From: Sphingorhabdus sp. EL138 | GTDB lineage: Bacteria; Pseudomonadota; Alphaproteobacteria; Sphingomonadales; Sphingomonadaceae | NCBI RefSeq assembly: GCF_900258045.1 | Contig: NZ_OGVD01000004.1 | Location: 1,116,001 to 1,180,000 of the forward strand | DNA: 64,000 nt | Reading direction: 5' to 3' | Part shown: piece after piece, positions 1-64,000 of the stretch | Position numbering within the stretch: position 1 is the first letter of the stretch | Layout of the letters: each line of letters starts with the position of its first letter | The notes under the pieces: model-generated | The model's database searches: none | What the model saw: only the letters and a program-made list of their open reading frames with translations | Told to the model about the DNA's origin: nothing | Translations under genes and position numbers: made by a program

Positions 1-2070
1 ACCGCCAGCTTCAAGATAATTTAGGAAGCCTCCACCGAACTCATACCTTGCACTGCCTTCCAAAAAATAAGCTTCGGTAGGGCTGTCGGTTATGGTCCGG
101 GAAGCATTGGTCAAATTATACTGACTTGGATCATTGACGATAGCAAATCCCTGCTCCGTCAAGGAAGGGATTGGGATACCGTTGGATGCAATCACGTACC
201 CGCCGTCTACGATCCGAGGAGTCATGGCCGCATCATCATCAGGATTGATCACCGCCGTCGCGGGATCAATAATGCCCGTCAAATTGTTAAGTACATTAGC
301 GATCAGCGTCAAATTGACATTGTTGGATTGCGCTTTGGCTTTCGAATAGCCTGCCTTGTAATTGAACGTCCAGCGGTCGAGAACTGTATCACCGCGCAGG
401 CTGATAGAACTACTTCGTATCTGCTGATCGACGACATTCAACGCGGTCACCGGCGCCAGACCTGACAATGTGGTCCGCCGACGAACTTCTCCTCCCAGCT
501 CAGGAATAGGCATATCTACGCCCCTGGTGCGATAGCTGATGGCTGTTCGGGAATTTTCGGTTACAACGTCACGTTGGTTCCGCTGAAGGTCCAGACGCAA
601 TTTGGTGTGTGAACCAATATCCCACGCTAGATTGACAGATGCCAATAGATTCTCTTCGTCACGGTCACGCTGGAAATAGTTGGCCCCCGTTAGCAATCGA
701 CTTTCAAACTCGGGATCAAATGGAAATTGCGCTGGTGGCGGTACAAGAGCACCGCTGGTAAACCCGGCTGGCAATACCTGCGGTGTACTGCTCAGGATGC
801 CGATATCGTAATTGGTTCGGTCGGTCTTCCGATATTGCAGAGTAGCAGCCACGCCAAAATTATTGGTGATTTTTTTGGCGACAGTGCCTCCAATTTGATA
901 TTCCTCACCAAAAGCCCGGTCAAAGCCACTCTCACCTTCAGCGCTGAGGTTTAGAGCAAAATCACCATAGTCCAGCCCTGACTTGGTCTCAATTTCTACC
1001 AAACCACCAGAACCATTGGACTCATGGCTTGGGAGAAGTGATTTCTGAATCCTGATCTCGGAAATATTGTCAGCTAGAAAACCACTGAGATCAACAGTTC
1101 GTTCGAAATTTGTACCCTGCAGTTCCAGTCCGTTTAGCTGTACATTGATCGCTTCGGAACTAAAACCACGCACAGTTATACGAGACCCCTCTCCCGTCGC
1201 ATTGTCTCGACCAAAAGCTACACCAGGAACACGTCGCAGCGCCTCCGACACTGTTTCGGCCGGAAAACCACCCAGCAAATCAGACGAAACGATAGTAGCA
1301 TTATTGTCCGCATTTTTCTGCTTGTTCAGCGCCTGTTGAATAGAACTGCGATAACCGAAAACGACGATATCTTGATTGGCTTCACCGACTTGTACATTGG
1401 CTTGCTGGCGCGACCCCGGGGACACGGATACGGTGACAGTTTTGACTTGCTCACCCAGATATTCCACCCGAACAACTTGCCGCCCGCGCGGTACTGCGGG
1501 AAAATAATATTGGCCGCGATCATCTGTAATCGCTTCCAGATTTGTTCCGTCTATGCGTACCAACGCACCCCGCAAAGCGCTACCGGTACTAGTGTTCACG
1601 ACCGTACCGGAAACTATACCGGTGCTACGACCTTCCGGCGAGCGATCGTCTTGAACAGCCGCTCCAGCAGAAGTGTTTTGAACGACCGCAGGCGCCGCGG
1701 AGGCCGCAGTTGCTGATGGTGCTGCTCTGTTTCGCAACAACCGTGATGTATTTGCAATCCGGAGAGCCAGTACATTTGGTTCGATTTCACGAAAGGAAAT
1801 GGCTGTATCGCGTAGCAACAGACGCAGCGCCTGTATCGGGGTCAAACGACCGGACACGGCATTTGCCCGCTTATTCGCAACCATCTCCGGTGGATAGACC
1901 AGATTTTTTCCGGTCTTCAGCGCATAGCTTTTCAAGGCAGAGGACAAAGCCTGGTCCGGCATGTTGAAAAATATCGCCTGTTCTTGGGCATGGGCCGATC
2001 CGACGATTGCGATGTTGGCGGCACCGGTTAACATTGCTGCTTGCAGCAGTCTGAACGAACGAGATGGCAT
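1..2070 (-). CDS. TonB-dependent receptor with N-terminal secretin/TonB (STN) domain, 3' end outside window
   Basis: Outer-membrane active transporter of the FecA type; the minus-strand frame is open from an ATG at 2070 to the window edge (690 codons seen). A signal peptide ends near residue 29 (SAHAQ). An STN signalling domain follows (residues about 30-110, FNMPDQALSSALKSYA), then a carboxypeptidase-regulatory-like beta domain (about 155-225), then the plug (about 240-360, with RVPGVAFGRDNATGEGSRITVRG split over the plug core) and the first barrel strands. AGGGG precedes the start. The STN domain together with the adjacent FecR and sigma genes points to surface signalling. The substrate cannot be read from the sequence: an iron chelate is the textbook case, but many sphingomonad receptors of this build take up carbohydrates or peptides. 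Confidence 0.93.
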   Translation of the reverse strand, partial: MPSRSFRLLQAAMLTGAANIAIVGSAHAQEQAIFFNMPDQALSSALKSYALKTGKNLVYPPEMVANKRANAVSGRLTPIQALRLLLRDTAISFREIEPNVLALRIANTSRLLRNRAAPSATAASAAPAVVQNTSAGAAVQDDRSPEGRSTGIVSGTVVNTSTGSALRGALVRIDGTNLEAITDDRGQYYFPAVPRGRQVVRVEYLGEQVKTVTVSVSPGSRQQANVQVGEANQDIVVFGYRSSIQQALNKQKNADNNATIVSSDLLGGFPAETVSEALRRVPGVAFGRDNATGEGSRITVRGFSSEAINVQLNGLELQGTNFERTVDLSGFLADNISEIRIQKSLLPSHESNGSGGLVEIETKSGLDYGDFALNLSAEGESGFDRAFGEEYQIGGTVAKKITNNFGVAATLQYRKTDRTNYDIGILSSTPQVLPAGFTSGALVPPPAQFPFDPEFESRLLTGANYFQRDRDEENLLASVNLAWDIGSHTKLRLDLQRNQRDVVTENSRTAISYRTRGVDMPIPELGGEVRRRTTLSGLAPVTALNVVDQQIRSSSISLRGDTVLDRWTFNYKAGYSKAKAQSNNVNLTLIANVLNNLTGIIDPATAVINPDDDAAMTPRIVDGGYVIASNGIPIPSLTEQGFAIVNDPSQYNLTNASRTITDSPTEAYFLEGSARYEFGGGFLNYLEAGG

Positions 2071-2247
2071 ATGGATCCCCTGTCTTTATTTCCCTGCTGG
2101 CTGTCAGTCATCCGCTGACTAGCCTCACAAAAGGTAAGACGCGCGAGGTTCACCATCCCTCAAAATCTTTTTCAGATAAGGGAGAAATGTTAGTGATTCC
2201 ATGATAGATTATTCTTGAAAAACGCTATATTTTTCAGATGCTAAAGC

Positions 2248-3318
2248 TCATTCTTTCCAGTCGAGAACAATGTCACCTTCACCGGATGGTGCGCTGTTTT
2301 TGACGGGGAATGATGCTTCGAGAGCCGCGGCAAAACTGTCAACAGAACCGACCTGGAAAATACCGCTCACCCGCATGTCGGAAAGCGTTGGATCGCCGAA
2401 CACCAATTTACGCGAGGAATATCTGTTCACCTCCTGAACAATCATGCCCAGTGGCTCATTGTCAAAAATCAGGCGGCCGTCTTTCCAGCTTGTCGCCACG
2501 GCCGTATCGATCACATTGACTTTGAAAGGCAGGTCACCCTGCGCGATCAGCTGCTCACCCGGTTTCAACTGTTTCTTGCTCACCGCATCCGGATTGGCAG
2601 TATCACTGTCATCCTGATCGACCGTCACGATTCCTTCGATAAGCGTCACACGCACTTCGTCATCGCTCCGCCGAACCGAGAAAGTCGTCCCAATAGCGGT
2701 AACCAGTTTGCCATCAGCTTCCACCACGAAAGGACGATCGGCATCCTTGGCGACTTCGAACAACGCTTCGCCGCGCAGCAGGATCAGGTCACGCCTGTCC
2801 TCGCTAAAGTTAATCTGGACAAGGCTATCGGTATTCAGTTCCACAACGGAACCGTCAGGCAGGTTGACTGTCGATCTCTGACCGATAGCCGTCCTGTAAA
2901 TGGGTGAAGACTGTGATCCACTCTGGGCCAGTTGTTGGGACGGATCTGTATCAGCAGAACTTCCCATATTCCCGAAGGGTTTCAGCATCACCATCGAAAC
3001 AACAACGATCAGGAGAGAAGCCGCAATCGCGCCATATTTCATCCAGCTGTTGTTGTTCGCTCCTGCAGATACAGCAAGAGCATTTTGGCGCATCGCCATA
3101 ATTTCGTCATCGACAGCGCTATCCTGCATTGCCGTCCAGACTTCTTCCTGCAACGCATAAGCCTCGGCATGTTCAGGTGATTTTTCGAGCCAAGTCTTGA
3201 AACGCCTTTGATCTCCTTTGCTGGCATTATCTGCACGCAGCCTTGCAAACCAGTAGGCAGCTTGTTCCTCGACACTGTTGTCCGCATCCATTGCATTCAT
3301 GTTATTTGGATCCATCAT
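2248..3318 (-). CDS. FecR-family anti-sigma factor
   Basis: Inner-membrane regulator (356 aa) that holds the neighbouring ECF sigma factor and receives the signal from the receptor's STN domain. Domains in order: a cytoplasmic DUF4880-type N-terminus (residues 17-60, AAYWFARLRAD), one membrane segment (about 94-113, AIAASLLIVVVSMVML), the periplasmic FecR domain (about 135-240, RTAIGQRSTVNLPDGSVVELNT) and a DUF4974-like C-terminus (about 280-350). The start at 3318 overlaps the sigma gene stop as ATGA, so the two are translationally coupled. The receptor gene follows after 177 bases. Family assignment is firm; the inducing ligand is unknown. Confidence 0.93.
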   Translation of the reverse strand: MMDPNNMNAMDADNSVEEQAAYWFARLRADNASKGDQRRFKTWLEKSPEHAEAYALQEEVWTAMQDSAVDDEIMAMRQNALAVSAGANNNSWMKYGAIAASLLIVVVSMVMLKPFGNMGSSADTDPSQQLAQSGSQSSPIYRTAIGQRSTVNLPDGSVVELNTDSLVQINFSEDRRDLILLRGEALFEVAKDADRPFVVEADGKLVTAIGTTFSVRRSDDEVRVTLIEGIVTVDQDDSDTANPDAVSKKQLKPGEQLIAQGDLPFKVNVIDTAVATSWKDGRLIFDNEPLGMIVQEVNRYSSRKLVFGDPTLSDMRVSGIFQVGSVDSFAAALEASFPVKNSAPSGEGDIVLDWKE

Positions 3319-3893
3319 TCCGGTGGCCCCAAACGATGTGCAAGATGCTTGATGGCATCCATCATGTGCTTTTCAACTGAACTCATCGATATACCTAATT
3401 GCTGCGCGATCTCGCGATATTTAAACTCTTCAAACCTGTGCAACAGGAAAACATTCCGTGTGCGTTCCGGCAATTCGTTTAATGCGTTTTTCAGCGCTAC
3501 TACTTTCTCTTTACCTAACAAGACGCGCTCGGGTGAAAGTTCCTCAAAAGCATTTTCATTTTGGTCGGATAAATGCTTGGTAAATGATCTTTTGGTTGCT
3601 TCGCGCCGCGCCTTGTCACGTAGCAAGTTGGCTGCGATCTGAAATATGAAGGCTTCTGGCCGCTCCAATTTTGTTGAATCTGTCCGCGATGTCAGACGAT
3701 AGAAGACGTCTTGTACAAGGTCATCCACTTCATTCTGATTGTAGACTCTTTTTCGGAAATATTTTTCCAGCGGAACACGAAACTGTGAAAAAAGCTCCTC
3801 CAGGCCGTCATGCAGCGCTTGTCCGTCAAGATCATCTGCAGCGGATGTGATACCAGCAGATTTCTGGGATTCATTGTCTTTACTTGATGTCAA
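3315..3893 (-). CDS. ECF RNA polymerase sigma factor, FecI type
   Basis: Alternative sigma factor expected to transcribe the downstream receptor operon when released by FecR. The region-2 motif (EVDDLVQDVFYRL) and the region-4 helix-turn-helix (YREIAQQLGISMSSVEKHM) are both clear, and total length is normal for the class. No ATG exists in the N-terminal part. I chose TTG at 3893 because AGGGG stands just upstream; a TTG at 3956 is the other option and would add 21 residues that look non-native. First gene of the sigma-antisigma-receptor set. About 276 bases upstream, up to the tRNA, hold no recognisable gene. Confidence 0.9.
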   Translation of the reverse strand: MTSSKDNESQKSAGITSAADDLDGQALHDGLEELFSQFRVPLEKYFRKRVYNQNEVDDLVQDVFYRLTSRTDSTKLERPEAFIFQIAANLLRDKARREATKRSFTKHLSDQNENAFEELSPERVLLGKEKVVALKNALNELPERTRNVFLLHRFEEFKYREIAQQLGISMSSVEKHMMDAIKHLAHRLGPPE

Positions 3894-4169
3894 TCTAGCC
3901 CCTAATCGAATCCGGTCAGATGGCGTAATAAAGGGGCAGAAGATAATACTTGTCAACGAATGTATAAGTATTGGCCTTTTATGTCGGCAGTGAAATACTA
4001 TTAGTTCAGCTTATGTCTTGCTACTGGCAAATCACGCTTTTGCAGTCACTTCGGCCATCCACACAAGGTGATCCGGTGGTTGACATTCAATCCGATCCTG
4101 TTTACGCGCTGAGCCGCAGAAAACTGCGAATAAGCAGCTTTTCTTCGGAAACAGGGATTTCTAAGGTGC

Positions 4170-4246
4170 GCGCCCGTAGCTCAGCTGGATAGAGCGCGAG
4201 ACTTCTAATCTTGAGGCCACAGGTTCGACTCCTGTCGGGCGCGCCA
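4170..4246 (+). tRNA. tRNA-Arg, anticodon UCU
   Basis: A full cloverleaf can be folded: acceptor GCGCCCG with CGGGCGC, D arm GCTC/GAGC, anticodon stem CGAGA/TCTTG around loop CTTCTAA (anticodon TCT), T arm ACAGG/CCTGT with TTCGACT, discriminator G, and an encoded CCA. Length is 77 nt including CCA. It reads AGA codons, rare in this kind of genome. The convergent NUDIX gene ends 12 bases downstream. No duplicated 3' end that would mark an integrated element was seen in the window. Confidence 0.97.
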
Positions 4247-4258
4247 ATCCTTGTTTCC

Positions 4259-5074
4259 CTATTTGTTAAAACCGCGCTGTACGGCATCCATGGGTTCGGA
4301 TGTGACGGGATATCCAATCCCCTCCGGTATGCATAAATGCACACCGTCGTCGCGCTTTTCGATGGTCGGCGACACCATAGTTACCGGATGGCTCATGCTG
4401 TGCTCTGCGGCCTCAACAAAGGAATCAAATTGCGCCAGTCGTTCCAGATTGCGCTTGGTCGGAAAGATGATTTTGACCTCTCCGGCGTCTGCTTTATCCA
4501 GCACGCCCTGCGCGCTACTCCAGAACAGATTATAATTTTCGGTTTCATCAACCGTCGCTTCTGCGGCGTGATCGTCGTGCGATATCATGTAAAAGCGTGT
4601 ATCAAAAACCCGCTTTTCGGCAAAAGGCGGGCACCAACGGGTAAAAGGCACCAACTTGTCGAGACTTAACTGCCAGTCAAACTGACCGCATATTTCTGAC
4701 AATATTGTACCGTCATGCAAAGCTGCACGGGCCTCCATCACCCGCTTTGCCGCAAGGTCACCGTCAACCGCAACGGCGATGCCGGTTTCTTCAATGGATT
4801 CACGAATTGCCGCAATACGCGCGCCATATTCATCGACGTCATCATGGCCAAGGGCTCTGGCAAAATCATGGTCGGCATCATCCACTCTTCCTCCTGGGAA
4901 AACCGCCGCGCCTGCAGCAAATGCCATTTTTGCAGAACGTTCCACCATCAACAGGTCCGGTGCCGTGTTACCCGGCTGATCCCGAAAAATAACCAGTGTT
5001 GAGGCGGGAATGGGTTTTGGCATTGGTTTCCCGGTCAGGGCATCAATTGTGTTCGGCTTATTTTGATCTGTCAT
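4259..5074 (-). CDS. NUDIX hydrolase
   Basis: Predicted pyrophosphohydrolase of 271 aa acting on a nucleoside-diphosphate-linked substrate. The second half of the Nudix box is plain (RESIEETG), preceded by a phosphate-side glycine pair (FPGGRV). The two parts are separated by an insertion of roughly 20 residues rich in D/H, an arrangement also found in NUDT19/CoA-type Nudix proteins, so a CoA or acyl-CoA substrate is possible but unproven. I chose ATG at 5074 (MTDQNKPN); an upstream ATG at 5119 adds 15 residues with no family-like character. Convergent with the tRNA-Arg gene. Confidence 0.85.
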   Translation of the reverse strand: MTDQNKPNTIDALTGKPMPKPIPASTLVIFRDQPGNTAPDLLMVERSAKMAFAAGAAVFPGGRVDDADHDFARALGHDDVDEYGARIAAIRESIEETGIAVAVDGDLAAKRVMEARAALHDGTILSEICGQFDWQLSLDKLVPFTRWCPPFAEKRVFDTRFYMISHDDHAAEATVDETENYNLFWSSAQGVLDKADAGEVKIIFPTKRNLERLAQFDSFVEAAEHSMSHPVTMVSPTIEKRDDGVHLCIPEGIGYPVTSEPMDAVQRGFNK

Positions 5075-5179
5075 CGTGTCATATGACCAGCATGATCCGG
5101 CAATGTAAAGGCGCAGCATAAAACTTGGCTGTTGCCATAGCGATTTGCCAAGCCACTATGTTCGTGGCAATTACCAGGG

Positions 5180-5767
5180 ATGGGCATTGTTGAAATCTTG
5201 GGACTGGCTGGCAGCGTCAGCCTTTTGTCGGGCTGGCGGCTCTATCTTACGGTTTTCGTAACGGGTCTGGCCATGCGGCTACAGTGGATTAGTCTACCGG
5301 AAAATCTGCAGATGTTGGATGCGCTTGCCAATCCCTGGGTTCTGGGCATCAGTGCTTTGGGCGCAGTCGCCGAATTTTTTGCCGATAAAATATTGTGGCT
5401 AGATAGCATTTGGGACACGATTCACACCGTGATCCGCCCTCTCGGCGGTGCTCTTCTCGCTTTGGCGGTGGTTGATTCCGGTGATCCCGCTTGGCAGGTT
5501 ATCATCTTTCTACTCGGCGGTGGCGCGGCATTGATGAGCCACGGCGCGAAGGCAGGTGCACGCGCCATCGTCAACACCAGTCCGGAACCAGTCAGCAATG
5601 CTGTGGTATCCACAGGCGAAGATGTCGCGACGGGCGGACTATTGTTCCTGGCTTTTGCCAATCCGGTGGCGGCACTGATCATCGCATCTGTATTGCTGAT
5701 CCTCTGTCTTTTTCTGGTTTACAAAGGCTATCGGCTGTGGCGAAAAATCGTCTCCAGCGGCAACTAG
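5180..5767 (+). CDS. DUF4126 family membrane protein
   Basis: Integral membrane protein of 195 aa whose sequence fits the DUF4126 family: a glycine-rich first helix (GLAGSVSLLSGWRLYLTVF), a conserved middle (RPLGGALLALAVV, LGGGAALMSHGAKAG) and a C-terminal membrane segment (AALIIASVLLILCLFLVY). Function is unknown. Its stop (TAG, 5765-5767) directly abuts the stop of the convergent fliS (5768-5770), leaving no intergenic base. Confidence 0.8.
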   Translation: MGIVEILGLAGSVSLLSGWRLYLTVFVTGLAMRLQWISLPENLQMLDALANPWVLGISALGAVAEFFADKILWLDSIWDTIHTVIRPLGGALLALAVVDSGDPAWQVIIFLLGGGAALMSHGAKAGARAIVNTSPEPVSNAVVSTGEDVATGGLLFLAFANPVAALIIASVLLILCLFLVYKGYRLWRKIVSSGN

Positions 5768-6151
5768 CTATCCGATTTCCGACCAGGCTGAAAAGATTTC
5801 AGACATGATCCGATGGGCTGCACGATTATTTCTGATGAGATTTTTCGGTTCCCTAGATGCAATTAACTGGCGAACCTGGCCATAAAGCAGATGCAGATTT
5901 TTGGCGAGATTACCCCCCTTTTTCATATCCAGGCTGGCCATCAGGGAATCCACAATCGTCAGCGCCATAACCTGTTGATCAACAATTTCCCGGGATTGGC
6001 CACGACGATAAATCAGGTGAATTTCGTCGAGCAGATTGAGTAGCTCTTCAAACAAGATATTCACCAGTTCATGCGCGTTGGCATTCAACACCCGTGCTTC
6101 TTTTCCGGCAACTGCATAGCCGGAATGCGCAATGCTCATATCGTGCATCAT
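5768..6151 (-). CDS. fliS: flagellar export chaperone FliS-like
   Basis: Small helical protein (127 aa) of the FliS family, which binds the C-terminus of flagellin in the cytoplasm and keeps it from polymerising before export. Diagnostic stretches are the helix with LVNILFEELLNLLDEI and the C-terminal helix around RAAHRIMSEIFSAWSEIG. It follows the damaged fliD by 20 bases, as fliS normally follows fliD. The frame is fully open with no internal stop, yet the partner genes are broken, so it may no longer have a role. Confidence 0.8.
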   Translation of the reverse strand: MMHDMSIAHSGYAVAGKEARVLNANAHELVNILFEELLNLLDEIHLIYRRGQSREIVDQQVMALTIVDSLMASLDMKKGGNLAKNLHLLYGQVRQLIASREPKNLIRNNRAAHRIMSEIFSAWSEIG

Positions 6152-6171
6152 TTCTCTCCCGCGCGAGGCGC

Positions 6172-7266
6172 TTAGTCACTATTGTTGTTCCAGATCGCTA
6201 TCTGCTGCGTAAGATAGCTTTGAGTCGCTTGAAGCACGACCAGTTGACGATCCATATTCGCAAAACTTTGCTGCAGCTGGGCTTCATAGCGACCACTGTC
6301 TTGGTCAAGTTTTTCCCAGGCATCGGCCAAATTTTCCTTGATCTGGTCCAGGCGTTTTTGCGAACTTTCCAACGCACCATTATCGCCTTGCAAGCGATCC
6401 CGGATCGCCTGAAGGACGCCGGCTATGCCAGGATTATTGTCATCGACCACCAATGGATCGAGCATATTGGATACTGCTTCGGCATCGCTGCTCAGCACCG
6501 CTTCAAGCCGTTCCTTGTCAATCGAAAGCGTTCCGTCACGGTCGGTTCTCACACCAATATCGGACAACGCGCGATACGGGCCGCTATCGACCAGAGTCGC
6601 TGCCCCAATCTGTCCCAGCGACCGGATCATCTCCCTGACCCCCGGATCCCCGGCCAGCGGTCCGGCAGTCCCGCTGTCTGTGCCAGCGGCCGTCGCAGCG
6701 TTCAGTGCGTTGCGCAACTGATTATAGGCATCAACAAAATCCGACACGAGATCGGAAATGGTGGTCGTAGGCTGATCCCCGCTGATAATGATTTGCATGC
6801 CCGGCGAGGCAGTATTCAGCCTTACTGACACACCCGGAATTGCATTTTCAATGACGTTACTACCATAGGCCAAATCCACGCCATCCACCACTATGAGTGC
6901 GTCCGCCGCTTCGCTCACCAAAGTCATTCCGGTAACAACTGGCGGATAGTTATAGTCTGCAAAATCACCGCTCACAGAGAATGTCTGATCTTGTCCCTCC
7001 TGCCCTTCCAGAACGAGGCGTGCACCATGATTATCTGTGATAATTGACGCCGAAACACCTGCTCCTACTTCATTGATCGCGTTTGCAAGATCCGTGATGC
7101 TGGCTGCGCCGTCCAATAGAGTGATATCGAAACTGCCACTGCTGCTGACGATCGTCATAACGCCGGCGCCAACAACGATATCACCATCCGCCACGACATC
7201 GGATACCAACCGGCGCGGCGACGCCAGCTGGTTGACTTCGAGTGTCGCCGGAAGCCCTTGCCCCAA
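6172..7266 (-). pseudogene. fliD: fliD remnant (flagellar filament cap), 5' part lost
   Basis: The open frame encodes about 365 residues matching the middle and C-terminal part of FliD/HAP2: an N-terminal-domain tail (ATLEVNQLASP), a central D2/D3-like region (VGAGVMTIVSSSGSFDITLLDG, shown here only as the family signature) and the usual C-terminal coiled coil (LQATQSYLTQQIAIWN). FliD normally begins with about 60-100 further residues, including the first coiled coil. These are absent: upstream the frame gives unrelated residues and reaches a stop at 7321-7323. No ATG is available; the first possible start is TTG at 7266. The preceding bases belong, in another frame, to a gene that begins right after fliH. 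I read this as a deletion joining two genes. Confidence 0.8.
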
Positions 7267-7340
7267 CGGACAATTGCAGGTGTGACAGCTCCGGCTTCGA
7301 TGAGAACCCGTGACAGGCGATCATAGTCGAGTTTCAGCAT
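7262..7340 (-). pseudogene. probable fliI head (flagellar export ATPase), truncated after about 26 codons
   Basis: An ATG at 7340 overlaps the fliH stop (ATGA), exactly where fliI sits in fliEFGHI clusters. The first codons read as a plausible N-terminus (MLKLDYDRLSRVLIEAGAV). After about residue 28 the frame turns into arginine-rich nonsense because it is then reading fliD sequence out of frame; it ends at 7155. The whole ATPase domain, including Walker motifs, is missing. The assignment to fliI rests mainly on position, since so few residues remain. Confidence 0.5.
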
Positions 7341-7987
7341 GACACGCCGCCAGCCAGGCGCTCCTGGTTTTCAATCTCTTGGGCCATCGCAGTGGACCCG
7401 GAGGTGATCTCGCCCGAACCATAAACCAGACGCACGGAACCGGGCAGCAGGTTAGCGTCCGGCAAAACCGCAACGGGGCAGTCATGATTCTGCAACAGTT
7501 TCGTATCAGCCGCGGCAACATATAAACACACTTCGCCAACATCCGCCGCCATCAGCTCGATAGCTGCGTCGCATCGCTCCTGAAGCAGTTTCTTGTTGGT
7601 TCTTGCATGGCCCACAGCCTGCTCAAATAAGGACAGGACGACTTCCCATAGCTGCTTCGACAGATGCCCTTCATCGATTGCTTTCAGGCGGTTAATCGAT
7701 AATGCCAGAGTGTCTTGGCTGGCTTCTCCTTCCTCAAGCTGTACCATCGCCGCCTGCTGTCCGTTCAGATATCCCCGCGTGTAGGCATCCGCAACTTGCT
7801 GATCTACACCGTCAACTTCGGGCTCTGGTTCATTTTCCCGAACATCATCTGAACCATCCTGTTCAGCATGCCGAAGCGGCATGTCATATGTCGCCTGAAA
7901 AGCTGTTTCTTTTGCCCCTAAACTATTGATAACAAAAATATCATCATGGCTATGAACCGGCGAAAAACTGCGCTCAGACAAAGTCAT
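7334..7987 (-). CDS. fliH: flagellar assembly protein FliH-like
   Basis: Open frame of 217 aa matching FliH, the regulator that binds the export ATPase FliI and links it to the C-ring. The centre carries the helical G/Q-rich part (YTRGYLNGQQAAMVQLEEGE) and the C-terminus ends in a typical FliH beta region ([19 protein letters not shown]). The ATG at 7987 overlaps the end of the fliG remnant by 14 bases, the usual coupling. Longer upstream extensions of the frame lie inside fliG. The gene looks intact, but both neighbours that it should work with are broken. Confidence 0.75.
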   Translation of the reverse strand: MTLSERSFSPVHSHDDIFVINSLGAKETAFQATYDMPLRHAEQDGSDDVRENEPEPEVDGVDQQVADAYTRGYLNGQQAAMVQLEEGEASQDTLALSINRLKAIDEGHLSKQLWEVVLSLFEQAVGHARTNKKLLQERCDAAIELMAADVGEVCLYVAAADTKLLQNHDCPVAVLPDANLLPGSVRLVYGSGEITSGSTAMAQEIENQERLAGGVSC

Positions 7988-8229
7988 CACTGCGCCCTCC
8001 CAACAAGATGCTGCCATCTTCCGCCAGTCTCCGCGCCTGTGCGATAATCTGCTTTTGCGCGGCAACTACGTCATCTTTCGAAACCGGTCCCATCTCCGCA
8101 ATTTCATCCTGAATGGCTTCCGCAGCCCGTTTTGACATACAGCTGAACATCTTCTCCGCCAGCGCAGGCTCCGCGCCTTTGATCGCCAGCTGCAACGCTG
8201 TATTTTCGATGGATCGGATACCGCCAGCA
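7974..8229 (-). pseudogene. fliG: fliG remnant (flagellar motor switch protein), C-terminal ~85 codons only
   Basis: The frame ending at 7974 encodes the end of the FliG C-terminal domain: IRSIENTALQLAIKGAEPAL, then KMFSCMSKRAAEAI, EMGPVSKDDVVAAQKQI and a final GGRSDDFV. FliG is about 340 residues, so some three quarters is missing. Immediately upstream the sequence is the fliF start in a different frame. No start codon with a ribosome site serves this piece. Best explained by a deletion running from early fliF into late fliG. Confidence 0.82.
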
Positions 8230-8395
8230 ATCCCATCAATGGCAGCGCGCGCTTGATCGCCGGCTGGTCAACAAAGCCATGCAATCGTTTGCGCCAATCA
8301 GCACTGTTCGCAAAATCTGACATTCGAGTGACCGGTGTCAGATCATGCACAGGGTCTTGAACCCGTTGTTCACTAGTAAGGCTGAGTTCGTTCAT
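8222..8395 (-). pseudogene. fliF: fliF remnant (flagellar MS-ring protein), first ~58 codons
   Basis: The ATG at 8395 lies one base after the fliE stop, the normal place for fliF. Residues 34-58 (WRKRLHGFVDQPAIKRALPL) match the stretch before and into the first membrane helix of FliF. After the residues LMGLLA the frame continues into fliG bases out of frame and stops at 8066. The roughly 500 remaining FliF residues are absent, so no MS ring can be made from this locus. Confidence 0.78.
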
Positions 8396-8396
8396 G

Positions 8397-8732
8397 TCAC
8401 ACCGGCATGGTCATGATGTCTTGATAGGCCTTGATCAGCTTGTTGCGGACCTGCAGCGTCAGCTCAAAACCCAATGAGGATTTTTGCTTGGCCATCATCA
8501 CACCGGCAATGTCGTTGGTTTTGCCGATGGTATAATCTTCAGTGATGTCTCCCGCCGCACGTTGCAATGCGCTGACCTCTCTCACCGCGGAGACCATGGC
8601 CACACCAAATGCTGGTTGAACCTGCGACGAACCAATTTCCAAAGAAGCCGAGGCGGCCTTTTTCAACACATCATTTTGCGCAATTATATCTTGACGCATC
8701 GCCATAAGTTGAGAACTATCAATCGCTTTCAT
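8397..8732 (-). CDS. fliE: flagellar hook-basal body protein FliE
   Basis: FliE (111 aa) joins the MS ring to the rod. The family's C-terminus is well kept (SSLGFELTLQVRNKLIKAYQ), as is the helix VREVSALQRAAGDITEDY. I chose ATG at 8732 (MKAIDSSQL) because GGAG stands at correct spacing; the frame extends upstream without family character. First gene of the minus-strand flagellar row, followed by truncated fliF. It appears intact. Confidence 0.85.
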   Translation of the reverse strand: MKAIDSSQLMAMRQDIIAQNDVLKKAASASLEIGSSQVQPAFGVAMVSAVREVSALQRAAGDITEDYTIGKTNDIAGVMMAKQKSSLGFELTLQVRNKLIKAYQDIMTMPV

Positions 8733-9350
8733 GAGCAATCTCCAGAAACCATATCCGCTGCGCATCGATCCGATACCAAGAGGCATTTTGGTATTACTGG
8801 ATTGATACGCAGCGGCAGGCCATTGCTCTCCCGGACCAGTTTGGGAGAGCGCCGATCGGAGTTCAGAATATCAACGTGATGGCTTGCCCCAATTATCCAA
8901 AGATTGAGATATATGCTCATGCAAGAGCAAAGCTTGCACACCGACCTTGTTATTTGAAACGCGGCTAAACGGAGAAGGTCCAACCAAACTTCGATTGGCT
9001 TCGGTTGCATCAACCGAGCATCGCTGATTATCATTTGAGTCATCATCTTTCCCGATTCCTGGCCCTCAAAAGCCGCCCTTGAAACAAATCAAAGTGGCAT
9101 GACCCATTGGTTCGCAAACGCTATGCCAAATTCCATGAAAGGTATTTCAGTATATTTTTTAGATAGTTACCGGACGCCGACGAGCGCCGAGCCAATTTCC
9201 TGACTTCCTGGTGCCAAATCGATGACGCATCGCCATTTTTATGACGCAGGCCATTATCCGCTAAACCATCCCGAACCATTTCCGTTTTCATGCCTGAGGT
9301 TGCCGCTGACGCTCTTTGCGGTGATCCATCAGTTTTGAAAGGAAAGTTAC
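8733..9350. other. 617-base divergent intergenic region between fliE and flagellin
   Basis: No convincing gene. Short frames are present on both strands but look random. It should hold the promoters for the minus-strand fliE row and the plus-strand flagellin gene. No good sigma-54 (GG-N10-GC) or sigma-28 site could be found by eye. The one clear structure is the inverted repeat listed at 8825-8850. Confidence 0.6.
8825..8850. repeat. 8-bp perfect inverted repeat in the flagellar intergenic region
   Basis: GCTCTCCC at 8825-8832 is mirrored by GGGAGAGC at 8843-8850 with a 10-base loop. There is no T-run after it on either strand, so it is unlikely to be an intrinsic terminator. It lies about 90 bases upstream of fliE and could be an operator or an RNA stem in the fliE leader. 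Confidence 0.4.
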
Positions 9351-10166
9351 ATGACAATTATCGGAACCAATGTTGCAGCCATGCGCACCAATCAGGCGGC
9401 CAACGATGCCGAAATGAGCCTCGCCAAATCGATTGAACGGCTGTCCACTGGACGCCGAATCAACAGTGCAAGCGATGATGCCGCCGGCCTTGCCATCGCA
9501 ACCCGCATGACATCCGAGATTCGCGGCCTCAACATGGCAACCCGCAATGCCAATGATGGTATCTCTCTGGCCCAAACGGCTGAGAGCGGCATGAGCGAGA
9601 TCAACAACATGCTTCAGCGTATGCGTGAGCTGTCCGTTCAATCGGCCAACGGTACATTATCAGCAGGCGATCGAACCAATCTGCAGACGGAGGTCGCCGC
9701 CCTTATTCTCCAAATTGATGATGTTGCAACACGGACGGAATTTAACAACGTTGCGTTGCTCGACGGCAGTGCCGCGACCATCAACATCCAGACAGGTTCT
9801 GCAGCAGCCGAAACCGTTGTTATCAACCTGACTGATGTGACCGCCGCGACTCTGGCTGTCGATGCACTCGACATCAGTACAGAACCCGGTGCCACAGCAG
9901 CTCTGGCCGTTCTCGATACCGCTATGGATACGGTTACCACCGCACAAGCATCTTTGGGTGCATCGCAGAACCGTTTGATAGCGACGGTATCCAATCTGAC
10001 AAGCCGCGTCGCTAACATTACGGAATCCCGTTCGCGTATCGAAGATGTCGACTTTTCCGGAGAAACTACTGCGCTCGCCAAAGCACAAATACTAAGCCAG
10101 GCCTCAACCGCGATGTTGGCGCAAGCCAATCAGTCGCAGCAAGGCGTTCTTAGCTTGATCCGTTAA
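9351..10166 (+). CDS. flagellin, short form without variable outer domains
   Basis: Structural subunit of the filament, 271 aa. Both conserved ends are complete: N-terminal D0/D1 ([35 protein letters not shown]) and C-terminal D1/D0 ([18 protein letters not shown], ending [14 protein letters not shown]). The middle is only about 60 residues, so D2/D3 are absent, common in sphingomonads. AGGAAAG precedes the ATG. A strong terminator follows. It stands alone on the plus strand, opposite the broken fli row, and is itself undamaged. Confidence 0.95.
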
Positions 10167-10195
10167 GCGTCTGGTCCTGCTTAATGGGTTATAGG

Positions 10196-10240
10196 CCCCC
10201 GGCGCGTAATCACCCCACAAATGGCGCCGGGGGTTATTTT
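10196..10240 (+). terminator. intrinsic terminator after flagellin
   Basis: A perfect 10-bp stem (CCCCCGGCGC with GCGCCGGGGG) with an 18-base loop is followed by TTATTTT. It starts 29 bases after the flagellin stop. Confidence 0.93.
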
Positions 10241-10326
10241 GTCAGCGTAATCACTCCTGTCCTGCTTTCGCTTGCCTTTTGAAGACGATAAATTAGCGTG
10301 ACCGGCAAGCAAGGGAGCGGGATCAT

Positions 10327-11799
10327 ATGGCAGCGCAACAGATTTTGGTGATTGACGAAGGCACAACATCAACCCGTGCGATGCTTTTTGGCGTCGATGG
10401 CAAACTCCACGGATCACAGCAGGAGGAATTGCAGCAATATTATCCTTCTGCCGGTCTTGTGGAACATGATGCAGCTGAGATTTGGGACAAGACGTTGCGC
10501 TGTTGTCAAAAAATGATCGAGCAGGCAGGCGGCGCGGAAAAGATAGCGGCTATCGGAATTACCAATCAACGCGAAACCATAGTCGCCTGGGACAAACGTA
10601 ATGGTGAGCCGCTTTGCAAGGCGATCGTCTGGCAGGATCGCCGCACTGCTGAAATGTGCGATGAGTTGAAAGCCGAGGGACTGGAATCGATGGTTCAGGC
10701 AAAAACAGGATTACTGCTCGACCCATATTTTTCTGGCAGCAAAATCGGATGGATGCTGAAAAACTGGCCGGAAGTTGGAGCGGCGGGTGACAATCTGGCT
10801 TTTGGGACGATTGAATCCTATCTGATCTTCCGTCTCACTGGCGGGACTCATATCACTGATGCCAGCAATGCCAGTCGCACTATGTTGATGGCGTTGGATG
10901 GAAATGACTGGGACGACGAACTGCTCCGGTTATTTGATGTTCCCCGAAAGACCTTGCCGGGCATTGTCGATTGTGCCGGAGATCTTGGCAAAACGTCGCC
11001 CGCTCTGTTTGGAGCACCGATAGCAATATGTGGGTCTGCCGGAGATCAGCAGGCAGCGACAATCGGGCAAGCCTGTCTCGACGTCGGTCAAACCAAAGCA
11101 ACATTTGGCACCGGTGCATTCATTCTGACAAACAGCGGCGAAACGGCACCCCAGTCTGAGAATCGTCTACTTTCGACGGTGCTTTATCAATGGAATGGCA
11201 AACGCACATACGCGTTGGAAGGCTCTGTCTTTGTCGCTGGCAGCTTGATGCAATGGCTCCGCGATGAAGTCCGTCTGATAAGCTACGCCGGCGAAAGCGA
11301 AGAACTGGCACGATCAGTCGACGATAATGGCGGAGTTTATTTGGTCCCTGCCTTATCCGGCCTTGGCGCGCCGCATTGGAAAGCTGATGCAACGGCAGCA
11401 ATTTCCGGCCTTAGTTTTTCAATAACAAAAGCCCATATTGTCCGCGCGGCTCTCGAAGCGATGGCTTATCAATGCCACGATTTAAAAACCGCATTTTCCG
11501 CTGATGGCACTGACTGGCAAAGTCTGCGTATAGATGGCGGCATGGTAGCGAATGACTGGATGGTGCAAGACCTTGCCGACATATTGGACATTCCGGTTGA
11601 ACGACCCGAGTTTTTTGAGACAACGGCGCTGGGCGCAGCAATGCTGGCTGCGGTTGGGTCCGGGATATATGAATCCTTGGGTGACGCATCAGTAATGATA
11701 ACCGGGCTGGAAACCTATCATCCCGACATCACTGCTTCGGGTCGCAATTTGCGGATAGAGGGATGGAACAAGGCCATGCAAACCGTTTTACAGGACTGA
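10327..11799 (+). CDS. glpK: glycerol kinase
   Basis: Phosphorylates glycerol to sn-glycerol 3-phosphate with ATP in the cytoplasm. 490 aa, normal length. N-terminal phosphate loop DEGTTSTRA, the substrate segment GITNQRET and VWQDRRT, and the second ATP-site motif (KATFGTGAF, GLGAPHW) are all present; FGGY-kinase fold. Preceded by GGGAGCGGG. No glpF or glpD lies beside it, so it is not in a glp operon here. Confidence 0.97.
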   Translation: MAAQQILVIDEGTTSTRAMLFGVDGKLHGSQQEELQQYYPSAGLVEHDAAEIWDKTLRCCQKMIEQAGGAEKIAAIGITNQRETIVAWDKRNGEPLCKAIVWQDRRTAEMCDELKAEGLESMVQAKTGLLLDPYFSGSKIGWMLKNWPEVGAAGDNLAFGTIESYLIFRLTGGTHITDASNASRTMLMALDGNDWDDELLRLFDVPRKTLPGIVDCAGDLGKTSPALFGAPIAICGSAGDQQAATIGQACLDVGQTKATFGTGAFILTNSGETAPQSENRLLSTVLYQWNGKRTYALEGSVFVAGSLMQWLRDEVRLISYAGESEELARSVDDNGGVYLVPALSGLGAPHWKADATAAISGLSFSITKAHIVRAALEAMAYQCHDLKTAFSADGTDWQSLRIDGGMVANDWMVQDLADILDIPVERPEFFETTALGAAMLAAVGSGIYESLGDASVMITGLETYHPDITASGRNLRIEGWNKAMQTVLQD

Positions 11800-11810
11800 T
11801 ATCAATCGCT

Positions 11811-12224
11811 TTATCGTTTGTGGAATCCGGGTCTCTTGCTCGATACAGCATTTTGGAAACCAAGCCAGACATGACCATTATCAATTTTCTTAACAAAATG
11901 TCCCTGTTCATTACCTAGTCCGAAATTGAACAGGTCGACATCAATCGATTGATCGAATTGCATACCGAATTCCCGACCTTCGACCCAGCGAACCGTTCCT
12001 GAAACGGAACCGAAACCTGCTTTTTTGATCACTATTGATTGTTCTGGGAACAGATCTATCGGTGCGGTGGCGCGGATACCAAAAGTGGAAAGATTGCGGA
12101 CCATAGCCTCATGTGGTCCAGAATTATCTGTAAACAGCTCTATCTTTACGAGCTTTCGTATGCGTGGCTCACGAACCGCTTCCTGCTTCTGTTCCGCTTC
12201 TGTATTTTCAAATGGCTTGGCCAT
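11811..12224 (-). CDS. PilZ domain protein
   Basis: Small cytoplasmic protein (137 aa) with a PilZ domain, which binds cyclic di-GMP in most families. The N-terminal arginine motif (REPRIRK) and the second motif (NLSTFG, matching D/NxSxxG) are both present, so ligand binding is plausible. The remainder is a beta barrel (GTVRWVEGREFGMQFD). Single gene, convergent with glpK. Its target is not evident; flagellar brake and polysaccharide control are the common roles, the first being moot if the flagellum is lost. Confidence 0.85.
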   Translation of the reverse strand: MAKPFENTEAEQKQEAVREPRIRKLVKIELFTDNSGPHEAMVRNLSTFGIRATAPIDLFPEQSIVIKKAGFGSVSGTVRWVEGREFGMQFDQSIDVDLFNFGLGNEQGHFVKKIDNGHVWLGFQNAVSSKRPGFHKR

Positions 12225-12354
12225 CCTGATGATCCATAGTTCCGTTCCGGAATCTATTAACGGATATTGAGATAAAGCTTTAAGGGCTATGATAAAGAGG
12301 TCGGTACAGCTCTAGCTTAGTTGGTGTAGCTCGCCTGGCATCAGGTCATCTGCC

Positions 12355-12382
12355 AAAAAAAAGGCCCGCCAATTGGCGGGCC
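12355..12382 (-). terminator. intrinsic terminator of the petABC operon
   Basis: The 8-bp stem GGCCCGCC/GGCGGGCC with a 4-base loop (12363-12382) is followed on the minus strand by eight T (12362-12355). It lies 24 bases beyond the cytochrome c1 stop. Confidence 0.93.
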
Positions 12383-12405
12383 CTCTAATAGCGTAGCTAT
12401 GCGAT

Positions 12406-13260
12406 CTAAGCATCTTTCTTCTTTTTCTCCGCTTTCACATCCGCCCAGATTGTCTTGTAAGACAGGAAGGCAAGGATTGTAGCGATCAATAAGAAGGCGA
12501 TTACCGCCCAACCGGTTTGCTTCTGCTTGACGAGTGACGGTTCTGCTGTCCAGATCAAGAAGGCCGACACATCCTGTGACATCTGGGAAACGGTCGCCTT
12601 CGTGCCATCTGAATAGGTAACTTGATCGTCTCCAGTTATCGGCGGTGCCATAGCTATATTCAGGTTCGCAAAATATGGATTATAGTGCAGACCAGCGCCT
12701 GGGCGATTAGCTTCTGGCAATTCTGATGGTGGATCAGAGTAGCCGGTAAGCAATGAATACACATAAGGTGCACCACCGTTACGCGCTTTGGTGATCAGCG
12801 AAAGATCAGGCGGAATTGCATTGTTATTTGCTGCGGCGGCGGCCACGTTATTTGCAAAAGGCTTTGGAAATTTATCGGCAGGAATCGATGGACGGGTTGA
12901 TGCCTCACCCGTGTCCGGATTAACACTTGGTGTTTCGATTATCCAGTTTGCTGCAATCGCCTTCACCTCATCTTCGTTGTAACCCAGTTCTGCAAGGTTA
13001 CGGAAAGCAACCAGACGAAGACCGTGGCAAGCTGCACAGACCTCCTTATAGACCTGAAAACCACGTTGAAGCTGTTGATTGTCAAATTTCCCGAATGGGC
13101 CGTCACTTGCGAAAGATACGTCCTTGGGTTTTTCATGAAACTGATATTCGACAGCTTTTACCGGCGGGTTGCTAACATACTCGACCGCGCCGCGCCCAAA
13201 TGAATAGATCAGCATTCCAGCAAAGAACAAACCGATCAATATCCCGAAAAATCTTACCAT
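12406..13260 (-). CDS. petC: cytochrome c1 of the bc1 complex
   Basis: Haem-c subunit of ubiquinol-cytochrome c reductase, 284 aa, passing electrons from the Rieske protein to cytochrome c. The haem-binding motif CAACH is near residue 55, followed by the family's HGLRLVAFRNL. A single C-terminal membrane anchor (AVIAFLLIATILAFLSY) precedes a basic tail. An N-terminal hydrophobic segment serves as signal/anchor. Last gene of petABC, 19 bases after petB, with a terminator downstream. Confidence 0.97.
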   Translation of the reverse strand: MVRFFGILIGLFFAGMLIYSFGRGAVEYVSNPPVKAVEYQFHEKPKDVSFASDGPFGKFDNQQLQRGFQVYKEVCAACHGLRLVAFRNLAELGYNEDEVKAIAANWIIETPSVNPDTGEASTRPSIPADKFPKPFANNVAAAAANNNAIPPDLSLITKARNGGAPYVYSLLTGYSDPPSELPEANRPGAGLHYNPYFANLNIAMAPPITGDDQVTYSDGTKATVSQMSQDVSAFLIWTAEPSLVKQKQTGWAVIAFLLIATILAFLSYKTIWADVKAEKKKKDA

Positions 13261-13279
13261 TACTTCAGATCCCTGTTTC

Positions 13280-14551
13280 TTAGCTGGCTTGTTCTAGTGG
13301 CTTACCGGTCACTGCTTCGGTTATCGAATTTGGCAGCGGCTCCGGCTTCTCGATGCGAGAAAGCAGCGGCAATATGATCAGGAAGTGCGCAAAATAATAG
13401 GCACTCGCAAGCTGGCTCAGCATCACATAAGGTTCCTCGGCTGGCGCACCGCCACAAATACCGAGTATAACGATGCATGGGATAAGACCGAACCAGAAGA
13501 ACTTTTTGAACCGCGGACGATAGTCTCCCGACCGCACAGGTGACTTGTCCAGCCATGGCAGGAAGAACCAAACCAATATGGCAGAGAACATCGCCAACAC
13601 GCCGAGCAATTTCGCAGGCACAAATAGAAAGTCGAAGGTGAAGGCGCGCAAAATCGCGTACCAAGGCCAGAAATACCATTCAGGAACGATATGCGCTGGC
13701 GTCGAAAGCGGATTGGCAGGAATATAGTTGTCCGCATGCCCCAAAGCGTTTGGCATGAAGAACATCATGCCGGTGAAGAAGATCAACGCAAGGCCCAGGA
13801 ACCACCCGTCTTTCGCCGTATAGAAGGGATGGAAAGGAACTGTATCTTGCGGCCCTTTTACATTAACGCCAGTTGGATTGTTCGATCCCGGGATATGCAG
13901 TGACCAGATATGTAGGATGATAACACCAGCCATCACGAAGGGTAGCAAATAGTGCAAGGAGAAGAACCGGTTCAATGCAGCGTTATCCGGTGCAAAACCG
14001 CCTAACAGCAATTCCTGAATCGGTTTGCCGACCAGCGGTATCGCCTCGAACAGACCGGTAATCACTTTCGCACCCCAGAAGCTCATCTGCCCCCAAGGAA
14101 GCACATAGCCCATAAACGCGGTGGCCATGGCCAGCAAATAAATGACCACGCCAAGCAGCCAGATCATCTCACGAGGCGCTTTGTAAGAGCCATAATAGAG
14201 GCCCCGACCGATATGAAGATATATGGCTATAAAGAAGAAACTAGCGCCATTGGCATGGGCGTAACGTATCATCCAACCACTATTCACATCGCGCATGATA
14301 TGTTCGACCGAGTCAAAGGCAATTGCCGCATTGGCGGCGTAGTGCATCGCCAAAATGATACCCGTAACAATCTGCACCACCAGAAAAAATCCGGCAAGCG
14401 AACCGAAATTCCACATGTAGTTCAGATTACGCGGCGTCGGATAGCCAGCGCCCACTGAGTTGTAGATTAGACGGCCTATTGGCAGTTTCTCGTCCATCCA
14501 CTGCCCGAATTCGGTGGTTGGTTTATATTGTTGTGCCCAAGGAAAACTCAT
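13280..14551 (-). CDS. petB: cytochrome b of the bc1 complex
   Basis: Core membrane subunit, 423 aa with about eight to nine membrane helices, carrying two haems b and the Qo and Qi quinone sites. The Qo-site PEWY motif is present ([12 protein letters not shown]), and haem-ligand histidines occur in helices B and D ([18 protein letters not shown]). Eleven bases separate it from petA. The full-length fused bc1-type b subunit distinguishes it from b6/subunit IV. Confidence 0.97.
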
Positions 14552-14562
14552 TTTTCTTGCCC

Positions 14563-15144
14563 CTAGCCGATTTTCACGACGGTATCTGATAGGAAACTAT
14601 ATTCCGGTACTTCCAAATTGGTTGGCGCTGGCCCTTTGCGGGTCCGGCCTGCAGTGTCATAGTGTGAACCATGGCACGGGCAGAAATAGCCGTCATATTC
14701 GCCTTTTACTTCACCCTGCGCCGCTCCCAGTGGAACGCAACCCAAATGGGTGCAAACGCCAAGTGTGATAAGCCAGTTTTCTTTGCCGGGTTGTGTACGG
14801 TCCGCTAAAGACTCGGGATCACGAAGGCCGGACAAATCCACTGCATTGGCAGCTTCAATCTCTGAAGCGGTCAGGTTGCGAATGAAAATGGGTTGTTTAC
14901 GCCAGCTCGACTTGATTGCCTGACCCGGCTCAATGGCGGAGATATCAACTTCAATCGATGACAAAGCTAGCACGTCAGCGCTAGGGTTCATTTGGTTCAC
15001 CAAGGGAAATACCGTTGCAACGACACCAACGCCACCAAAGCTTACCGCTGCGATATTGATGAAGTCGCGGCGCCGAACACCACCGATTTCAGGTTCCGAA
15101 ACAGCCGAATCACTGGGTTCAACCGCGGTATCAACACTAGCCAT
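14563..15144 (-). CDS. petA: Rieske iron-sulfur protein of the bc1 complex
   Basis: 193 aa. The [2Fe-2S] ligands are in the two boxes CTHLGC and CPCHGSHYD. The N-terminus carries a Tat-like RRRDF motif and one membrane helix ([18 protein letters not shown]), fitting a folded, Tat-exported, membrane-anchored Rieske domain. First gene of petABC. The promoter should lie in the 172 bases shared with the divergent trmL. Confidence 0.97.
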
Positions 15145-15316
15145 GCAAACACGCCCTTACGTTTGTTATAATCCCTGTCTGCCAGATCGAGGGCGAACCC
15201 TCAATATGTTTCATTTGGCAGCTATTGGCGCGCCTGATAGCCGCGAAGACCATGGTTTGCCAACAGTGAATTTTTGATTGACCAAACATAATGAACAACC
15301 CCATGCTCGACGAACC

Positions 15317-15775
15317 ATGAGAGTAGCCCTTTACCAACCCGACATTGCGGGAAATTTAGGAACGATTTTAAGGACATGCGCATGTCTTGACGTTCCTGTA
15401 GATATCATTGAACCGTGTGGTTTTCCGTTTAGTGATCGCAGTTTGAAGCGGGCTGGAATGGACTATTTTGACCATGTTGATTTTACCCGGCATGCGGATT
15501 GGGATGCCTTTCTTGCTTTTGTCGATTCACGATCAACGCGTGTCGTTCTACTTACCAGCAAGGCCAAAACTGCTTATCATAAATTCACATTCCGACCGGA
15601 CGACATATTATTGTTCGGATCAGAAAGTGCTGGCGTGCCCCCTGATGTCAATCAACGCGCCGACGAACGAATCACCATAAAGATGAAAAATGGCATGCGA
15701 TCATTGAACCTTGCCGTTTCAGCAGGCATGGCGCTTGGCGAAGCACTCAAACAAACGGGACAATTTTCCAAATGA
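15317..15775 (+). CDS. trmL: tRNA (cytidine/uridine-34 2'-O)-methyltransferase TrmL
   Basis: SPOUT-fold enzyme that methylates the wobble ribose of certain leucine tRNAs using SAM. 152 aa from the ATG at 15317, whose product begins as the family does (MRVALYQPDIAGNLGTI). The C-terminal SAM knot is present (LLFGSESAGVPPDV, MRSLNLAVSAGMALGEAL). A TTG at 15278 would add 13 unlikely residues. The stop overlaps the hemF start by four bases (ATGA). Confidence 0.93.
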   Translation: MRVALYQPDIAGNLGTILRTCACLDVPVDIIEPCGFPFSDRSLKRAGMDYFDHVDFTRHADWDAFLAFVDSRSTRVVLLTSKAKTAYHKFTFRPDDILLFGSESAGVPPDVNQRADERITIKMKNGMRSLNLAVSAGMALGEALKQTGQFSK

Positions 15776-16656
15776 CGGCACAGCCACCAATTCCCAAGAA
15801 CGACAATCCGCTAGATGGCCAGCAGTTGCAAGCGCAGACATGGTTTGCAAAGCTGCGGGACAAAATCTGCGCTGAATTTGAAGCGATCGAAGCGGAAGCA
15901 GGCAGTGACGCATGCTTTGACTACCTGCCTTGGGATCGCGAAAACCCAGATAAAAGTCCGGGCGGTGGCGGTGTACGCGGAAGCATCAAGGGCAAGGTTT
16001 TTGAAAAAGCCGGCGTTAATATTTCCACGGTCGACGGCACGTTCAGTGAAGAATTTGCGAAATCCATTCACGGTGCGGGGGAAAACCCGCATTTCTTTGC
16101 AACTGGCATCAGTCTTGTCGCTCATATGGCCAACCCGCATGTGCCTGCCGTACACATGAATACAAGGTTCCTCTGTACCACCAAACGCTGGTTTGGAGGC
16201 GGCGCCGATCTTAACCCGCCAATTCCCTACACCGAAGATACAAACGATTTTCATGCCCGGATGAAACAGGCCTGCGATCCGCATCATCCCGGCTATCATG
16301 CAAAATACAAAAAATGGGCAGATGACTATTTCTATATCCCGCACCGGCAGGTACATCGCGGAGTCGGCGGTATATTTTATGATCATCTTGAACTCGAATC
16401 AGACGATGATTTTGACCAGCACTTTGCTTTTACGCAGGATGTCGGCCTTGCATTCCTTGATATTTTCCCAAAACTGGTGCGGCGGCGGATGGGGTTGCCG
16501 TGGACGGCGGATGAAAAAGAACAGCAACTCGTCTGGCGCGGCCGTTACGCAGAATTTAACCTGGTATATGATCGCGGCACCACATTTGGATTGAAAACCG
16601 GTGGTAATGTCGATGCCATATTGATGAGCCTGCCACCGGAAGCCAAATGGAGCTGA
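15772..16656 (+). CDS. hemF: oxygen-dependent coproporphyrinogen III oxidase
   Basis: Converts coproporphyrinogen III to protoporphyrinogen IX with O2 in haem synthesis. 294 aa. Family blocks seen: GGGGVRGSIKG, the strongly conserved NPHVPAVHMNTR, WFGGGADLNPP, and the C-terminal EFNLVYDRGTTFGLKTGGN. Translationally coupled to trmL. Haem supply fits the nearby bc1 genes and katG, though they are separate transcription units. Confidence 0.97.
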   Translation: MTAQPPIPKNDNPLDGQQLQAQTWFAKLRDKICAEFEAIEAEAGSDACFDYLPWDRENPDKSPGGGGVRGSIKGKVFEKAGVNISTVDGTFSEEFAKSIHGAGENPHFFATGISLVAHMANPHVPAVHMNTRFLCTTKRWFGGGADLNPPIPYTEDTNDFHARMKQACDPHHPGYHAKYKKWADDYFYIPHRQVHRGVGGIFYDHLELESDDDFDQHFAFTQDVGLAFLDIFPKLVRRRMGLPWTADEKEQQLVWRGRYAEFNLVYDRGTTFGLKTGGNVDAILMSLPPEAKWS

Positions 16657-16663
16657 CGTTCAA

Positions 16664-17263
16664 GTGACCAAGATTGATGTTCCCAACGACAACCTTGCCG
16701 TCATTACGACCTATTTTGAAATGTGTCGAAAGCCAGTATTTGAGAACAGTAGTTCATCTTTGATTCTAAGGACTTGGGACGAACCTGATTTGTTGGAATA
16801 TCGGACACTATTCAGAAAAGTGGGGGAGGACTGGTTATGGTTCGGTCGACTTTTGCTGAACGATGACGAACTTCGTTCAGCAATTCATGCCCCCGAGATC
16901 GAGATTTTCAAGGTTCAGGATGATGGACATGACATTGGCTTCGTGGAACTGGATTTCAGTCAACCCGAGCAATGCGAGATATATTATTTTGGACTGGTAC
17001 CGGAAATGAATGGCAGAGGCTATGGCCCCGCAATGATGACAGAGACCCTGAAACGCGCCTGGAAAAATGATGTAAAGCGCGTTTGGTTGCACACTTGCAC
17101 CAATGACTCTCAGCGCGCATCCAGCTTTTATAAGCGCTCAGGATTCATCGCCTACAAACGCGAGGTCGACATGCACGCAGATCCCCGTCTGACGGGGCAC
17201 CTGCCAATGGACGCAGGTCCGCATGTGCCCATCATCTCAGGTAAAGACCTCTCCAACATCTGA
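16664..17263 (+). CDS. GNAT family N-acetyltransferase
   Basis: 199 aa with a GNAT acetyl-CoA site around residues 105-125 (FGLVPEMNGRGYGPAMM) and the following helices (RVWLHTCTNDSQRASSFYKR). The substrate is unknown. The listed start is GTG 7 bases after hemF; an internal ATG at 16721 is possible. Its last 27 bases overlap the convergent membrane-protein gene. Confidence 0.85.
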   Translation: MTKIDVPNDNLAVITTYFEMCRKPVFENSSSSLILRTWDEPDLLEYRTLFRKVGEDWLWFGRLLLNDDELRSAIHAPEIEIFKVQDDGHDIGFVELDFSQPEQCEIYYFGLVPEMNGRGYGPAMMTETLKRAWKNDVKRVWLHTCTNDSQRASSFYKRSGFIAYKREVDMHADPRLTGHLPMDAGPHVPIISGKDLSNI

Positions 17264-17989
17264 ACCTTTGCCAGTTAACTGATAGTAGATCGATCCGATA
17301 AGGACGGTGAAAAGTATCTGCAATGCAGAACCACCTAACGCAGAAACAAGGTTTTCAATGAGCGGCCAACCTGCCCCTCCGGTCGCAAGTCCAATAATGA
17401 CACCAATGATCATCTGAATGACGCCAACGGTAATCGCTCCGATAACTGCTATCATCAGAACAAGCAGCAAAATTGAGAAACCATTGTCCTTTGTGCTTTC
17501 CCAACTCTTCTTTAGCGCTTCAAGAGGGTTTCTCTCGCTAAGATCCGCGATGATAATCGGCACAAGAATTAAGCGGCAAGCGACATAGAGGCCGGGAATG
17601 ATAAACAACAGGATACCTGCAAATGTGGCTAAACCAGTCAGAATGTTCGCGATCAAAAAGATAAGAAAAAGACGAAGCGCCTTACCCAGATCATCAGCAA
17701 CCGTACCGCTATGTGAGGGAGCGATAGTGAAATAAATAACGAAGCCGCCAAAACTGATTAACAGATTGGACGCAATGATCGCGAACGCATTTTCACTAAA
17801 AAATGTTGAATAGGCTGCCGTTATTGCATTCAAATCTTCAGTGCCTTCCAGATTGGGCTGCCCAACAAATTGGGCCATCAACAAAGTCGGCAGGAAAAGA
17901 AAGACTCCCGCTATTGCCAATATCGCTTCCTTATGATCACGCAAAATCGCCATCGCGCCGCTCCAGCACTCCATATAATTGAGCTTCAT
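17237..17989 (-). CDS. multi-pass membrane protein of unknown function
   Basis: 250 aa with about six hydrophobic segments, including IAGVFLFLPTLLMAQFV, IIASNLLISFGGFVIYF, AGILLFIIPGLYVACRL and the glycine-rich LVLMIAVIGAITVGVIQMII. The middle motif GLYVACRLILVPIIIADL followed by NPLEALKKSWEST resembles the YciC/BPSS1780-like and DUF975-type families, but I cannot fix the family. Divergent from lipB with a short gap and convergent with the acetyltransferase. Confidence 0.75.
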   Translation of the reverse strand: MKLNYMECWSGAMAILRDHKEAILAIAGVFLFLPTLLMAQFVGQPNLEGTEDLNAITAAYSTFFSENAFAIIASNLLISFGGFVIYFTIAPSHSGTVADDLGKALRLFLIFLIANILTGLATFAGILLFIIPGLYVACRLILVPIIIADLSERNPLEALKKSWESTKDNGFSILLLVLMIAVIGAITVGVIQMIIGVIIGLATGGAGWPLIENLVSALGGSALQILFTVLIGSIYYQLTGKGSDVGEVFT

Positions 17990-18063
17990 TGACTTGACCC
18001 TCGGGTTTGAAATTCATTCCCCGCACTCTTGCCACCGACGCGTCAATTGTGCACGGAAATTCT

Positions 18064-18711
18064 ATGACCCTGTTGTCCGACATTGAATGGCGCACAAGCG
18101 AAGACAAAATTGCCTATCCAGATGCTCTGGAGCAGATGGAGCAACGTAATGCGGCAATCCATCAAGGTGAGACGCCGGAACTGATCTGGCTTTTGGAACA
18201 CCCTCCACTATACACCGCAGGAACGAGCGCTGATCCTTCTGAATTGCTAAGTCAGAAATTTCCAGTTTTTCAGACGGGCCGCGGAGGTCGACACACTTAT
18301 CACGGACCAGGCCAACGGGTTGGTTACATCATGCTCAACCTGAAGAAGCGGCAAACAGATGTACGCAATTTCGTTCATGCGCTTGAGGATTGGGTCATCA
18401 GCGCCTTGGCAGAATTTGAGATCAATGCACGCGCGGTTGAAGGCCGAGTCGGCATCTGGTGCAACACACCTCAGGGGGAAGAAGCGAAAATTGGCGCGAT
18501 TGGCATCCGAATCCGCAAATGGGTAACGATGCACGGATTCTCGGTGAATATTGATCCTGATCTCAGCCACTTTGGTGGCATTATTCCCTGCGGGATTAGC
18601 GAATATCCTGTAACCAGTCTGAAGCAATTAGGCGTCACCGCAACATTGAACGATTTCGACGCAGCCCTGAAGAAAACGGCACCTGATTTTCTTGCAGCAA
18701 TTGATAAATAG
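18064..18711 (+). CDS. lipB: octanoyl-[ACP]:protein transferase LipB
   Basis: Moves octanoyl from acyl carrier protein to lipoyl domains, the first step of lipoate assembly. 215 aa from ATG 18064. Family motifs: [12 protein letters not shown], the catalytic lysine segment [10 protein letters not shown] and the catalytic cysteine in GGIIPCGI. A longer frame from TTG 18007 is open but not family-like. lipA is not in the window. Confidence 0.95.
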
Positions 18712-18754
18712 CGAGAGCACGATATGTTACCGCTGAATCTGGTTTAGGAAAAAC

Positions 18755-18997
18755 ATGAAAAAAATTATCAAAGCTTCTGCAGTTTCCATCCTCACAATCG
18801 CAATTGCTTCTTGTTCCGGTGAAACAGATGCCCCTGAGGCTGACACAGTTACCGAAACCCGCATGGACGAGGTAGATGTTATCGATGGGACAATCAGCGA
18901 TGATATGGTCGATGTCGATGCTGAGAAAACTGGTGATGAGTTGGCCGGAGATGAGAGCGCTGATGAAAGCGATAGCGATAACCAAGCCGAAGAGTAA
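18755..18997 (+). CDS. small acidic lipoprotein
   Basis: 80 aa. A lipoprotein signal ends in a lipobox (IAIASC at residues 15-20), after which nearly every third residue is D or E and no aromatic residue occurs. AGGAAAAAC precedes the ATG. The mature part is probably disordered and strongly negative. No family recognised. It lies 43 bases after lipB in the same direction. Confidence 0.7.
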   Translation: MKKIIKASAVSILTIAIASCSGETDAPEADTVTETRMDEVDVIDGTISDDMVDVDAEKTGDELAGDESADESDSDNQAEE

Positions 18998-19015
18998 GCA
19001 CCCAGAAAGTTTGAT

Positions 19016-19660
19016 CTAAGCTAAGCCCAGAATTTTGTGAGTTTGCAGAGACAAGCGCCATCTGGGGTTATCTTGAACAAAAGCAATCGCTTCCGCCAAA
19101 TTCCGTTTACTGGCAGTTTCATCCAGGCGGGCATCCATGGGCTGCAGCAGGTGGTTGGCGAAATCCCACTCCTGCATCGCTTTCCAGTCACTTCCGGACT
19201 GCGGCCACACCAGTTTCAGTTCATCACCGGAACGCTGCACAGTCTCGCTCCCTGCTTTCGGACTTATACATATCCAATCAATCGATCGAGGCACCGCCAG
19301 CGTTCCGTTGGACTCAATCGCAATTTCAAATCCGGCTGCATGGAGTGCGTCAATCAGGGCGGAATCGACTTGTAGCATCGGTTCACCGCCGGTGAGCACG
19401 ACAAAACGATCCTCCCGTCCATTGCCCCATTTCGCGGCGATCGCATCTGCAAAAGCAGCCGCATCTGGAAATCGTCCACCGCCCTCGCCATCCATTCCGA
19501 CAAAATCGGTGTCGCAAAATTTGCAAACAGCAGTCGTGCGATCTTTTTCAAGACCTGACCATAAGTTACAGCCGGTAAAGCGCGCGAACACAGCTCGGCG
19601 CCCGGCTTTTACACCTTCGCCTTGCAAGGTCAGAAATATCTCTTTGACCGCATAACTCAT
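19016..19660 (-). CDS. queE: 7-carboxy-7-deazaguanine synthase QueE
   Basis: Radical-SAM enzyme making the 7-deazaguanine ring for queuosine. 214 aa. The iron-sulfur ligands follow the extended spacing known for part of this family: C in FTGCNLW, then 14 residues, then CKFC. The N-terminus is typical (KEIFLTLQGEGVKAGRRAVF), as is VLTGGEPMLQ. Its ATG shares one base with the queC stop (TAATG). queD and queF are not in the window. Confidence 0.94.
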   Translation of the reverse strand: MSYAVKEIFLTLQGEGVKAGRRAVFARFTGCNLWSGLEKDRTTAVCKFCDTDFVGMDGEGGGRFPDAAAFADAIAAKWGNGREDRFVVLTGGEPMLQVDSALIDALHAAGFEIAIESNGTLAVPRSIDWICISPKAGSETVQRSGDELKLVWPQSGSDWKAMQEWDFANHLLQPMDARLDETASKRNLAEAIAFVQDNPRWRLSLQTHKILGLA

Positions 19661-20346
19661 TATTTCAGCGCGTAGCGAGTGGGGTCTGCAATTCCCGCCT
19701 CCTCAAAGCCTTTTTGACGCAAGCGGCAGCTATCACAAAAACCGCAATGCAGATTTCCTTCTGCCGGATCGTAACAGGACCAGCTTAACGCCGGGTCTAT
19801 ATCCAACCGTCGCGCTTCCTTGGCAATGTCGGCTTTGGTCATGTATTGCAGCGGCGTTTTTATCGTGAAACCACTACCCTGATCACCTGCCTTTGTCGCG
19901 AGATCTGCGAGCCTTTCAAATCCCTCAATAAACTCGGGACGGCAATCCGGATAGCCGGAATAGTCCAATGCGTTGACACCGATAAATATATCGCGAGCAT
20001 CTCGCGCTTCCGCCAAACCAAGCGTCAAAGAGAGAAAAATCAGGTTTCGTGCCGGTACATAGGTTACCGGAATCTCGTTGCCGACACCCGATTTCGGAAC
20101 ATCTATATCGTCAGTCAAAGCCGATCCGCCAAAACGACTAAGGTCCAATGGCAAAACGATATGTTCGCTAACATCCAGTTTCGCAGCGATCTGAACGGCC
20201 GACTGGAGCTCGATTTTGTGCCGCTGATTATAATCGATGGTCAACGCCACAATATCAAAACCTTGCTCACGTGCTATCGCGGCGGATACCATGGAGTCGA
20301 GGCCGCCTGAAAGCAGCACAATGGCTTTTTTTCGATCTTGAGACAT
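19660..20346 (-). CDS. queC: 7-cyano-7-deazaguanine synthase QueC
   Basis: ATP-dependent synthesis of preQ0 from carboxydeazaguanine. 228 aa from the ATG at 20346. PP-loop SGGLDSM near the N-terminus; zinc-ligand cysteines at the C-terminus (HCGFCDSCRLR, with an upstream C in SWSCYDP). An upstream start at 20394 adds 16 residues with no support. Operon with queE. I saw no preQ1 riboswitch in the upstream bases. Confidence 0.95.
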   Translation of the reverse strand: MSQDRKKAIVLLSGGLDSMVSAAIAREQGFDIVALTIDYNQRHKIELQSAVQIAAKLDVSEHIVLPLDLSRFGGSALTDDIDVPKSGVGNEIPVTYVPARNLIFLSLTLGLAEARDARDIFIGVNALDYSGYPDCRPEFIEGFERLADLATKAGDQGSGFTIKTPLQYMTKADIAKEARRLDIDPALSWSCYDPAEGNLHCGFCDSCRLRQKGFEEAGIADPTRYALK

Positions 20347-20426
20347 GGTCGCTCCGCTAATGCCCTTCGCTGAGACAATCAAGTGCTCAGACAAGTATTA
20401 ACGCAAGCTTCAAGCGGGTGGGCCAT

Positions 20427-20460
20427 AAAAAATAGGCCGCCATTCCTTTGGAATGCGGCC
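20427..20460 (-). terminator. intrinsic terminator after the secreted hypothetical gene
   Basis: The minus strand reads GGCCGCATTCC, a short loop, then GGAATGGCGGCC (one bulged C), followed by TATTTTTTATGG. It lies about 110 bases beyond the stop at 20573. Confidence 0.85.
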
Positions 20461-20572
20461 CAGTAGGGGTTCTAGTCAAACCCGAAGGGAGAAAGTCATG
20501 TCGAAACATGATGATTTCGGTTTAAAAGAATATGGTTAATATTTGGTAAACGCCGTGCAGGCCCAACGCGGG

Positions 20573-20980
20573 TTAGCAAGTGCCGGTTCTACGGCCTTCC
20601 ACACTAAAAGAAAATGGCGCGTTGCCCTCGATGCCTTGCGACTGGATTTGCACCAAGCCACTGGATTCACGCTTGATCGTGGTCACGCCGTGATCAAAAC
20701 TACCACATTTATAGCTAACCCGAATGCTGTTGGGCGTATCTTGAATCACGTATCGCGAACAAGCCACTCCGCTGTGCTTGATTTGCAGTAAAATTCCTGG
20801 ATCACCGAGACAAACTTTCTGACCACCATTGTCGGAACCTCGTGCTTTCAGTGTCCACTCCCCTTTCTGCAAACTGTTCAACAGTGCAAGTTCAGGAGCC
20901 TGCGCCGGCGCAGATACAGAAAATGCCATGAATGCAGCGGCTGATGCGCTGATAGCCTTTATCAGTGTTACGCCCTTCAT
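20573..20980 (-). CDS. exported hypothetical protein
   Basis: 135 aa with a signal peptide ending near residue 27 (FSVSAPAQA). The mature part has four cysteines, in VCLGDPG, VACSRY, YKCGSF and a terminal GTC, probably forming two disulfides in the periplasm. The sentence-like motif LVQIQSQGIEGNAPFSF suggests a conserved family related to DUF3617-type proteins, but I cannot confirm it. Single gene with its own terminator. Confidence 0.75.
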   Translation of the reverse strand: MKGVTLIKAISASAAAFMAFSVSAPAQAPELALLNSLQKGEWTLKARGSDNGGQKVCLGDPGILLQIKHSGVACSRYVIQDTPNSIRVSYKCGSFDHGVTTIKRESSGLVQIQSQGIEGNAPFSFSVEGRRTGTC

Positions 20981-21131
20981 TCTCTGGTTCCTTCTTTACT
21001 ACCACTAACAAACGGTAATCCCGTCGAATGGTTTCACTACTCGATGATTATGGCCAATATCGTGCTCAATTGCGGCAATTGATTGTATGGTTTCGCCAAA
21101 AGCAAGAAATTTGCCTGTTTGTTTTGAAATA

Positions 21132-22046
21132 TCAGTTATTTAAGCTCGCGCTAGAAATCGTGAATTTCCTATTGCAAAACGCACAATCGATGGAGATTTT
21201 TCCATCCGCGTCGACCATATCCTCCTTATCTTCTTTAGGGAATCGCGCAATCACATCCCTGATATGCTCTTCACTACAACGGCATCCCTTAACGAGCGGT
21301 TTACCGCTCAAAACCCTCACTTCGTCGCTCTCGCTAAACAGGCGCCATAGCAAATCTTCCAGCGGCAATGCTGGATTTACTAGTTCTTCCTCCTGAACAC
21401 TGCTGCCCATTATTGCAACATGCTCCCATTCCGGATGATTCATGCGCACGTGGAGCCTTTCTCTCCCTTCCTCGCCATCAGGAAGGTGTTGCACCAGCAA
21501 TCCGCCTGCCACTGTCTGATTATCCTCTATATCAATTGCAACACGAATCACGGTCGGAATCTGCTCAGACTGCATGAAGTAACTTTGCACGGCTTCCGCC
21601 AGGCTAGCACCCTCTAAAGGCACAATTCCCTGGGAGCGTCCCCGTGGTTCAGGATGGTCAAAAGTGATCGCCAGATAGCCTTTGCCGAACAGTGCCATAA
21701 GACTTGGTACCAAAGGCTGGCTCGCCAGACGTTCGGAATCAAACTGAATATAACCCCGAACATCGCCATCTTTATAGTCACAGGCCAGCAGACTGATAAC
21801 ACCGCTTTCTGTTTGGGCTTGGAGAGTTAACTGTGCGTTCTCCTCTTTCAGAAGGGCGCCCAGTAAAGATGTGAGACACATCGCTTCTGCCAACAGAGAC
21901 CTGATCTGAAGCGGATAGTTATGCCCGGATAAGATATCCTCGAGCACCGGCCCCAATCGCACCGCTCGCCCTCGACAATGCTTTGCCGGGATCGAGAATG
22001 ACAGGTTCCTGTCAATCAACGTCGGAATGACGGGGTTTTCAGTCAT
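21132..22046 (-). CDS. hslO: redox-regulated chaperone Hsp33
   Basis: Holdase activated by oxidation of its zinc centre. 304 aa from the ATG at 22046. The C-terminal zinc cysteines are CxC (KGCRCSEE) and CxxC (DCAFC), with the usual linker. The start overlaps the argF stop as ATGA, so it is the third gene of argD-argF-hslO. A longer frame back to 22115 lies inside argF. Confidence 0.96.
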   Translation of the reverse strand: MTENPVIPTLIDRNLSFSIPAKHCRGRAVRLGPVLEDILSGHNYPLQIRSLLAEAMCLTSLLGALLKEENAQLTLQAQTESGVISLLACDYKDGDVRGYIQFDSERLASQPLVPSLMALFGKGYLAITFDHPEPRGRSQGIVPLEGASLAEAVQSYFMQSEQIPTVIRVAIDIEDNQTVAGGLLVQHLPDGEEGRERLHVRMNHPEWEHVAIMGSSVQEEELVNPALPLEDLLWRLFSESDEVRVLSGKPLVKGCRCSEEHIRDVIARFPKEDKEDMVDADGKISIDCAFCNRKFTISSASLNN

Positions 22047-22972
22047 CAGATTTGCCCAAAGGCCCAGCGCAAGATCGATTTTTGGGCATGAATACGGTTT
22101 TCTGCTTCGTCCCATACCAGAGATTGTGGACCGTCAATGACAGAGGGCATTACCTCTTCGCCGCGATGAGCAGGAAGGCAGTGCAAGAACACCGCATCCT
22201 GTTTCGCTTTCTCCATAATTACATCGTTGACCTGAAATGGCATCATCGCGTCCATTTTGGTATCTGCATGGGCCTGCCCCATCGACACCCATGTATCTGC
22301 AACGACTACATCAGCGCTAGCCGCCGCTTCCAATGCATCTCGGTGGACACTGATCTTGGCTCCAGCTGCTTGCGCCGCAGCAATAAAGCTTTGGTCGGGG
22401 TCATAGCCTTCCGGGCCGCCGATCCTCACGTTGAACTTCATCAAACCTGCCGCCTCAACTATACTGTTGAGAACATTGTTGCCGTCACCCAGCCAGGCGA
22501 CTTCAAGACCGGGAAGAGCTTTGCCATGTTCGATAAGAGTCAGCAGGTCAGCAACGATCTGACACGGGTGTGAAAGATCAGTCAGGCCATTAATTATTGG
22601 CACAGTGGCATTAGCCGCCAGTTCTTCAACCTTTGCATGATCGTCCGTCCGGATCATTATTGCATCGCACATACGTGACAAGACTTTAGCGGTGTCGGCA
22701 ACTGTCTCTCCGCGCCCGAGTTGCATCGATCCGCTGTCCATTACGATACTGGTCCCGCCCAGTTGGCGGATCGCAATATCAAATGACACACGTGTCCTGG
22801 TGCTGCTCTTTTCAAAGATCATAGCCAAAACATGATCCGCAAGCGGCGCGTCGGTATCAGTTTTCCCCTTTGGCCAGGTTTTCCGAGCATCTTTGCGGTC
22901 GATCGCGTCGTTAATCATCGCGGCGAGTGCATCACCGCCAGCATCGCCGAGGTTCAGGAAATGGCGGGTCAT
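22046..22972 (-). CDS. argF: ornithine carbamoyltransferase
   Basis: Makes citrulline from ornithine and carbamoyl phosphate. 308 aa. The carbamoyl-phosphate loop SSTRTRVSF, the ornithine loop HPCQIVADL and the catalytic HCLPAHRG are all present. The start overlaps the argD stop as ATGA. This is the biosynthetic enzyme in an arginine operon. Confidence 0.97.
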
Positions 22973-24153
22973 GATTCCGGCGCCTTATAGTCAGCAGCGC
23001 CAGCGGATAGCTTCTCGATGAACGTGGCAATATGGCTTTCATCAATGTTGAGTGGCGGCAAAATCCGCAGGGTATTGTCACCCGCGGCCACGGTCAGCAA
23101 ACCATGGTTGTCACGCAAGTGAGCCACAAAGGATCTTGTTTCCTGCGTCATTGTAATACCAAGCATCAGGCCATGTCCCCGCACTCCGGTGAATAGCCCC
23201 GGATAATTGCCGATAAACTGTTCAATGGCAGCGCGGAGTTTGCCGCCGATATCGCGAACATGTTCCAGAAACTCATCATTCGCGACAATATCCCAAACTG
23301 CATTGCCCGCAGCCATGGCTAATGGGTTACCACCATAGGTCGAGCCATGCGTACCAGGAACCATACCTCGTGCCGCTTCTTCGGTTGCCAGGCAGGCTCC
23401 AAAAGGAAAACCGCCACCGATCCCTTTTGCACTGGCCATAATATCTGGCTTTATGTCGTAGAGTTCATGTGCATAGAGCGCTCCGGTCCGAGCGACGCCG
23501 CATTGCACTTCGTCAAGGATCAACAATATACCATGCTTGTCAGCCAATGCGCGAAGACCTTTCATGAAGGCTTCGGAGGCTGGACGGATACCGCCTTCGC
23601 CTTGAATAGGCTCTACCAAAAATGCAGCGGTTTTCGGACCAATCGCGGCCTCCGCGCCTTCAAGATCGTCAAAGTCCACATATTTGAATCCAGCAAGAAG
23701 GGGAGAGAAGCCATGATGCATTTTCTCTTGGTTAGATGCGGATATGGTAGCCATTGTCCGGCCATGAAAAGCATTTTTGAATGTGATGATTTCAAACCGA
23801 TCACTGTCCTGAGACTGATGATATACCCGTGCGGTTTTAATCGCACATTCCACTGCCTCAGCGCCGCTATTGGTAAAGAATACCGTGTCGGCAAACGTTG
23901 TATCGACCAGTCGCTGGGCCAGTTTTTCACCTTGTGGACTGCCGTAGAGATTTGACACATGCATAAGAGTCGCAGCTTGCTCTTGTATCGCCTTTGTCAG
24001 ATGGGGATGACCGTGGCCCAAAAGATTCACCGCAATACCGGTGGCAAAATCAAGCGCGCGACTGCCATCTTCGGAAATCAGCCAAGCGCCTTCACCTCGG
24101 ACAGGACGAAAACCACACCGGGGATATACGGGCATAAGCGGTGTAATAGTCAT
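22969..24153 (-). CDS. argD: acetylornithine aminotransferase
   Basis: PLP enzyme of arginine synthesis, probably also able to use succinyl-diaminopimelate. 394 aa. Class-III motifs: [24 protein letters not shown], the DEVQCG segment, and the PLP lysine in [16 protein letters not shown] precedes the ATG. First gene of argD-argF-hslO. A short leader ORF with a terminator-like hairpin ends 13 bases upstream and may control the operon. Confidence 0.95.
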
Positions 24154-24166
24154 GGCTAGAATCCTT

Positions 24167-24253
24167 TTATGATAAAACAGAAAAGGCGACCCGATTGGCC
24201 GCCTCTTTCAAGTGATGATGCTTATATGCATGAACTCGATAACGGTCAATCAT
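24167..24253 (-). CDS. candidate 28-codon leader ORF upstream of argD
   Basis: Minus-strand ATG at 24253, stop TAA at 24169-24167. The peptide reads MIDRYRVHAYKHHH, followed by LKEAANRVAFSVLS. It includes three histidine codons in a row and three arginine codons. The terminator-like hairpin at 24181-24204 lies within its last third, and argD begins 13 bases after its stop. I see no strong ribosome site before the ATG. Whether it is translated is unknown; the arrangement is that of a leader-peptide attenuator. Confidence 0.4.
   Translation of the reverse strand: MIDRYRVHAYKHHHLKEAANRVAFSVLS
24181..24204 (-). promoter_or_regulatory. terminator-like hairpin in the argD leader
   Basis: On the minus strand AGGCG pairs with CGCCT, with an inner CC/GG, and is followed by TTTTCTGTTTT. 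There is no minus-strand gene upstream for it to terminate (katG points the other way). It therefore sits in the leader of the argD transcript, as expected of an attenuator. Confidence 0.5.
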
Positions 24254-24411
24254 TGCAGAATGACTGGGCAGCTATTCAAACGACTTCCGTTTAATCGATT
24301 CAGGCAATCAAACAGAATGTTTTAATTGATTTAGCTGGCTGACGATTCTGTATTATAACAGCTATCAGTTGCAGTTATGCATGACCCCACAAACCAAAAG
24401 GAGAGACTTAA

Positions 24412-26610
<2,199 letters not shown>

Positions 26611-26638
26611 ACAAGCCTTACGGCTGCAGACTTAAAGA

Positions 26639-26669
26639 CGGCTCGCTGGGAAACTAGCGAGCCGTTTTT
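26639..26669 (+). terminator. intrinsic terminator after katG
   Basis: A 9-bp perfect stem (CGGCTCGCT with AGCGAGCCG) and an 7-base loop are followed by six T. Confidence 0.93.
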
Positions 26670-27037
26670 TATAGCTTAGCTTTGGACGCTGCCCAATTCT
26701 GTCCGTCAAACTTGGTGATCTTCGGTTCCAAATCATGCCCCGAGTCCAGACAGTTATAATTAACGCTCCAGCAATCAGGATGGGATCGCGGCTGATAGAA
26801 GCTTTTTACCCCGCAATGACTGCAGAACAAATGATCAGCTTCCCCACTGCCAAATTTATAGCTTGTCAGGTCACTCTCGCCTTGCAGAAGATCAAACTGA
26901 TCATGCGGGATGAACAAATGCAGAAAGCCTGTGCGCGCACAAATCGAGCAATTGCAATCGAGCATGTCCGGCTGTGCCTCAGCTTGCGCAGCGAACCGCA
27001 CGGCACCACAATGGCAACCGCCAGCGACGTCAATCAT
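26669..27037 (-). CDS. GFA/CENP-V domain protein
   Basis: 122 aa zinc protein of the glutathione-dependent formaldehyde-activating (GFA)-like family. Zinc cysteines: GGCHCG near the N-terminus, DCNCSIC, and [10 protein letters not shown]. The true reaction of most members is unknown. The start overlaps the osmC stop by four bases. A second GFA protein of different sequence is at 52.4 kb. Confidence 0.88.
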
Positions 27038-27474
27038 GGCTGTACCAGGGTTTCATGAATGTCGATGCGATTTTCCAGGGTCCTGTGCACCGGACATTTT
27101 CCTGCAATTTCCATCAGCTTTTGCCGTTGCTGATCAGACAAATCCCCATGCAAAGTGATCGTCCGATCAATCACATCAATGCGGTTGTCATCATTGTTGC
27201 AGGTCGTGCAATCTTCCACATGATCGCGGCTATGCTCCAGTTCGATACACACGCCTTCCAAAGCTATGCCTTTACGGTCGGCATACATCTTCATCGTCAT
27301 CGATGTGCAGGTCCCCAAAGCCGCGAGCAACAGATCATAAGGCGACGGACCTGTATCATCTCCGCCAAATGACTCGGGTTCATCGGCAGGAAAAACATGT
27401 TTCCCTACCCGGACCGTCTGCTGAAACTTACCCTGGGCGCTTTCTACAGAGACGATGGAAGGATCGGTGGCCAT
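27034..27474 (-). CDS. OsmC family protein
   Basis: 146 aa OsmC/Ohr-type protein, a thiol peroxidase fold acting on organic peroxides in characterised members. The two redox cysteines are in [16 protein letters not shown] and [11 protein letters not shown]. It follows glmS by three bases and overlaps the GFA gene, so these three are probably co-transcribed. Confidence 0.9.
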
Positions 27475-27477
27475 ATT

Positions 27478-29301
27478 CTACTCCACAGTTACTGATTTCG
27501 CGAGATTGCGAGGTTGATCAACATCCGTACCTTTTGCAACCGCCACGTGATAGGCAAGCAACTGCACAGGCACGGCATATACGAGCGGTGCGATAAGCGG
27601 ATGAACCTTCGGCATCTCAATGGTCGCCATACACCCCTCGCCCGCTTCAGCCAAACCGGCAGCATCAGAAATCAGCACAACCTTGCCACCACGCGCCATC
27701 ACTTCCTGCATGTTGCTGACCGTTTTTTCGAATAGCGGACCAGATGGCGCCAGCACGATCACCGGCACGGCCTCGTCAATAAGTGCGATGGGTCCATGCT
27801 TCATCTCACCTGACGCATAACCCTCAGCATGAATATAGCTTATCTCTTTGAGCTTTAACGCCCCCTCCAATGCCAACGGATAATCCGGGCCACGGCCCAG
27901 ATAGAGCACGTCTCGCGCTGGCGCGATCAGATGCGCCATATCGGCTATATCCTCATCATGGGCGAGCGCTGCGTTCAATGCCGCCGGTGCTTCTGCGAGA
28001 TGTTCGACGACTTCATGCTCTTCATCACGAGACATTTTGCCCTTCACCACGGCCAAATGTGCGGCGAGCGCAGCCAGAACGGCCAATTGGCAGGAAAACG
28101 CTTTCGTTGAAGCTACGCCGATTTCGGGACCGGCATGAGTTGGCAGCAGCAGGTCAGCTTCACGCGCCATCGAACTCGTCGGGACATTGACCACTACCGC
28201 GATCTTCTGGCCCTCTTCCTTGCTGTGGCGCAATGCTGCCAGCGTGTCAGCAGTCTCACCCGATTGCGAGATAAACAACGCCAGTCCGCCTGACTCAAGC
28301 ACTGGCTCACGATAGCGAAATTCCGATGCGACATCGAGGTCCACCGGCACACGCGCAAAGGTCTCAAACCAATATTTGGCAACCATCCCGGCATAATAGC
28401 TCGTGCCGCAGGCGACGATGGTTATCCGCCTGATATCCTTGAGATCAAAGTCCATCTGCGGAAGCGCCACTTGTTGCTCGAGCGGCCTGATGTAGCTTTG
28501 CAACGTCTGCGCTACCACTGTCGGCTGCTCGAAAATCTCTTTCTGCATATAGTGGCGATATTGGCCCTTCTCGATCGTTGCAGCCGACACCCCGGAGGTC
28601 GTCACTTCGCGCTCCGCGGGGTTGTTGGCCCTATCGAAAATCTCGGCACCGTCACCGTTAATCACAACCCAGTCCCCTTCTTCGAGATAGGCTATCTTCT
28701 GGGTCAATGGCGCTAAAGCAAGTGCATCGGAGCCGAGATAGGTTTCACCTTCGCCATAACCGACCACAAGTGGTGAACCGAGCCGTGCGCCGATCAGCAG
28801 ATCAGGATTGGACTTGAACGCAATCGCCAGTGCAAAGGCACCGCGCAGTTGCGGCAATACCGCCTGCACAGCTTCTTGCGGAGATTTGCCAGCCTCGACC
28901 TGCTCACTGACCAGATGCGCCACAACTTCAGTATCAGTTTCGCTCTCAAAACTGCGACCCCGCGCCGATAATTTTTCGCGCAGCGGTTTGAAATTCTCGA
29001 TAATACCATTGTGAACCAGTGCCACTTCACTGGTCGCATGCGGATGGGCGTTGCTCGTCGTAGGCGCGCCATGGGTGGCCCAACGGGTATGGGCAATGCC
29101 GATCATTCCCGGAGTATCTTCCTTTTTCAGCGCTTCGACGAGGTTGACCAGCTTGCCCTCGGCGCGACGGCGGATCAGTTGGCCGTCATGAACCGTACAG
29201 ACGCCGGCGCTGTCATAACCGCGATATTCCATCCGCTTCAGGCCATCAACGAGACGATCCGAGACCGCTTCCTTGCCAACAATTCCGATAATTCCGCACA
29301 T
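27478..29301 (-). CDS. glmS: glutamine-fructose-6-phosphate transaminase (isomerising)
   Basis: Forms glucosamine 6-phosphate, the entry to UDP-GlcNAc for peptidoglycan and lipid A. 607 aa. Nucleophile Cys2 (MCGIIGIVG), glutaminase motif RGYDSAG, and the two SIS domains (CGTSYYAG, SQSGETADT), with the usual NLAKSVTVE terminus. glmU lies upstream on the same strand with three small genes between. No glmS ribozyme is expected or seen in this phylum. Confidence 0.98.
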   Translation of the reverse strand: MCGIIGIVGKEAVSDRLVDGLKRMEYRGYDSAGVCTVHDGQLIRRRAEGKLVNLVEALKKEDTPGMIGIAHTRWATHGAPTTSNAHPHATSEVALVHNGIIENFKPLREKLSARGRSFESETDTEVVAHLVSEQVEAGKSPQEAVQAVLPQLRGAFALAIAFKSNPDLLIGARLGSPLVVGYGEGETYLGSDALALAPLTQKIAYLEEGDWVVINGDGAEIFDRANNPAEREVTTSGVSAATIEKGQYRHYMQKEIFEQPTVVAQTLQSYIRPLEQQVALPQMDFDLKDIRRITIVACGTSYYAGMVAKYWFETFARVPVDLDVASEFRYREPVLESGGLALFISQSGETADTLAALRHSKEEGQKIAVVVNVPTSSMAREADLLLPTHAGPEIGVASTKAFSCQLAVLAALAAHLAVVKGKMSRDEEHEVVEHLAEAPAALNAALAHDEDIADMAHLIAPARDVLYLGRGPDYPLALEGALKLKEISYIHAEGYASGEMKHGPIALIDEAVPVIVLAPSGPLFEKTVSNMQEVMARGGKVVLISDAAGLAEAGEGCMATIEMPKVHPLIAPLVYAVPVQLLAYHVAVAKGTDVDQPRNLAKSVTVE

Positions 29302-29319
29302 AGTTCTGAAGCTTTCTTC

Positions 29320-29688
29320 TTAAAGAGTATAGGGGACGCGAATGCCCGGCATTTCCGCCGGAAAGTCACGTGTGTTTCGGGTGATCAAGATGCGCCCGGT
29401 AAGCTGGGCAGAGGCTAGAATGACGGCATCCATGGTTTTCAACCGCCGCCGGTCACTGCGCAGTAAGGCTGCCCGCCGACCAATTTCTTCATTCACCTCA
29501 ATGATGTTGAAAAAGGAGAGAAACGCCTCCGCCCGATCGCCGTCATCCGGCAGCGCCCGGGTCAACACTTCGACCCAGGTCAGCCGGCTGATATAACGCC
29601 GGTCATAGCGCTGCAGTTCAACATTGGCGCGGCCAACATCGTTCAGCGCATCGAAAAGGATATTGCTATCAAAAACCGCTTCGTTCAC
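29320..29688 (-). CDS. PIN-domain toxin (VapC-like)
   Basis: 122 aa. Acidic PIN residues are in place: D7 (VFDSNILFDAL), E40 (LTWVEVL), D87 (KTMDAVILASA) and D108 in RNTRDF, so nuclease activity is likely intact. The start overlaps the antitoxin stop by four bases. By family, toxins of this kind cut tRNA or rRNA; the target here is unknown. Confidence 0.88.
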   Translation of the reverse strand: MNEAVFDSNILFDALNDVGRANVELQRYDRRYISRLTWVEVLTRALPDDGDRAEAFLSFFNIIEVNEEIGRRAALLRSDRRRLKTMDAVILASAQLTGRILITRNTRDFPAEMPGIRVPYTL

Positions 29689-30017
29689 GAGGCGTCCTTC
29701 TTGCGATAACGTTCGGCCTCACGGTCATCGTCGGCGTCGAAAAGGTCGGGAAATTCCTTGCGCACGTCCCAGTAATCAGGATCCCAAGGCCGCGTCCAGG
29801 ACGCCCGCTCGCGCCGCTGCCACGCAACCGGATCACCAACTTCCCGGCGATCGCGCCAGATTCCAAAATATTTCTCAATCCCCTGTTTCGACGCATCCGC
29901 CCGAAACGCCGCAACGGCGTCGCGCAGCAATTGCGCCCGCGACGTCCCCTGCGCCGCCGCCTGAGCATCCAGCCACTGGACATCTTCTTCGGATAGATCG
30001 GCAAGTATGCGAGTCAT
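29685..30017 (-). CDS. ribbon-helix-helix antitoxin of the PIN toxin
   Basis: 110 aa. N-terminal RHH DNA-binding fold (MTRILADLSEEDVQWLDAQA, then GTSRAQLLRDAV). The long C-terminal part is rich in charged and aromatic residues (EKYFGIWRDR, WTRPWDPDYWD) and is likely the toxin-binding arm. A palindrome-rich AT tract covers the start and upstream bases (30014-30047), a probable operator for autorepression. Confidence 0.85.
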   Translation of the reverse strand: MTRILADLSEEDVQWLDAQAAAQGTSRAQLLRDAVAAFRADASKQGIEKYFGIWRDRREVGDPVAWQRRERASWTRPWDPDYWDVRKEFPDLFDADDDREAERYRKKDAS

Positions 30018-30047
30018 GATATACTGATATCATATCATGATATCATG
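30014..30047. promoter_or_regulatory. probable antitoxin operator with repeated TGATATCA palindromes
   Basis: Two perfect TGATATCA palindromes at 30025-30032 and 30038-30045, the second inside a 12-bp palindrome CATGATATCATG (30036-30047). A half-like TGATATAC begins at 30017. The tract covers the antitoxin start codon (30017-30015). Multiple short palindromes ahead of an RHH antitoxin are typical of autoregulation. Confidence 0.65.
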
Positions 30048-30053
30048 TCAAGT

Positions 30054-30563
30054 TTAACCGGATTGCGGCAAGATATAGATATTTCTGTCCAGCCCGTCCG
30101 GAAAAGAACGCCGCTTCTCGACGACACCGCCAAGCTTCTCTACAAGCCGCCGAGCTGGAATATTCTCATCATTCATGTACGTTCGTACTGCGTCCCATTT
30201 GAGATGGTCGTAGCCAAAGCCGATAACAGCCTTGGAAAGCTCCATTGCCAGGCCCTGCCGCCGGAAATCGGGCGTGATCCACCAGGTCAATTCCGGACAA
30301 GGCCATCCTTGCGGATAGACCAGACCTGCTCCGCCCACCATATTTCCGGATTCCTTATAATAAGCGGACCACATTCCGAAGCCGCGGATCGTCCAGTGGC
30401 CGATATCATATGCCAACTTCCGCCAGGCTTGCTCCGCGTTTAAAGGACCTCCGTAGGCCGCCGATCCAACTTCATCGGCATAAAATCTACGGTAGACGTC
30501 AAAATCATCTTGCGCCGGTGCGCGAAGAAACAGTCTTTCCGTTTCGATTTCGGGAATACTCAC
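30054..30563 (-). CDS. GNAT acetyltransferase, RimJ/RimL-like
   Basis: 169 aa. Starts with the standard ETERLFLRAP; the acetyl-CoA loop is in FRRQGLAMELSKAV and the C-terminal part has NDENIPARRLVEKLGG. This subgroup acetylates protein N-termini or small molecules. It lies 10 bases downstream of glmU and is probably in its transcript. Confidence 0.88.
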   Translation of the reverse strand: MSIPEIETERLFLRAPAQDDFDVYRRFYADEVGSAAYGGPLNAEQAWRKLAYDIGHWTIRGFGMWSAYYKESGNMVGGAGLVYPQGWPCPELTWWITPDFRRQGLAMELSKAVIGFGYDHLKWDAVRTYMNDENIPARRLVEKLGGVVEKRRSFPDGLDRNIYILPQSG

Positions 30564-30573
30564 CGTGTGATTG

Positions 30574-31923
30574 TCACTTCCCAGCCTTCTTCTTCGCGCT
30601 CACCGCGTTAAACCGGTCCGCCCAGCCCTTTTTCGCGGCTTGCTCTGCCCGCACCAGCGCCAGATCGCCGGCTTCCACATCCCTCGTCAGCGCGGCGCCA
30701 GCGCCGACTATCGCGCCATCGCCAATTGTCAATGGCGCTACCAATGCGCTGTTGCTGCCGATAAAGGCGCGCTTCCCGATCTTCGTTTTATACTTGAAAT
30801 AGCCGTCATAATTGCAGGTGATTGTGCCCGCCCCGATATTAGCGCCCTCGCCCACTTCGGCATCGCCCAGATAGGTCAGGTGATTGGCCTTGGCGCCCTT
30901 GCCCAGCACCGCCTTTTTCATCTCGACAAAATTGCCGACTTTAGAACCTTCCTCGAGCACCGCGCCCGGTCGCAGTCTTGCGAACGGACCGACATTGGTA
31001 TTCGCACCAATAGACGCCCCTTCAATATGGCTATAACCATAAATTCGCGCGCCGCTGGCTACCGTGACACCGGGTCCAAAGAAGACATTCGGTTCTATTA
31101 TAACGTCTGAAGAAAGTGTTGTATCATATGAAAACCAAACGGTTTCCGGTGCAATCAAGCTGACACCATCTGTCATCGCCTGCGCACGCCGACGCTGCTG
31201 CCACTCACCCTCGACGGCCGCCAGTTCGGCACGACTGTTGACGCCCGCGACCTCTGCCGGGTCATCCACCTCAATGACCGCGCTGGCCTGCCCCGGCAGC
31301 ATCACGATATCCGGCAGATAATATTCGCCCGCAGCATTATTATTGCCGATCTGGTCGAGCAGGATGAACAGGTCGGTTGCCCGCGCCGCCATCAACCCGC
31401 TATTGCACAGGTTGACCGCACGCTCGGCGTCGTCGGCATCCTTATATTCGACCATTTTTTCGATCTCGCCCTGCTCGCTGGCAACGATCCGGCCATAAGC
31501 ACCTGCATCATCGGGACGAAAACCGAGCACGACTGCACGCGGATCGGTGCCGTCATTCAGCCGCGCAATCATCGCCTGCATGGTCTCAGCGCTAACCATG
31601 GGCACATCGCCGTAAAGGATCAGCACATCACCGGCAAAGCCCTTTAGCGCATCATGGGCCTGCGCAACAGCGTGGCCGGTGCCCAACTGATCTTCCTGCA
31701 CGGCTATCGCGACATTGCGATCTTCGACGCTCGCCTCAATCTGCTCGCGCCGCGCACCGACGACCACGACCGTGCGTTCCACACCGATAGAATCAACTGT
31801 ATCGAGCAAATGATGGAGCATTGGCTTCCCGGCAACCGGATGCAGGACCTTGTGCATCTCCGATTTCATCCGTGTACCTTGTCCGGCGGCTAGTATTATG
31901 GCTGCTAAAGGTCGGTCACTCAT
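30574..31923 (-). CDS. glmU: bifunctional GlmU (GlcN-1-P acetyltransferase / UDP-GlcNAc pyrophosphorylase)
   Basis: 449 aa. N-terminal uridylyltransferase with IILAAGQGTRMKS; C-terminal left-handed beta-helix with hexapeptide repeats (GVTVASGARIYGYSHIEGAS) and the acetyl-CoA region GAGTITCNYDGYFKYKT. Makes UDP-GlcNAc from the glmS branch product. Head of the minus-strand row ending in the GFA gene. Confidence 0.97.
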   Translation of the reverse strand: MSDRPLAAIILAAGQGTRMKSEMHKVLHPVAGKPMLHHLLDTVDSIGVERTVVVVGARREQIEASVEDRNVAIAVQEDQLGTGHAVAQAHDALKGFAGDVLILYGDVPMVSAETMQAMIARLNDGTDPRAVVLGFRPDDAGAYGRIVASEQGEIEKMVEYKDADDAERAVNLCNSGLMAARATDLFILLDQIGNNNAAGEYYLPDIVMLPGQASAVIEVDDPAEVAGVNSRAELAAVEGEWQQRRRAQAMTDGVSLIAPETVWFSYDTTLSSDVIIEPNVFFGPGVTVASGARIYGYSHIEGASIGANTNVGPFARLRPGAVLEEGSKVGNFVEMKKAVLGKGAKANHLTYLGDAEVGEGANIGAGTITCNYDGYFKYKTKIGKRAFIGSNSALVAPLTIGDGAIVGAGAALTRDVEAGDLALVRAEQAAKKGWADRFNAVSAKKKAGK

Positions 31924-32019
31924 GCCAAAAACTCCGAATACCCTGTTCCAACGCTGAATTTGCGCCCCATGCCATGATGCGGTTGCTTATGCCAGCAAGA
32001 TCGGTTCTATGCAGGGACT

Positions 32020-32706
32020 ATGACAGAAATTTCTTTCGATATCATTGGCTTTGATCTGGATGGAACCTTGCTCGACACCAGCATGGAACTGGCCGCTTCG
32101 CTCAACCACGCGCTGGACAGAGCTGACCGGCCGCAAGTGGACGAACAATCTACCCGATCTTTGGTCGGCATGGGCGCGCGGCACATGCTGGAAATGGCAC
32201 TGGAACAGTCCGGCGGCAGCGACAAGGATCTGGTCAAAAACCTGATGCCCGTCCTGATTGACCATTACGAGGCCAATCTGGGTAATAATGCGCCAGCTTT
32301 TGCAGGGCTGATGGAAGCCATGGATGCGTTGCAAGACCAAGGCATCAAATTGGCGGTAGTGACAAATAAGTTTGAAAGCCTTGCGGTGAAGCTACTCACT
32401 AATGTCGGCATGATAGATCGTTTCATCACAGTCATTGGCGGCGATACGATGGGCAAAGGCCGCAGCAAGCCCAACCGTGACCCGATTGACGAGATGATCC
32501 GGCGCTGCGGCGGGGTATTAGATCAAACACCGGCGGCCTTTATTGGTGACAGCATATTCGACATTAAAGCAGCCCAAAATGCCGGTATCGCCAATGTCGC
32601 GGTCAGTTTCGGCTTTTTACATCAGCCCGTTGAAGAACTGGGCGCCGATGCGATTATCGATCATTATGACGAGCTGGTGCCCGCCCTGACCGCACTGAGC
32701 CGCTAA
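32020..32706 (+). CDS. gph: phosphoglycolate phosphatase, HAD family
   Basis: 228 aa. HAD motif I DLDGTLLDT, motif II VVTNK, motif III/IV IGDSIFDIKAAQNAG. Detoxifies 2-phosphoglycolate; closely related HAD phosphatases could be confused with it. Divergent from glmU (96 bases between) and ends three bases from the convergent nucleotidyltransferase gene. Confidence 0.88.
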   Translation: MTEISFDIIGFDLDGTLLDTSMELAASLNHALDRADRPQVDEQSTRSLVGMGARHMLEMALEQSGGSDKDLVKNLMPVLIDHYEANLGNNAPAFAGLMEAMDALQDQGIKLAVVTNKFESLAVKLLTNVGMIDRFITVIGGDTMGKGRSKPNRDPIDEMIRRCGGVLDQTPAAFIGDSIFDIKAAQNAGIANVAVSFGFLHQPVEELGADAIIDHYDELVPALTALSR

Positions 32707-32709
32707 CCG

Positions 32710-33729
32710 TCAGCCTTTGCGCCACTTGGTCCATAAATGGCGGGCCAGCATCAACGGCGGCATCCTGAGCCAATGAGAGCGGATATAGAAGGCCTGCCGT
32801 GTGAACTTTCGGGTTTCTCTTCCCCAGCCATCACGGGCCAATAGCCTTCTGAAGTAAAGATAGTCCGTGAACTTGGTGTGGCCCGCGCGATAATTATAGA
32901 CCGGCGTATCATAGAGGCGGAAAGCTAACCGCAATGCCCGTGCGAGATGCGGCTCCAGCTGATGCAGTCTGGCCCGGACGCCCAACACGGTCCAAAACTC
33001 CGCGTCTGCTTCCGAAAACTGCCGTACCAAACGGTCGATATCCCAAAGGTTGCGCAACCCTCCGGCCAGATCACCATCAGCAAAAAGATGAGCGACAGAG
33101 TGGAGCAACATATCAGCAGGCGACATGACGTAGAGACCTGAATCCAGCTTGACCGCTGCATCCAGCATGGCCTGAGGATTTGGCGTCGGTTCAGCGGTCA
33201 GTGGTAAGGTCGTGTGATGCACATCGATCATCCGGTCGCGATCGCGGTGGATCAACGGCGGTAGCTCATGCATATGTTCGCGATAATATTGATCGTCATA
33301 AGGGTCCGGCTTTACCCATTCCCAACCCGCATCCAGCAACGCCTCTTCAACAGCGAGCAGCGAGTCCTGGGCGACCATGATATCGAGATCGCCTATGCTT
33401 CGACCAATCCCCGCATCAAGATCCGCCGCGACATAGGCGGTGCCTTTCATCAGCACGACCTTGCAATTTAGCGGCGCAAGAGCCCGGCGCGCGCTATCTG
33501 CCTCCCAAAGCGCTTGTTGCCTTGCAAGGTCAGTAGCTTGAATCGCATCTTTCAGAATGGGCCCAACTTGCTCCGGGACAGCAATTTCGGCCAACCGATG
33601 GGCAAGACTGCCGATGAGCGACTCTGCTCGGGCAATGCTGATCAGGTTGGTCCATCCAGCGCCATCAAGTGAGAGAACCGTCTCTGGCTCGCGCAAGGCA
33701 TCGACCAAAGGCTGAGCATCGCGCATCAT
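32710..33729 (-). CDS. nucleotidyltransferase-like protein of an HprK/PqqD cassette
   Basis: About 339 aa. The central segment matches the uncharacterised nucleotidyltransferase family PF14907: VLMKGTAYVAAD, then GRSIGDLDIMVAQD, in which DLDI supplies the metal-binding aspartates; IDVHHTT follows. Such proteins accompany lasso-peptide and other peptide-modification genes. ATG at 33729 overlaps the kinase stop (ATGA); a GTG at 33744 is also open. Last gene of the cassette. Confidence 0.82.
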   Translation of the reverse strand: MMRDAQPLVDALREPETVLSLDGAGWTNLISIARAESLIGSLAHRLAEIAVPEQVGPILKDAIQATDLARQQALWEADSARRALAPLNCKVVLMKGTAYVAADLDAGIGRSIGDLDIMVAQDSLLAVEEALLDAGWEWVKPDPYDDQYYREHMHELPPLIHRDRDRMIDVHHTTLPLTAEPTPNPQAMLDAAVKLDSGLYVMSPADMLLHSVAHLFADGDLAGGLRNLWDIDRLVRQFSEADAEFWTVLGVRARLHQLEPHLARALRLAFRLYDTPVYNYRAGHTKFTDYLYFRRLLARDGWGRETRKFTRQAFYIRSHWLRMPPLMLARHLWTKWRKG

Positions 33730-34586
33730 GGGAGCTGGCTCCACAAGTCGTTGATCAGGTCTTCGGCCTGATCCCCTGACTGATAATCCATCGCTTTGGT
33801 GGGCACGTTATCAACAAATCGGGTCAGGGCCCGAAAGCCCGTCTCTCCAAGAGCCACATAGTTTGTCGACGCCTGGGTCAGCCGGACAAATATCTCGCTC
33901 TTGCCCATGTCACGCAGAGCAGGATCATGACCAAAGCGCGGAAACAGAAGCAACGCAGGCTTGGCGGCGTCCACCATTCTGTTCACCGCATCCAGCGGCG
34001 GGACGATATGGCGGATGTCTCCTTTCGGCGTCCCCTTCATCAAGGGGCCAAAACGATTTTCAGGTACAATTGCCTTCATTGCCGCAATTGCCTCATTTTT
34101 GAGGCTGATCAGCCGAGGGAAGCTGTGCACCATGCCGGTGTCCGGATTGAGCAAGGCAAATTCATCGCCCATGAATCGCCAGCCTTTTTCCGCGAGCATG
34201 GCGGATAGCGTCGACTTTCCCGAACCTGACAAGCCGGTCATTAGCAATGCCTTACCATCCTTTTCGACACTGCTGGCGTGCAGCAAAAGATGCCGCCGCC
34301 AACCCAGTGCCATTTGGAGATTCATACCCATTTCCGCAGCCAATAGGCTTTGATCAAGCGGGAGCGGCGCAGCATCAGGAAGCCAAAAATCACCGGAGAT
34401 GTGAACAGAAGGCCGAAAATAGCGCCGCCAAGGTTTTTCAGGCTCCAACCGGACGGTGAAGTCAGCGTAGCCATCCTGTGACGTTGGATAGTCCTTGTAG
34501 AGGGTTGCCAGTTGATCGAGAGGCCGCCGCCAGGTCGACGCCAGCCGATATCGTGTCGGCCCAACGGTCAGATAGAGCTGATGCAT
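33726..34586 (-). CDS. HprK-related kinase (HprK-related kinase A type)
   Basis: About 286 aa, related to HPr serine kinase/phosphorylase. Walker A is clear (MTGLSGSGKSTLSAML), followed by the HprK-like GWRFMGDEFALLNPDTG. It lacks a full HprK N-terminal domain, and no HPr gene is nearby. Relatives in lasso-peptide clusters phosphorylate a serine of the precursor peptide, so a peptide or protein substrate encoded here is likely. I start it at ATG 34586; GTG 34595 or 34631 are alternatives. It lies directly after the PqqD-like gene. Confidence 0.83.
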   Translation of the reverse strand: MHQLYLTVGPTRYRLASTWRRPLDQLATLYKDYPTSQDGYADFTVRLEPEKPWRRYFRPSVHISGDFWLPDAAPLPLDQSLLAAEMGMNLQMALGWRRHLLLHASSVEKDGKALLMTGLSGSGKSTLSAMLAEKGWRFMGDEFALLNPDTGMVHSFPRLISLKNEAIAAMKAIVPENRFGPLMKGTPKGDIRHIVPPLDAVNRMVDAAKPALLLFPRFGHDPALRDMGKSEIFVRLTQASTNYVALGETGFRALTRFVDNVPTKAMDYQSGDQAEDLINDLWSQLP

Positions 34587-34600
34587 GCGCGCCACCGGGC

Positions 34601-34879
34601 CTAAACCTGTTCCACAAGGCCAAGCGAACACAGCTCGACAAGCCTCGCCAGAACAATATCGGCGGCGTCGCCGCTGTCCTCCAGATCATAGCTATCAGAC
34701 AGTCTGCCCGCGATATCCTCGGCCGTCAGAGCATCCTTGTTCATAACCGCCAGTATTGCGGGTACCGGGTCTACAACCATATGAGTGATACCCGATGATT
34801 TCTGGAAAATCAGCGTCATACTGTCCAGCGGATGCTGGATCAGCCCTTCGGATGCGGCGGCGCGATAAAGCTGGCTCAT
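34601..34879 (-). CDS. PqqD-like protein (peptide-chaperone fold) of the HprK cassette
   Basis: 92 aa. The winged-helix PqqD/RRE fold is suggested by FQKSSGITHMVVDPVPAILA, ALTAEDIAGRL and the end LVELCSLGLVEQV. PqqD-type proteins bind a precursor peptide and hand it to the modifying enzyme. The order PqqD-like, HprK-like, nucleotidyltransferase matches a cassette annotated in databases as the HPr-rel-A system, whose product has not been established as far as I know. Confidence 0.8.
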   Translation of the reverse strand: MSQLYRAAASEGLIQHPLDSMTLIFQKSSGITHMVVDPVPAILAVMNKDALTAEDIAGRLSDSYDLEDSGDAADIVLARLVELCSLGLVEQV

Positions 34880-34980
34880 TGGCGGTTACACTATCCCTGA
34901 TCACGGCAAATCATTCGAAAAAGCCATTAGCATGAATATGTTAATAAGCATTGGCTTTGAAGCCAAAATTCAGTGCAAAG

Positions 34981-35412
34981 CTATCGCGGCATTTGCAGAG
35001 ATGCGTAGCAGGTAAAACCGCTTTGCCCGGACTGGAGCCGCCGGATATAATTCACATAGGCTTTGGATTGATCATAGGATGTGCCTGGTAGAGACCGGCC
35101 ATTCATCGCGCGCTTCACTTCTTCACCGGTAAAATTCCGGCCTGCGGGCGGAAATGCACCCGGCGTGTCTGGTGATACAATTTTTCCGTCAGGGCCGATA
35201 TACCCGCCCGCGGCATGATTTCCCGGGACCGGAATTTCACAATTCAGCACCGAACCAGCGGTCTGCGCTAAAGCCGGCTTGATACTGACAACCGCAGATG
35301 CCGTCACGGCCCCCATCATCAGCGCACGGCGGCGAGTGACGATCGCAGCATTCTGAGAAGCGTCCTGGAAATCTGCAGTTTTCCCATTCTGGGTTGGATT
35401 ATCGGTCATCAC
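34981..35412 (-). CDS. Tat-signal exported hypothetical protein heading the HprK/PqqD cassette
   Basis: 143 aa (or 142 from the second Met). A twin-arginine-like signal (TRRRALMMGAV) leads into a hydrophobic stretch and a cleavage-like KPALAQ near residue 50. The mature domain of about 93 residues has two cysteines (VLNCEIP and FTCYAS), a glycine/proline-rich front half and a GKIVSPDTPGAFPPAG segment. No family recognised. It is the first gene of the row, 101 bases before the PqqD-like gene, and is my candidate for the cassette's substrate. Confidence 0.7.
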   Translation of the reverse strand: MMTDNPTQNGKTADFQDASQNAAIVTRRRALMMGAVTASAVVSIKPALAQTAGSVLNCEIPVPGNHAAGGYIGPDGKIVSPDTPGAFPPAGRNFTGEEVKRAMNGRSLPGTSYDQSKAYVNYIRRLQSGQSGFTCYASLQMPR

Positions 35413-35644
35413 GTAAATTTTCCTCTGAACTTAGCTCTTAAAGAGAAAAACGATTAAATGCGAGTGAACAGTCGCAACAGCAAATCGTCGTCCATAAACG
35501 GGACAAATTGGCTAAAACCCTTAATGCTTGAGATTTGATTTCAATCTCCGGATGCGCATCATCGACTACAATTTTTACATAGCCGTTGCTGTTTCTGTGC
35601 AAACCCGCCTAAACAAGCGACCGAATTCCAGCGCAACGGCAAAT

Positions 35645-36913
35645 ATGAACACAATTTCTCCATTTCGGCTGATTTTTGCGATTCTCCTGATCATCGGGGG
35701 ATCAGTTTTGGCTGCTCAAACTTCCGCGGCACTGATGAAAATTATAATTATGTCGGCATTTGGAATCGTCGGCCTTGCCATTGTTGCCTTGGAAGATCGT
35801 GCACCGCCGCCGCCAGATTTCAACGCGCTGGAACGGCAAAAAAAACGGCTACTATACCAAGGTAGGGCGGAAGCTTACCAGGATGTGGTTGATCCCATTA
35901 CCGACCCGATTTTACTTATCCGCAATGCCAAAGTAGCGATGGCCAATCCGGCTGCGAAAAATTTTCTAGGCAATCATATTATCGGAGAGGACGTGCGGGT
36001 CGCGATTCGTCATCCGGCAGCTGCCGATCGCTTGGCTAATCCCAATGCCGAACATACAGGAGAACCCATTTTATTAGTCGGGGTCGGCAGTGCTGATCAG
36101 CGTTGGGAATTACGAATTCATGCACTGGATGACGGACTAAAGCTGGTTCAGTTGTCAGACCAAAGCAGCCGCTACGCCGCAGAACGTATGCGTACTGATT
36201 TCGTGGCCAATGCCAGTCACGAACTACGTACGCCATTGGCTGCCATAAAAGGTTTTATCGAGACTCTGGAGAACCCCGAAGCAGGCAAAGATGAAGACAC
36301 ACGTGCACGTTTTCTGACAATCATGTATCGTGAAGCCGACCGCATGCAGCGATTGGTCGAAGATCTGATGTCGCTGTCCCGTATAGAAGCCGAAAAATAT
36401 CAATTGCCCGCAGAGCCGGTTGATCTGGCCAAGCTTGTGGCAGAAGTGAGAACGGTTTTTCTGAACGGTCGTAGCAAGAATGAAGATAATTTTGTTATCT
36501 CTCTGCCCGACAACTTGCCGATGATCCAGGGCGACCATGCGCAGATATCCCAGCTGCTTCATAATCTGGTCAGCAATGCCATTAAATATGGACGACGGGG
36601 TACGCCGGTATCAGTTGCAGTCAAACCCAACCGAAATGGCTCGATGCTTCGCCTGTCCGTGACGGATCAAGGCGATGGAATAGCTGCAGAGCATATTCCG
36701 CGACTAACGGAACGTTTTTACCGCGTAGACAAAGGGCGGAGCAAATCGATCGGTGGAACCGGGCTGGGGCTAGCCATTGTCAAGCATATCACCGAACGGC
36801 ACGGCGGCCGGATGGAAGTAACCAGTGAACAAGGCGTTGGCACGACTGTCGCAATATTCCTGCCGGTTATCAAACCACAGAGCGGAAGCATCACCATACC
36901 CGATGTAATATAA
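35645..36913 (+). CDS. phoR: phosphate-regulon sensor histidine kinase PhoR
   Basis: 422 aa from ATG 35645. Two N-terminal membrane helices with almost no periplasmic loop, a PAS-like domain (about 90-190), the H-box NASHELRTPLAAIKGF and the ATPase boxes (NLVSNAIKYG, DQGDGIAAEHI, GGTGLGLAIVKHI). The short loop is normal for PhoR, which senses through PstSCAB-PhoU rather than directly. A longer TTG frame from 35528 is less likely. Its response regulator lies at the far end of the block. Confidence 0.95.
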   Translation: MNTISPFRLIFAILLIIGGSVLAAQTSAALMKIIIMSAFGIVGLAIVALEDRAPPPPDFNALERQKKRLLYQGRAEAYQDVVDPITDPILLIRNAKVAMANPAAKNFLGNHIIGEDVRVAIRHPAAADRLANPNAEHTGEPILLVGVGSADQRWELRIHALDDGLKLVQLSDQSSRYAAERMRTDFVANASHELRTPLAAIKGFIETLENPEAGKDEDTRARFLTIMYREADRMQRLVEDLMSLSRIEAEKYQLPAEPVDLAKLVAEVRTVFLNGRSKNEDNFVISLPDNLPMIQGDHAQISQLLHNLVSNAIKYGRRGTPVSVAVKPNRNGSMLRLSVTDQGDGIAAEHIPRLTERFYRVDKGRSKSIGGTGLGLAIVKHITERHGGRMEVTSEQGVGTTVAIFLPVIKPQSGSITIPDVI

Positions 36914-36931
36914 GTGTCATAAATATGTAAT
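36914..36931 (+). promoter_or_regulatory. Pho-box-like site upstream of pstS
   Basis: GTGTCAT, four bases, ATGTAAT: matches of 6/7 and 5/7 to the PhoB half-site CTGTCAT at the canonical 7-4-7 spacing. It starts right after the phoR stop and about 100 bases before pstS. Confidence 0.6.
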
Positions 36932-36968
36932 CATTAGGACACTGCGGACTTTTAAATGCTGTGCAACC

Positions 36969-37005
36969 GGCCAGAAATCAGGACCGATTCTTGGCCAATT
37001 TTTTT
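36969..37005 (+). terminator. terminator-like hairpin between phoR and pstS
   Basis: GGCCAGAAATC and GATTCTTGGCC form an imperfect 11-bp stem with a 6-base loop, followed by AATTTTTTT. It can end the phoR transcript. Because the Pho box lies upstream of it, it would also be in the pstS leader if transcription starts near 36955. Confidence 0.7.
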
Positions 37006-37034
37006 AACACTCCATAGAAAACGGGGACGGTAAA

Positions 37035-38078
37035 ATGTTTAAGAAAATCGCTCTTTTGGCGGTATCAACACTCGCCTTGGCAGCATGTCAGGATCAGGCT
37101 TCTGGGGGACAGGGCGGAACACGCAGTGAAGTTCGCATTGTAGGTTCTTCAACCGTCTTCCCTTTCGCTAAAGCGGTGGCAGAACAATTTAGCGCTGGTG
37201 GAGCAAACACTTCACCCATTCTGGAATCAACCGGCACCGGCGGCGGAATGAAGCTATTCTGCGCAGGCGTTGGAGCCAATACTCCTGATATTGCCAACGC
37301 ATCGCGGCGGATGAAGGCAACCGAGTTTGAAATGTGCAAAGAAAACGGCGTCACTGATGTGGTCGAAGTGCAAATCGGAATTGACGGCATCGCGATTGCA
37401 CAAGCCAATGAAGGCCCATCGATCAAATTGACGCCGACGCAAATATATGAAGCCATTGCAGAGCGCCCATTTGGTAAAAAGAATGAGACTAAGAACTGGT
37501 CCGACATTGATCCTTCGCTTCCCAATATTGCGATCAGTGTTTACGGTCCGCCATCCACTTCTGGAACACGCGACGCACTTACCGAGTTGATTATGGAAGT
37601 CGGCTGCAAAACCGACGCCACAACCAAAGCGTTGAAAGACACAAATGAAGACGAATATGATGCCATTTGTCACGATGTACGCGCTGACGGTGCCTACATA
37701 GATGCTGGCGAGAATGACAATCTGATCGTTCAGAAGTTGAAAGCCAATCCAAACAGTGTTGGAATTTTTGGCTACAGCTTTCTGGAGGAAAATACCGACT
37801 CGGTCCGCGGCGTTGCTGTTTCCGATGTAGAACCTGCTTATGATGCCATTGCATCTGGTGAATATCCAGGAGCGCGACCACTTTATATCTATGCTAAAAA
37901 GCAGCATGTGGGTGTTATCCCTGGTCTTCAAGAGTATTTGACAGAGTTCGTCAGTGCTGGCGGGGCTGATGGCTACCTTATTAAAGCTGGCCTGATCGCA
38001 TCACCTGATGACATTCGAACACAAATGGCCGACACTGTAAAAAGTCTGCCAGTCTTGACGGGTGATGAACTGAAATAA
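37035..38078 (+). CDS. pstS: phosphate ABC transporter substrate-binding protein
   Basis: 347 aa. A lipoprotein signal with lipobox LAAC (residues 16-19) shows it is membrane-anchored in the periplasm. Phosphate-binding loops: VGSSTVFPFA, the STGTGGGMK segment, and PPSTSGTRDAL. Two extra cysteine pairs are visible. First gene of the pst operon, with a Pho-box-like site upstream and a hairpin after the stop that likely keeps its mRNA more abundant. Confidence 0.97.
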   Translation: MFKKIALLAVSTLALAACQDQASGGQGGTRSEVRIVGSSTVFPFAKAVAEQFSAGGANTSPILESTGTGGGMKLFCAGVGANTPDIANASRRMKATEFEMCKENGVTDVVEVQIGIDGIAIAQANEGPSIKLTPTQIYEAIAERPFGKKNETKNWSDIDPSLPNIAISVYGPPSTSGTRDALTELIMEVGCKTDATTKALKDTNEDEYDAICHDVRADGAYIDAGENDNLIVQKLKANPNSVGIFGYSFLEENTDSVRGVAVSDVEPAYDAIASGEYPGARPLYIYAKKQHVGVIPGLQEYLTEFVSAGGADGYLIKAGLIASPDDIRTQMADTVKSLPVLTGDELK

Positions 38079-38085
38079 TTTGCTA

Positions 38086-38125
38086 GCGGAATGCGGGCCG
38101 CTTTCTTAAAGGGTCCGCATTCCGC
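38086..38125 (+). repeat. perfect 11-bp inverted repeat between pstS and pstC
   Basis: GCGGAATGCGG at 38086-38096 pairs with CCGCATTCCGC at 38115-38125 around an 18-base loop. No T-run follows. Such a stem after the binding-protein gene commonly stabilises the upstream message or partly stops transcription. Confidence 0.75.
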
Positions 38126-38161
38126 TATACCTATTCCTAACCAAGGATCAGTTATTCTACC

Positions 38162-39544
38162 GTGACAGGCTCCATACTCTTCATGCTGATCATTGTCCTT
38201 GGTGGCATTGCGTGGTTTTTTGGCCGCGTCAAAGCCAGCCGTTTTTCAGCTGACAACAAAAAAAGGGGAGCTGTACACTCACTCCCCAATTATCATGGTT
38301 GGTATGTCGCCCTTTGGGCTATCGGCCCTGCCCTTTTATTTCTTATGATCTGGAACACGGCTAGCCCGGCGCTCATCACCGATGCGGCGTTGACCAGCCC
38401 AGCGGCAGAACAACTCCCACAAGATCCTTTCGCGCGAGGCGCCATATTAGCGGAAGCGCGCTCCATCGCATCGGGGCAACAGGTTCAAGCCTTTAACCCT
38501 CTCTCTCAATCCATGGTTGAACCTTATCGGACCGCAATATCCTATTATCGGACACTCGGGATGGTTGCTGCGCTCTTGTTGGTGTTTGCCTGCGGTGCTT
38601 TCGGATGGCTTAGGCTAAAGCCGGAACTCAGGGCACGTACAAAGATTGAACGCGCAACCATGCTGCTGCTGCTTTTTGCATCGCTCATCGCCACCATTAC
38701 CACCATAGGTATATTTGTATCATTGATCTTTGAATCGGCACGATTCTTTTCGATGGTATCTCCCATCGACTTTTTATTCGGAACCGAATGGAATCCCAAG
38801 GCCGTCGCAGGGCCACGGGGCGAGACTGGATTCGGTGCAATTCCTCTATTTTGGGGCACTGTGTTTATCGGCGCTATCATTGCGATGATAGTTGCCATCC
38901 CGCTGGGTTTGATGAGCGCAATCTATCTCACCCAATATGCACCACCTAACTTTCGCGCATGGATGAAACCGATTTTGGAGGTACTCGCTGGCGTTCCGAC
39001 GGTTGTTTATGGCTATTTTGCAGCTTTGACTGTTGCACCGGCCCTGAGGGATTTTGCGGTTTCCATCGGAATTAGCGGAGCCTCTTCAGAATCCGCACTG
39101 GCTGCTGGTGTAGTTATGGGCATCATGATCATCCCCTTTGTTTCCTCTATGGCTGATGATAGTATTGCCGCGGTTCCCAGTGCGATGCGTGATGGATCGC
39201 TCGCCATGGGCGCGACAAAGAGTGAAACCATAAAAAAGGTTCTCATTCCGGCCGCTTTACCGGGCGTGGTCGGCGGCGTTTTGCTCGCCGTAAGTCGTGC
39301 CATTGGTGAAACGATGATTGTTGTTATGGCTGCAGGTCTCGCTGCAAATATGACCGCCAATCCGTTTTCTAGTGTAACAACTGTAACGACCCAGATCGTC
39401 AAGCTGCTGACCGGTGATCAGGAATTTGACAGCCCCAAAACTCTGGCGGCCTTTGCACTCGGACTGGTGCTGTTCATAGTGACCCTTCTGCTCAACCTTA
39501 TCGCACTTAGAGTCGTTAAAAAATATCGGGAAGCTTATGAATAG
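38162..39544 (+). CDS. pstC: phosphate ABC transporter permease PstC
   Basis: 460 aa, starting with GTG. The C-terminal 290 residues are the standard permease domain (GVPTVVYGYF, and the EAA-like loop GATKSETIKKVLIPAALPGV). The N-terminal 170 residues add two membrane segments and a periplasmic region, the DUF3708-type extension usual in alphaproteobacteria. Its end overlaps pstA by eight bases. Confidence 0.95.
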   Translation: MTGSILFMLIIVLGGIAWFFGRVKASRFSADNKKRGAVHSLPNYHGWYVALWAIGPALLFLMIWNTASPALITDAALTSPAAEQLPQDPFARGAILAEARSIASGQQVQAFNPLSQSMVEPYRTAISYYRTLGMVAALLLVFACGAFGWLRLKPELRARTKIERATMLLLLFASLIATITTIGIFVSLIFESARFFSMVSPIDFLFGTEWNPKAVAGPRGETGFGAIPLFWGTVFIGAIIAMIVAIPLGLMSAIYLTQYAPPNFRAWMKPILEVLAGVPTVVYGYFAALTVAPALRDFAVSIGISGASSESALAAGVVMGIMIIPFVSSMADDSIAAVPSAMRDGSLAMGATKSETIKKVLIPAALPGVVGGVLLAVSRAIGETMIVVMAAGLAANMTANPFSSVTTVTTQIVKLLTGDQEFDSPKTLAAFALGLVLFIVTLLLNLIALRVVKKYREAYE

Positions 39545-40805
39545 CAACGCGACCTTTGTGGAAGAACGCAATCCCACCGATTGGCAGAGCGATGCAATGC
39601 AACAGCGCATTCGCAGGCGTTATGCCGCCGAACGACGGTTCAAGGCATTGGGTATCGGTGCGATCATATTGTCAGCCGGTTTTCTGGCGTTTCTGATGAT
39701 CGTGATGGTCGGAAACGGCCTACGCGGCTTTACGCAAACCGAGTTACCGGTAGAGATTGACTTTCCTGCCATGACCGGAGGCGCGTCTGCCGACCAGTTT
39801 GAAGGAGCAAATGGCCCGGCCAATCTCAGGACATTGGGTGTTCAGGATATTGTAAACACCAGTGTTCAAATTCAATATGGCGAAGAAGGCAGCGAATTGT
39901 TCTCAGCCGGCGGGTGGCAGGCCGTCAATCAAGAGATACTGAAAAACCCCCAGATTGTAGAAACAAAAACGACGCTATACCTGCCGGTCGAATCAGAAAT
40001 TGATGTCGCGTTTAAAGGAAGTGGCAGCGAGACTGCGGAAGACATGGTTGCCGAGTTGAAAGACCAGTTGAGCACTGGATTTAACTGGAATTTCTTGACC
40101 AATTCTGACGCGACTGACCCGATGCAAGTCGGGATATGGGGGGCGCTGAAAGGTTCATTGATAACAATGTTCATCACATTGCTCATCGCCTTCCCGATAG
40201 GTGTACTTTCTGCCCTTTATCTTGAAGAATATGCGCCAAAAAACCGTTTCACCGACTTGATTGAGGTTTCCATCAACAATCTTGCTGCCGTTCCATCGAT
40301 TATCTTTGGTTTGCTTGGTTTGGCTGTATTCCTCAATCTCTTTGGTTTGCCGCGATCCGCTGCACTGGTAGGGGGGCTAACGCTGGCTCTTATGACCATG
40401 CCGGTAATCGTGATATCCGGGCGCAATGCCGTCAAAGCCGTACCTCCATCTATTCGTGAGGCGGCTTTGGGCATAGGGGCCAGCCAAATGCAGGTTGTCT
40501 TTCATCATGTTCTACCGCTCGCCCTGCCCGGCATCCTGACAGGTACGATTATTGGCATGGCCCGGGCCTTGGGCGAAACCGCGCCTTTACTGATGATTGG
40601 TATGCGCGCCTTTATCGCTACACCACCGGGCGGTATTGTTGAACCTGCCACCGTTCTACCGGTGCAAATTTTCCTTTGGTCGGATGAGGTAAATCGCGGC
40701 TTTGTCGAAAAAACCTCGGCGGCAATTATTGTGCTGCTACTGTTCCTTCTCACAATGAACGCTCTTGCGATATATCTACGCAATCGTTTTGAAACCCGCT
40801 GGTAG
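39537..40805 (+). CDS. pstA: phosphate ABC transporter permease PstA
   Basis: 422 aa. The N-terminal DUF3333-type domain (one membrane helix plus about 140 periplasmic residues) precedes the permease domain with [15 protein letters not shown] and the loop [20 protein letters not shown], which contacts PstB. Starts inside the end of pstC. Confidence 0.95.
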
Positions 40806-40813
40806 ATCGTGAT

Positions 40814-41656
40814 ATGACAGAATTATTAGACAGTACCAGTTCCAGTGAAAGTCCAATCATGACAGAGACCACAGCTTCCGCCATTTCTGCTGGCGATGGA
40901 CCATTGAAAATGACAACCCGCAATGTGGATGTTTTTTATGGTGAGAAACAAGCGATCAAAGATGTGTCCATTGATGTTACTATGGACAACGTCACTGCAT
41001 TCATTGGCCCTTCCGGTTGCGGGAAATCTACCTTTCTGCGCTGCCTGAACCGGATGAATGACACTATTCCCATTGCTAGGGTGACCGGCGACATTACCTT
41101 GGAAGGCGAGGATATTTACGCCCCGAAGATGGATGTCGTGCAACTGCGAGCACGGGTCGGGATGGTTTTTCAAAAGCCCAATCCATTTCCCAAGTCAATT
41201 TATGACAATATCGCTTATGGCCCCCGTATTCACGGGCTTGCCAGCAGCAAAGATGAGCTCGACAATATTGTCGAAACGTCGCTGCAGAGGGCGGGTCTTT
41301 GGGGTGAGGTGCAAGATCGGTTACAGGACAGCGGAACCGCCCTGTCCGGCGGTCAACAACAAAGGCTGTGTATCGCCCGTGCCATCGCAGTTGACCCCGA
41401 AGTAATCTTGATGGACGAGCCTTGTTCAGCGCTTGACCCCATCGCAACGGCGAAGATTGAGGAACTGATCCACGAACTGCGTGGGAAATATGCTATCGTA
41501 ATCGTGACACATAATATGCAGCAAGCTGCCCGGGTGTCGCAACGTACCGCCTTCTTCCATTTGGGAACTTTGGTGGAATATGGCGTAACGTCCGACATAT
41601 TCACTAATCCTACGGAAGAGAAAACGCGGGACTATATTACCGGACGCTACGGCTAA
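40814..41656 (+). CDS. pstB: phosphate ABC transporter ATPase PstB
   Basis: 280 aa. Walker [10 protein letters not shown], signature LSGGQQQRL, Walker [14 protein letters not shown] and the switch histidine in VTHNMQQA. The first 30 residues are Ser/Thr-rich; a second ATG at 40859 may be the actual start. Supplies energy for PstCA and takes part in PhoR signalling. Confidence 0.97.
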
Positions 41657-41685
41657 GCGAACTGCAAAGGGAAGGAACCCCAAAA

Positions 41686-42411
41686 ATGCCAAATAGCGGC
41701 ACAGAACATACCGTTAAAGCTTTTGACACCGACATAAATGAGCTGCGCGGCATGGTTGCAGAAATTGGTGGTCGCAGCGAACAGGCGATTTCGAAGGCAA
41801 TGCGTGCCCTTGAAAAGCATGACCTGAAACTGGCTGAAGAAGTTGTTGCAGAAGACAAGTTGATCGATGACTTGGAAAAACGGATAGATGACCTCACTTT
41901 CCAGACAATTGCATTGCGTGCGCCAATGGCTGACGATTTGCGCGAGCTGATCGCTACGTTCAAAATATCAGGGGTTGTCGAACGCATTGGCGATTACGCC
42001 AAGAACATTGCGAAACGCGTTCCGGTTATCGCCAGTACCCATAAATTGGGTCCAGCTTCGTTGTTACCCTCCATGTCAAATGTGGCGTCGGAACTTGTGA
42101 GAGACTCTCTGGAAGCTTTTGCCAGGCGAGACGCCGATCTTGCTCTTGATGTTAGCGAGCGTGACCAGATTGTTGATGATTTTTATACGAGCATATTTCG
42201 CTCGGTTATCACTTACATGATCGAAAATCCAAAGGACATTGGGGAAGCAGCGCATCTGCTTTTCATCGCCAAAAATCTCGAACGTATCGGTGATCACGCA
42301 ACCAACGTTGCGGAAATGGTCTATTTTGCCGCCAAAGGTGAGCCGATGCCGGAACGTGATCGCGGTGAGAATCCCACCGATTTTATGGAAGAACCGACCA
42401 ACGGGAAATAG
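41686..42411 (+). CDS. phoU: phosphate signalling regulator PhoU
   Basis: 241 aa, two three-helix PhoU repeats each with the metal-binding E/D motif (for example VEDKLIDDLEKRIDD-like VAEDKLIDDLEKRI and SERDQIVDDFYTSIFR). Conveys PstSCAB state to PhoR and restrains uptake. AAGGGAAGGAA precedes the ATG. Confidence 0.95.
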   Translation: MPNSGTEHTVKAFDTDINELRGMVAEIGGRSEQAISKAMRALEKHDLKLAEEVVAEDKLIDDLEKRIDDLTFQTIALRAPMADDLRELIATFKISGVVERIGDYAKNIAKRVPVIASTHKLGPASLLPSMSNVASELVRDSLEAFARRDADLALDVSERDQIVDDFYTSIFRSVITYMIENPKDIGEAAHLLFIAKNLERIGDHATNVAEMVYFAAKGEPMPERDRGENPTDFMEEPTNGK

Positions 42412-42415
42412 CAAT

Positions 42416-43111
42416 ATGTCCAATGCGAGATTGTTACTGGTGGAAGATGATGCTGCACTGGCGGAACTGTTGTCATGGAACTTCAAAAAAGAAGAATATG
42501 ACGTCATTCATACCGCTGATGGTGAGGAAGCATTGCTGCTTGTGAAGGAGAATCGTCCCGATGTTATCTTGCTGGATTGGATGATCGAGAACCTCTCGGG
42601 TATCGAAGTTTGCCGCCGTCTCCGTCGTTCTCCGGAAACTGCCAATATTCCGATCATAATGCTAACCGCTCGTGGCGAAGAAGAAGATAAAATCCGCGGT
42701 CTGGAAACCGGTGCTGATGATTATATTACAAAACCGTTCAGCCCGCGCGAGTTGATAGCTCGGGTCAAAGCTGTATTGCGGCGGGTCCGTCCTGCACTGG
42801 CTGGGGAGAAACTCGCTTTTGGAGACCTGGAGATGGACACTGTGGGCCACAAGGTGAAACGTGATGGCGATACTATTCCTCTCGGCCCAACTGAATTTCG
42901 GTTGTTGCGCCATTTTCTGGAGCATCCCAACTGGGTGTTCTCGCGTGAGCGCTTGCTCGACAGTGTCTGGGGGCAAGACAGCGACATAGAGCTAAGGACC
43001 GTCGATGTTCATATTCGGCGTCTGCGCAAGGCGTTGAATGCAAACCAGCGTCCGGATATTATCCGAACAGTCCGGTCTGCCGGCTACGCTCTCGATACGG
43101 AAGCTGCCTAG
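42416..43111 (+). CDS. phoB: phosphate-regulon response regulator PhoB
   Basis: 231 aa from the ATG at 42416, five bases after phoU. Receiver domain with acidic pocket (LVEDDAALAELL), phospho-acceptor D in VILLDWM, and the KPF lysine motif. The C-terminal winged helix is OmpR-type (LGPTEFRLLRHFLEHP, VDVHIRRLRKAL). A longer open frame upstream lies within phoU. Last gene of the phosphate block. Confidence 0.97.
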   Translation: MSNARLLLVEDDAALAELLSWNFKKEEYDVIHTADGEEALLLVKENRPDVILLDWMIENLSGIEVCRRLRRSPETANIPIIMLTARGEEEDKIRGLETGADDYITKPFSPRELIARVKAVLRRVRPALAGEKLAFGDLEMDTVGHKVKRDGDTIPLGPTEFRLLRHFLEHPNWVFSRERLLDSVWGQDSDIELRTVDVHIRRLRKALNANQRPDIIRTVRSAGYALDTEAA

Positions 43112-43133
43112 TCTCGAGCGTTTCGTAATGAAC

Positions 43134-43166
43134 AAAAAAAAGGCCGGCTAATACCGGCCTTTTTTT
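43134..43166. terminator. bidirectional terminator between phoB and the porin gene
   Basis: The stem AGGCCGG/CCGGCCT (43141-43160) is flanked by seven A before and six T after, so it can stop transcription from both sides. Confidence 0.93.
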
Positions 43167-43187
43167 CATTTGCTCTGCTTGAGATTA

Positions 43188-44543
43188 CTAGAAAGAAATC
43201 TGCGCCCGCGCGCCGATCACATCGACGGAATAGTCATCCGGAGCTCCCGTTACGATGCCCAGCGCATTGCCGTATGATAGATGACCATAGTTCACCAGAA
43301 AACGAACATAATCAACCGGAGTCCAGATCAAAGATGCCATATAACCATCCTGCGTCCCTCCGATGATACCAGCATCAGTGAGATCAAGCCGGTCATAACG
43401 CACATTTACTTGCCAGGCGCCAGAACCACCAGAACCAACGGGATTGTTAACTTTCACGCCTTTGAAAACACCGCCCTTATATTCGCGCTTGTCATCGGTC
43501 AAAAACAGCCCGGCTTCCACCGAACCACCAAAGAAGGTGGGATTAGCCAGACCCGGCCGACTGACCCTCGCCCAGTGGGTTTCAGCAGCAGCGTGGAAAC
43601 GGCCGGAAATAACAGCTGCTTCTAAACCATAAGTCAGCTGTTCTTCCGCAGAGATGTTACCGGTGTTGATGAAACGCGTGTCAACACTGTGGATCAATGG
43701 CCGCTGACGATAACGGACTGAATCAATGGTATCTCCGAGGTCCGTCCAGTGAACAGAGCCACCCAGATGAAGTTGGGCATCACCAAGTTTTGGCGCAAAC
43801 ACCAGCCTGCCATCTAGGCTGATGCTGTCATTACCGTCACTCAGGTCATCAATATTGTCGGTAAATACACCGCCTTGCAGCAACAAATCACCGGTCTTGT
43901 AAGCTGCGGAAACACCGACCTTACGCTGAAAACCAAATGCGTCGGTAAAGGCAGAACGTTCAATAAAGCTGGTATCGTTGCTGCTCGATATTTCTTCCAA
44001 TGACTGGAAGTTATTATGCTGGCCAACCGTTACCGTTAGACCACCGCTTTTATAATCCAGATAGGCGTCGGTTAGTTCAACACCGTCTAAAAGATCAACC
44101 TCAAGCTTATAGCCGAAACCGCCAGGAATCTTGCCCTGCACGCCCAAGCGAACACGCCGTGCTTCGTTTGAGAAACCTTCGCCAGGAATATCAATTGTCG
44201 ATGGTACAGATGAAAGATTATTGAAATCGTAGAGAATACGACCGCGTGGTTTGAAACTCCAGCCGTCGTCTGTTTTGATTTCAGGCGCGCCTTTAAACTT
44301 GATACTGGTTTTCTCTTTGGTTTGAGCGACTTTTTCTACCGCAGCGACTTGCTTGCCTTGCTGTTGTTGTAAGGTTTCAACACTACCAAGCTGCGCGCGC
44401 AAGCTCACGACTTCTTGCTCAAGCTGATTAAGACGCTCCAATAGCGCTGCTGCTTCCTCGCTCGATATTTGCGCCGCAATAGCCTGGTTCGGCAAGAGTG
44501 CCAAGATCGCGGCACTTGTTACAAGAGTAGATTTCAAATTCAT
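43188..44543 (-). CDS. OprO/OprP-type phosphate-selective porin
   Basis: 451 aa from ATG 44543. Signal peptide ends near AIAAQ; a coiled coil follows (LLERLNQLEQEVVSLRAQLG), then a beta barrel with alternating pattern ending in aromatic F (GARAQISF), the outer-membrane sorting mark. The barrel matches the porin O/P family. Convergent with phoB across a shared terminator, and a Pho-box-like site lies 33 bases upstream, so phosphate control fits. Confidence 0.92.
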   Translation of the reverse strand: MNLKSTLVTSAAILALLPNQAIAAQISSEEAAALLERLNQLEQEVVSLRAQLGSVETLQQQQGKQVAAVEKVAQTKEKTSIKFKGAPEIKTDDGWSFKPRGRILYDFNNLSSVPSTIDIPGEGFSNEARRVRLGVQGKIPGGFGYKLEVDLLDGVELTDAYLDYKSGGLTVTVGQHNNFQSLEEISSSNDTSFIERSAFTDAFGFQRKVGVSAAYKTGDLLLQGGVFTDNIDDLSDGNDSISLDGRLVFAPKLGDAQLHLGGSVHWTDLGDTIDSVRYRQRPLIHSVDTRFINTGNISAEEQLTYGLEAAVISGRFHAAAETHWARVSRPGLANPTFFGGSVEAGLFLTDDKREYKGGVFKGVKVNNPVGSGGSGAWQVNVRYDRLDLTDAGIIGGTQDGYMASLIWTPVDYVRFLVNYGHLSYGNALGIVTGAPDDYSVDVIGARAQISF

Positions 44544-44575
44544 GTTCACAGAATCCCCAAACAATGTCTTGATTG

Positions 44576-44593
44576 ATGACGGCTCTATGATTT
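44576..44593 (-). promoter_or_regulatory. Pho-box-like site upstream of the porin gene
   Basis: On the minus strand AAATCAT, four bases, CCGTCAT: 4/7 and 6/7 to CTGTCAT at 7-4-7 spacing. One half is weak. It is judged with the porin's family and its position next to phoB. Confidence 0.5.
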
Positions 44594-44672
44594 TTAGGTT
44601 TCGGAAAAACGTCTTTTTTATTGCAGTTTTTTTACGAGCTGATCGTTTCCCAGTTTTCCGGGCGAAGGTGCC

Positions 44673-45029
44673 TTATTCTGGAACCAGTTTCATTAATTTG
44701 CGTTCCATTGGAGCAAGTACCCCGGCAAGCTCATGGCCGCGCTTTAGAATCTGCCCATGCTCGCCATGCAACGTCCACATACCTTGTTTATTGCGATCCG
44801 CCGGACGCTTCTCGATCCGCATTTGTGGTCGTTCCGATGTCCGTCGAAATGCAGCAAAAACGGCTGCATCCTTACCCATGTCCATCGCATAATCGCGCCA
44901 GTGACCTGCGGCGACCATTCGTCCGTAAAGATTGAGAATCCGTTCCATTTCTTTCCTTTCAAATCCTACCTGAACGGAGGACACTTTCCTGTTGGGAAAA
45001 GATGAAACGTTGGAATTTTCAGAGCGCAT
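44673..45029 (-). CDS. DUF2794 family protein
   Basis: 118 aa. Matches the alphaproteobacterial DUF2794 family: RILNLYGRMVAAGHWRDYAM, then FAAFRRTSERPQMRIEKRP and ILKRGHELAGVL. Function unknown. The ATG at 45029 overlaps the cysE stop as ATGA, so both are made from one message. Confidence 0.9.
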   Translation of the reverse strand: MRSENSNVSSFPNRKVSSVQVGFERKEMERILNLYGRMVAAGHWRDYAMDMGKDAAVFAAFRRTSERPQMRIEKRPADRNKQGMWTLHGEHGQILKRGHELAGVLAPMERKLMKLVPE

Positions 45030-45748
45030 CAGGCGCTATCTCTTTTGCTTTCCGATTTATCGTTCTGAGGCTTGTCACGGCCCTCTGCATAAGCGGCGAT
45101 CCGTTTTTGCAGCTGCTCCATTTCACATTGCAAGATTTCAAGCTTCTGCGTTGCGGGATCAAAAACCTCACTGCATGGAGTTCCATAGGGGGTGAATTCT
45201 TCCTGATATTGTTCTACTTGAACAAGCGTTGGACGAGCCCTAACACCCACCATCGTCGCACCCTCTGGTACGTCCTGCGTCACCACGGCATTGGCCCCGA
45301 TACGTGATCTTTTACCTACCGTAATGGGCCCTAATATCTGTGCGCCAGATCCTAAGATGGCATCATCCTCAATGGTTGGATGCCGCTTGCCACCGACACC
45401 GTTTGCCGGATTGGTCCCGCCAAGCGTCACGCATTGATAAATAGTAACATTGTCCCCGATTTCGGCGGTTTCACCAATTACCGAAAAACCGTGATCAATA
45501 AACAGGTGCCGGCCAATCTTGGCACCTGGATGAATATCAATAGCAGTAAAAAGGCGAGAAAAATGGTTCACAAAACGCGCAAAAAAGAAGAGTTCACCTT
45601 TGAAGAACCAATGCGCAATCCGGTGCAAACCCAACGCTAATACACCCGGATAAAGGAGCACTTCCCAGCGGGAGCGAGGAGCGGGGTCTCTCGCTTTTAT
45701 GGAGTCCAGATACTCACCAAGGTCCCGAAACATGTCTTCCTCCGACAA
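45029..45748 (-). CDS. cysE: serine O-acetyltransferase (EpsC-type CysE)
   Basis: First step of cysteine synthesis, acetylating serine. 239 aa. Left-handed hexapeptide helix (IDIHPGAKIGRHLFIDHG, then GETAEIGDNVTIYQ) with catalytic H in FIDHG and the loop GGTNPANGVGGKRHPTIED. The C-terminal 50 residues after the helix form a charged coiled tail (QKLEILQCEMEQLQKRIAAY). Upstream of DUF2794. Confidence 0.94.
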   Translation of the reverse strand: MSEEDMFRDLGEYLDSIKARDPAPRSRWEVLLYPGVLALGLHRIAHWFFKGELFFFARFVNHFSRLFTAIDIHPGAKIGRHLFIDHGFSVIGETAEIGDNVTIYQCVTLGGTNPANGVGGKRHPTIEDDAILGSGAQILGPITVGKRSRIGANAVVTQDVPEGATMVGVRARPTLVQVEQYQEEFTPYGTPCSEVFDPATQKLEILQCEMEQLQKRIAAYAEGRDKPQNDKSESKRDSA

Positions 45749-45885
45749 TTTACAAGTAGATAAGCTAAGGACCCCGATCGGATATTTCCAGTCCTTTCTT
45801 GCAACTCATTTAAAACGGGTCTTTTTGCACTCGTATTTATGATCATCTTGAATTATTGGGCAGCCATTCATCGAAGGGTCAAATC

Positions 45886-46809
45886 ATGTCAAACTACCTG
45901 CCGACACTGAAGCAGCTGCAATATCTGGTGGCACTGGAAGAGCATGGTCATTTTGGAAGGGCGGCGGAAGCTTGTTATGTTACCCAGTCGACCCTTTCAG
46001 CCGGCATTAAAGAACTGGAGACATTGCTTGATGTAATGCTGGTAGAACGGACACGCCGCGTGGTTCGCTTTACTGAACTTGGCAAGCAAATGGTGGAAAA
46101 ATCACACCGTATTTTGCGGGAAGCGGAAGAGCTTTCCGACATGGCGCGTTCCGCTGGCCAGCCACTGGTTGGTGATGTCCGAATGAGTGTAATTCCAACA
46201 ATTGCGCCATTTCTATTGCCCAAACTGCTCCCCAGATTGCGAAAAGAACGGCCGGAACTCAAACTCTATCTCAAGGAAGAAACCAGTCATTCGGCCTGTG
46301 ATTCACTCAATCACGGGCAAGTGGACTGTGTTCTGCTAGCCCTACCCTTTTCATGCGGTGATGTTGAATCGGAAACTCTATTCGATGATGAAATTTTTGT
46401 TGCTTTTCCAAAGGATGATCCTCGCGATCCGCCCAAAGTGATTGATCCAGCGATCATAGATGAAAATAGACTCTTGTTGCTGGAGGACGGCCATTGCCTG
46501 AAAGATCATGCTCTTGCCGCCTGTGATCGTCCGGAGCTCAGAGCATCCGCGCGTATGATGGGTACGTCACTTCATACCCTGGTTCAAATGGTCGATAACG
46601 GGTTGGGCCTGACTTTACTTCCAAAAATGGCCATCGATAGCGGAATTCTAACCCATACCGATATTTTGGCACGCCCGATCAAGTCGGATCGTGCATTTCG
46701 TGATATCGCTTTGGTATGGCGCAAAAACAGTCCTCGCAAAGAGGAATTCAAGCTTCTGGCGGAGATCATGCGCCAGAGTCAAAGCTGGGTTACAGAAAAA
46801 GCTGCCTAG
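45886..46809 (+). CDS. oxyR: hydrogen-peroxide sensor OxyR, LysR family
   Basis: 307 aa from ATG 45886. N-terminal winged helix (LPTLKQLQYLVALEEHGHFG, VTQSTLSAGIKELE). The redox pair is kept as C-X8-C (DGHCLKDHALAACD), matching C199/C208 of the E. coli protein. katG at 24.4 kb is a likely target. Its TAG stop overlaps the moaE stop in the palindrome CTAG. Confidence 0.94.
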   Translation: MSNYLPTLKQLQYLVALEEHGHFGRAAEACYVTQSTLSAGIKELETLLDVMLVERTRRVVRFTELGKQMVEKSHRILREAEELSDMARSAGQPLVGDVRMSVIPTIAPFLLPKLLPRLRKERPELKLYLKEETSHSACDSLNHGQVDCVLLALPFSCGDVESETLFDDEIFVAFPKDDPRDPPKVIDPAIIDENRLLLLEDGHCLKDHALAACDRPELRASARMMGTSLHTLVQMVDNGLGLTLLPKMAIDSGILTHTDILARPIKSDRAFRDIALVWRKNSPRKEEFKLLAEIMRQSQSWVTEKAA

Positions 46810-47249
46810 TTTTCCCAGCCTTTGGCGGCATCAAGGTCTGACTGACGTTCTTCGACCCAGCTCTCGCTGCCATCTTGTTCTATTTCTTTTTTCCAGAACG
46901 GCGCAACTGTCTTGAGCTGATCCATGATGTAGGAACAGGCTTCAATCGAAGCCTGACGGTGGTCGGAACAGGTGCATGCCAAAACAATCTGTTCACCAAC
47001 GCGTAAACGCCCTACCCTGTGGATGATAGTAATCCCGTGAAGATCCCACTTTTCTAGCGCTTCATCAGCAATTTTGCGTAGCGCCTTCTCGGTCATTGCA
47101 GGATAATGTTCAAGTTCCAGCGCATCAAGCGTGCCATCGCCTCGCACTTGTCCGACAAAGCTGGTCACGGCGCCACCACCGAGCGCAGACAGGTTTTTGA
47201 TTTCCGCACCGGCATCAAAATCACTTTCTATGACAGATACCTTGATCAT
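46806..47249 (-). CDS. moaE: molybdopterin synthase catalytic subunit
   Basis: 147 aa. Motifs GGGAVTSFVGQVR, LELEHYPAMTEK, HRVGRLRVGEQIV and the end PFWKKE. Adds sulfur from MoaD to precursor Z. Start overlaps the moaD stop by four bases. Confidence 0.95.
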   Translation of the reverse strand: MIKVSVIESDFDAGAEIKNLSALGGGAVTSFVGQVRGDGTLDALELEHYPAMTEKALRKIADEALEKWDLHGITIIHRVGRLRVGEQIVLACTCSDHRQASIEACSYIMDQLKTVAPFWKKEIEQDGSESWVEERQSDLDAAKGWEN

Positions 47250-47521
47250 CCGCCCGTTACCGGTGGAAATATCGCAAGTTCCTCGGCATCACGCAGTGAA
47301 GCATCCAGCCCGACAAAACCCTGATCCAAAGCGAAACGCAGCTTTCTAAGATCGGAAAATACATCACGATAGACTGGATCACAATTTTGCAGATGCTCGA
47401 TAAGTTGACCAACATTCTCCACAATTTCAGGAAGCTCCAATAGTTCCTGATCACGGCCAAGCCGCTCTTTTACCCATGAAAAATAGACAATGTTGATCTG
47501 GTTGGGCATTTCGTTGGTCAT
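47246..47521 (-). CDS. moaD: molybdopterin synthase sulfur carrier subunit
   Basis: 91 aa ubiquitin-like protein ending in the required Gly-Gly (FPPVTGG), which is thiocarboxylated. N-terminus INIVYFSWVKERLG is typical. It starts directly after pgsA and overlaps moaE. Confidence 0.94.
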   Translation of the reverse strand: MTNEMPNQINIVYFSWVKERLGRDQELLELPEIVENVGQLIEHLQNCDPVYRDVFSDLRKLRFALDQGFVGLDASLRDAEELAIFPPVTGG

Positions 47522-48073
47522 CTAATCCATATGCTTCAGACCAACCCGTAGATAGTCCCAGCCTGTAATGAGCGTCAATATCGCCGCAGCCCAAAGTGTC
47601 CATATGCCGACGGTAAGAATAAATCCAAACTGCGGTAATCCACCGGACAATATCAAAGCGCCAAGCGAAATGAGCTGAAATGTGGTTTTCCATTTGGCCA
47701 GCTGCGAAACCGGAACGCTGACTTGAAGTCCTGCCAGAAATTCACGCAATCCCGACACTGCAATTTCGCGAAGCAAGATGATAAGAGCTGCTATGACGTT
47801 ATAACCTTCTATGTCGCCGGTTGCGCAGAGGATAAGAATGACCGAAGCGACCATGATCTTATCGGCAATTGGGTCGAGAAAGATGCCCAGCTTGGACACT
47901 GTGCCCTGGGATCGTGCAAGATAGCCATCAAAATAATCCGTTATCGCCATCAACCCATACAATACCGTCGCCAGCAAATAGCCCAGTTTCCAATCCGGCC
48001 ACCATAGCAAACCGACCAGAAACGGCACCGTGAATATACGGGAAAGGGTCAAAATATTCGGTAGATTCAACAT
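47522..48073 (-). CDS. pgsA: CDP-diacylglycerol-glycerol-3-phosphate phosphatidyltransferase
   Basis: 183 aa from ATG 48073, whose product starts in the family way (MLNLPNILTLSRIF). The CDP-alcohol phosphotransferase motif D-x2-DG-x2-AR-x8-G-x3-D-x3-D is complete (DYFDGYLARSQG, then LDPIADK). Makes phosphatidylglycerol phosphate. An open frame continues upstream to 48373 but lacks family sequence and runs into the divergent MFS gene. Confidence 0.93.
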   Translation of the reverse strand: MLNLPNILTLSRIFTVPFLVGLLWWPDWKLGYLLATVLYGLMAITDYFDGYLARSQGTVSKLGIFLDPIADKIMVASVILILCATGDIEGYNVIAALIILLREIAVSGLREFLAGLQVSVPVSQLAKWKTTFQLISLGALILSGGLPQFGFILTVGIWTLWAAAILTLITGWDYLRVGLKHMD

Positions 48074-48248
48074 ATTGCCCGCTGCCATAACGAGGTTTGG
48101 CCAAAAGTTAAATCCTATCGTTGCGATCCCGGCATTGATGCGGAAATTTTCTCGCATCCAACGCCTTGCGCTATCGGGCAACATCGTTAGGGTAACGCCA
48201 AATCTATCCCCCTGTCTGACAATGCTCAACAACAGGAAAACTCCAAGA

Positions 48249-49535
48249 ATGAAATCAGCCGTTCGACTATTGGCAAAGCGCCGCTTTTGGCCGCTTTTCA
48301 TCACGCAAATGCTTGGAGCATTTAACGATAACTTGTTCAAATTCTCAATGGTTATCCTGGTAACATATGGCATCTATAAAGATCCAGCACAGGACTTTCA
48401 GTTTAATGCATTGGCTTCTGGAATTTTCATCCTGCCCTTTTTTCTGTTCTCGTCGCTCGCCGGGCAACTGGCGGACAATTATGACAAAGCACGGATCACA
48501 AGGCTCGTCAAAACGCTTGAAATTGCGATCGCTGTCATCGGTGGCATTGGTCTGTTGATACCATCAATCCCGATCATGCTGACCGCTCTGTTCCTGCTTG
48601 GCTTACAATCGACATTTTTTGGACCAATTAAATATGCGATTTTGCCCCAACATCTTGAAAAAGATGAAGTGTTAGCGGGAACGGGATTGGTAGAAGCCGG
48701 CACCTATATCGCGATATTAGCGGGCACAATATTGGGCGGAATCATTATCGATCGCAATGGCAATGGCGTTGAACTGGCGGTTGTTTCCGTATTTCTGGTG
48801 GCGCTGGTGGGCCGTATAGGCGCGCAGTTTATGCCAAGCGCGCCGCCACAAAAAGAAGTCGAAAAGATTGATTTCAACTTTATTCGCTCGTCCATCAAAC
48901 TGATCTCCGCAACCTTGCACGTTCGGAGGCTATATCTCGCAATCGTGGCCATCAGTTTCTTTTGGACAATAGGGTCGGTGCTGATCATTCAGTTTCCACC
49001 ATTGGTGGAAAATGTCCTGACATCGACACCTGCGGTCGCCAGCCTTTTTCTGGGGGTCTTTTCGGTTGGTATTGCAGTGGGATCCATTTTGATAAATCGC
49101 CTGCTAAAAAGCGAAGTTTCTGCGCGATACGCACCGTACAGCGTCATCGCGATGGGTATATTCGTATTGATACTATATTTCATCGCTCGCGGCTGGGAAG
49201 GTCTACCCAATGGCGAGCTCTATACATTCAGCACATTCATGATGCACGACGGCGCATGGGCTCTGCTTGGTACTTTGGCCGGCGTAGCGGTTTTTGGTGG
49301 AATGTTTGTTGTCCCGCTTTACGCTTTCTTGACTACAACCGTCGATATCAGCGAAACTGCGAGGACAATCGCTGCCAACAACGTAGTCAACTCGGGATGT
49401 ATGGTGCTAGGCGCATTGGCCGCATTGGGACTGAGCCTGTTGGGTGTTTCAACCACTGAACAGCTGTTGTTGGTAACGGGAATGTGCATCGTCGCGGCAT
49501 GGCTAGGCCAGCAATTGCATCTCGCCTGCGACTAA
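48249..49535 (+). CDS. MFS transporter, lysophospholipid transporter (LplT)-like
   Basis: 428 aa with about twelve membrane helices. The first helix reads PLFITQMLGAFNDNLFKFSM, the signature of the LplT/Aas-linked branch. In many bacteria this carrier is fused or linked to an acyltransferase/acyl-ACP synthetase; here it stands alone. ATG 48249 has AGGA upstream; an ATG at 48222 is also in frame. Head-to-head with pgsA, another phospholipid gene. Confidence 0.85.
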   Translation: MKSAVRLLAKRRFWPLFITQMLGAFNDNLFKFSMVILVTYGIYKDPAQDFQFNALASGIFILPFFLFSSLAGQLADNYDKARITRLVKTLEIAIAVIGGIGLLIPSIPIMLTALFLLGLQSTFFGPIKYAILPQHLEKDEVLAGTGLVEAGTYIAILAGTILGGIIIDRNGNGVELAVVSVFLVALVGRIGAQFMPSAPPQKEVEKIDFNFIRSSIKLISATLHVRRLYLAIVAISFFWTIGSVLIIQFPPLVENVLTSTPAVASLFLGVFSVGIAVGSILINRLLKSEVSARYAPYSVIAMGIFVLILYFIARGWEGLPNGELYTFSTFMMHDGAWALLGTLAGVAVFGGMFVVPLYAFLTTTVDISETARTIAANNVVNSGCMVLGALAALGLSLLGVSTTEQLLLVTGMCIVAAWLGQQLHLACD

Positions 49536-49554
49536 AGCCGTCTTGAAAAACTGT

Positions 49555-49773
49555 TCAAAAGATGAACAGGTAAAAAGCGGTAAAGAACGCCGAAAAACTC
49601 AAAAGAAAGAGGCTTGCATCCTCACTCAGTCGTTTTCTTGGCTGTTTGGCAGTTTCTGCCAAACTGATTTGCTCATCATTCAGAGACAAAGCTTCAAGCG
49701 GCAGACTAAGCCGAAAAGGATGCCTCACGCCTTCGTGATGCAATGTAAGTGAGCGGTTCAGATTCTTTTTCAT
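49555..49773 (-). CDS. small putative tail-anchored membrane protein
   Basis: 72 aa. Polar, basic N-terminal part (NRSLTLHHEGVRHPFRLSLP) and a hydrophobic C-terminus (ASLFLLSFSAFFTAFYLFIF) that runs to the last residue. No homologue recognised. The frame sits in otherwise empty DNA, convergent with the MFS gene, so it may be real. Confidence 0.5.
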   Translation of the reverse strand: MKKNLNRSLTLHHEGVRHPFRLSLPLEALSLNDEQISLAETAKQPRKRLSEDASLFLLSFSAFFTAFYLFIF

Positions 49774-50034
49774 GCCGACTTGTTAACAATTTGTTAGTCA
49801 TAGAATCCAACAGAAAATTGCCACTCTGTCCTTTTGTATTAAGATGACACAGTCCTATGGATGCTTCCAAGGCAGAATATTTATCCAGAATGGATCAAAA
49901 ACGAAGAATGTGTGATCTTTGCAACAATGGCTAACATTAAGGACTAAAACCATAAACCTTGTTGATTTCAAACAATTGTTATGGCAGTGGGCACTACGTA
50001 TTGAGTGAAATGCGAAACCCTGAAGGAGCAAATT
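49774..50034. other. 261-base intergenic region
   Basis: Lies between two divergent small genes. AT-rich, with no recognised RNA or binding site. It should hold the promoters for both. Confidence 0.6.
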
Positions 50035-50283
50035 ATGCGTTTCGGTAAAATTGGTATGGCTGCAGTTGCAGCTGCATCTCTGGTTGCTACACCTGTGTTC
50101 GCACAGGCTGCACAGCCAGTGTCTAAAGTTTCTCAACCTGTTCGTGCTGGTGCATCTGCAGATGAAGAAAGCAAACTTGAAGGCGGATCAGGCATCATCA
50201 TCGCCGTTCTTGCTGCTGCTGCAGTTATTGGCGGCATCATCATCGCTGCTGATGGAAGCGATGACGATCCAACAAGCCCCTGA
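50035..50283 (+). CDS. small exported protein with C-terminal membrane helix
   Basis: 82 aa from ATG 50035, preceded by GAAGGAG. Signal peptide cut after VFAQA; the mature peptide is about 57 residues with a Gly/Ala/Ile-rich helix (IIIAVLAAAAVIGGIIIAA) and an acidic end (DGSDDDPTSP). Similar short proteins are frequent in sphingomonads by my recollection; function unknown. Own terminator follows, so it is a monocistronic, possibly abundant product. Confidence 0.75.
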   Translation: MRFGKIGMAAVAAASLVATPVFAQAAQPVSKVSQPVRAGASADEESKLEGGSGIIIAVLAAAAVIGGIIIAADGSDDDPTSP

Positions 50284-50305
50284 GTTCAGGCGCTAAATGA
50301 ATTTG

Positions 50306-50336
50306 AAATGGCGGCCTTTTGGTCGCCATTTTTTTT
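50306..50336 (+). terminator. intrinsic terminator after the small exported protein
   Basis: The stem AAATGGCG/CGCCATTT with a 10-base loop is followed by T-run bases extending from the stem. Confidence 0.92.
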
Positions 50337-50421
50337 GCGCAATAGGTATCAGTAAGTATGAAAAATAGCTATTGAGGCACAAACGGTTGCACTTGACCGA
50401 CAGATTTCCCATATCCGGTTT

Positions 50422-50988
50422 ATGACAGAAAATCAGCACCATGGCATGCAACAATGGCATGGCACCACCATCCTCTCCGTCCGCAAAAATGGTAAAGTGA
50501 TCGTCGCTGGCGACGGTCAAGTTTCCATGGGTCAAACCGTAATGAAACCCAATGCCAAAAAAGTTCGGCAACTGCATGACGGATCAGTCATAGGTGGTTT
50601 TGCCGGAGCTACCGCAGATGCCTTTACATTATTCGAGCGCCTAGAAGCGAAACTGGAACGCCACAATGGTCAGTTAATGCGTGCGGCAGTGGAACTAGCA
50701 AAGGATTGGCGCACCGATAAGTATCTGCGCAACCTTGAAGCCATGATGATCGTTGCAGATAAAGAGGTCACACTAATCCTGACCGGTAATGGAGATGTCC
50801 TTGAGCCCACTCAGGGCATTGCTGCGATAGGGTCTGGTGGGAACTTTGCTCTTGCCGCTGCGAGAGCACTGATTGACTATGAAAAAGATGCCGAGAAGCT
50901 TGGGCACAAAGCCATGGCCATTGCTGCGGAAGTCTGTGTTTATACCAATGATCAGCTTACGGTCGAGACACTGGAAAGCGCAATATAG
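50422..50988 (+). CDS. hslV: ATP-dependent protease subunit HslV
   Basis: 188 aa proteasome-type peptidase. The catalytic threonine is exposed after a 14-residue propeptide (cleavage before TTILSVRK). [14 protein letters not shown] and [14 protein letters not shown] are family blocks. Works with HslU, encoded 56 bases downstream. Confidence 0.97.
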
Positions 50989-51044
50989 GTTACTTGAGCC
51001 ATTCAGTCACGAATTGTCCATTTTTATTCCAATACAGGTTTCAC

Positions 51045-52346
51045 ATGCTAGATAATCTTACCCCAAAAGCCATCGTTAAGGCTCTGGACGAACATATTGT
51101 CGGACAGAAAGACGCAAAACGCGCAGTCGCAGTCGCATTACGCAACCGCTGGCGGCGTCAAAAACTACCTGCGGATCTCCGCGAAGAGGTGACACCGAAA
51201 AACATTCTGATGATTGGCCCCACGGGTTGCGGCAAGACTGAAATATCAAGGCGTCTTGCCAAACTGGCGGATGCGCCGTTTATCAAGATTGAAGCCACAA
51301 AATTTACTGAAGTCGGTTATGTCGGTCGTGACGTAGAGCAAATTGCCCGCGATCTTGCTGAAGAAGCGGTGAGGCTGGAACGCGAACGCCGCCGCTCGGC
51401 GGTCAGTGACGTAGCCAGCGATGCAGCCATGAAGCGTTTGCTGGATGTGTTATGTGGTGAAAATGCGAGCGAAGCGACGCGGGAAAGCTTCCGCCAACGA
51501 GTGGTCGATAACCATATGAACGACACCGAAATCGAGATTGAGGTAGAGGATACCCCCAGTGCACCGATGGATATCCCGGGGATGTCCGGCCAGGTCGGGA
51601 TGATCAATCTGTCTGACATGATGGGTAAGGCATTTGGCCAGAATGCGATGAAACGACGGAAAATGCGGGTTGCCGACGCCTGGGACAAATTGATCGAGGA
51701 AGAGTCAGACAAACGCCTCGACGATGATGATATTGCACGAGCAGCGATCACCGACGCAGAATCCAACGGTATCGTATTTCTTGACGAAATTGACAAAATC
51801 GCGGTCAGCGATGTGCGCGGTGGTTCAGTCAGCCGAGAGGGGGTTCAACGCGATCTTCTCCCCTTAATTGAAGGCACGACGGTCGCGACAAAATACGGTC
51901 CGATGAAAACGGATCATATCCTGTTCATCGCATCCGGCGCTTTTTCTATCTCCAAACCCAGTGACATGTTACCTGAGCTACAAGGTCGGCTTCCCATTCG
52001 AGTTGAACTTCGCGCGTTAACTGAAAAAGACTTTGTTCGCATTCTTACAGAAACGAAAGCCAATCTGCCTGAGCAATATGTCGCTCTCTTGGGCACCGAA
52101 GAAGTCACCATCGACATCACACAAGATGCTATTGAAAAACTTGCCCAAATTGCAGCCAATGTGAACGAAACGGTAGAGAATATCGGTGCACGCCGATTGC
52201 AGACCGTGATGGAGAAACTGCTGGAAGAGATAAGTTTCGATGCAGAGAATCACAAAGGGGAAACAATCGCGGTGGATGCCACCTATGTCGATAGCCAGCT
52301 ATCTGATGTTGCGAAGGACACAGACTTGTCCAAATATGTGCTATAG
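51045..52346 (+). CDS. hslU: ATPase subunit HslU
   Basis: 433 aa from ATG 51045. N-terminal [17 protein letters not shown], Walker [21 protein letters not shown] pore motif, Walker [12 protein letters not shown]-terminal tail DTDLSKYVL that docks into HslV. Carries the usual helical I-domain (about 110-240). A longer frame from 50994 is not supported. Confidence 0.97.
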
Positions 52347-52379
52347 GATTTTCCAAACTTGATCTGACGGGAGCAAAAT

Positions 52380-52781
52380 ATGGCTGAGGGTGGGTGTTAT
52401 TGTGGGGCAGTGCGTTATGAAATATCTGGTGAGCCGATCAACCAGTCCATATGCCATTGTCGTGACTGCCAGAAAAGCAGCGGCTCGGCTTCCGTGGCGT
52501 GGATTATGCTAGAAAATGATGAATTTTCCCTAGTTAGTGGTGAACCCAAAACAGTCGAGGGCAAAAACGGTGCAGAACGACTTTTCTGCAACAATTGCGG
52601 CACAGGAATCGCTTATAAAAATGCCAATATCTTGCCGGGTATGATCGACGTGCAAACGGCCACACTTGATGAGCCAGAAGCCTATATTCCTGAAATGAAC
52701 ATCCAACTTGCGGAACAAATCTCGTGGGAAAAGGTCGCACACGAGCTACCGGCCTTTGATCGCTTTCCACCGCAGGAATAA
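52380..52781 (+). CDS. GFA/CENP-V domain protein
   Basis: 133 aa zinc protein: GGCYCGAVRYEISG, CHCRDCQKSSG and FCNNCGTGIAYK hold the cysteines. GGGAG precedes the ATG. Follows hslU by 33 bases and may share its transcript. Substrate unknown; distinct from the copy at 26.7 kb. Confidence 0.88.
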   Translation: MAEGGCYCGAVRYEISGEPINQSICHCRDCQKSSGSASVAWIMLENDEFSLVSGEPKTVEGKNGAERLFCNNCGTGIAYKNANILPGMIDVQTATLDEPEAYIPEMNIQLAEQISWEKVAHELPAFDRFPPQE

Positions 52782-52851
52782 TCTGTCTTGAATCCGTAAC
52801 CGTATACCGTCCTGCGGCGAATTGCCGCTGAGAAACCACAGGAGAATTATT

Positions 52852-53481
52852 TTGAAAAAGAGTGTATCTCTTTTGGCTTTGACCTCTGCACTGGCCCTCG
52901 CATCATGTTCACAATCTGGAAATCCAGTGGATGACGGCGAAGAAACATCAGAAGCAGCTGAACCCGCAGTGGCTGGAACAGTGGAGGAAGTTCCGGCCAT
53001 CGACGCCGGCCTTGCTGTTGGTTCTTCGGCTCCTATTAAGGCAGAATTTAATACCGGCGACGGTAGCAAGACACTGGCCAGTATCCTGGAGGATGGTCCA
53101 GCAATTCTAGTATTGACACGTTCGGTAGAGTGGTGTCCATTCTGTCAGACTCAGTTGAAAGGCATTAACGCAATTGTCAGCGACCTCGATCAGAGGGGCT
53201 ATAAACTATACGGCGTCAGCTATGACAGTGTCGAAAGCCAGGACCGCTTCTCCAAAAACCAGATGCTGGAATATACAATGTTGTCTGACGAGAATTCTGC
53301 AGTGATCGATGCGTTTGAATTGCGCGATCCACAATATACCGAAGGAAAAGCCGTTGGCGTTCCCTATGCTTCAGTCATCGTTGTCGACAAGGATGGCAAG
53401 ATCATTGCCAAATCTGTGTCGGGTGATTTCAAGAAACGCCCAACAAATGATCAACTGCTGGCGATAGTCGACGCGATATAA
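52852..53481 (+). CDS. peroxiredoxin-like lipoprotein starting at TTG
   Basis: 209 aa. TTG at 52852 is preceded by AGGAGA and gives a clean lipoprotein signal (KKSVSLLALTSALALASC). An acidic linker follows, then a thioredoxin-fold AhpC/TSA-like domain with a C-x2-C pair (EWCPFCQTQL). The fold and late strand (GVPYASVIVVDKDGK) fit a periplasmic thiol reductase or peroxidase. The exact substrate is not evident. Confidence 0.87.
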   Translation: MKKSVSLLALTSALALASCSQSGNPVDDGEETSEAAEPAVAGTVEEVPAIDAGLAVGSSAPIKAEFNTGDGSKTLASILEDGPAILVLTRSVEWCPFCQTQLKGINAIVSDLDQRGYKLYGVSYDSVESQDRFSKNQMLEYTMLSDENSAVIDAFELRDPQYTEGKAVGVPYASVIVVDKDGKIIAKSVSGDFKKRPTNDQLLAIVDAI

Positions 53482-53496
53482 AGCCTTTTTAATCGC

Positions 53497-56421
53497 CTAT
53501 CGGGAAGCCGAGGAAGAAGCCGCGTCGGCTCCGACTTCGGCTTTTTCATTTCCTTCCGGTAGCACTACCAGTTTCCACTTGGTTGAATCCTTGAGATATT
53601 TTTGAGCCAGCTGCTGAACTTCTTCAGGTGTGATCACCGTGTAATCTCTCAGTAACGTTCTTAAAACCATGAACTTCTTAGGGTTAAAACTCGCACCCTC
53701 CAACTGACTCATCCAGAAGCTGTTACCACTGCTCGCCCTAGATATGAGTTGGCGAAGCGGTTCTACCACCCTGTTCAACTCATCAAGGCTAACCGGTTTT
53801 TCTCTCAGGTCTTTCGCGATCAATTCGGCCACGCCGTAAAAACGGTCGATATTATTTGGCGTCAACTGACTGGAGGCGCTTATATATCCGCCCTTTTGAA
53901 AAGCGACCGGCCAGCTATTTATCACTTGCGGGCTATAGCTCGCCCCTTCTTTGGAGCGTAAAATTTCAAACATGCGATCATTGAAGATTGAGACCAGAAC
54001 CTCCAACTGACGACTTTCTTTGATATTCTGCAGTCCGCCGCCGGTTGGCCAGGCAATTAAAGCGGCTGCGCGCTCTGCATCCCCTTTGTGAACAAGAATT
54101 TCCGGCCCCGCTTTGGAAGCCGGGAACATAGGCGAACGACTACCGTCCGGAATGACAGAGACTTTTCGTTTGCGCAGTGCGCCGAAGGTTTTCAGCACCG
54201 CTTCAACCGCTTCGTCCCGTTCGAAATCACCAAATAACATCAATTCAATAGGGCCGCTCGACAAAATAGGTTTCCAGAATTTCTTGAAATCCTTGGGCGT
54301 CAGCGCTTGAAAATCCTGTTTGTCCGGTGTTTTCCAGCGCGGATCTTTGCCGCGTATCAACCAGTCCAAATCTCGTTGTAACACCGCCTGCGGCGAAGTG
54401 GCAAAACTGTCATAGCCTATTAAAGAGGCTGCACGCCCGCGAATAACTGGTGCAGCATCCCATCTCGGATATTGCAACTTGGCAGCTATCAAATGCAATT
54501 GATCTTCAAGGTCGGCTGCTCTCGTATCGGCCTTGATTTCATAGGCGTCATCATCGATTTCAAACCCGAGCCCGATCCTCCGACCGGTAGTGATTTTGTC
54601 CAGCTCCTCTTGTCCCAGATCACCGACACCGCTCGCCATCAAAGCCATTGCTCCAGTCCAGGCTAATCCTTCATCATCGGTGCTTAGACCACTATATCCC
54701 GTACCAAAACGGGTGTTGACCATGATCTTATTGCGTTCGGCTTTGTTGGGGAAAAGCATTACCCGAACACCGTTTGACAATATCAGCTGTTCGATCTCGA
54801 AACGCTTGTTCATCTCTGATGAGACAACCTTCCCCTTGCGTCCGATACGTGGCAGCGCGTCAAAACCAAGGTTCGCTTGTTCCACCCGCACGTTCGTTGC
54901 CGCCTGGACTTCTTCCAGCAACGAAGCAGCAAGTTTGGAATTGCCGTCGTCTACAACCGTGGGAGAGGTCAGCAAAGCTCGCGTTGCAATGCCGTCAAAC
55001 AGCTTTTGTGTTGATTCAAGCAAGCGCTGAGGTGTGTAAAGGTCCCGCATCTCACGGAACACATCAAGCGCTGTTTGTGGTGTGGCCACAGTTTCTCGAA
55101 TATCAACGGCATTGACGATATCATCCGCCTGCTTTCGGGCGGCCTCTGTTGCATAGCCTTCGGCACCAATGGAAAGCGCCGCGTCAAACTCTGCTATTTC
55201 CCTTGCGATGTCCTGTTCGGAAGGTGCATGAGTGGTTGCGTCAGCGATTACAGCCCGTACATCTTTCAAAGCAGCAGCCCAGTCATCACCCAAGGGCACG
55301 ATATTCACGAAGGTGCCGTCCACCGACCGGCTAACATCCTCTTGGTTCACATTCGCTTGAAGGTAGCTGCCCCCTGCCCTCGCACGCGCCTCAAGGCGAC
55401 GATTGATCATCTGGAGTGCCAAAAGATCGATCAACAATTGTTGATTATAAGCGATGGTGTCGTCCACCTTACGCCATGGCCGGACGGTCGCCATTGATAT
55501 GAAACGTGGCAAGGTTGGCTCGATCAACACCCGGCTGATATCAGCATCGGAACCAGGATCACCGAAATTTGGCGCCACGCCAGGTTCGCCCTTGCCCTTC
55601 CAATCAGAAAAGTGTTTTTTTAGCAGCGCTTCGAACTCCGCTGGATCACCATCTCCGGCTATGACTATCACGGTATTTTCTGGCCGGTACCATCGACGAT
55701 GGAAAAGTTGCAACATCGTGGGTGTTGCTGCTCCCAATGTTTCCGGTGTCCCGATAGGTGCCCTGCTCGCCAGCCGCTGGCCCGCGAAGAACAATTTTCG
55801 CGTGGCGTCTTGGACTTTTGTCTGTGGCCCCTGACGCTCCTGCAATTCTGCCATGACGACAGGGCGCTCGGCGTTGATCGCCTGCGCAGTCAAACCCGGC
55901 GCACTAATCATACCGGAAATAATCTTGATACTCTCATCCAGACTTGTCGGATTGGCATTGGGCAGATCAAGCTTGTACACCGTCTGAGTTGGCGTGGTTT
56001 CTGCATTGCTGTCGCTGCCGAACGTCGCACCTAACCGCTGCCAAATGCGTTTAGCTTCACCGTCAGGAACATATTCGGAGCCCCGGAACGAAAGGTGCTC
56101 CATAAAATGTGCGAAACCCTGTTCATGATCCTGTTCCATCAATGAGCCAACATCAAGACGGACCCGGATTGATACTTGCCCGGGAGGAACGCCATTATTT
56201 TTGACCGCATAGCGCAGCCCATTGTCCAACGATCCGAAAGTCCAGCTCGTGTCGACAGGAACGTCACTGCCTTCATAAAGCCAAGGCTGTTGTGCGTTAA
56301 CCTCAGTCTGGGCAGGCTGTGGCTGTGCCTCGACTGGCGTTGTCAGCACCGAGAACGAGACACTGGTAAAAATGGCAAAGGCAGTGAAAAGACGACCGGA
56401 TGCGCTTTGATAATATTTCAT
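53497..56421 (-). CDS. M16 family zinc metalloprotease, periplasmic
   Basis: 974 aa from ATG 56421 with a signal peptide ending near VEAQ. The inverted zinc motif HFMEH is at about residue 90, with the distal glutamate region downstream. Two M16 halves are present: the active N-terminal one and a second (about 500-960) with no zinc motif, as in pitrilysin/PqqL-type proteases. Degrades peptides in the periplasm by family; convergent with the peroxiredoxin-like gene. Confidence 0.92.
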   Translation of the reverse strand: MKYYQSASGRLFTAFAIFTSVSFSVLTTPVEAQPQPAQTEVNAQQPWLYEGSDVPVDTSWTFGSLDNGLRYAVKNNGVPPGQVSIRVRLDVGSLMEQDHEQGFAHFMEHLSFRGSEYVPDGEAKRIWQRLGATFGSDSNAETTPTQTVYKLDLPNANPTSLDESIKIISGMISAPGLTAQAINAERPVVMAELQERQGPQTKVQDATRKLFFAGQRLASRAPIGTPETLGAATPTMLQLFHRRWYRPENTVIVIAGDGDPAEFEALLKKHFSDWKGKGEPGVAPNFGDPGSDADISRVLIEPTLPRFISMATVRPWRKVDDTIAYNQQLLIDLLALQMINRRLEARARAGGSYLQANVNQEDVSRSVDGTFVNIVPLGDDWAAALKDVRAVIADATTHAPSEQDIAREIAEFDAALSIGAEGYATEAARKQADDIVNAVDIRETVATPQTALDVFREMRDLYTPQRLLESTQKLFDGIATRALLTSPTVVDDGNSKLAASLLEEVQAATNVRVEQANLGFDALPRIGRKGKVVSSEMNKRFEIEQLILSNGVRVMLFPNKAERNKIMVNTRFGTGYSGLSTDDEGLAWTGAMALMASGVGDLGQEELDKITTGRRIGLGFEIDDDAYEIKADTRAADLEDQLHLIAAKLQYPRWDAAPVIRGRAASLIGYDSFATSPQAVLQRDLDWLIRGKDPRWKTPDKQDFQALTPKDFKKFWKPILSSGPIELMLFGDFERDEAVEAVLKTFGALRKRKVSVIPDGSRSPMFPASKAGPEILVHKGDAERAAALIAWPTGGGLQNIKESRQLEVLVSIFNDRMFEILRSKEGASYSPQVINSWPVAFQKGGYISASSQLTPNNIDRFYGVAELIAKDLREKPVSLDELNRVVEPLRQLISRASSGNSFWMSQLEGASFNPKKFMVLRTLLRDYTVITPEEVQQLAQKYLKDSTKWKLVVLPEGNEKAEVGADAASSSASR

Positions 56422-56570
56422 GGCGCAGTTATAAGCAGGCCCAATCTTACTGGCCAGTGAATAACGATATTGATTGCCATGCAAAATATCGATGGCAATC
56501 GGTCAACTTTTCCGCTGCTAAAAGGCAGTTTAGCCTTGATAGCCCAGCCAAATGCTCCCACATATCAAAC

Positions 56571-57143
56571 ATGTTGATAGAAACCGAAAAAACGCCCAAC
56601 CCGTCCACGCTCAAATTCCTGATGGGCCAGACAGTTATGGCCGACGGGACAAGGGATTTCGCATCACCGGAAGATGCGGATATTTCTCCACTTGCAGAAG
56701 CCTTGTTTACTCTAGGAGACGTGACCGGGGTCTTCTTCGGTTCAGATTTCGTTTCGGTAACGGCTGGCCCTGGATCAGAATGGTCAGATGTAAAACCACA
56801 GGTGCTTAGCATTTTGCTCGATCATTTTTCAGCCGGGCTACCCTTGTTCAAACCTGGATCAGCAGGCGAAATACAAATTCCACCGGAGGAAGAAGTTCAT
56901 GATGATCCGGAAGATGCGGAGATTGTATCACAGATAAAAGAGTTAATCGAAACCAGGGTGCGCCCAGCGGTCGCCAACGACGGGGGTGATATCATCTACC
57001 GTGGCTTCAACCGCGGTATCGTTTTCCTGAAAATGCAGGGCGCTTGCGCAGGGTGTCCGTCGTCAACTGCAACATTGAAGCATGGAATTGAGTCTCTGCT
57101 CAAACACTATGTGCCAGAAGTGGTTGAAGTTAGAGCCGCCTAA
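56571..57143 (+). CDS. Nfu-type iron-sulfur carrier protein
   Basis: 190 aa from ATG 56571. An Nfu N-terminal domain (TEKTPNPSTLKFL, GVFFGSDFVSVT) is followed by a NifU-like C-terminal domain with the cluster-binding CxxC (GACAGCPSS). Delivers [4Fe-4S] clusters to client enzymes. Such two-domain Nfu proteins resemble mitochondrial NFU1. Confidence 0.94.
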   Translation: MLIETEKTPNPSTLKFLMGQTVMADGTRDFASPEDADISPLAEALFTLGDVTGVFFGSDFVSVTAGPGSEWSDVKPQVLSILLDHFSAGLPLFKPGSAGEIQIPPEEEVHDDPEDAEIVSQIKELIETRVRPAVANDGGDIIYRGFNRGIVFLKMQGACAGCPSSTATLKHGIESLLKHYVPEVVEVRAA

Positions 57144-57176
57144 TCCAACCGGTACAAAATGGGTAATGAGAAATTT

Positions 57177-57770
57177 ATGAATCAGCCACTTGATGACGCT
57201 GCACTGGACCAACTTTTTCGAACAGCGCGAACTTTTAACGGCTATCATGACAAGCCGGTAACTACCGAACAGCTACACGCAATCTGGGATCTCATGAAGA
57301 TGGGGCCGACCAGCGCAAACATGCTGCCCGCGAGGATGGTTTGGTGCCACAGTCAGGATTCCAAGCAACGTCTTGCAGACTGCGCTGGCGAAGGTAACAA
57401 AGAAAAAATTGTGAATGCCCCAGCCGCGGTTATCATCGGCATGGATCAGAATTTCCACGAATATCTTCCCGAGCTTTTTCCGCATACCGATGCGAAAAGC
57501 TGGTTTGATGGCGATCCAGAGGGTCGTATCGAAGGTGCCATGCGAAATAGTTCGTTACAAGGTGCCTATTTTATTCTGGCTGCGCGCGCTCTGGGCTTGG
57601 ATACCGGCCCAATGTCAGGATTTGACAATGCGGCAGTGGATGACGCTTTTTTTGGTGACCAACCAAGTGTGAAATCAAATTTCATTTCAACCTTAGGATA
57701 CGGCGATCCTTCAACAATTTTTGACCGTAGCCCGCGTCCTGATTTCGACAAATTCAACACGATCATCTGA
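57177..57770 (+). CDS. malonic-semialdehyde-reductase (RutE/HadB)-like nitroreductase
   Basis: 197 aa flavin enzyme. [26 protein letters not shown], and the late [16 protein letters not shown] are RutE/HadB signatures. No rut operon lies nearby, so the reductase may serve another aldehyde. ATG 57159 is an alternative start six codons upstream. Confidence 0.88.
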
Positions 57771-57787
57771 CGGCGAGCGTCAGAGCC

Positions 57788-58414
57788 ATGAACAACCGTA
57801 CTCTTGTTATAGACACTGCCACAACAGCTTGCTCGGTTGCTCTGTTCGAAAACAAGAGAATAGTAGCTAACACCTACGAAGAAATTGGTCGCGGCCATGC
57901 CGAGAAGTTGGTGCCGATGATCGCGGAACTGCCCGACAAAGGGCGCGCGGATCACATCATGATCAATTGCGGACCGGGAAGCTTTACCGGCGTCAGAATC
58001 GGTCTTTCTGCCGCAAAAGCTCTGGCTCTGGCTTGGCAAGCCGAAATTTCCGGATATCAATGTTTACATCTCGTCGCTGCGCAGGCTTTGAATGAAATGG
58101 AATCCCCCGCTCCTGTTTTTGTAGTGATGCTTGGAGGCCACGGGGAATATTTTGTTCAGAATTTTGCTGAAGACGGCGGCCCTATAGATGATCTCCTGTC
58201 CCTGTCACCTGAATCGGCTTTACGCCGCAGAAAAGCAGACCATTTAGCGGGTTCCGCAGCAAAGGCTTTGGCGAACCTGACCGATGGGCTTTCATGTTCA
58301 TCCATATTGCCGAACGCCGCCAAATACAGCCTATTGTACCAAGCCTATCAATATACAGACCCAACACCTATTTATGGCCGCGCGCCAGATGCGCAGCCAG
58401 CTCATCGGGACTAG
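57788..58414 (+). CDS. tsaB: tRNA threonylcarbamoyladenosine factor TsaB
   Basis: 208 aa ASKHA-fold partner of TsaD for t6A37 synthesis. N-terminal phosphate loop VIDTATTACSVALF and the segment GPGSFTGVRIGLSAAKALA are typical. rimI follows at three bases, the common tsaB-rimI pairing. Confidence 0.94.
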   Translation: MNNRTLVIDTATTACSVALFENKRIVANTYEEIGRGHAEKLVPMIAELPDKGRADHIMINCGPGSFTGVRIGLSAAKALALAWQAEISGYQCLHLVAAQALNEMESPAPVFVVMLGGHGEYFVQNFAEDGGPIDDLLSLSPESALRRRKADHLAGSAAKALANLTDGLSCSSILPNAAKYSLLYQAYQYTDPTPIYGRAPDAQPAHRD

Positions 58415-58417
58415 AGT

Positions 58418-58930
58418 ATGTCAGATGTGAACCCCTATCCTGACAGCAATGAAGCGCCCTTAGATCCTACAACAGCAATAAAGCTTGAATATGGCAGTTT
58501 TGATGAACTGAAAGTCGTTATGCGGATTATGCAGGCTTCCTTTTCAAGCCTCTATGGTGAGTCATGGAACGAGCATCAATGCCGCTCAATGCTGTCTTTG
58601 CCGGGCACACAACTATTGATTGCCAACTACGACCTTGAACCTTGCGGCTTTGCTATCAGCAGGAGTGCGGCAGGCGAGGAAGAATTGCTTATGATAGCGG
58701 TCGATCCTAAATATCAGAATAAAGGTATTGGGATCGCTCTTCTTGAACGGCTAATCGCGAACGCAATTAAAAACGATGTCACAGCAGTTTTTTTGGAAGT
58801 GCGATCCAACAATCCGGCCCAACATCTATATGAAAGACTTGGTTTCCAAAAAATTGGACTACGGCGAGCTTATTATTCGGGCGATAACAAAGAAAAGTAT
58901 GATGCCATCACCTACAAAAAATCTTTGTGA
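58418..58930 (+). CDS. rimI: ribosomal protein S18-alanine N-acetyltransferase
   Basis: 170 aa GNAT. Acetyl-CoA loop in YQNKGIGIALLERLI, then FLEVRSNNPAQHLYERLGF. The tsaB neighbour supports RimI; the N-terminal 30 residues are longer than in E. coli. Confidence 0.9.
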   Translation: MSDVNPYPDSNEAPLDPTTAIKLEYGSFDELKVVMRIMQASFSSLYGESWNEHQCRSMLSLPGTQLLIANYDLEPCGFAISRSAAGEEELLMIAVDPKYQNKGIGIALLERLIANAIKNDVTAVFLEVRSNNPAQHLYERLGFQKIGLRRAYYSGDNKEKYDAITYKKSL

Positions 58931-59056
58931 TGCTTAAAGCAACGCAAAATCAACACAGTATATAGGTTGATGATTGATAATCCACCTTGCCCATGCGACT
59001 AAACACACAGCAAAAAATTGCTCAAAACCATAAAATGGTCGCACTAAGAGGTATAT

Positions 59057-59470
59057 ATGACAGAGGAAGATGTCGCTCTGAATGAGACGTTGATTACGCT
59101 CACTTCGGATATTGTTGCTGCACATGTTAGCAACAACAGCGTAGCTGTTTCAGACTTGCCACTCATTATTAGCAACGTTCACGACGCGTTGTCGGGACTT
59201 GCGGGAAAAGCCGCAGAACAAGCCAAACCAGAGCCAGCTGTGCCAATCAAATCATCCATAAAACCCGATTACGTCGTTTGTCTGGAGGACGGCAAGAAAC
59301 TGAAAATGTTGAAACGACATTTAATGACCCACTACGGTATGACACCTGACGAGTATCGGGTAAAATGGGGTCTGCCCAGTAACTACCCGATGGTCGCACC
59401 TAATTACGCTCAGCAACGCCGGGAACTGGCCAAAGCTATTGGTCTAGGAAAGAAAAAGAAGAAGGGCTAA
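59057..59470 (+). CDS. MucR/Ros family zinc-finger regulator
   Basis: 137 aa H-NS-like repressor of the alphaproteobacteria. Zinc finger in VCLEDGKKLKMLKRHLMTHYG, followed by the family's MTPDEYRVKWGLP and YPMVAPNYAQQRRELAK. N-terminal half mediates oligomers. AT-rich DNA upstream suits self-repression. It is likely a global silencer. Confidence 0.95.
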   Translation: MTEEDVALNETLITLTSDIVAAHVSNNSVAVSDLPLIISNVHDALSGLAGKAAEQAKPEPAVPIKSSIKPDYVVCLEDGKKLKMLKRHLMTHYGMTPDEYRVKWGLPSNYPMVAPNYAQQRRELAKAIGLGKKKKKG

Positions 59471-59584
59471 CTTCTCCTTTTCGTTAGATTTTATCTATGG
59501 GAAGTTGCGGATGTGTTTCGCAATTTTCCCTTTGCTTTATTGTCCGCCGCGAATAGAGTATATGCAATTATCAGGATGGAGCGA

Positions 59585-60007
59585 ATGCCGGACAAAATTG
59601 ATCTTGAGAAGCTATGTGCAGAAAAAGGCTTGCGAATAACCGACCAGCGCCGGGTGATTGCCAGAGTCATTTCTGACGCAGACGACCATCCCGATGTCGA
59701 AACATTGCATGAACGTGCTTCTGCGGTGGATTCCCGTATTTCGATAGCCACTGTTTATCGAACTGTTCGCCTATTTGAGGAAGCTGGTATTCTCGATCGT
59801 CATGACTTTGGCGATGGTCGGGCACGCTACGAGGCTGTTCCGGAAGCGCATCACGACCATCTCATCGATGTAGAAACTGGCAAGGTGATAGAATTTGTCG
59901 ACCCCGAACTCGAAGCGTTACAAAAGGTAATTGCAGAGAAGCTTGGGTATCGATTGGTCGACCATCGTATGGAACTATATGGCGTATCCTCTGACCGAAA
60001 GAGCTGA
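59585..60007 (+). CDS. fur: ferric uptake regulator Fur
   Basis: 140 aa from ATG 59585, after GGATGGAG. DNA-binding helix (GLRITDQRRVIARVI), SIATVYRTVRLFEEAG and the metal site HHDHLIDVETGKVIEFVDPE. No C-terminal CxxC pair is seen, which separates it from Zur-like proteins. It could control the receptor system at the window start. Confidence 0.93.
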   Translation: MPDKIDLEKLCAEKGLRITDQRRVIARVISDADDHPDVETLHERASAVDSRISIATVYRTVRLFEEAGILDRHDFGDGRARYEAVPEAHHDHLIDVETGKVIEFVDPELEALQKVIAEKLGYRLVDHRMELYGVSSDRKS

Positions 60008-60779
60008 AGCAGAGCGTTTTTCGATTTCAGTGGTTGGAATGCTGTTTATAGCACTACGTATAGCGGCGATCCTGCTAAGCTTGGGCATCTGTCTGCCAAT
60101 GCATTATCTCTGGCGCCTGTTCCGTATCCCCTCCCCGTGGCCCCGCTTTTTCCTGTGGTCAGTCGCCACCAGTTGTGGTGCGATTATCAAAACCGAGGGA
60201 CATCGTCTCAAGCAAAATGTTTTCTATGTTTCAAACCACATAAGCTGGTTCGACATCCCGGTTATTGCAGGGGTAACTGGTTGCACCTTTGTGGCCCAGG
60301 ACGGTATCGCAAGTTGGCCGATTATCGGATGGCTATGTCGCATCAACAAGACCATTTTTGTCTCCAGAACAGACCGTATGCAAGTTGGCAACCAAATTGA
60401 TATTATTCGGGAGGCCATTGAGGAAAAATACCCGATCACGGTATTTCCCGAGGGAACAACGACAGACGGACATAGCCTACTGCCATTCAAGCCCTCACTT
60501 TTCCAAGCAATGGCACCACCACCCAAACCAACCATGATCCAACCCATGTTGCTCGATTATGGTGCGGCCAGCAAAGATATCGCATGGGTCGGTGAAGAAC
60601 CGGCTATTGACAATGCCAAGCGGCTATTTGCACGATTGGGAACAATTCCGACCACTTTGCATTTTCTGGAACCTTTCGATCCCGCCGACTTTGCTGATCG
60701 CAAGGCCATTTGCGCAGAGGCCGAACGACGGATTGCCAGCGCGCTTTCCGCTTCCCTGTCCGGAGAGCCCGTTGTATAG
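59979..60779 (+). CDS. 1-acylglycerol-3-phosphate acyltransferase, PlsC type
   Basis: 266 aa from ATG 59979, overlapping fur by 29 bases. One N-terminal membrane segment (LFIALRIAAILLSLGI), catalytic NHISWFD (HX4D) and substrate motif FPEGTTTDG. Adds the second acyl chain in phospholipid synthesis. ATG 60039 is another possible start. Confidence 0.9.
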   Translation: MAYPLTERAEAERFSISVVGMLFIALRIAAILLSLGICLPMHYLWRLFRIPSPWPRFFLWSVATSCGAIIKTEGHRLKQNVFYVSNHISWFDIPVIAGVTGCTFVAQDGIASWPIIGWLCRINKTIFVSRTDRMQVGNQIDIIREAIEEKYPITVFPEGTTTDGHSLLPFKPSLFQAMAPPPKPTMIQPMLLDYGAASKDIAWVGEEPAIDNAKRLFARLGTIPTTLHFLEPFDPADFADRKAICAEAERRIASALSASLSGEPVV

Positions 60780-60788
60780 GCGGCGGTT

Positions 60789-62126
60789 ATGAATCGATCC
60801 GATCCGAAAAAATTCCGCATTAAATCCTTTGGCTGTCAGATGAATGTCTATGATGGCGAGCGCATGTCCGAAATGCTTGTCGATCAGGGCATGTCGAGCG
60901 CTGGTGATGGTGAAGATGCTGACCTGGTTGTCCTCAACACCTGTCATATCCGTGAAAAAGCGGCCGAAAAAGTCTATTCCGACATCGGACGACTGCGTGA
61001 CAAAGATGGTAATAGCCCGATGATTGCCGTCGCTGGTTGTGTCGCACAAGCAGAGGGCAAAGAAATTTCGCGGCGCGCGCCAAGTGTTGATATCGTGGTT
61101 GGCCCACAGGCCTATCACCGGCTGCCGGGACTTATCGATCGAGCCAAGACCGGTAAAAAGGCACTGGACACAGATATGCCAGCGGCATCGAAGTTCGACG
61201 TCTTGCCAACCCGCAAGAAACAGGCACGCCCGACCGCCTTTTTGACTGTGCAGGAAGGGTGCGACAAATTCTGCACTTATTGCGTTGTGCCTTATACGCG
61301 CGGAGCGGAGATTTCGCGCCCTTGGAGTGATCTGGTAAACGAAGCAAAGGCATTGGTTGATGGCGGCGTAAAGGAAATCACCTTGCTCGGTCAGAATGTA
61401 AACGCTTGGACAAGCGAAGACGACAAGGGGCAGATGCAAGGGCTTGACGGCCTCATTCGCGCGCTGGACCATATCGATGGTTTGGAGCGCATCCGTTACA
61501 CCACCAGCCATCCGAATGACATGACCGAAGCACTGATCGCAGCCCATGGCGAAATATCGGCGCTTATGCCTTATCTCCATCTTCCGGTTCAGTCGGGAAG
61601 TGACCGTATATTGAAAGCGATGAATCGTTCACATACGACTGAAAGCTATTTGGGCATATTGTCACGGATGAGAAAAGTTCGGCCGGATATTGCCATTTCT
61701 GGCGACTTTATTGTTGGTTTTCCGGGTGAAACCGACGCTGATTTTGAAGAAACTTTGGCGATTGTCCGCGAGGCCAACTACGCGCAGGCTTATTCTTTTA
61801 AATATTCCCCGCGACCCGGCACACCTGCGGCTACGATGGAAGATCAAATTGCTCCAGATGTCATGGATGAACGACTCCAGCGATTGCAATCTCTGCTGAA
61901 TGAACAGCAGCATGATTTCAACAGAACAGCTCTTGGTCGACAAACCGACATCCTTTTAGAACGTAATGGCAAACTCGACGGGCAACTTGTTGGCAAGACG
62001 CCCTGGTTACAATCAGTCCATATCATCGCCCCCGAATTGGCGATTGGCGATATGGTGGATGTTACAATTGAAAGCGCGGGGCCCAACAGTCTGCAGGGTA
62101 AAGTGACACGGAGAGAAGCTGCTTAA
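60789..62126 (+). CDS. miaB: tRNA-2-methylthio-N6-dimethylallyladenosine synthase
   Basis: 445 aa radical-SAM methylthiotransferase. The N-terminal UPF0004 domain has three cluster cysteines ([24 protein letters not shown]); the radical-SAM site is CDKFCTYC; a C-terminal TRAM domain ends the protein. Acts on i6A37. phoH starts at the last base of its stop. Confidence 0.97.
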
Positions 62127-63154
62127 TGGCCAAAAAAAACATTGCCGAAGATAAACTCAATCTGGTGACGCTGGACGTCGAATTTGACGATCCTCAAATA
62201 TTGGGCGATCTTTTTGGTGAATATGATCGCAATATTGTGGCGATTGAAAACAGGCTCGGTGTCTATATCGCCGCTCGTGGTACCAAGTTAAAGATTGAAG
62301 GTGAAGAGGAAGCGGCAGCCCAGGCGCGTGATGTCTTGACCGGGATATATAACCGCCTGGAAGAGGGTCAGGAAATTGACGCTGCACTCGTTGAGGCCAT
62401 CATCGGTATGGTTGCCGATCCACGGGTTTCAAAAATCACAAAACCGGATCACACAAAAAAGGCAGCAAAAAGCGATATCTCGGCGCCCCCGAAAGTAATG
62501 ATCAAGACGCGCAAGAAAACGATTTTTCCGCGCTCTGTTCGCCAGGCTGACTATATGGAAAAGCTGGCCCGTGACGACTTGATCTTCTCGCTTGGTCCTG
62601 CGGGCACGGGAAAAACCTATCTTGCGGTGGCGCAAGCCGTATCGCAGCTTATAACCGGATCAGTGGATCGTCTTATCCTGTCCAGGCCTGCTGTAGAAGC
62701 GGGCGAGAAAATCGGTTTTCTTCCCGGCGATATGAAAGAAAAAGTCGATCCTTTCCTGCGCCCTCTTTACGATGCATTATATGACACTCTGCCCGCAGAA
62801 CAAGTCGAACGACGCATTGAAAGCGGCGAGATCGAGATCGCACCCATCGCATTCATGCGTGGCCGAACATTGGCCGATGCGTTTGTGATCTTGGATGAAG
62901 CGCAGAACACCACTACCGCCCAGATGAAAATGTTCCTCACCCGTTTCGGCATGAACAGCCGTATGGTCATTTGTGGTGATCCGAAACAGGTAGATTTGCC
63001 GCACGGCGCCACATCCGGTCTTGCCGATGCCGTACAAAAACTAGATGGCGTTGACAGTGTTAGTACCGTCAAATTTGGCGCAGCGGATGTCGTCCGCCAT
63101 CCATTGGTCGGCAAAATTGTTGAAGCCTATGAAGGCAAAGATGCTGCAGATTGA
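62126..63154 (+). CDS. PhoH family ATPase
   Basis: 342 aa. N-terminal KH-like part, Walker A GPAGTGKTYLA and Walker B region FVILDEAQNTT. PhoH/YbeZ interacts with YbeY and rRNA processing. ybeY starts inside its last 14 bases. Confidence 0.93.
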   Translation: MAKKNIAEDKLNLVTLDVEFDDPQILGDLFGEYDRNIVAIENRLGVYIAARGTKLKIEGEEEAAAQARDVLTGIYNRLEEGQEIDAALVEAIIGMVADPRVSKITKPDHTKKAAKSDISAPPKVMIKTRKKTIFPRSVRQADYMEKLARDDLIFSLGPAGTGKTYLAVAQAVSQLITGSVDRLILSRPAVEAGEKIGFLPGDMKEKVDPFLRPLYDALYDTLPAEQVERRIESGEIEIAPIAFMRGRTLADAFVILDEAQNTTTAQMKMFLTRFGMNSRMVICGDPKQVDLPHGATSGLADAVQKLDGVDSVSTVKFGAADVVRHPLVGKIVEAYEGKDAAD

Positions 63155-63650
63155 ACTCAATGCGGGTCCTCAGTGGCGAGATTCAAACGACTGGCAAAAA
63201 CGCGGTGAACAGGCTGCGCGGGCTGCGCTTTCCGTTTCGTCCTATGGAGACTTGGCGGAGAGGAATTTTGCATTGGAAATCAGCATAAAACTCTCAAACA
63301 ACGATGAGGTCCAGGAGCTAAACTCGGCATATCGCGGCAAAGATAAACCCACCAATGTGCTATCTTTCCCTTTGGTTCCTCATGACTTGCTGGAATCATT
63401 GTCCAACAGTGACGATGGCGAAGTGCTGCTAGGCGACGTAATCATGGCGCATGACGTTTGCGCCAGTGAAGCAGAGGCAAAATCCGTTCCCATGGCAGAC
63501 CATGCAACGCATCTGCTAATTCATGGTGTTTTGCATCTATTAGGCTATGATCATGAAACAGAGTCGGATGCCTTGATCATGGAGGCTTTAGAAGTCAAAG
63601 CGTTGCAAAAATTGGGCATTGCCAATCCCTATAACGATCAACATATATGA
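63141..63650 (+). CDS. ybeY: endoribonuclease YbeY
   Basis: 169 aa zinc hydrolase for 16S rRNA 3'-end maturation. Zinc motif HxxxHxxxxxH is intact (HGVLHLLGYDH). GAAGG precedes ATG 63141; ATG 63129 is also in frame. Overlaps phoH, as in the conserved phoH-ybeY-corC order. Confidence 0.95.
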   Translation: MLQIELNAGPQWRDSNDWQKRGEQAARAALSVSSYGDLAERNFALEISIKLSNNDEVQELNSAYRGKDKPTNVLSFPLVPHDLLESLSNSDDGEVLLGDVIMAHDVCASEAEAKSVPMADHATHLLIHGVLHLLGYDHETESDALIMEALEVKALQKLGIANPYNDQHI

Positions 63651-63671
63651 TGAGTGTCCAAAGACAAAAAG

Positions 63672-64000
63672 ATGCCAGACGATAGTAACAACAATAATGG
63701 GGCGAACGGTCGACCGTCCTCTGCCGCTCGCAATGAGGATGATGAACCGGGGCGATTATGGCGCAGCCTGAAAGCTTTGGTTTTCGGGGAATCGGAAGAT
63801 AACTCGCTGCGTGCGCAACTCGAAGAAGTTATTGATGAACATGAAAGCGATGGCGACATCGACAGAAAGGGCGAGCCGGACATTTCACCCGTTGAGCTCG
63901 AAATGCTTCGCAATTTGCTTCATTTCAGTGATCACCGGGTTGATGACATTGCGGTTCCTCGTGCCGATATGGTCGCGATTGAGGAAAGCGCGCCATTTGA
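63672..64000 (+). CDS. CorC/HlyC-type CBS-domain protein, 3' end outside window
   Basis: 109 codons visible. Acidic Asn-rich front (PDDSNNNNGANG), then the family's pre-CBS segment: SPVELEMLRNLLHF and VDDIAVPRADMVAIEE. Cytosolic CorC-type proteins of this order (after ybeY) are linked to divalent-cation efflux or envelope function. Confidence 0.88.
   Translation, partial: MPDDSNNNNGANGRPSSAARNEDDEPGRLWRSLKALVFGESEDNSLRAQLEEVIDEHESDGDIDRKGEPDISPVELEMLRNLLHFSDHRVDDIAVPRADMVAIEESAPF

Follow-up and report, generated by a model that had tools for sequence, protein, structure and literature searches.

The window, by which we mean the whole 64,000-nucleotide stretch of DNA analysed (1116001-1180000 on contig 1 of its genome), carries at positions 32710-35412 a cassette of four minus-strand genes in a row, encoding a protein with a Tat-like signal, a PqqD-like protein, a kinase and a nucleotidyltransferase (Table 1). 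As we read the sequence, the Tat-signal protein gene likely starts at ATG 35409, with GTG 35412 possible, and the PqqD-like gene at ATG 34879, 101 bp downstream of the preceding stop codon. The kinase likely begins at GTG 34595, 5 bp past the PqqD stop, whereas GTG 34631 would overlap the PqqD-like gene; the likely transferase start, ATG 33729, shares an ATGA with the stop codon of the kinase. The close packing of the last three genes described in the first-pass annotation is confirmed. Scans for regulatory signals at the cassette stayed near chance, with one terminator-like site (1.2 by chance) and two promoter-like sites on the other strand (1.0 by chance). The RNA fold of the gap between the first two genes was not above chance (z 0.54). 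Scanned for Pho boxes, the window gave 124 matches against 141 expected, nothing standing above chance at the cassette.

Table 1. Features of the four-gene cassette, in window coordinates.
Feature	Positions	Strand	Details
Tat-signal protein gene (proposed substrate)	34981..35412	-	143 aa from GTG 35412, 142 aa from ATG 35409
Twin-arginine-like signal TRRR-ALMMGAV...PALA	35266..35337	-	From sequence reading and alignment; possible leader
C-terminal TCYAS core ([ST]-C-x-x-S)	34999..35013	-	Ser138 35001-34999, Cys135 35010-35008, GTG numbering
PqqD-like protein (TIGR04353)	34601..34879	-	49.7 bits, cut-off 35
HprK-related kinase A (TIGR04352)	33726..34595	-	Begins at GTG 34595; open frame reaches back to GTG 34631
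PF14907 nucleotidyltransferase	32710..33729	-	160.6 bits, cut-off 31.2

Three of the four genes belong to curated families, as the first-pass annotation had proposed. The kinase scores 245.8 bits against TIGR04352 (cut-off 200) and the PqqD-like protein, the sole TIGR04353 match in its genome, scores 49.7 bits (cut-off 35); both proteins exceed the cut-offs of the HPr-rel-A models. The transferase combines a score above the Pfam cut-off with a conserved acidic centre and a predicted nucleotidyltransferase fold (pLDDT 93.8; best aligned solved folds MenT1, TglT/MenT3 and ANT(2'')-Ia), and its residues K100, G101, R115, D119 and D121 (numbered from GTG 33744) are present in 109 of 109 aligned rows. 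For the Tat-signal protein, neither Pfam nor NCBIfam gave a match at E values up to 1. Sequence searches of the PDB returned a single match at E 0.9 for the transferase, and the kinase had only weak P-loop matches, which included HPrK at E 0.45.

The nearest named relatives of the kinase are sphingomonads, and its residues H118, K139, D156 and E157 (numbered from GTG 34631) are invariant in 126 of 126 aligned rows; its homologues therefore do not lack active-site residues, a weakness that the first-pass annotation had allowed for. Against Hpr_kinase_C (PF07475) it scores 16.8 bits, below the Pfam cut-off of 33.3, and it likely works as an HprK-type kinase though not classed as an HPr kinase/phosphorylase. 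Because it falls short of that cut-off and a PqqD-like gene is its usual companion, we put aside the reading of the kinase as a conventional HprK regulator of sugar uptake.

The cassette genes travel together. Among 80 close loci in named genomes, the best 80 of 297 relatives, we found a Tat-signal homologue in 78, a PqqD-like gene in 79 and the transferase in all 80, and the two loci with misses (L052, Tat-signal and PqqD-like genes; L099, Tat-signal gene) begin at or near the cassette. Wider samples, comprising all genomes with a kinase over the TIGR04352 cut-off, were taken to avoid bias towards close relatives: 79 of 147 genomes in the order of the window's genome and 61 of 398 across the phylum, 48 of these outside the order, together giving 127 loci with our own genome included. 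Within the order, the PqqD-like gene accompanies the kinase in 77 of 79 loci (misses L183, at a contig end, and L239), and the transferase lies within 4 kb of the kinase in 77 of 79 as well (misses L023 and L190, both at contig ends), so these genes are not the rare companions that the first-pass annotation had thought might overturn its reading. Outside the order, only 35 of the 48 loci have a recognised PqqD-like gene and only 36 of 48 a transferase within 4 kb, which counts against the explanation favoured below. Six of the 13 loci there without a PqqD match (L201, L203-L207) hold a small open frame in its place that the PqqD profile does not recognise.

The signal of the first protein, TRRRALMMGAV...PALAQ, is twin-arginine-like by eye, and in 83 aligned rows R28 is kept in 82 (one gap), R27 in 78 and the AxA site in 82. 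The Tat-signal model TIGR01409 matches 2 of 39 homologues, the window copy not among them, and one of the two exceeds the cut-off (18.1 versus 16.7 bits). At its other end the protein carries FTCYASLQ, the window's copy of a motif [ST]-C-x-x-S-[hydrophobic]. Cys135 and Ser138 are unchanged in 83 of 83 aligned rows of the family, one of which is without the signal region, and a Ser or a Thr precedes the motif cysteine in all 81 of 81.

We examined this motif in a blind test in which, for each PqqD match, the frame with the most signal-like stretch was chosen with the motif ignored, and the motif was then scored as [ST]-C-[WLIYFVM]-x-S-[IFLVYM] in the last 65 residues. Picks were obtained at 107 loci (72 in the order, 35 outside), after 15 loci without a PqqD match and 5 without a pick had been dropped. 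The motif was present in 100 of 107 picks (71 of 72 in the order, 29 of 35 outside) against 0.18 of 107 expected from shuffled tails; as a control, even the looser core C..S occurred in the last 60 residues of only 3 of 240 kinase and transferase frames. Two of the seven misses (L189, L232) were wrong frames, L232 having SCLDSF in a short frame, and the other five were L192, L209, L211, L212 and L225; the blind-test frame shown for L212 is also wrong, and that locus is counted as motif-less from a separate reading. Of the 100 motif-bearing picks, 81 have the serine 2-10 residues from the end, the full range being 1-49. Between signal and motif the sequences sort into seven groups of 45, 29, 18, 4, 2, 1 and 1 members (BLASTP, E 0.001, single linkage). 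The number of cysteines in the mature protein is even in 97 of 100, and the motif cysteine may therefore be kept for a disulphide.

That last count bears on an alternative in which the exported protein is a partner or substrate, C-x-x-S serves as a structural or recognition motif (a disulphide cap, a PqqD signal or a sorting signal) and the kinase targets another residue. The Ser or Thr that always precedes the motif cysteine would offer such a site, and the predicted model of the protein (pLDDT 62.7), which has no match among solved structures at an E value of 0.001 or below, leaves it without an assigned fold. We consider this alternative unlikely: a disulphide needs the cysteine alone, while the serine is equally unchanged in all 83 rows, and lasso peptide kinases act on a C-terminal Ser according to the accessible part of PMC8498205. 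An invariant cysteine three residues from an invariant serine, with a kinase gene adjoining, could also point to phosphoserine as an intermediate, whose elimination to dehydroalanine would let the neighbouring cysteine close a thioether ring. We regard this route as highly improbable, since the four genes include no lyase or cyclase and even cysteine numbers suggest disulphides instead. The first-pass annotation had likewise seen no cyclase in the cassette, and a search of the whole genome with the lasso cyclase model NF033535 bears it out for lasso cyclases, with nothing above the cut-off of 525 bits and all four listed matches outside the window.

Presence of the Tat-signal protein follows that of the kinase. 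In the family of the window's genome, all 23 genomes with the kinase hold a homologue and none of the 41 genomes without it does (Fisher p 7e-18, a statistic that ignores shared descent). A profile built from the window protein and 38 homologues (A1), run over the 147 order genomes, gave 44 matches, all in kinase-bearing genomes; 43 of these kinases score over 200 bits and that of G006 scores 187.8. In some 36 other kinase-bearing genomes of the order the candidate substrates are too divergent for the A1 profile, and inspection places an exported motif-bearing protein near the kinase in 72 of 79 order loci. The remaining seven are L183 (at a contig end), L239, L174, L176, L181, L185 and L189; regular-expression picks in L174, L176 and L185 were wrong frames.

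Most of these genomes keep the gene elsewhere. In G035, G080, G097 and G119 (L174, L176, L181 and L185) it sits at a distance from the kinase or on a separate contig, adjoining a phoR-like gene in three of the four, and in G053 (L239) the Tat-signal and PqqD-like genes sit together on a different contig from the kinase and transferase. Linkage lost with the gene retained in these five genomes argues for a functional tie. In the genome of L189 (G036) the A1 profile found no exported protein, nearby or elsewhere. Overall, six of the 79 order loci are without an exported protein nearby, five of their genomes having one elsewhere, and one further locus is cut. Eight unlinked candidate substrates were read and all eight carry the motif. 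For four of them (G029, profile columns 9-96; G052, 3-99; G070, 9-75; G053, 1-123; of 138) this is an independent check, because the profile match stopped before the motif columns; in G029, G052 and G070 the unlinked protein is a second candidate substrate, with the linked one also present.

Divergent middles could instead mean that the secreted product is a bioactive peptide or a bacteriocin whose active part is the variable region. The seven groups of middle regions, the two differing candidate substrates at single loci (L240, L161, L168 and L186) and the similar toolkit of lasso clusters would all fit such a product. The cassette is nonetheless kept in 79 of 147 order genomes, often with the same phoR-like neighbour, and therefore looks vertically inherited and not mobile, which makes a bacteriocin very unlikely in our view.

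Outside the order, the exported protein comes in two types. Of the 48 loci, 30 have an exported protein that carries the motif, 12 one that lacks it at the C terminus (L191, L192, L201, L203-L207, L209, L211, L212 and L225) and six none by our scans (L194, L200, L208, L226, L227 and L236, of which L200 and L208 lie at contig ends). In a kinase tree of 79 rows (25 of 79 order loci, 46 of 48 loci outside and 8 lasso-like kinases), the kinases of 11 of the 12 motif-less loci form one clade with support 100/91, that of L192 standing apart. The type of candidate substrate therefore follows kinase lineage, as for an enzyme and its substrate. The lasso-like rows sit on very long branches and their placement was unused; the branch of the motif-less L206 is long too. 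By eye, 7 of the 12 motif-less proteins have C-x-x-S shortly after the signal, which may be chance, and several share an SPG-aromatic stretch.

The wider context of the cassette may point to exopolysaccharide. We searched both samples with TIGR03108, the amidotransferase of the XrtA/PEP-CTERM system, accepting E values up to 1e-230. Across the 398 phylum genomes, 56 have both kinase and amidotransferase, 5 the kinase only, 7 TIGR03108 only and 330 neither; in the 147 order genomes the corresponding numbers are 68, 11, 36 and 32, both sets of counts ignoring shared descent. XrtA thus often occurs without the cassette in the order, where the association is much weaker than phylum-wide. Among the 43 genomes outside the order with both, the two share a contig in 31 and lie within 50 kb in 28 and within 5 kb in 22; in our own genome, the distance from the cassette is about 77 kb for XrtA and about 78 kb for TIGR03108.

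In other lineages the cassette holds extra genes for a glycosyltransferase, a TPR-sulfotransferase or XrtA exopolysaccharide functions. The XrtA glycosyltransferases TIGR03087 and TIGR03088 are model-confirmed in L221, and TIGR03087 also in L210 and L227; outside the order their homologues occur in 19 and 22 of 48 loci, respectively, but within it in 2 and 0 of 79. A GT4 glycosyltransferase lies between the Tat-signal and PqqD-like genes in 10 of the 80 close loci (nine Sphingobium and one Sphingomonadaceae), and L221 has a TPR-sulfotransferase between kinase and transferase, homologues of which were matched in 15 of 48 loci in a search that any TPR protein could satisfy.

Kinase and transferase might then act directly on a sugar or lipid-linked exopolysaccharide intermediate, leaving the Tat-signal protein as a polymer accessory and no substrate. 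The XrtA co-occurrence and linkage, the inserted glycosyltransferase or sulfotransferase genes and the alignment of the predicted transferase fold with small-molecule ANT enzymes would each be consistent with that. Two observations leave it quite unlikely: 77 of 79 order loci retain a PqqD-like gene, recognised also in 35 of 48 outside, PqqD-like proteins being peptide binders, and substrate type tracks kinase clade.

We return to the exported protein as the substrate and propose, with a probability of about 0.5 and from sequence comparison, that the cassette makes and modifies one exported protein by PqqD-guided phosphorylation of a C-terminal Ser, extension of the phosphate by the transferase and Tat export. 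The Tat-signal protein would be made and folded in the cytoplasm, where the PqqD-like protein would bind it, probably at the signal or leader end, and deliver it to the HprK-like kinase. The kinase would phosphorylate the invariant Ser of the C-terminal motif (Ser138 in the window), and the PF14907 enzyme would extend the Ser phosphate, either with a hexose, which is what PsmN reportedly adds to pseudomycoidin, or with a nucleotide, in keeping with its fold. Once exported by the Tat pathway, the tagged protein would pair its cysteines outside and serve the XrtA/PEP-CTERM exopolysaccharide layer.

We infer the order of these steps, the chemistry, the export route and the function of the cassette from comparison, and hold the parts with differing confidence. 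That the Tat-signal protein is the substrate is very probable; that the motif serine is the phosphosite has roughly even odds, as does, on the XrtA association, the role in the exopolysaccharide layer; that the second step acts on the phosphate is a little more tentative. The first-pass annotation had the cassette modifying a protein or a peptide. Comparison favours the protein, with the Tat-signal protein as target and a single serine as the likely site. In a bolder form, which we rate as doubtful, the twin-arginine signal would double as a RiPP-like leader, and whole folded proteins would be phosphorylated, then glycosylated or nucleotidylated, on one C-terminal Ser and exported ready-tagged, and outside the cell the XrtA-type exopolysaccharide would be anchored or primed by a phosphoglycan linked to that serine.

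Naming a candidate substrate family and a single residue would turn HPr-rel-A into a one-protein mass-spectrometry question. If the proposal is right, the lasso tailoring toolkit (HprK-like kinase, nucleotidyltransferase, PqqD-like protein and sometimes sulfotransferase) reaches beyond small peptides to exported proteins and is tied to a widespread exopolysaccharide system.

HPr-rel-A (TIGR04352, TIGR04353), of which the cassette is a member, is already named in annotation databases, whose models name no substrate, and a full-text search for the system's names found no paper in the collection searched. The accessible text of PMC12710340 and PMC7470986 is free of the terms kinase, TIGR04353, HPr and nucleotidyltransferase, and that of PMC1569441 of HPr, PqqD and nucleotidyltransferase. 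What we propose as new relative to the annotated system is a variable exported protein as substrate, one invariant residue in a C-terminal serine motif and a counted association with XrtA. The XrtA/PEP-CTERM system (TIGR03108, TIGR03109, TIGR03087, TIGR03088) co-occurs with the cassette and is often adjacent to it outside the order; unlike PEP-CTERM proteins, the cassette's exported protein ends in a different motif and has no NCBIfam match. The SynChlorMet kinase ScmC (TIGR04249) is HprK-like too, and the cassette kinase scores 29.5 bits against its model, far under the cut-off of 125.

A close parallel lies in lasso peptides, whose B1 proteins are PqqD-like. By the accessible parts of PMC9266682 and PMC8498205, lasso precursors are phosphorylated on their C-terminal Ser by HprK-like kinases and, in pseudomycoidin, a nucleotidyltransferase places hexoses onto the serine phosphate; Firmicute lasso clusters also hold sulfotransferase and nucleotidyltransferase genes (PMC8498205, same limit). 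The cassette resembles PsmK/PsmN of pseudomycoidin and PadeK of paeninodin in pairing an HprK-like kinase with a nucleotidyltransferase, a comparison made with the review descriptions of those systems. Unlike those systems, its candidate substrate is 142 aa long and carries an export signal, and the motif Ser stands 1-49 residues from the end in the 100 picks (2-10 in 81). The cassette kinase also has Asp-Glu where lasso kinases reportedly have Asp-Asp, which counts against our explanation. Eight other loci of the order combine an HprK-like kinase, scoring 38-59 bits against the cassette profile, with a PF14907 protein. Five of these eight, which also hold an asparagine-synthase-like gene and a weak PqqD-like match, are probably lasso clusters; their kinases score 38 to 56 bits, and the cassette therefore seems to be a lineage of its own that uses a similar toolkit.

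A homologue of the phoR-like histidine kinase gene that neighbours the cassette was present in 74 of the 80 close loci (the best 80 of 297 kinase relatives), within the stretch read per locus. On the same basis, homologues accompanied 42 of the 79 kinase-bearing loci inside Sphingomonadales, a count in which 25 loci were read to about 1.5 kb only, and none of the 48 loci outside the order. A scan of the whole window returned a total of Pho-box matches no higher than chance.

Features in the window and at related loci (L-numbers)
Feature	Location	Context
phoR-like histidine kinase gene	window 35528-36913	divergent from the Tat gene
Tandem Pho-box-like repeats	window 36904-36942	precede pstS-like gene; one-mismatch matches at 36904 and 36915
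TPR-sulfotransferase (PF13469)	L221 5274-6995	between kinase and transferase
Second, orphan candidate substrate with C-terminal motif	L249 4698-5342	distant from kinase
Second, orphan candidate substrate with C-terminal motif	L250 4707-5363	distant from kinase
Second, orphan candidate substrate with C-terminal motif	L251 4938-5564	distant from kinase

Judged by eye, the three orphan candidate substrates adjoin sigma-factor-like genes. Two differing motif-bearing candidate substrates occur at each of loci L240, L161, L168 and L186.

Further loci within the order (L257-L264) pair an HprK-like kinase with PF14907. Among these, L257, L258 and L261 yielded no asparagine-synthase-like match; the five loci with both asparagine-synthase-like and weak PqqD-like matches are probably lasso clusters.
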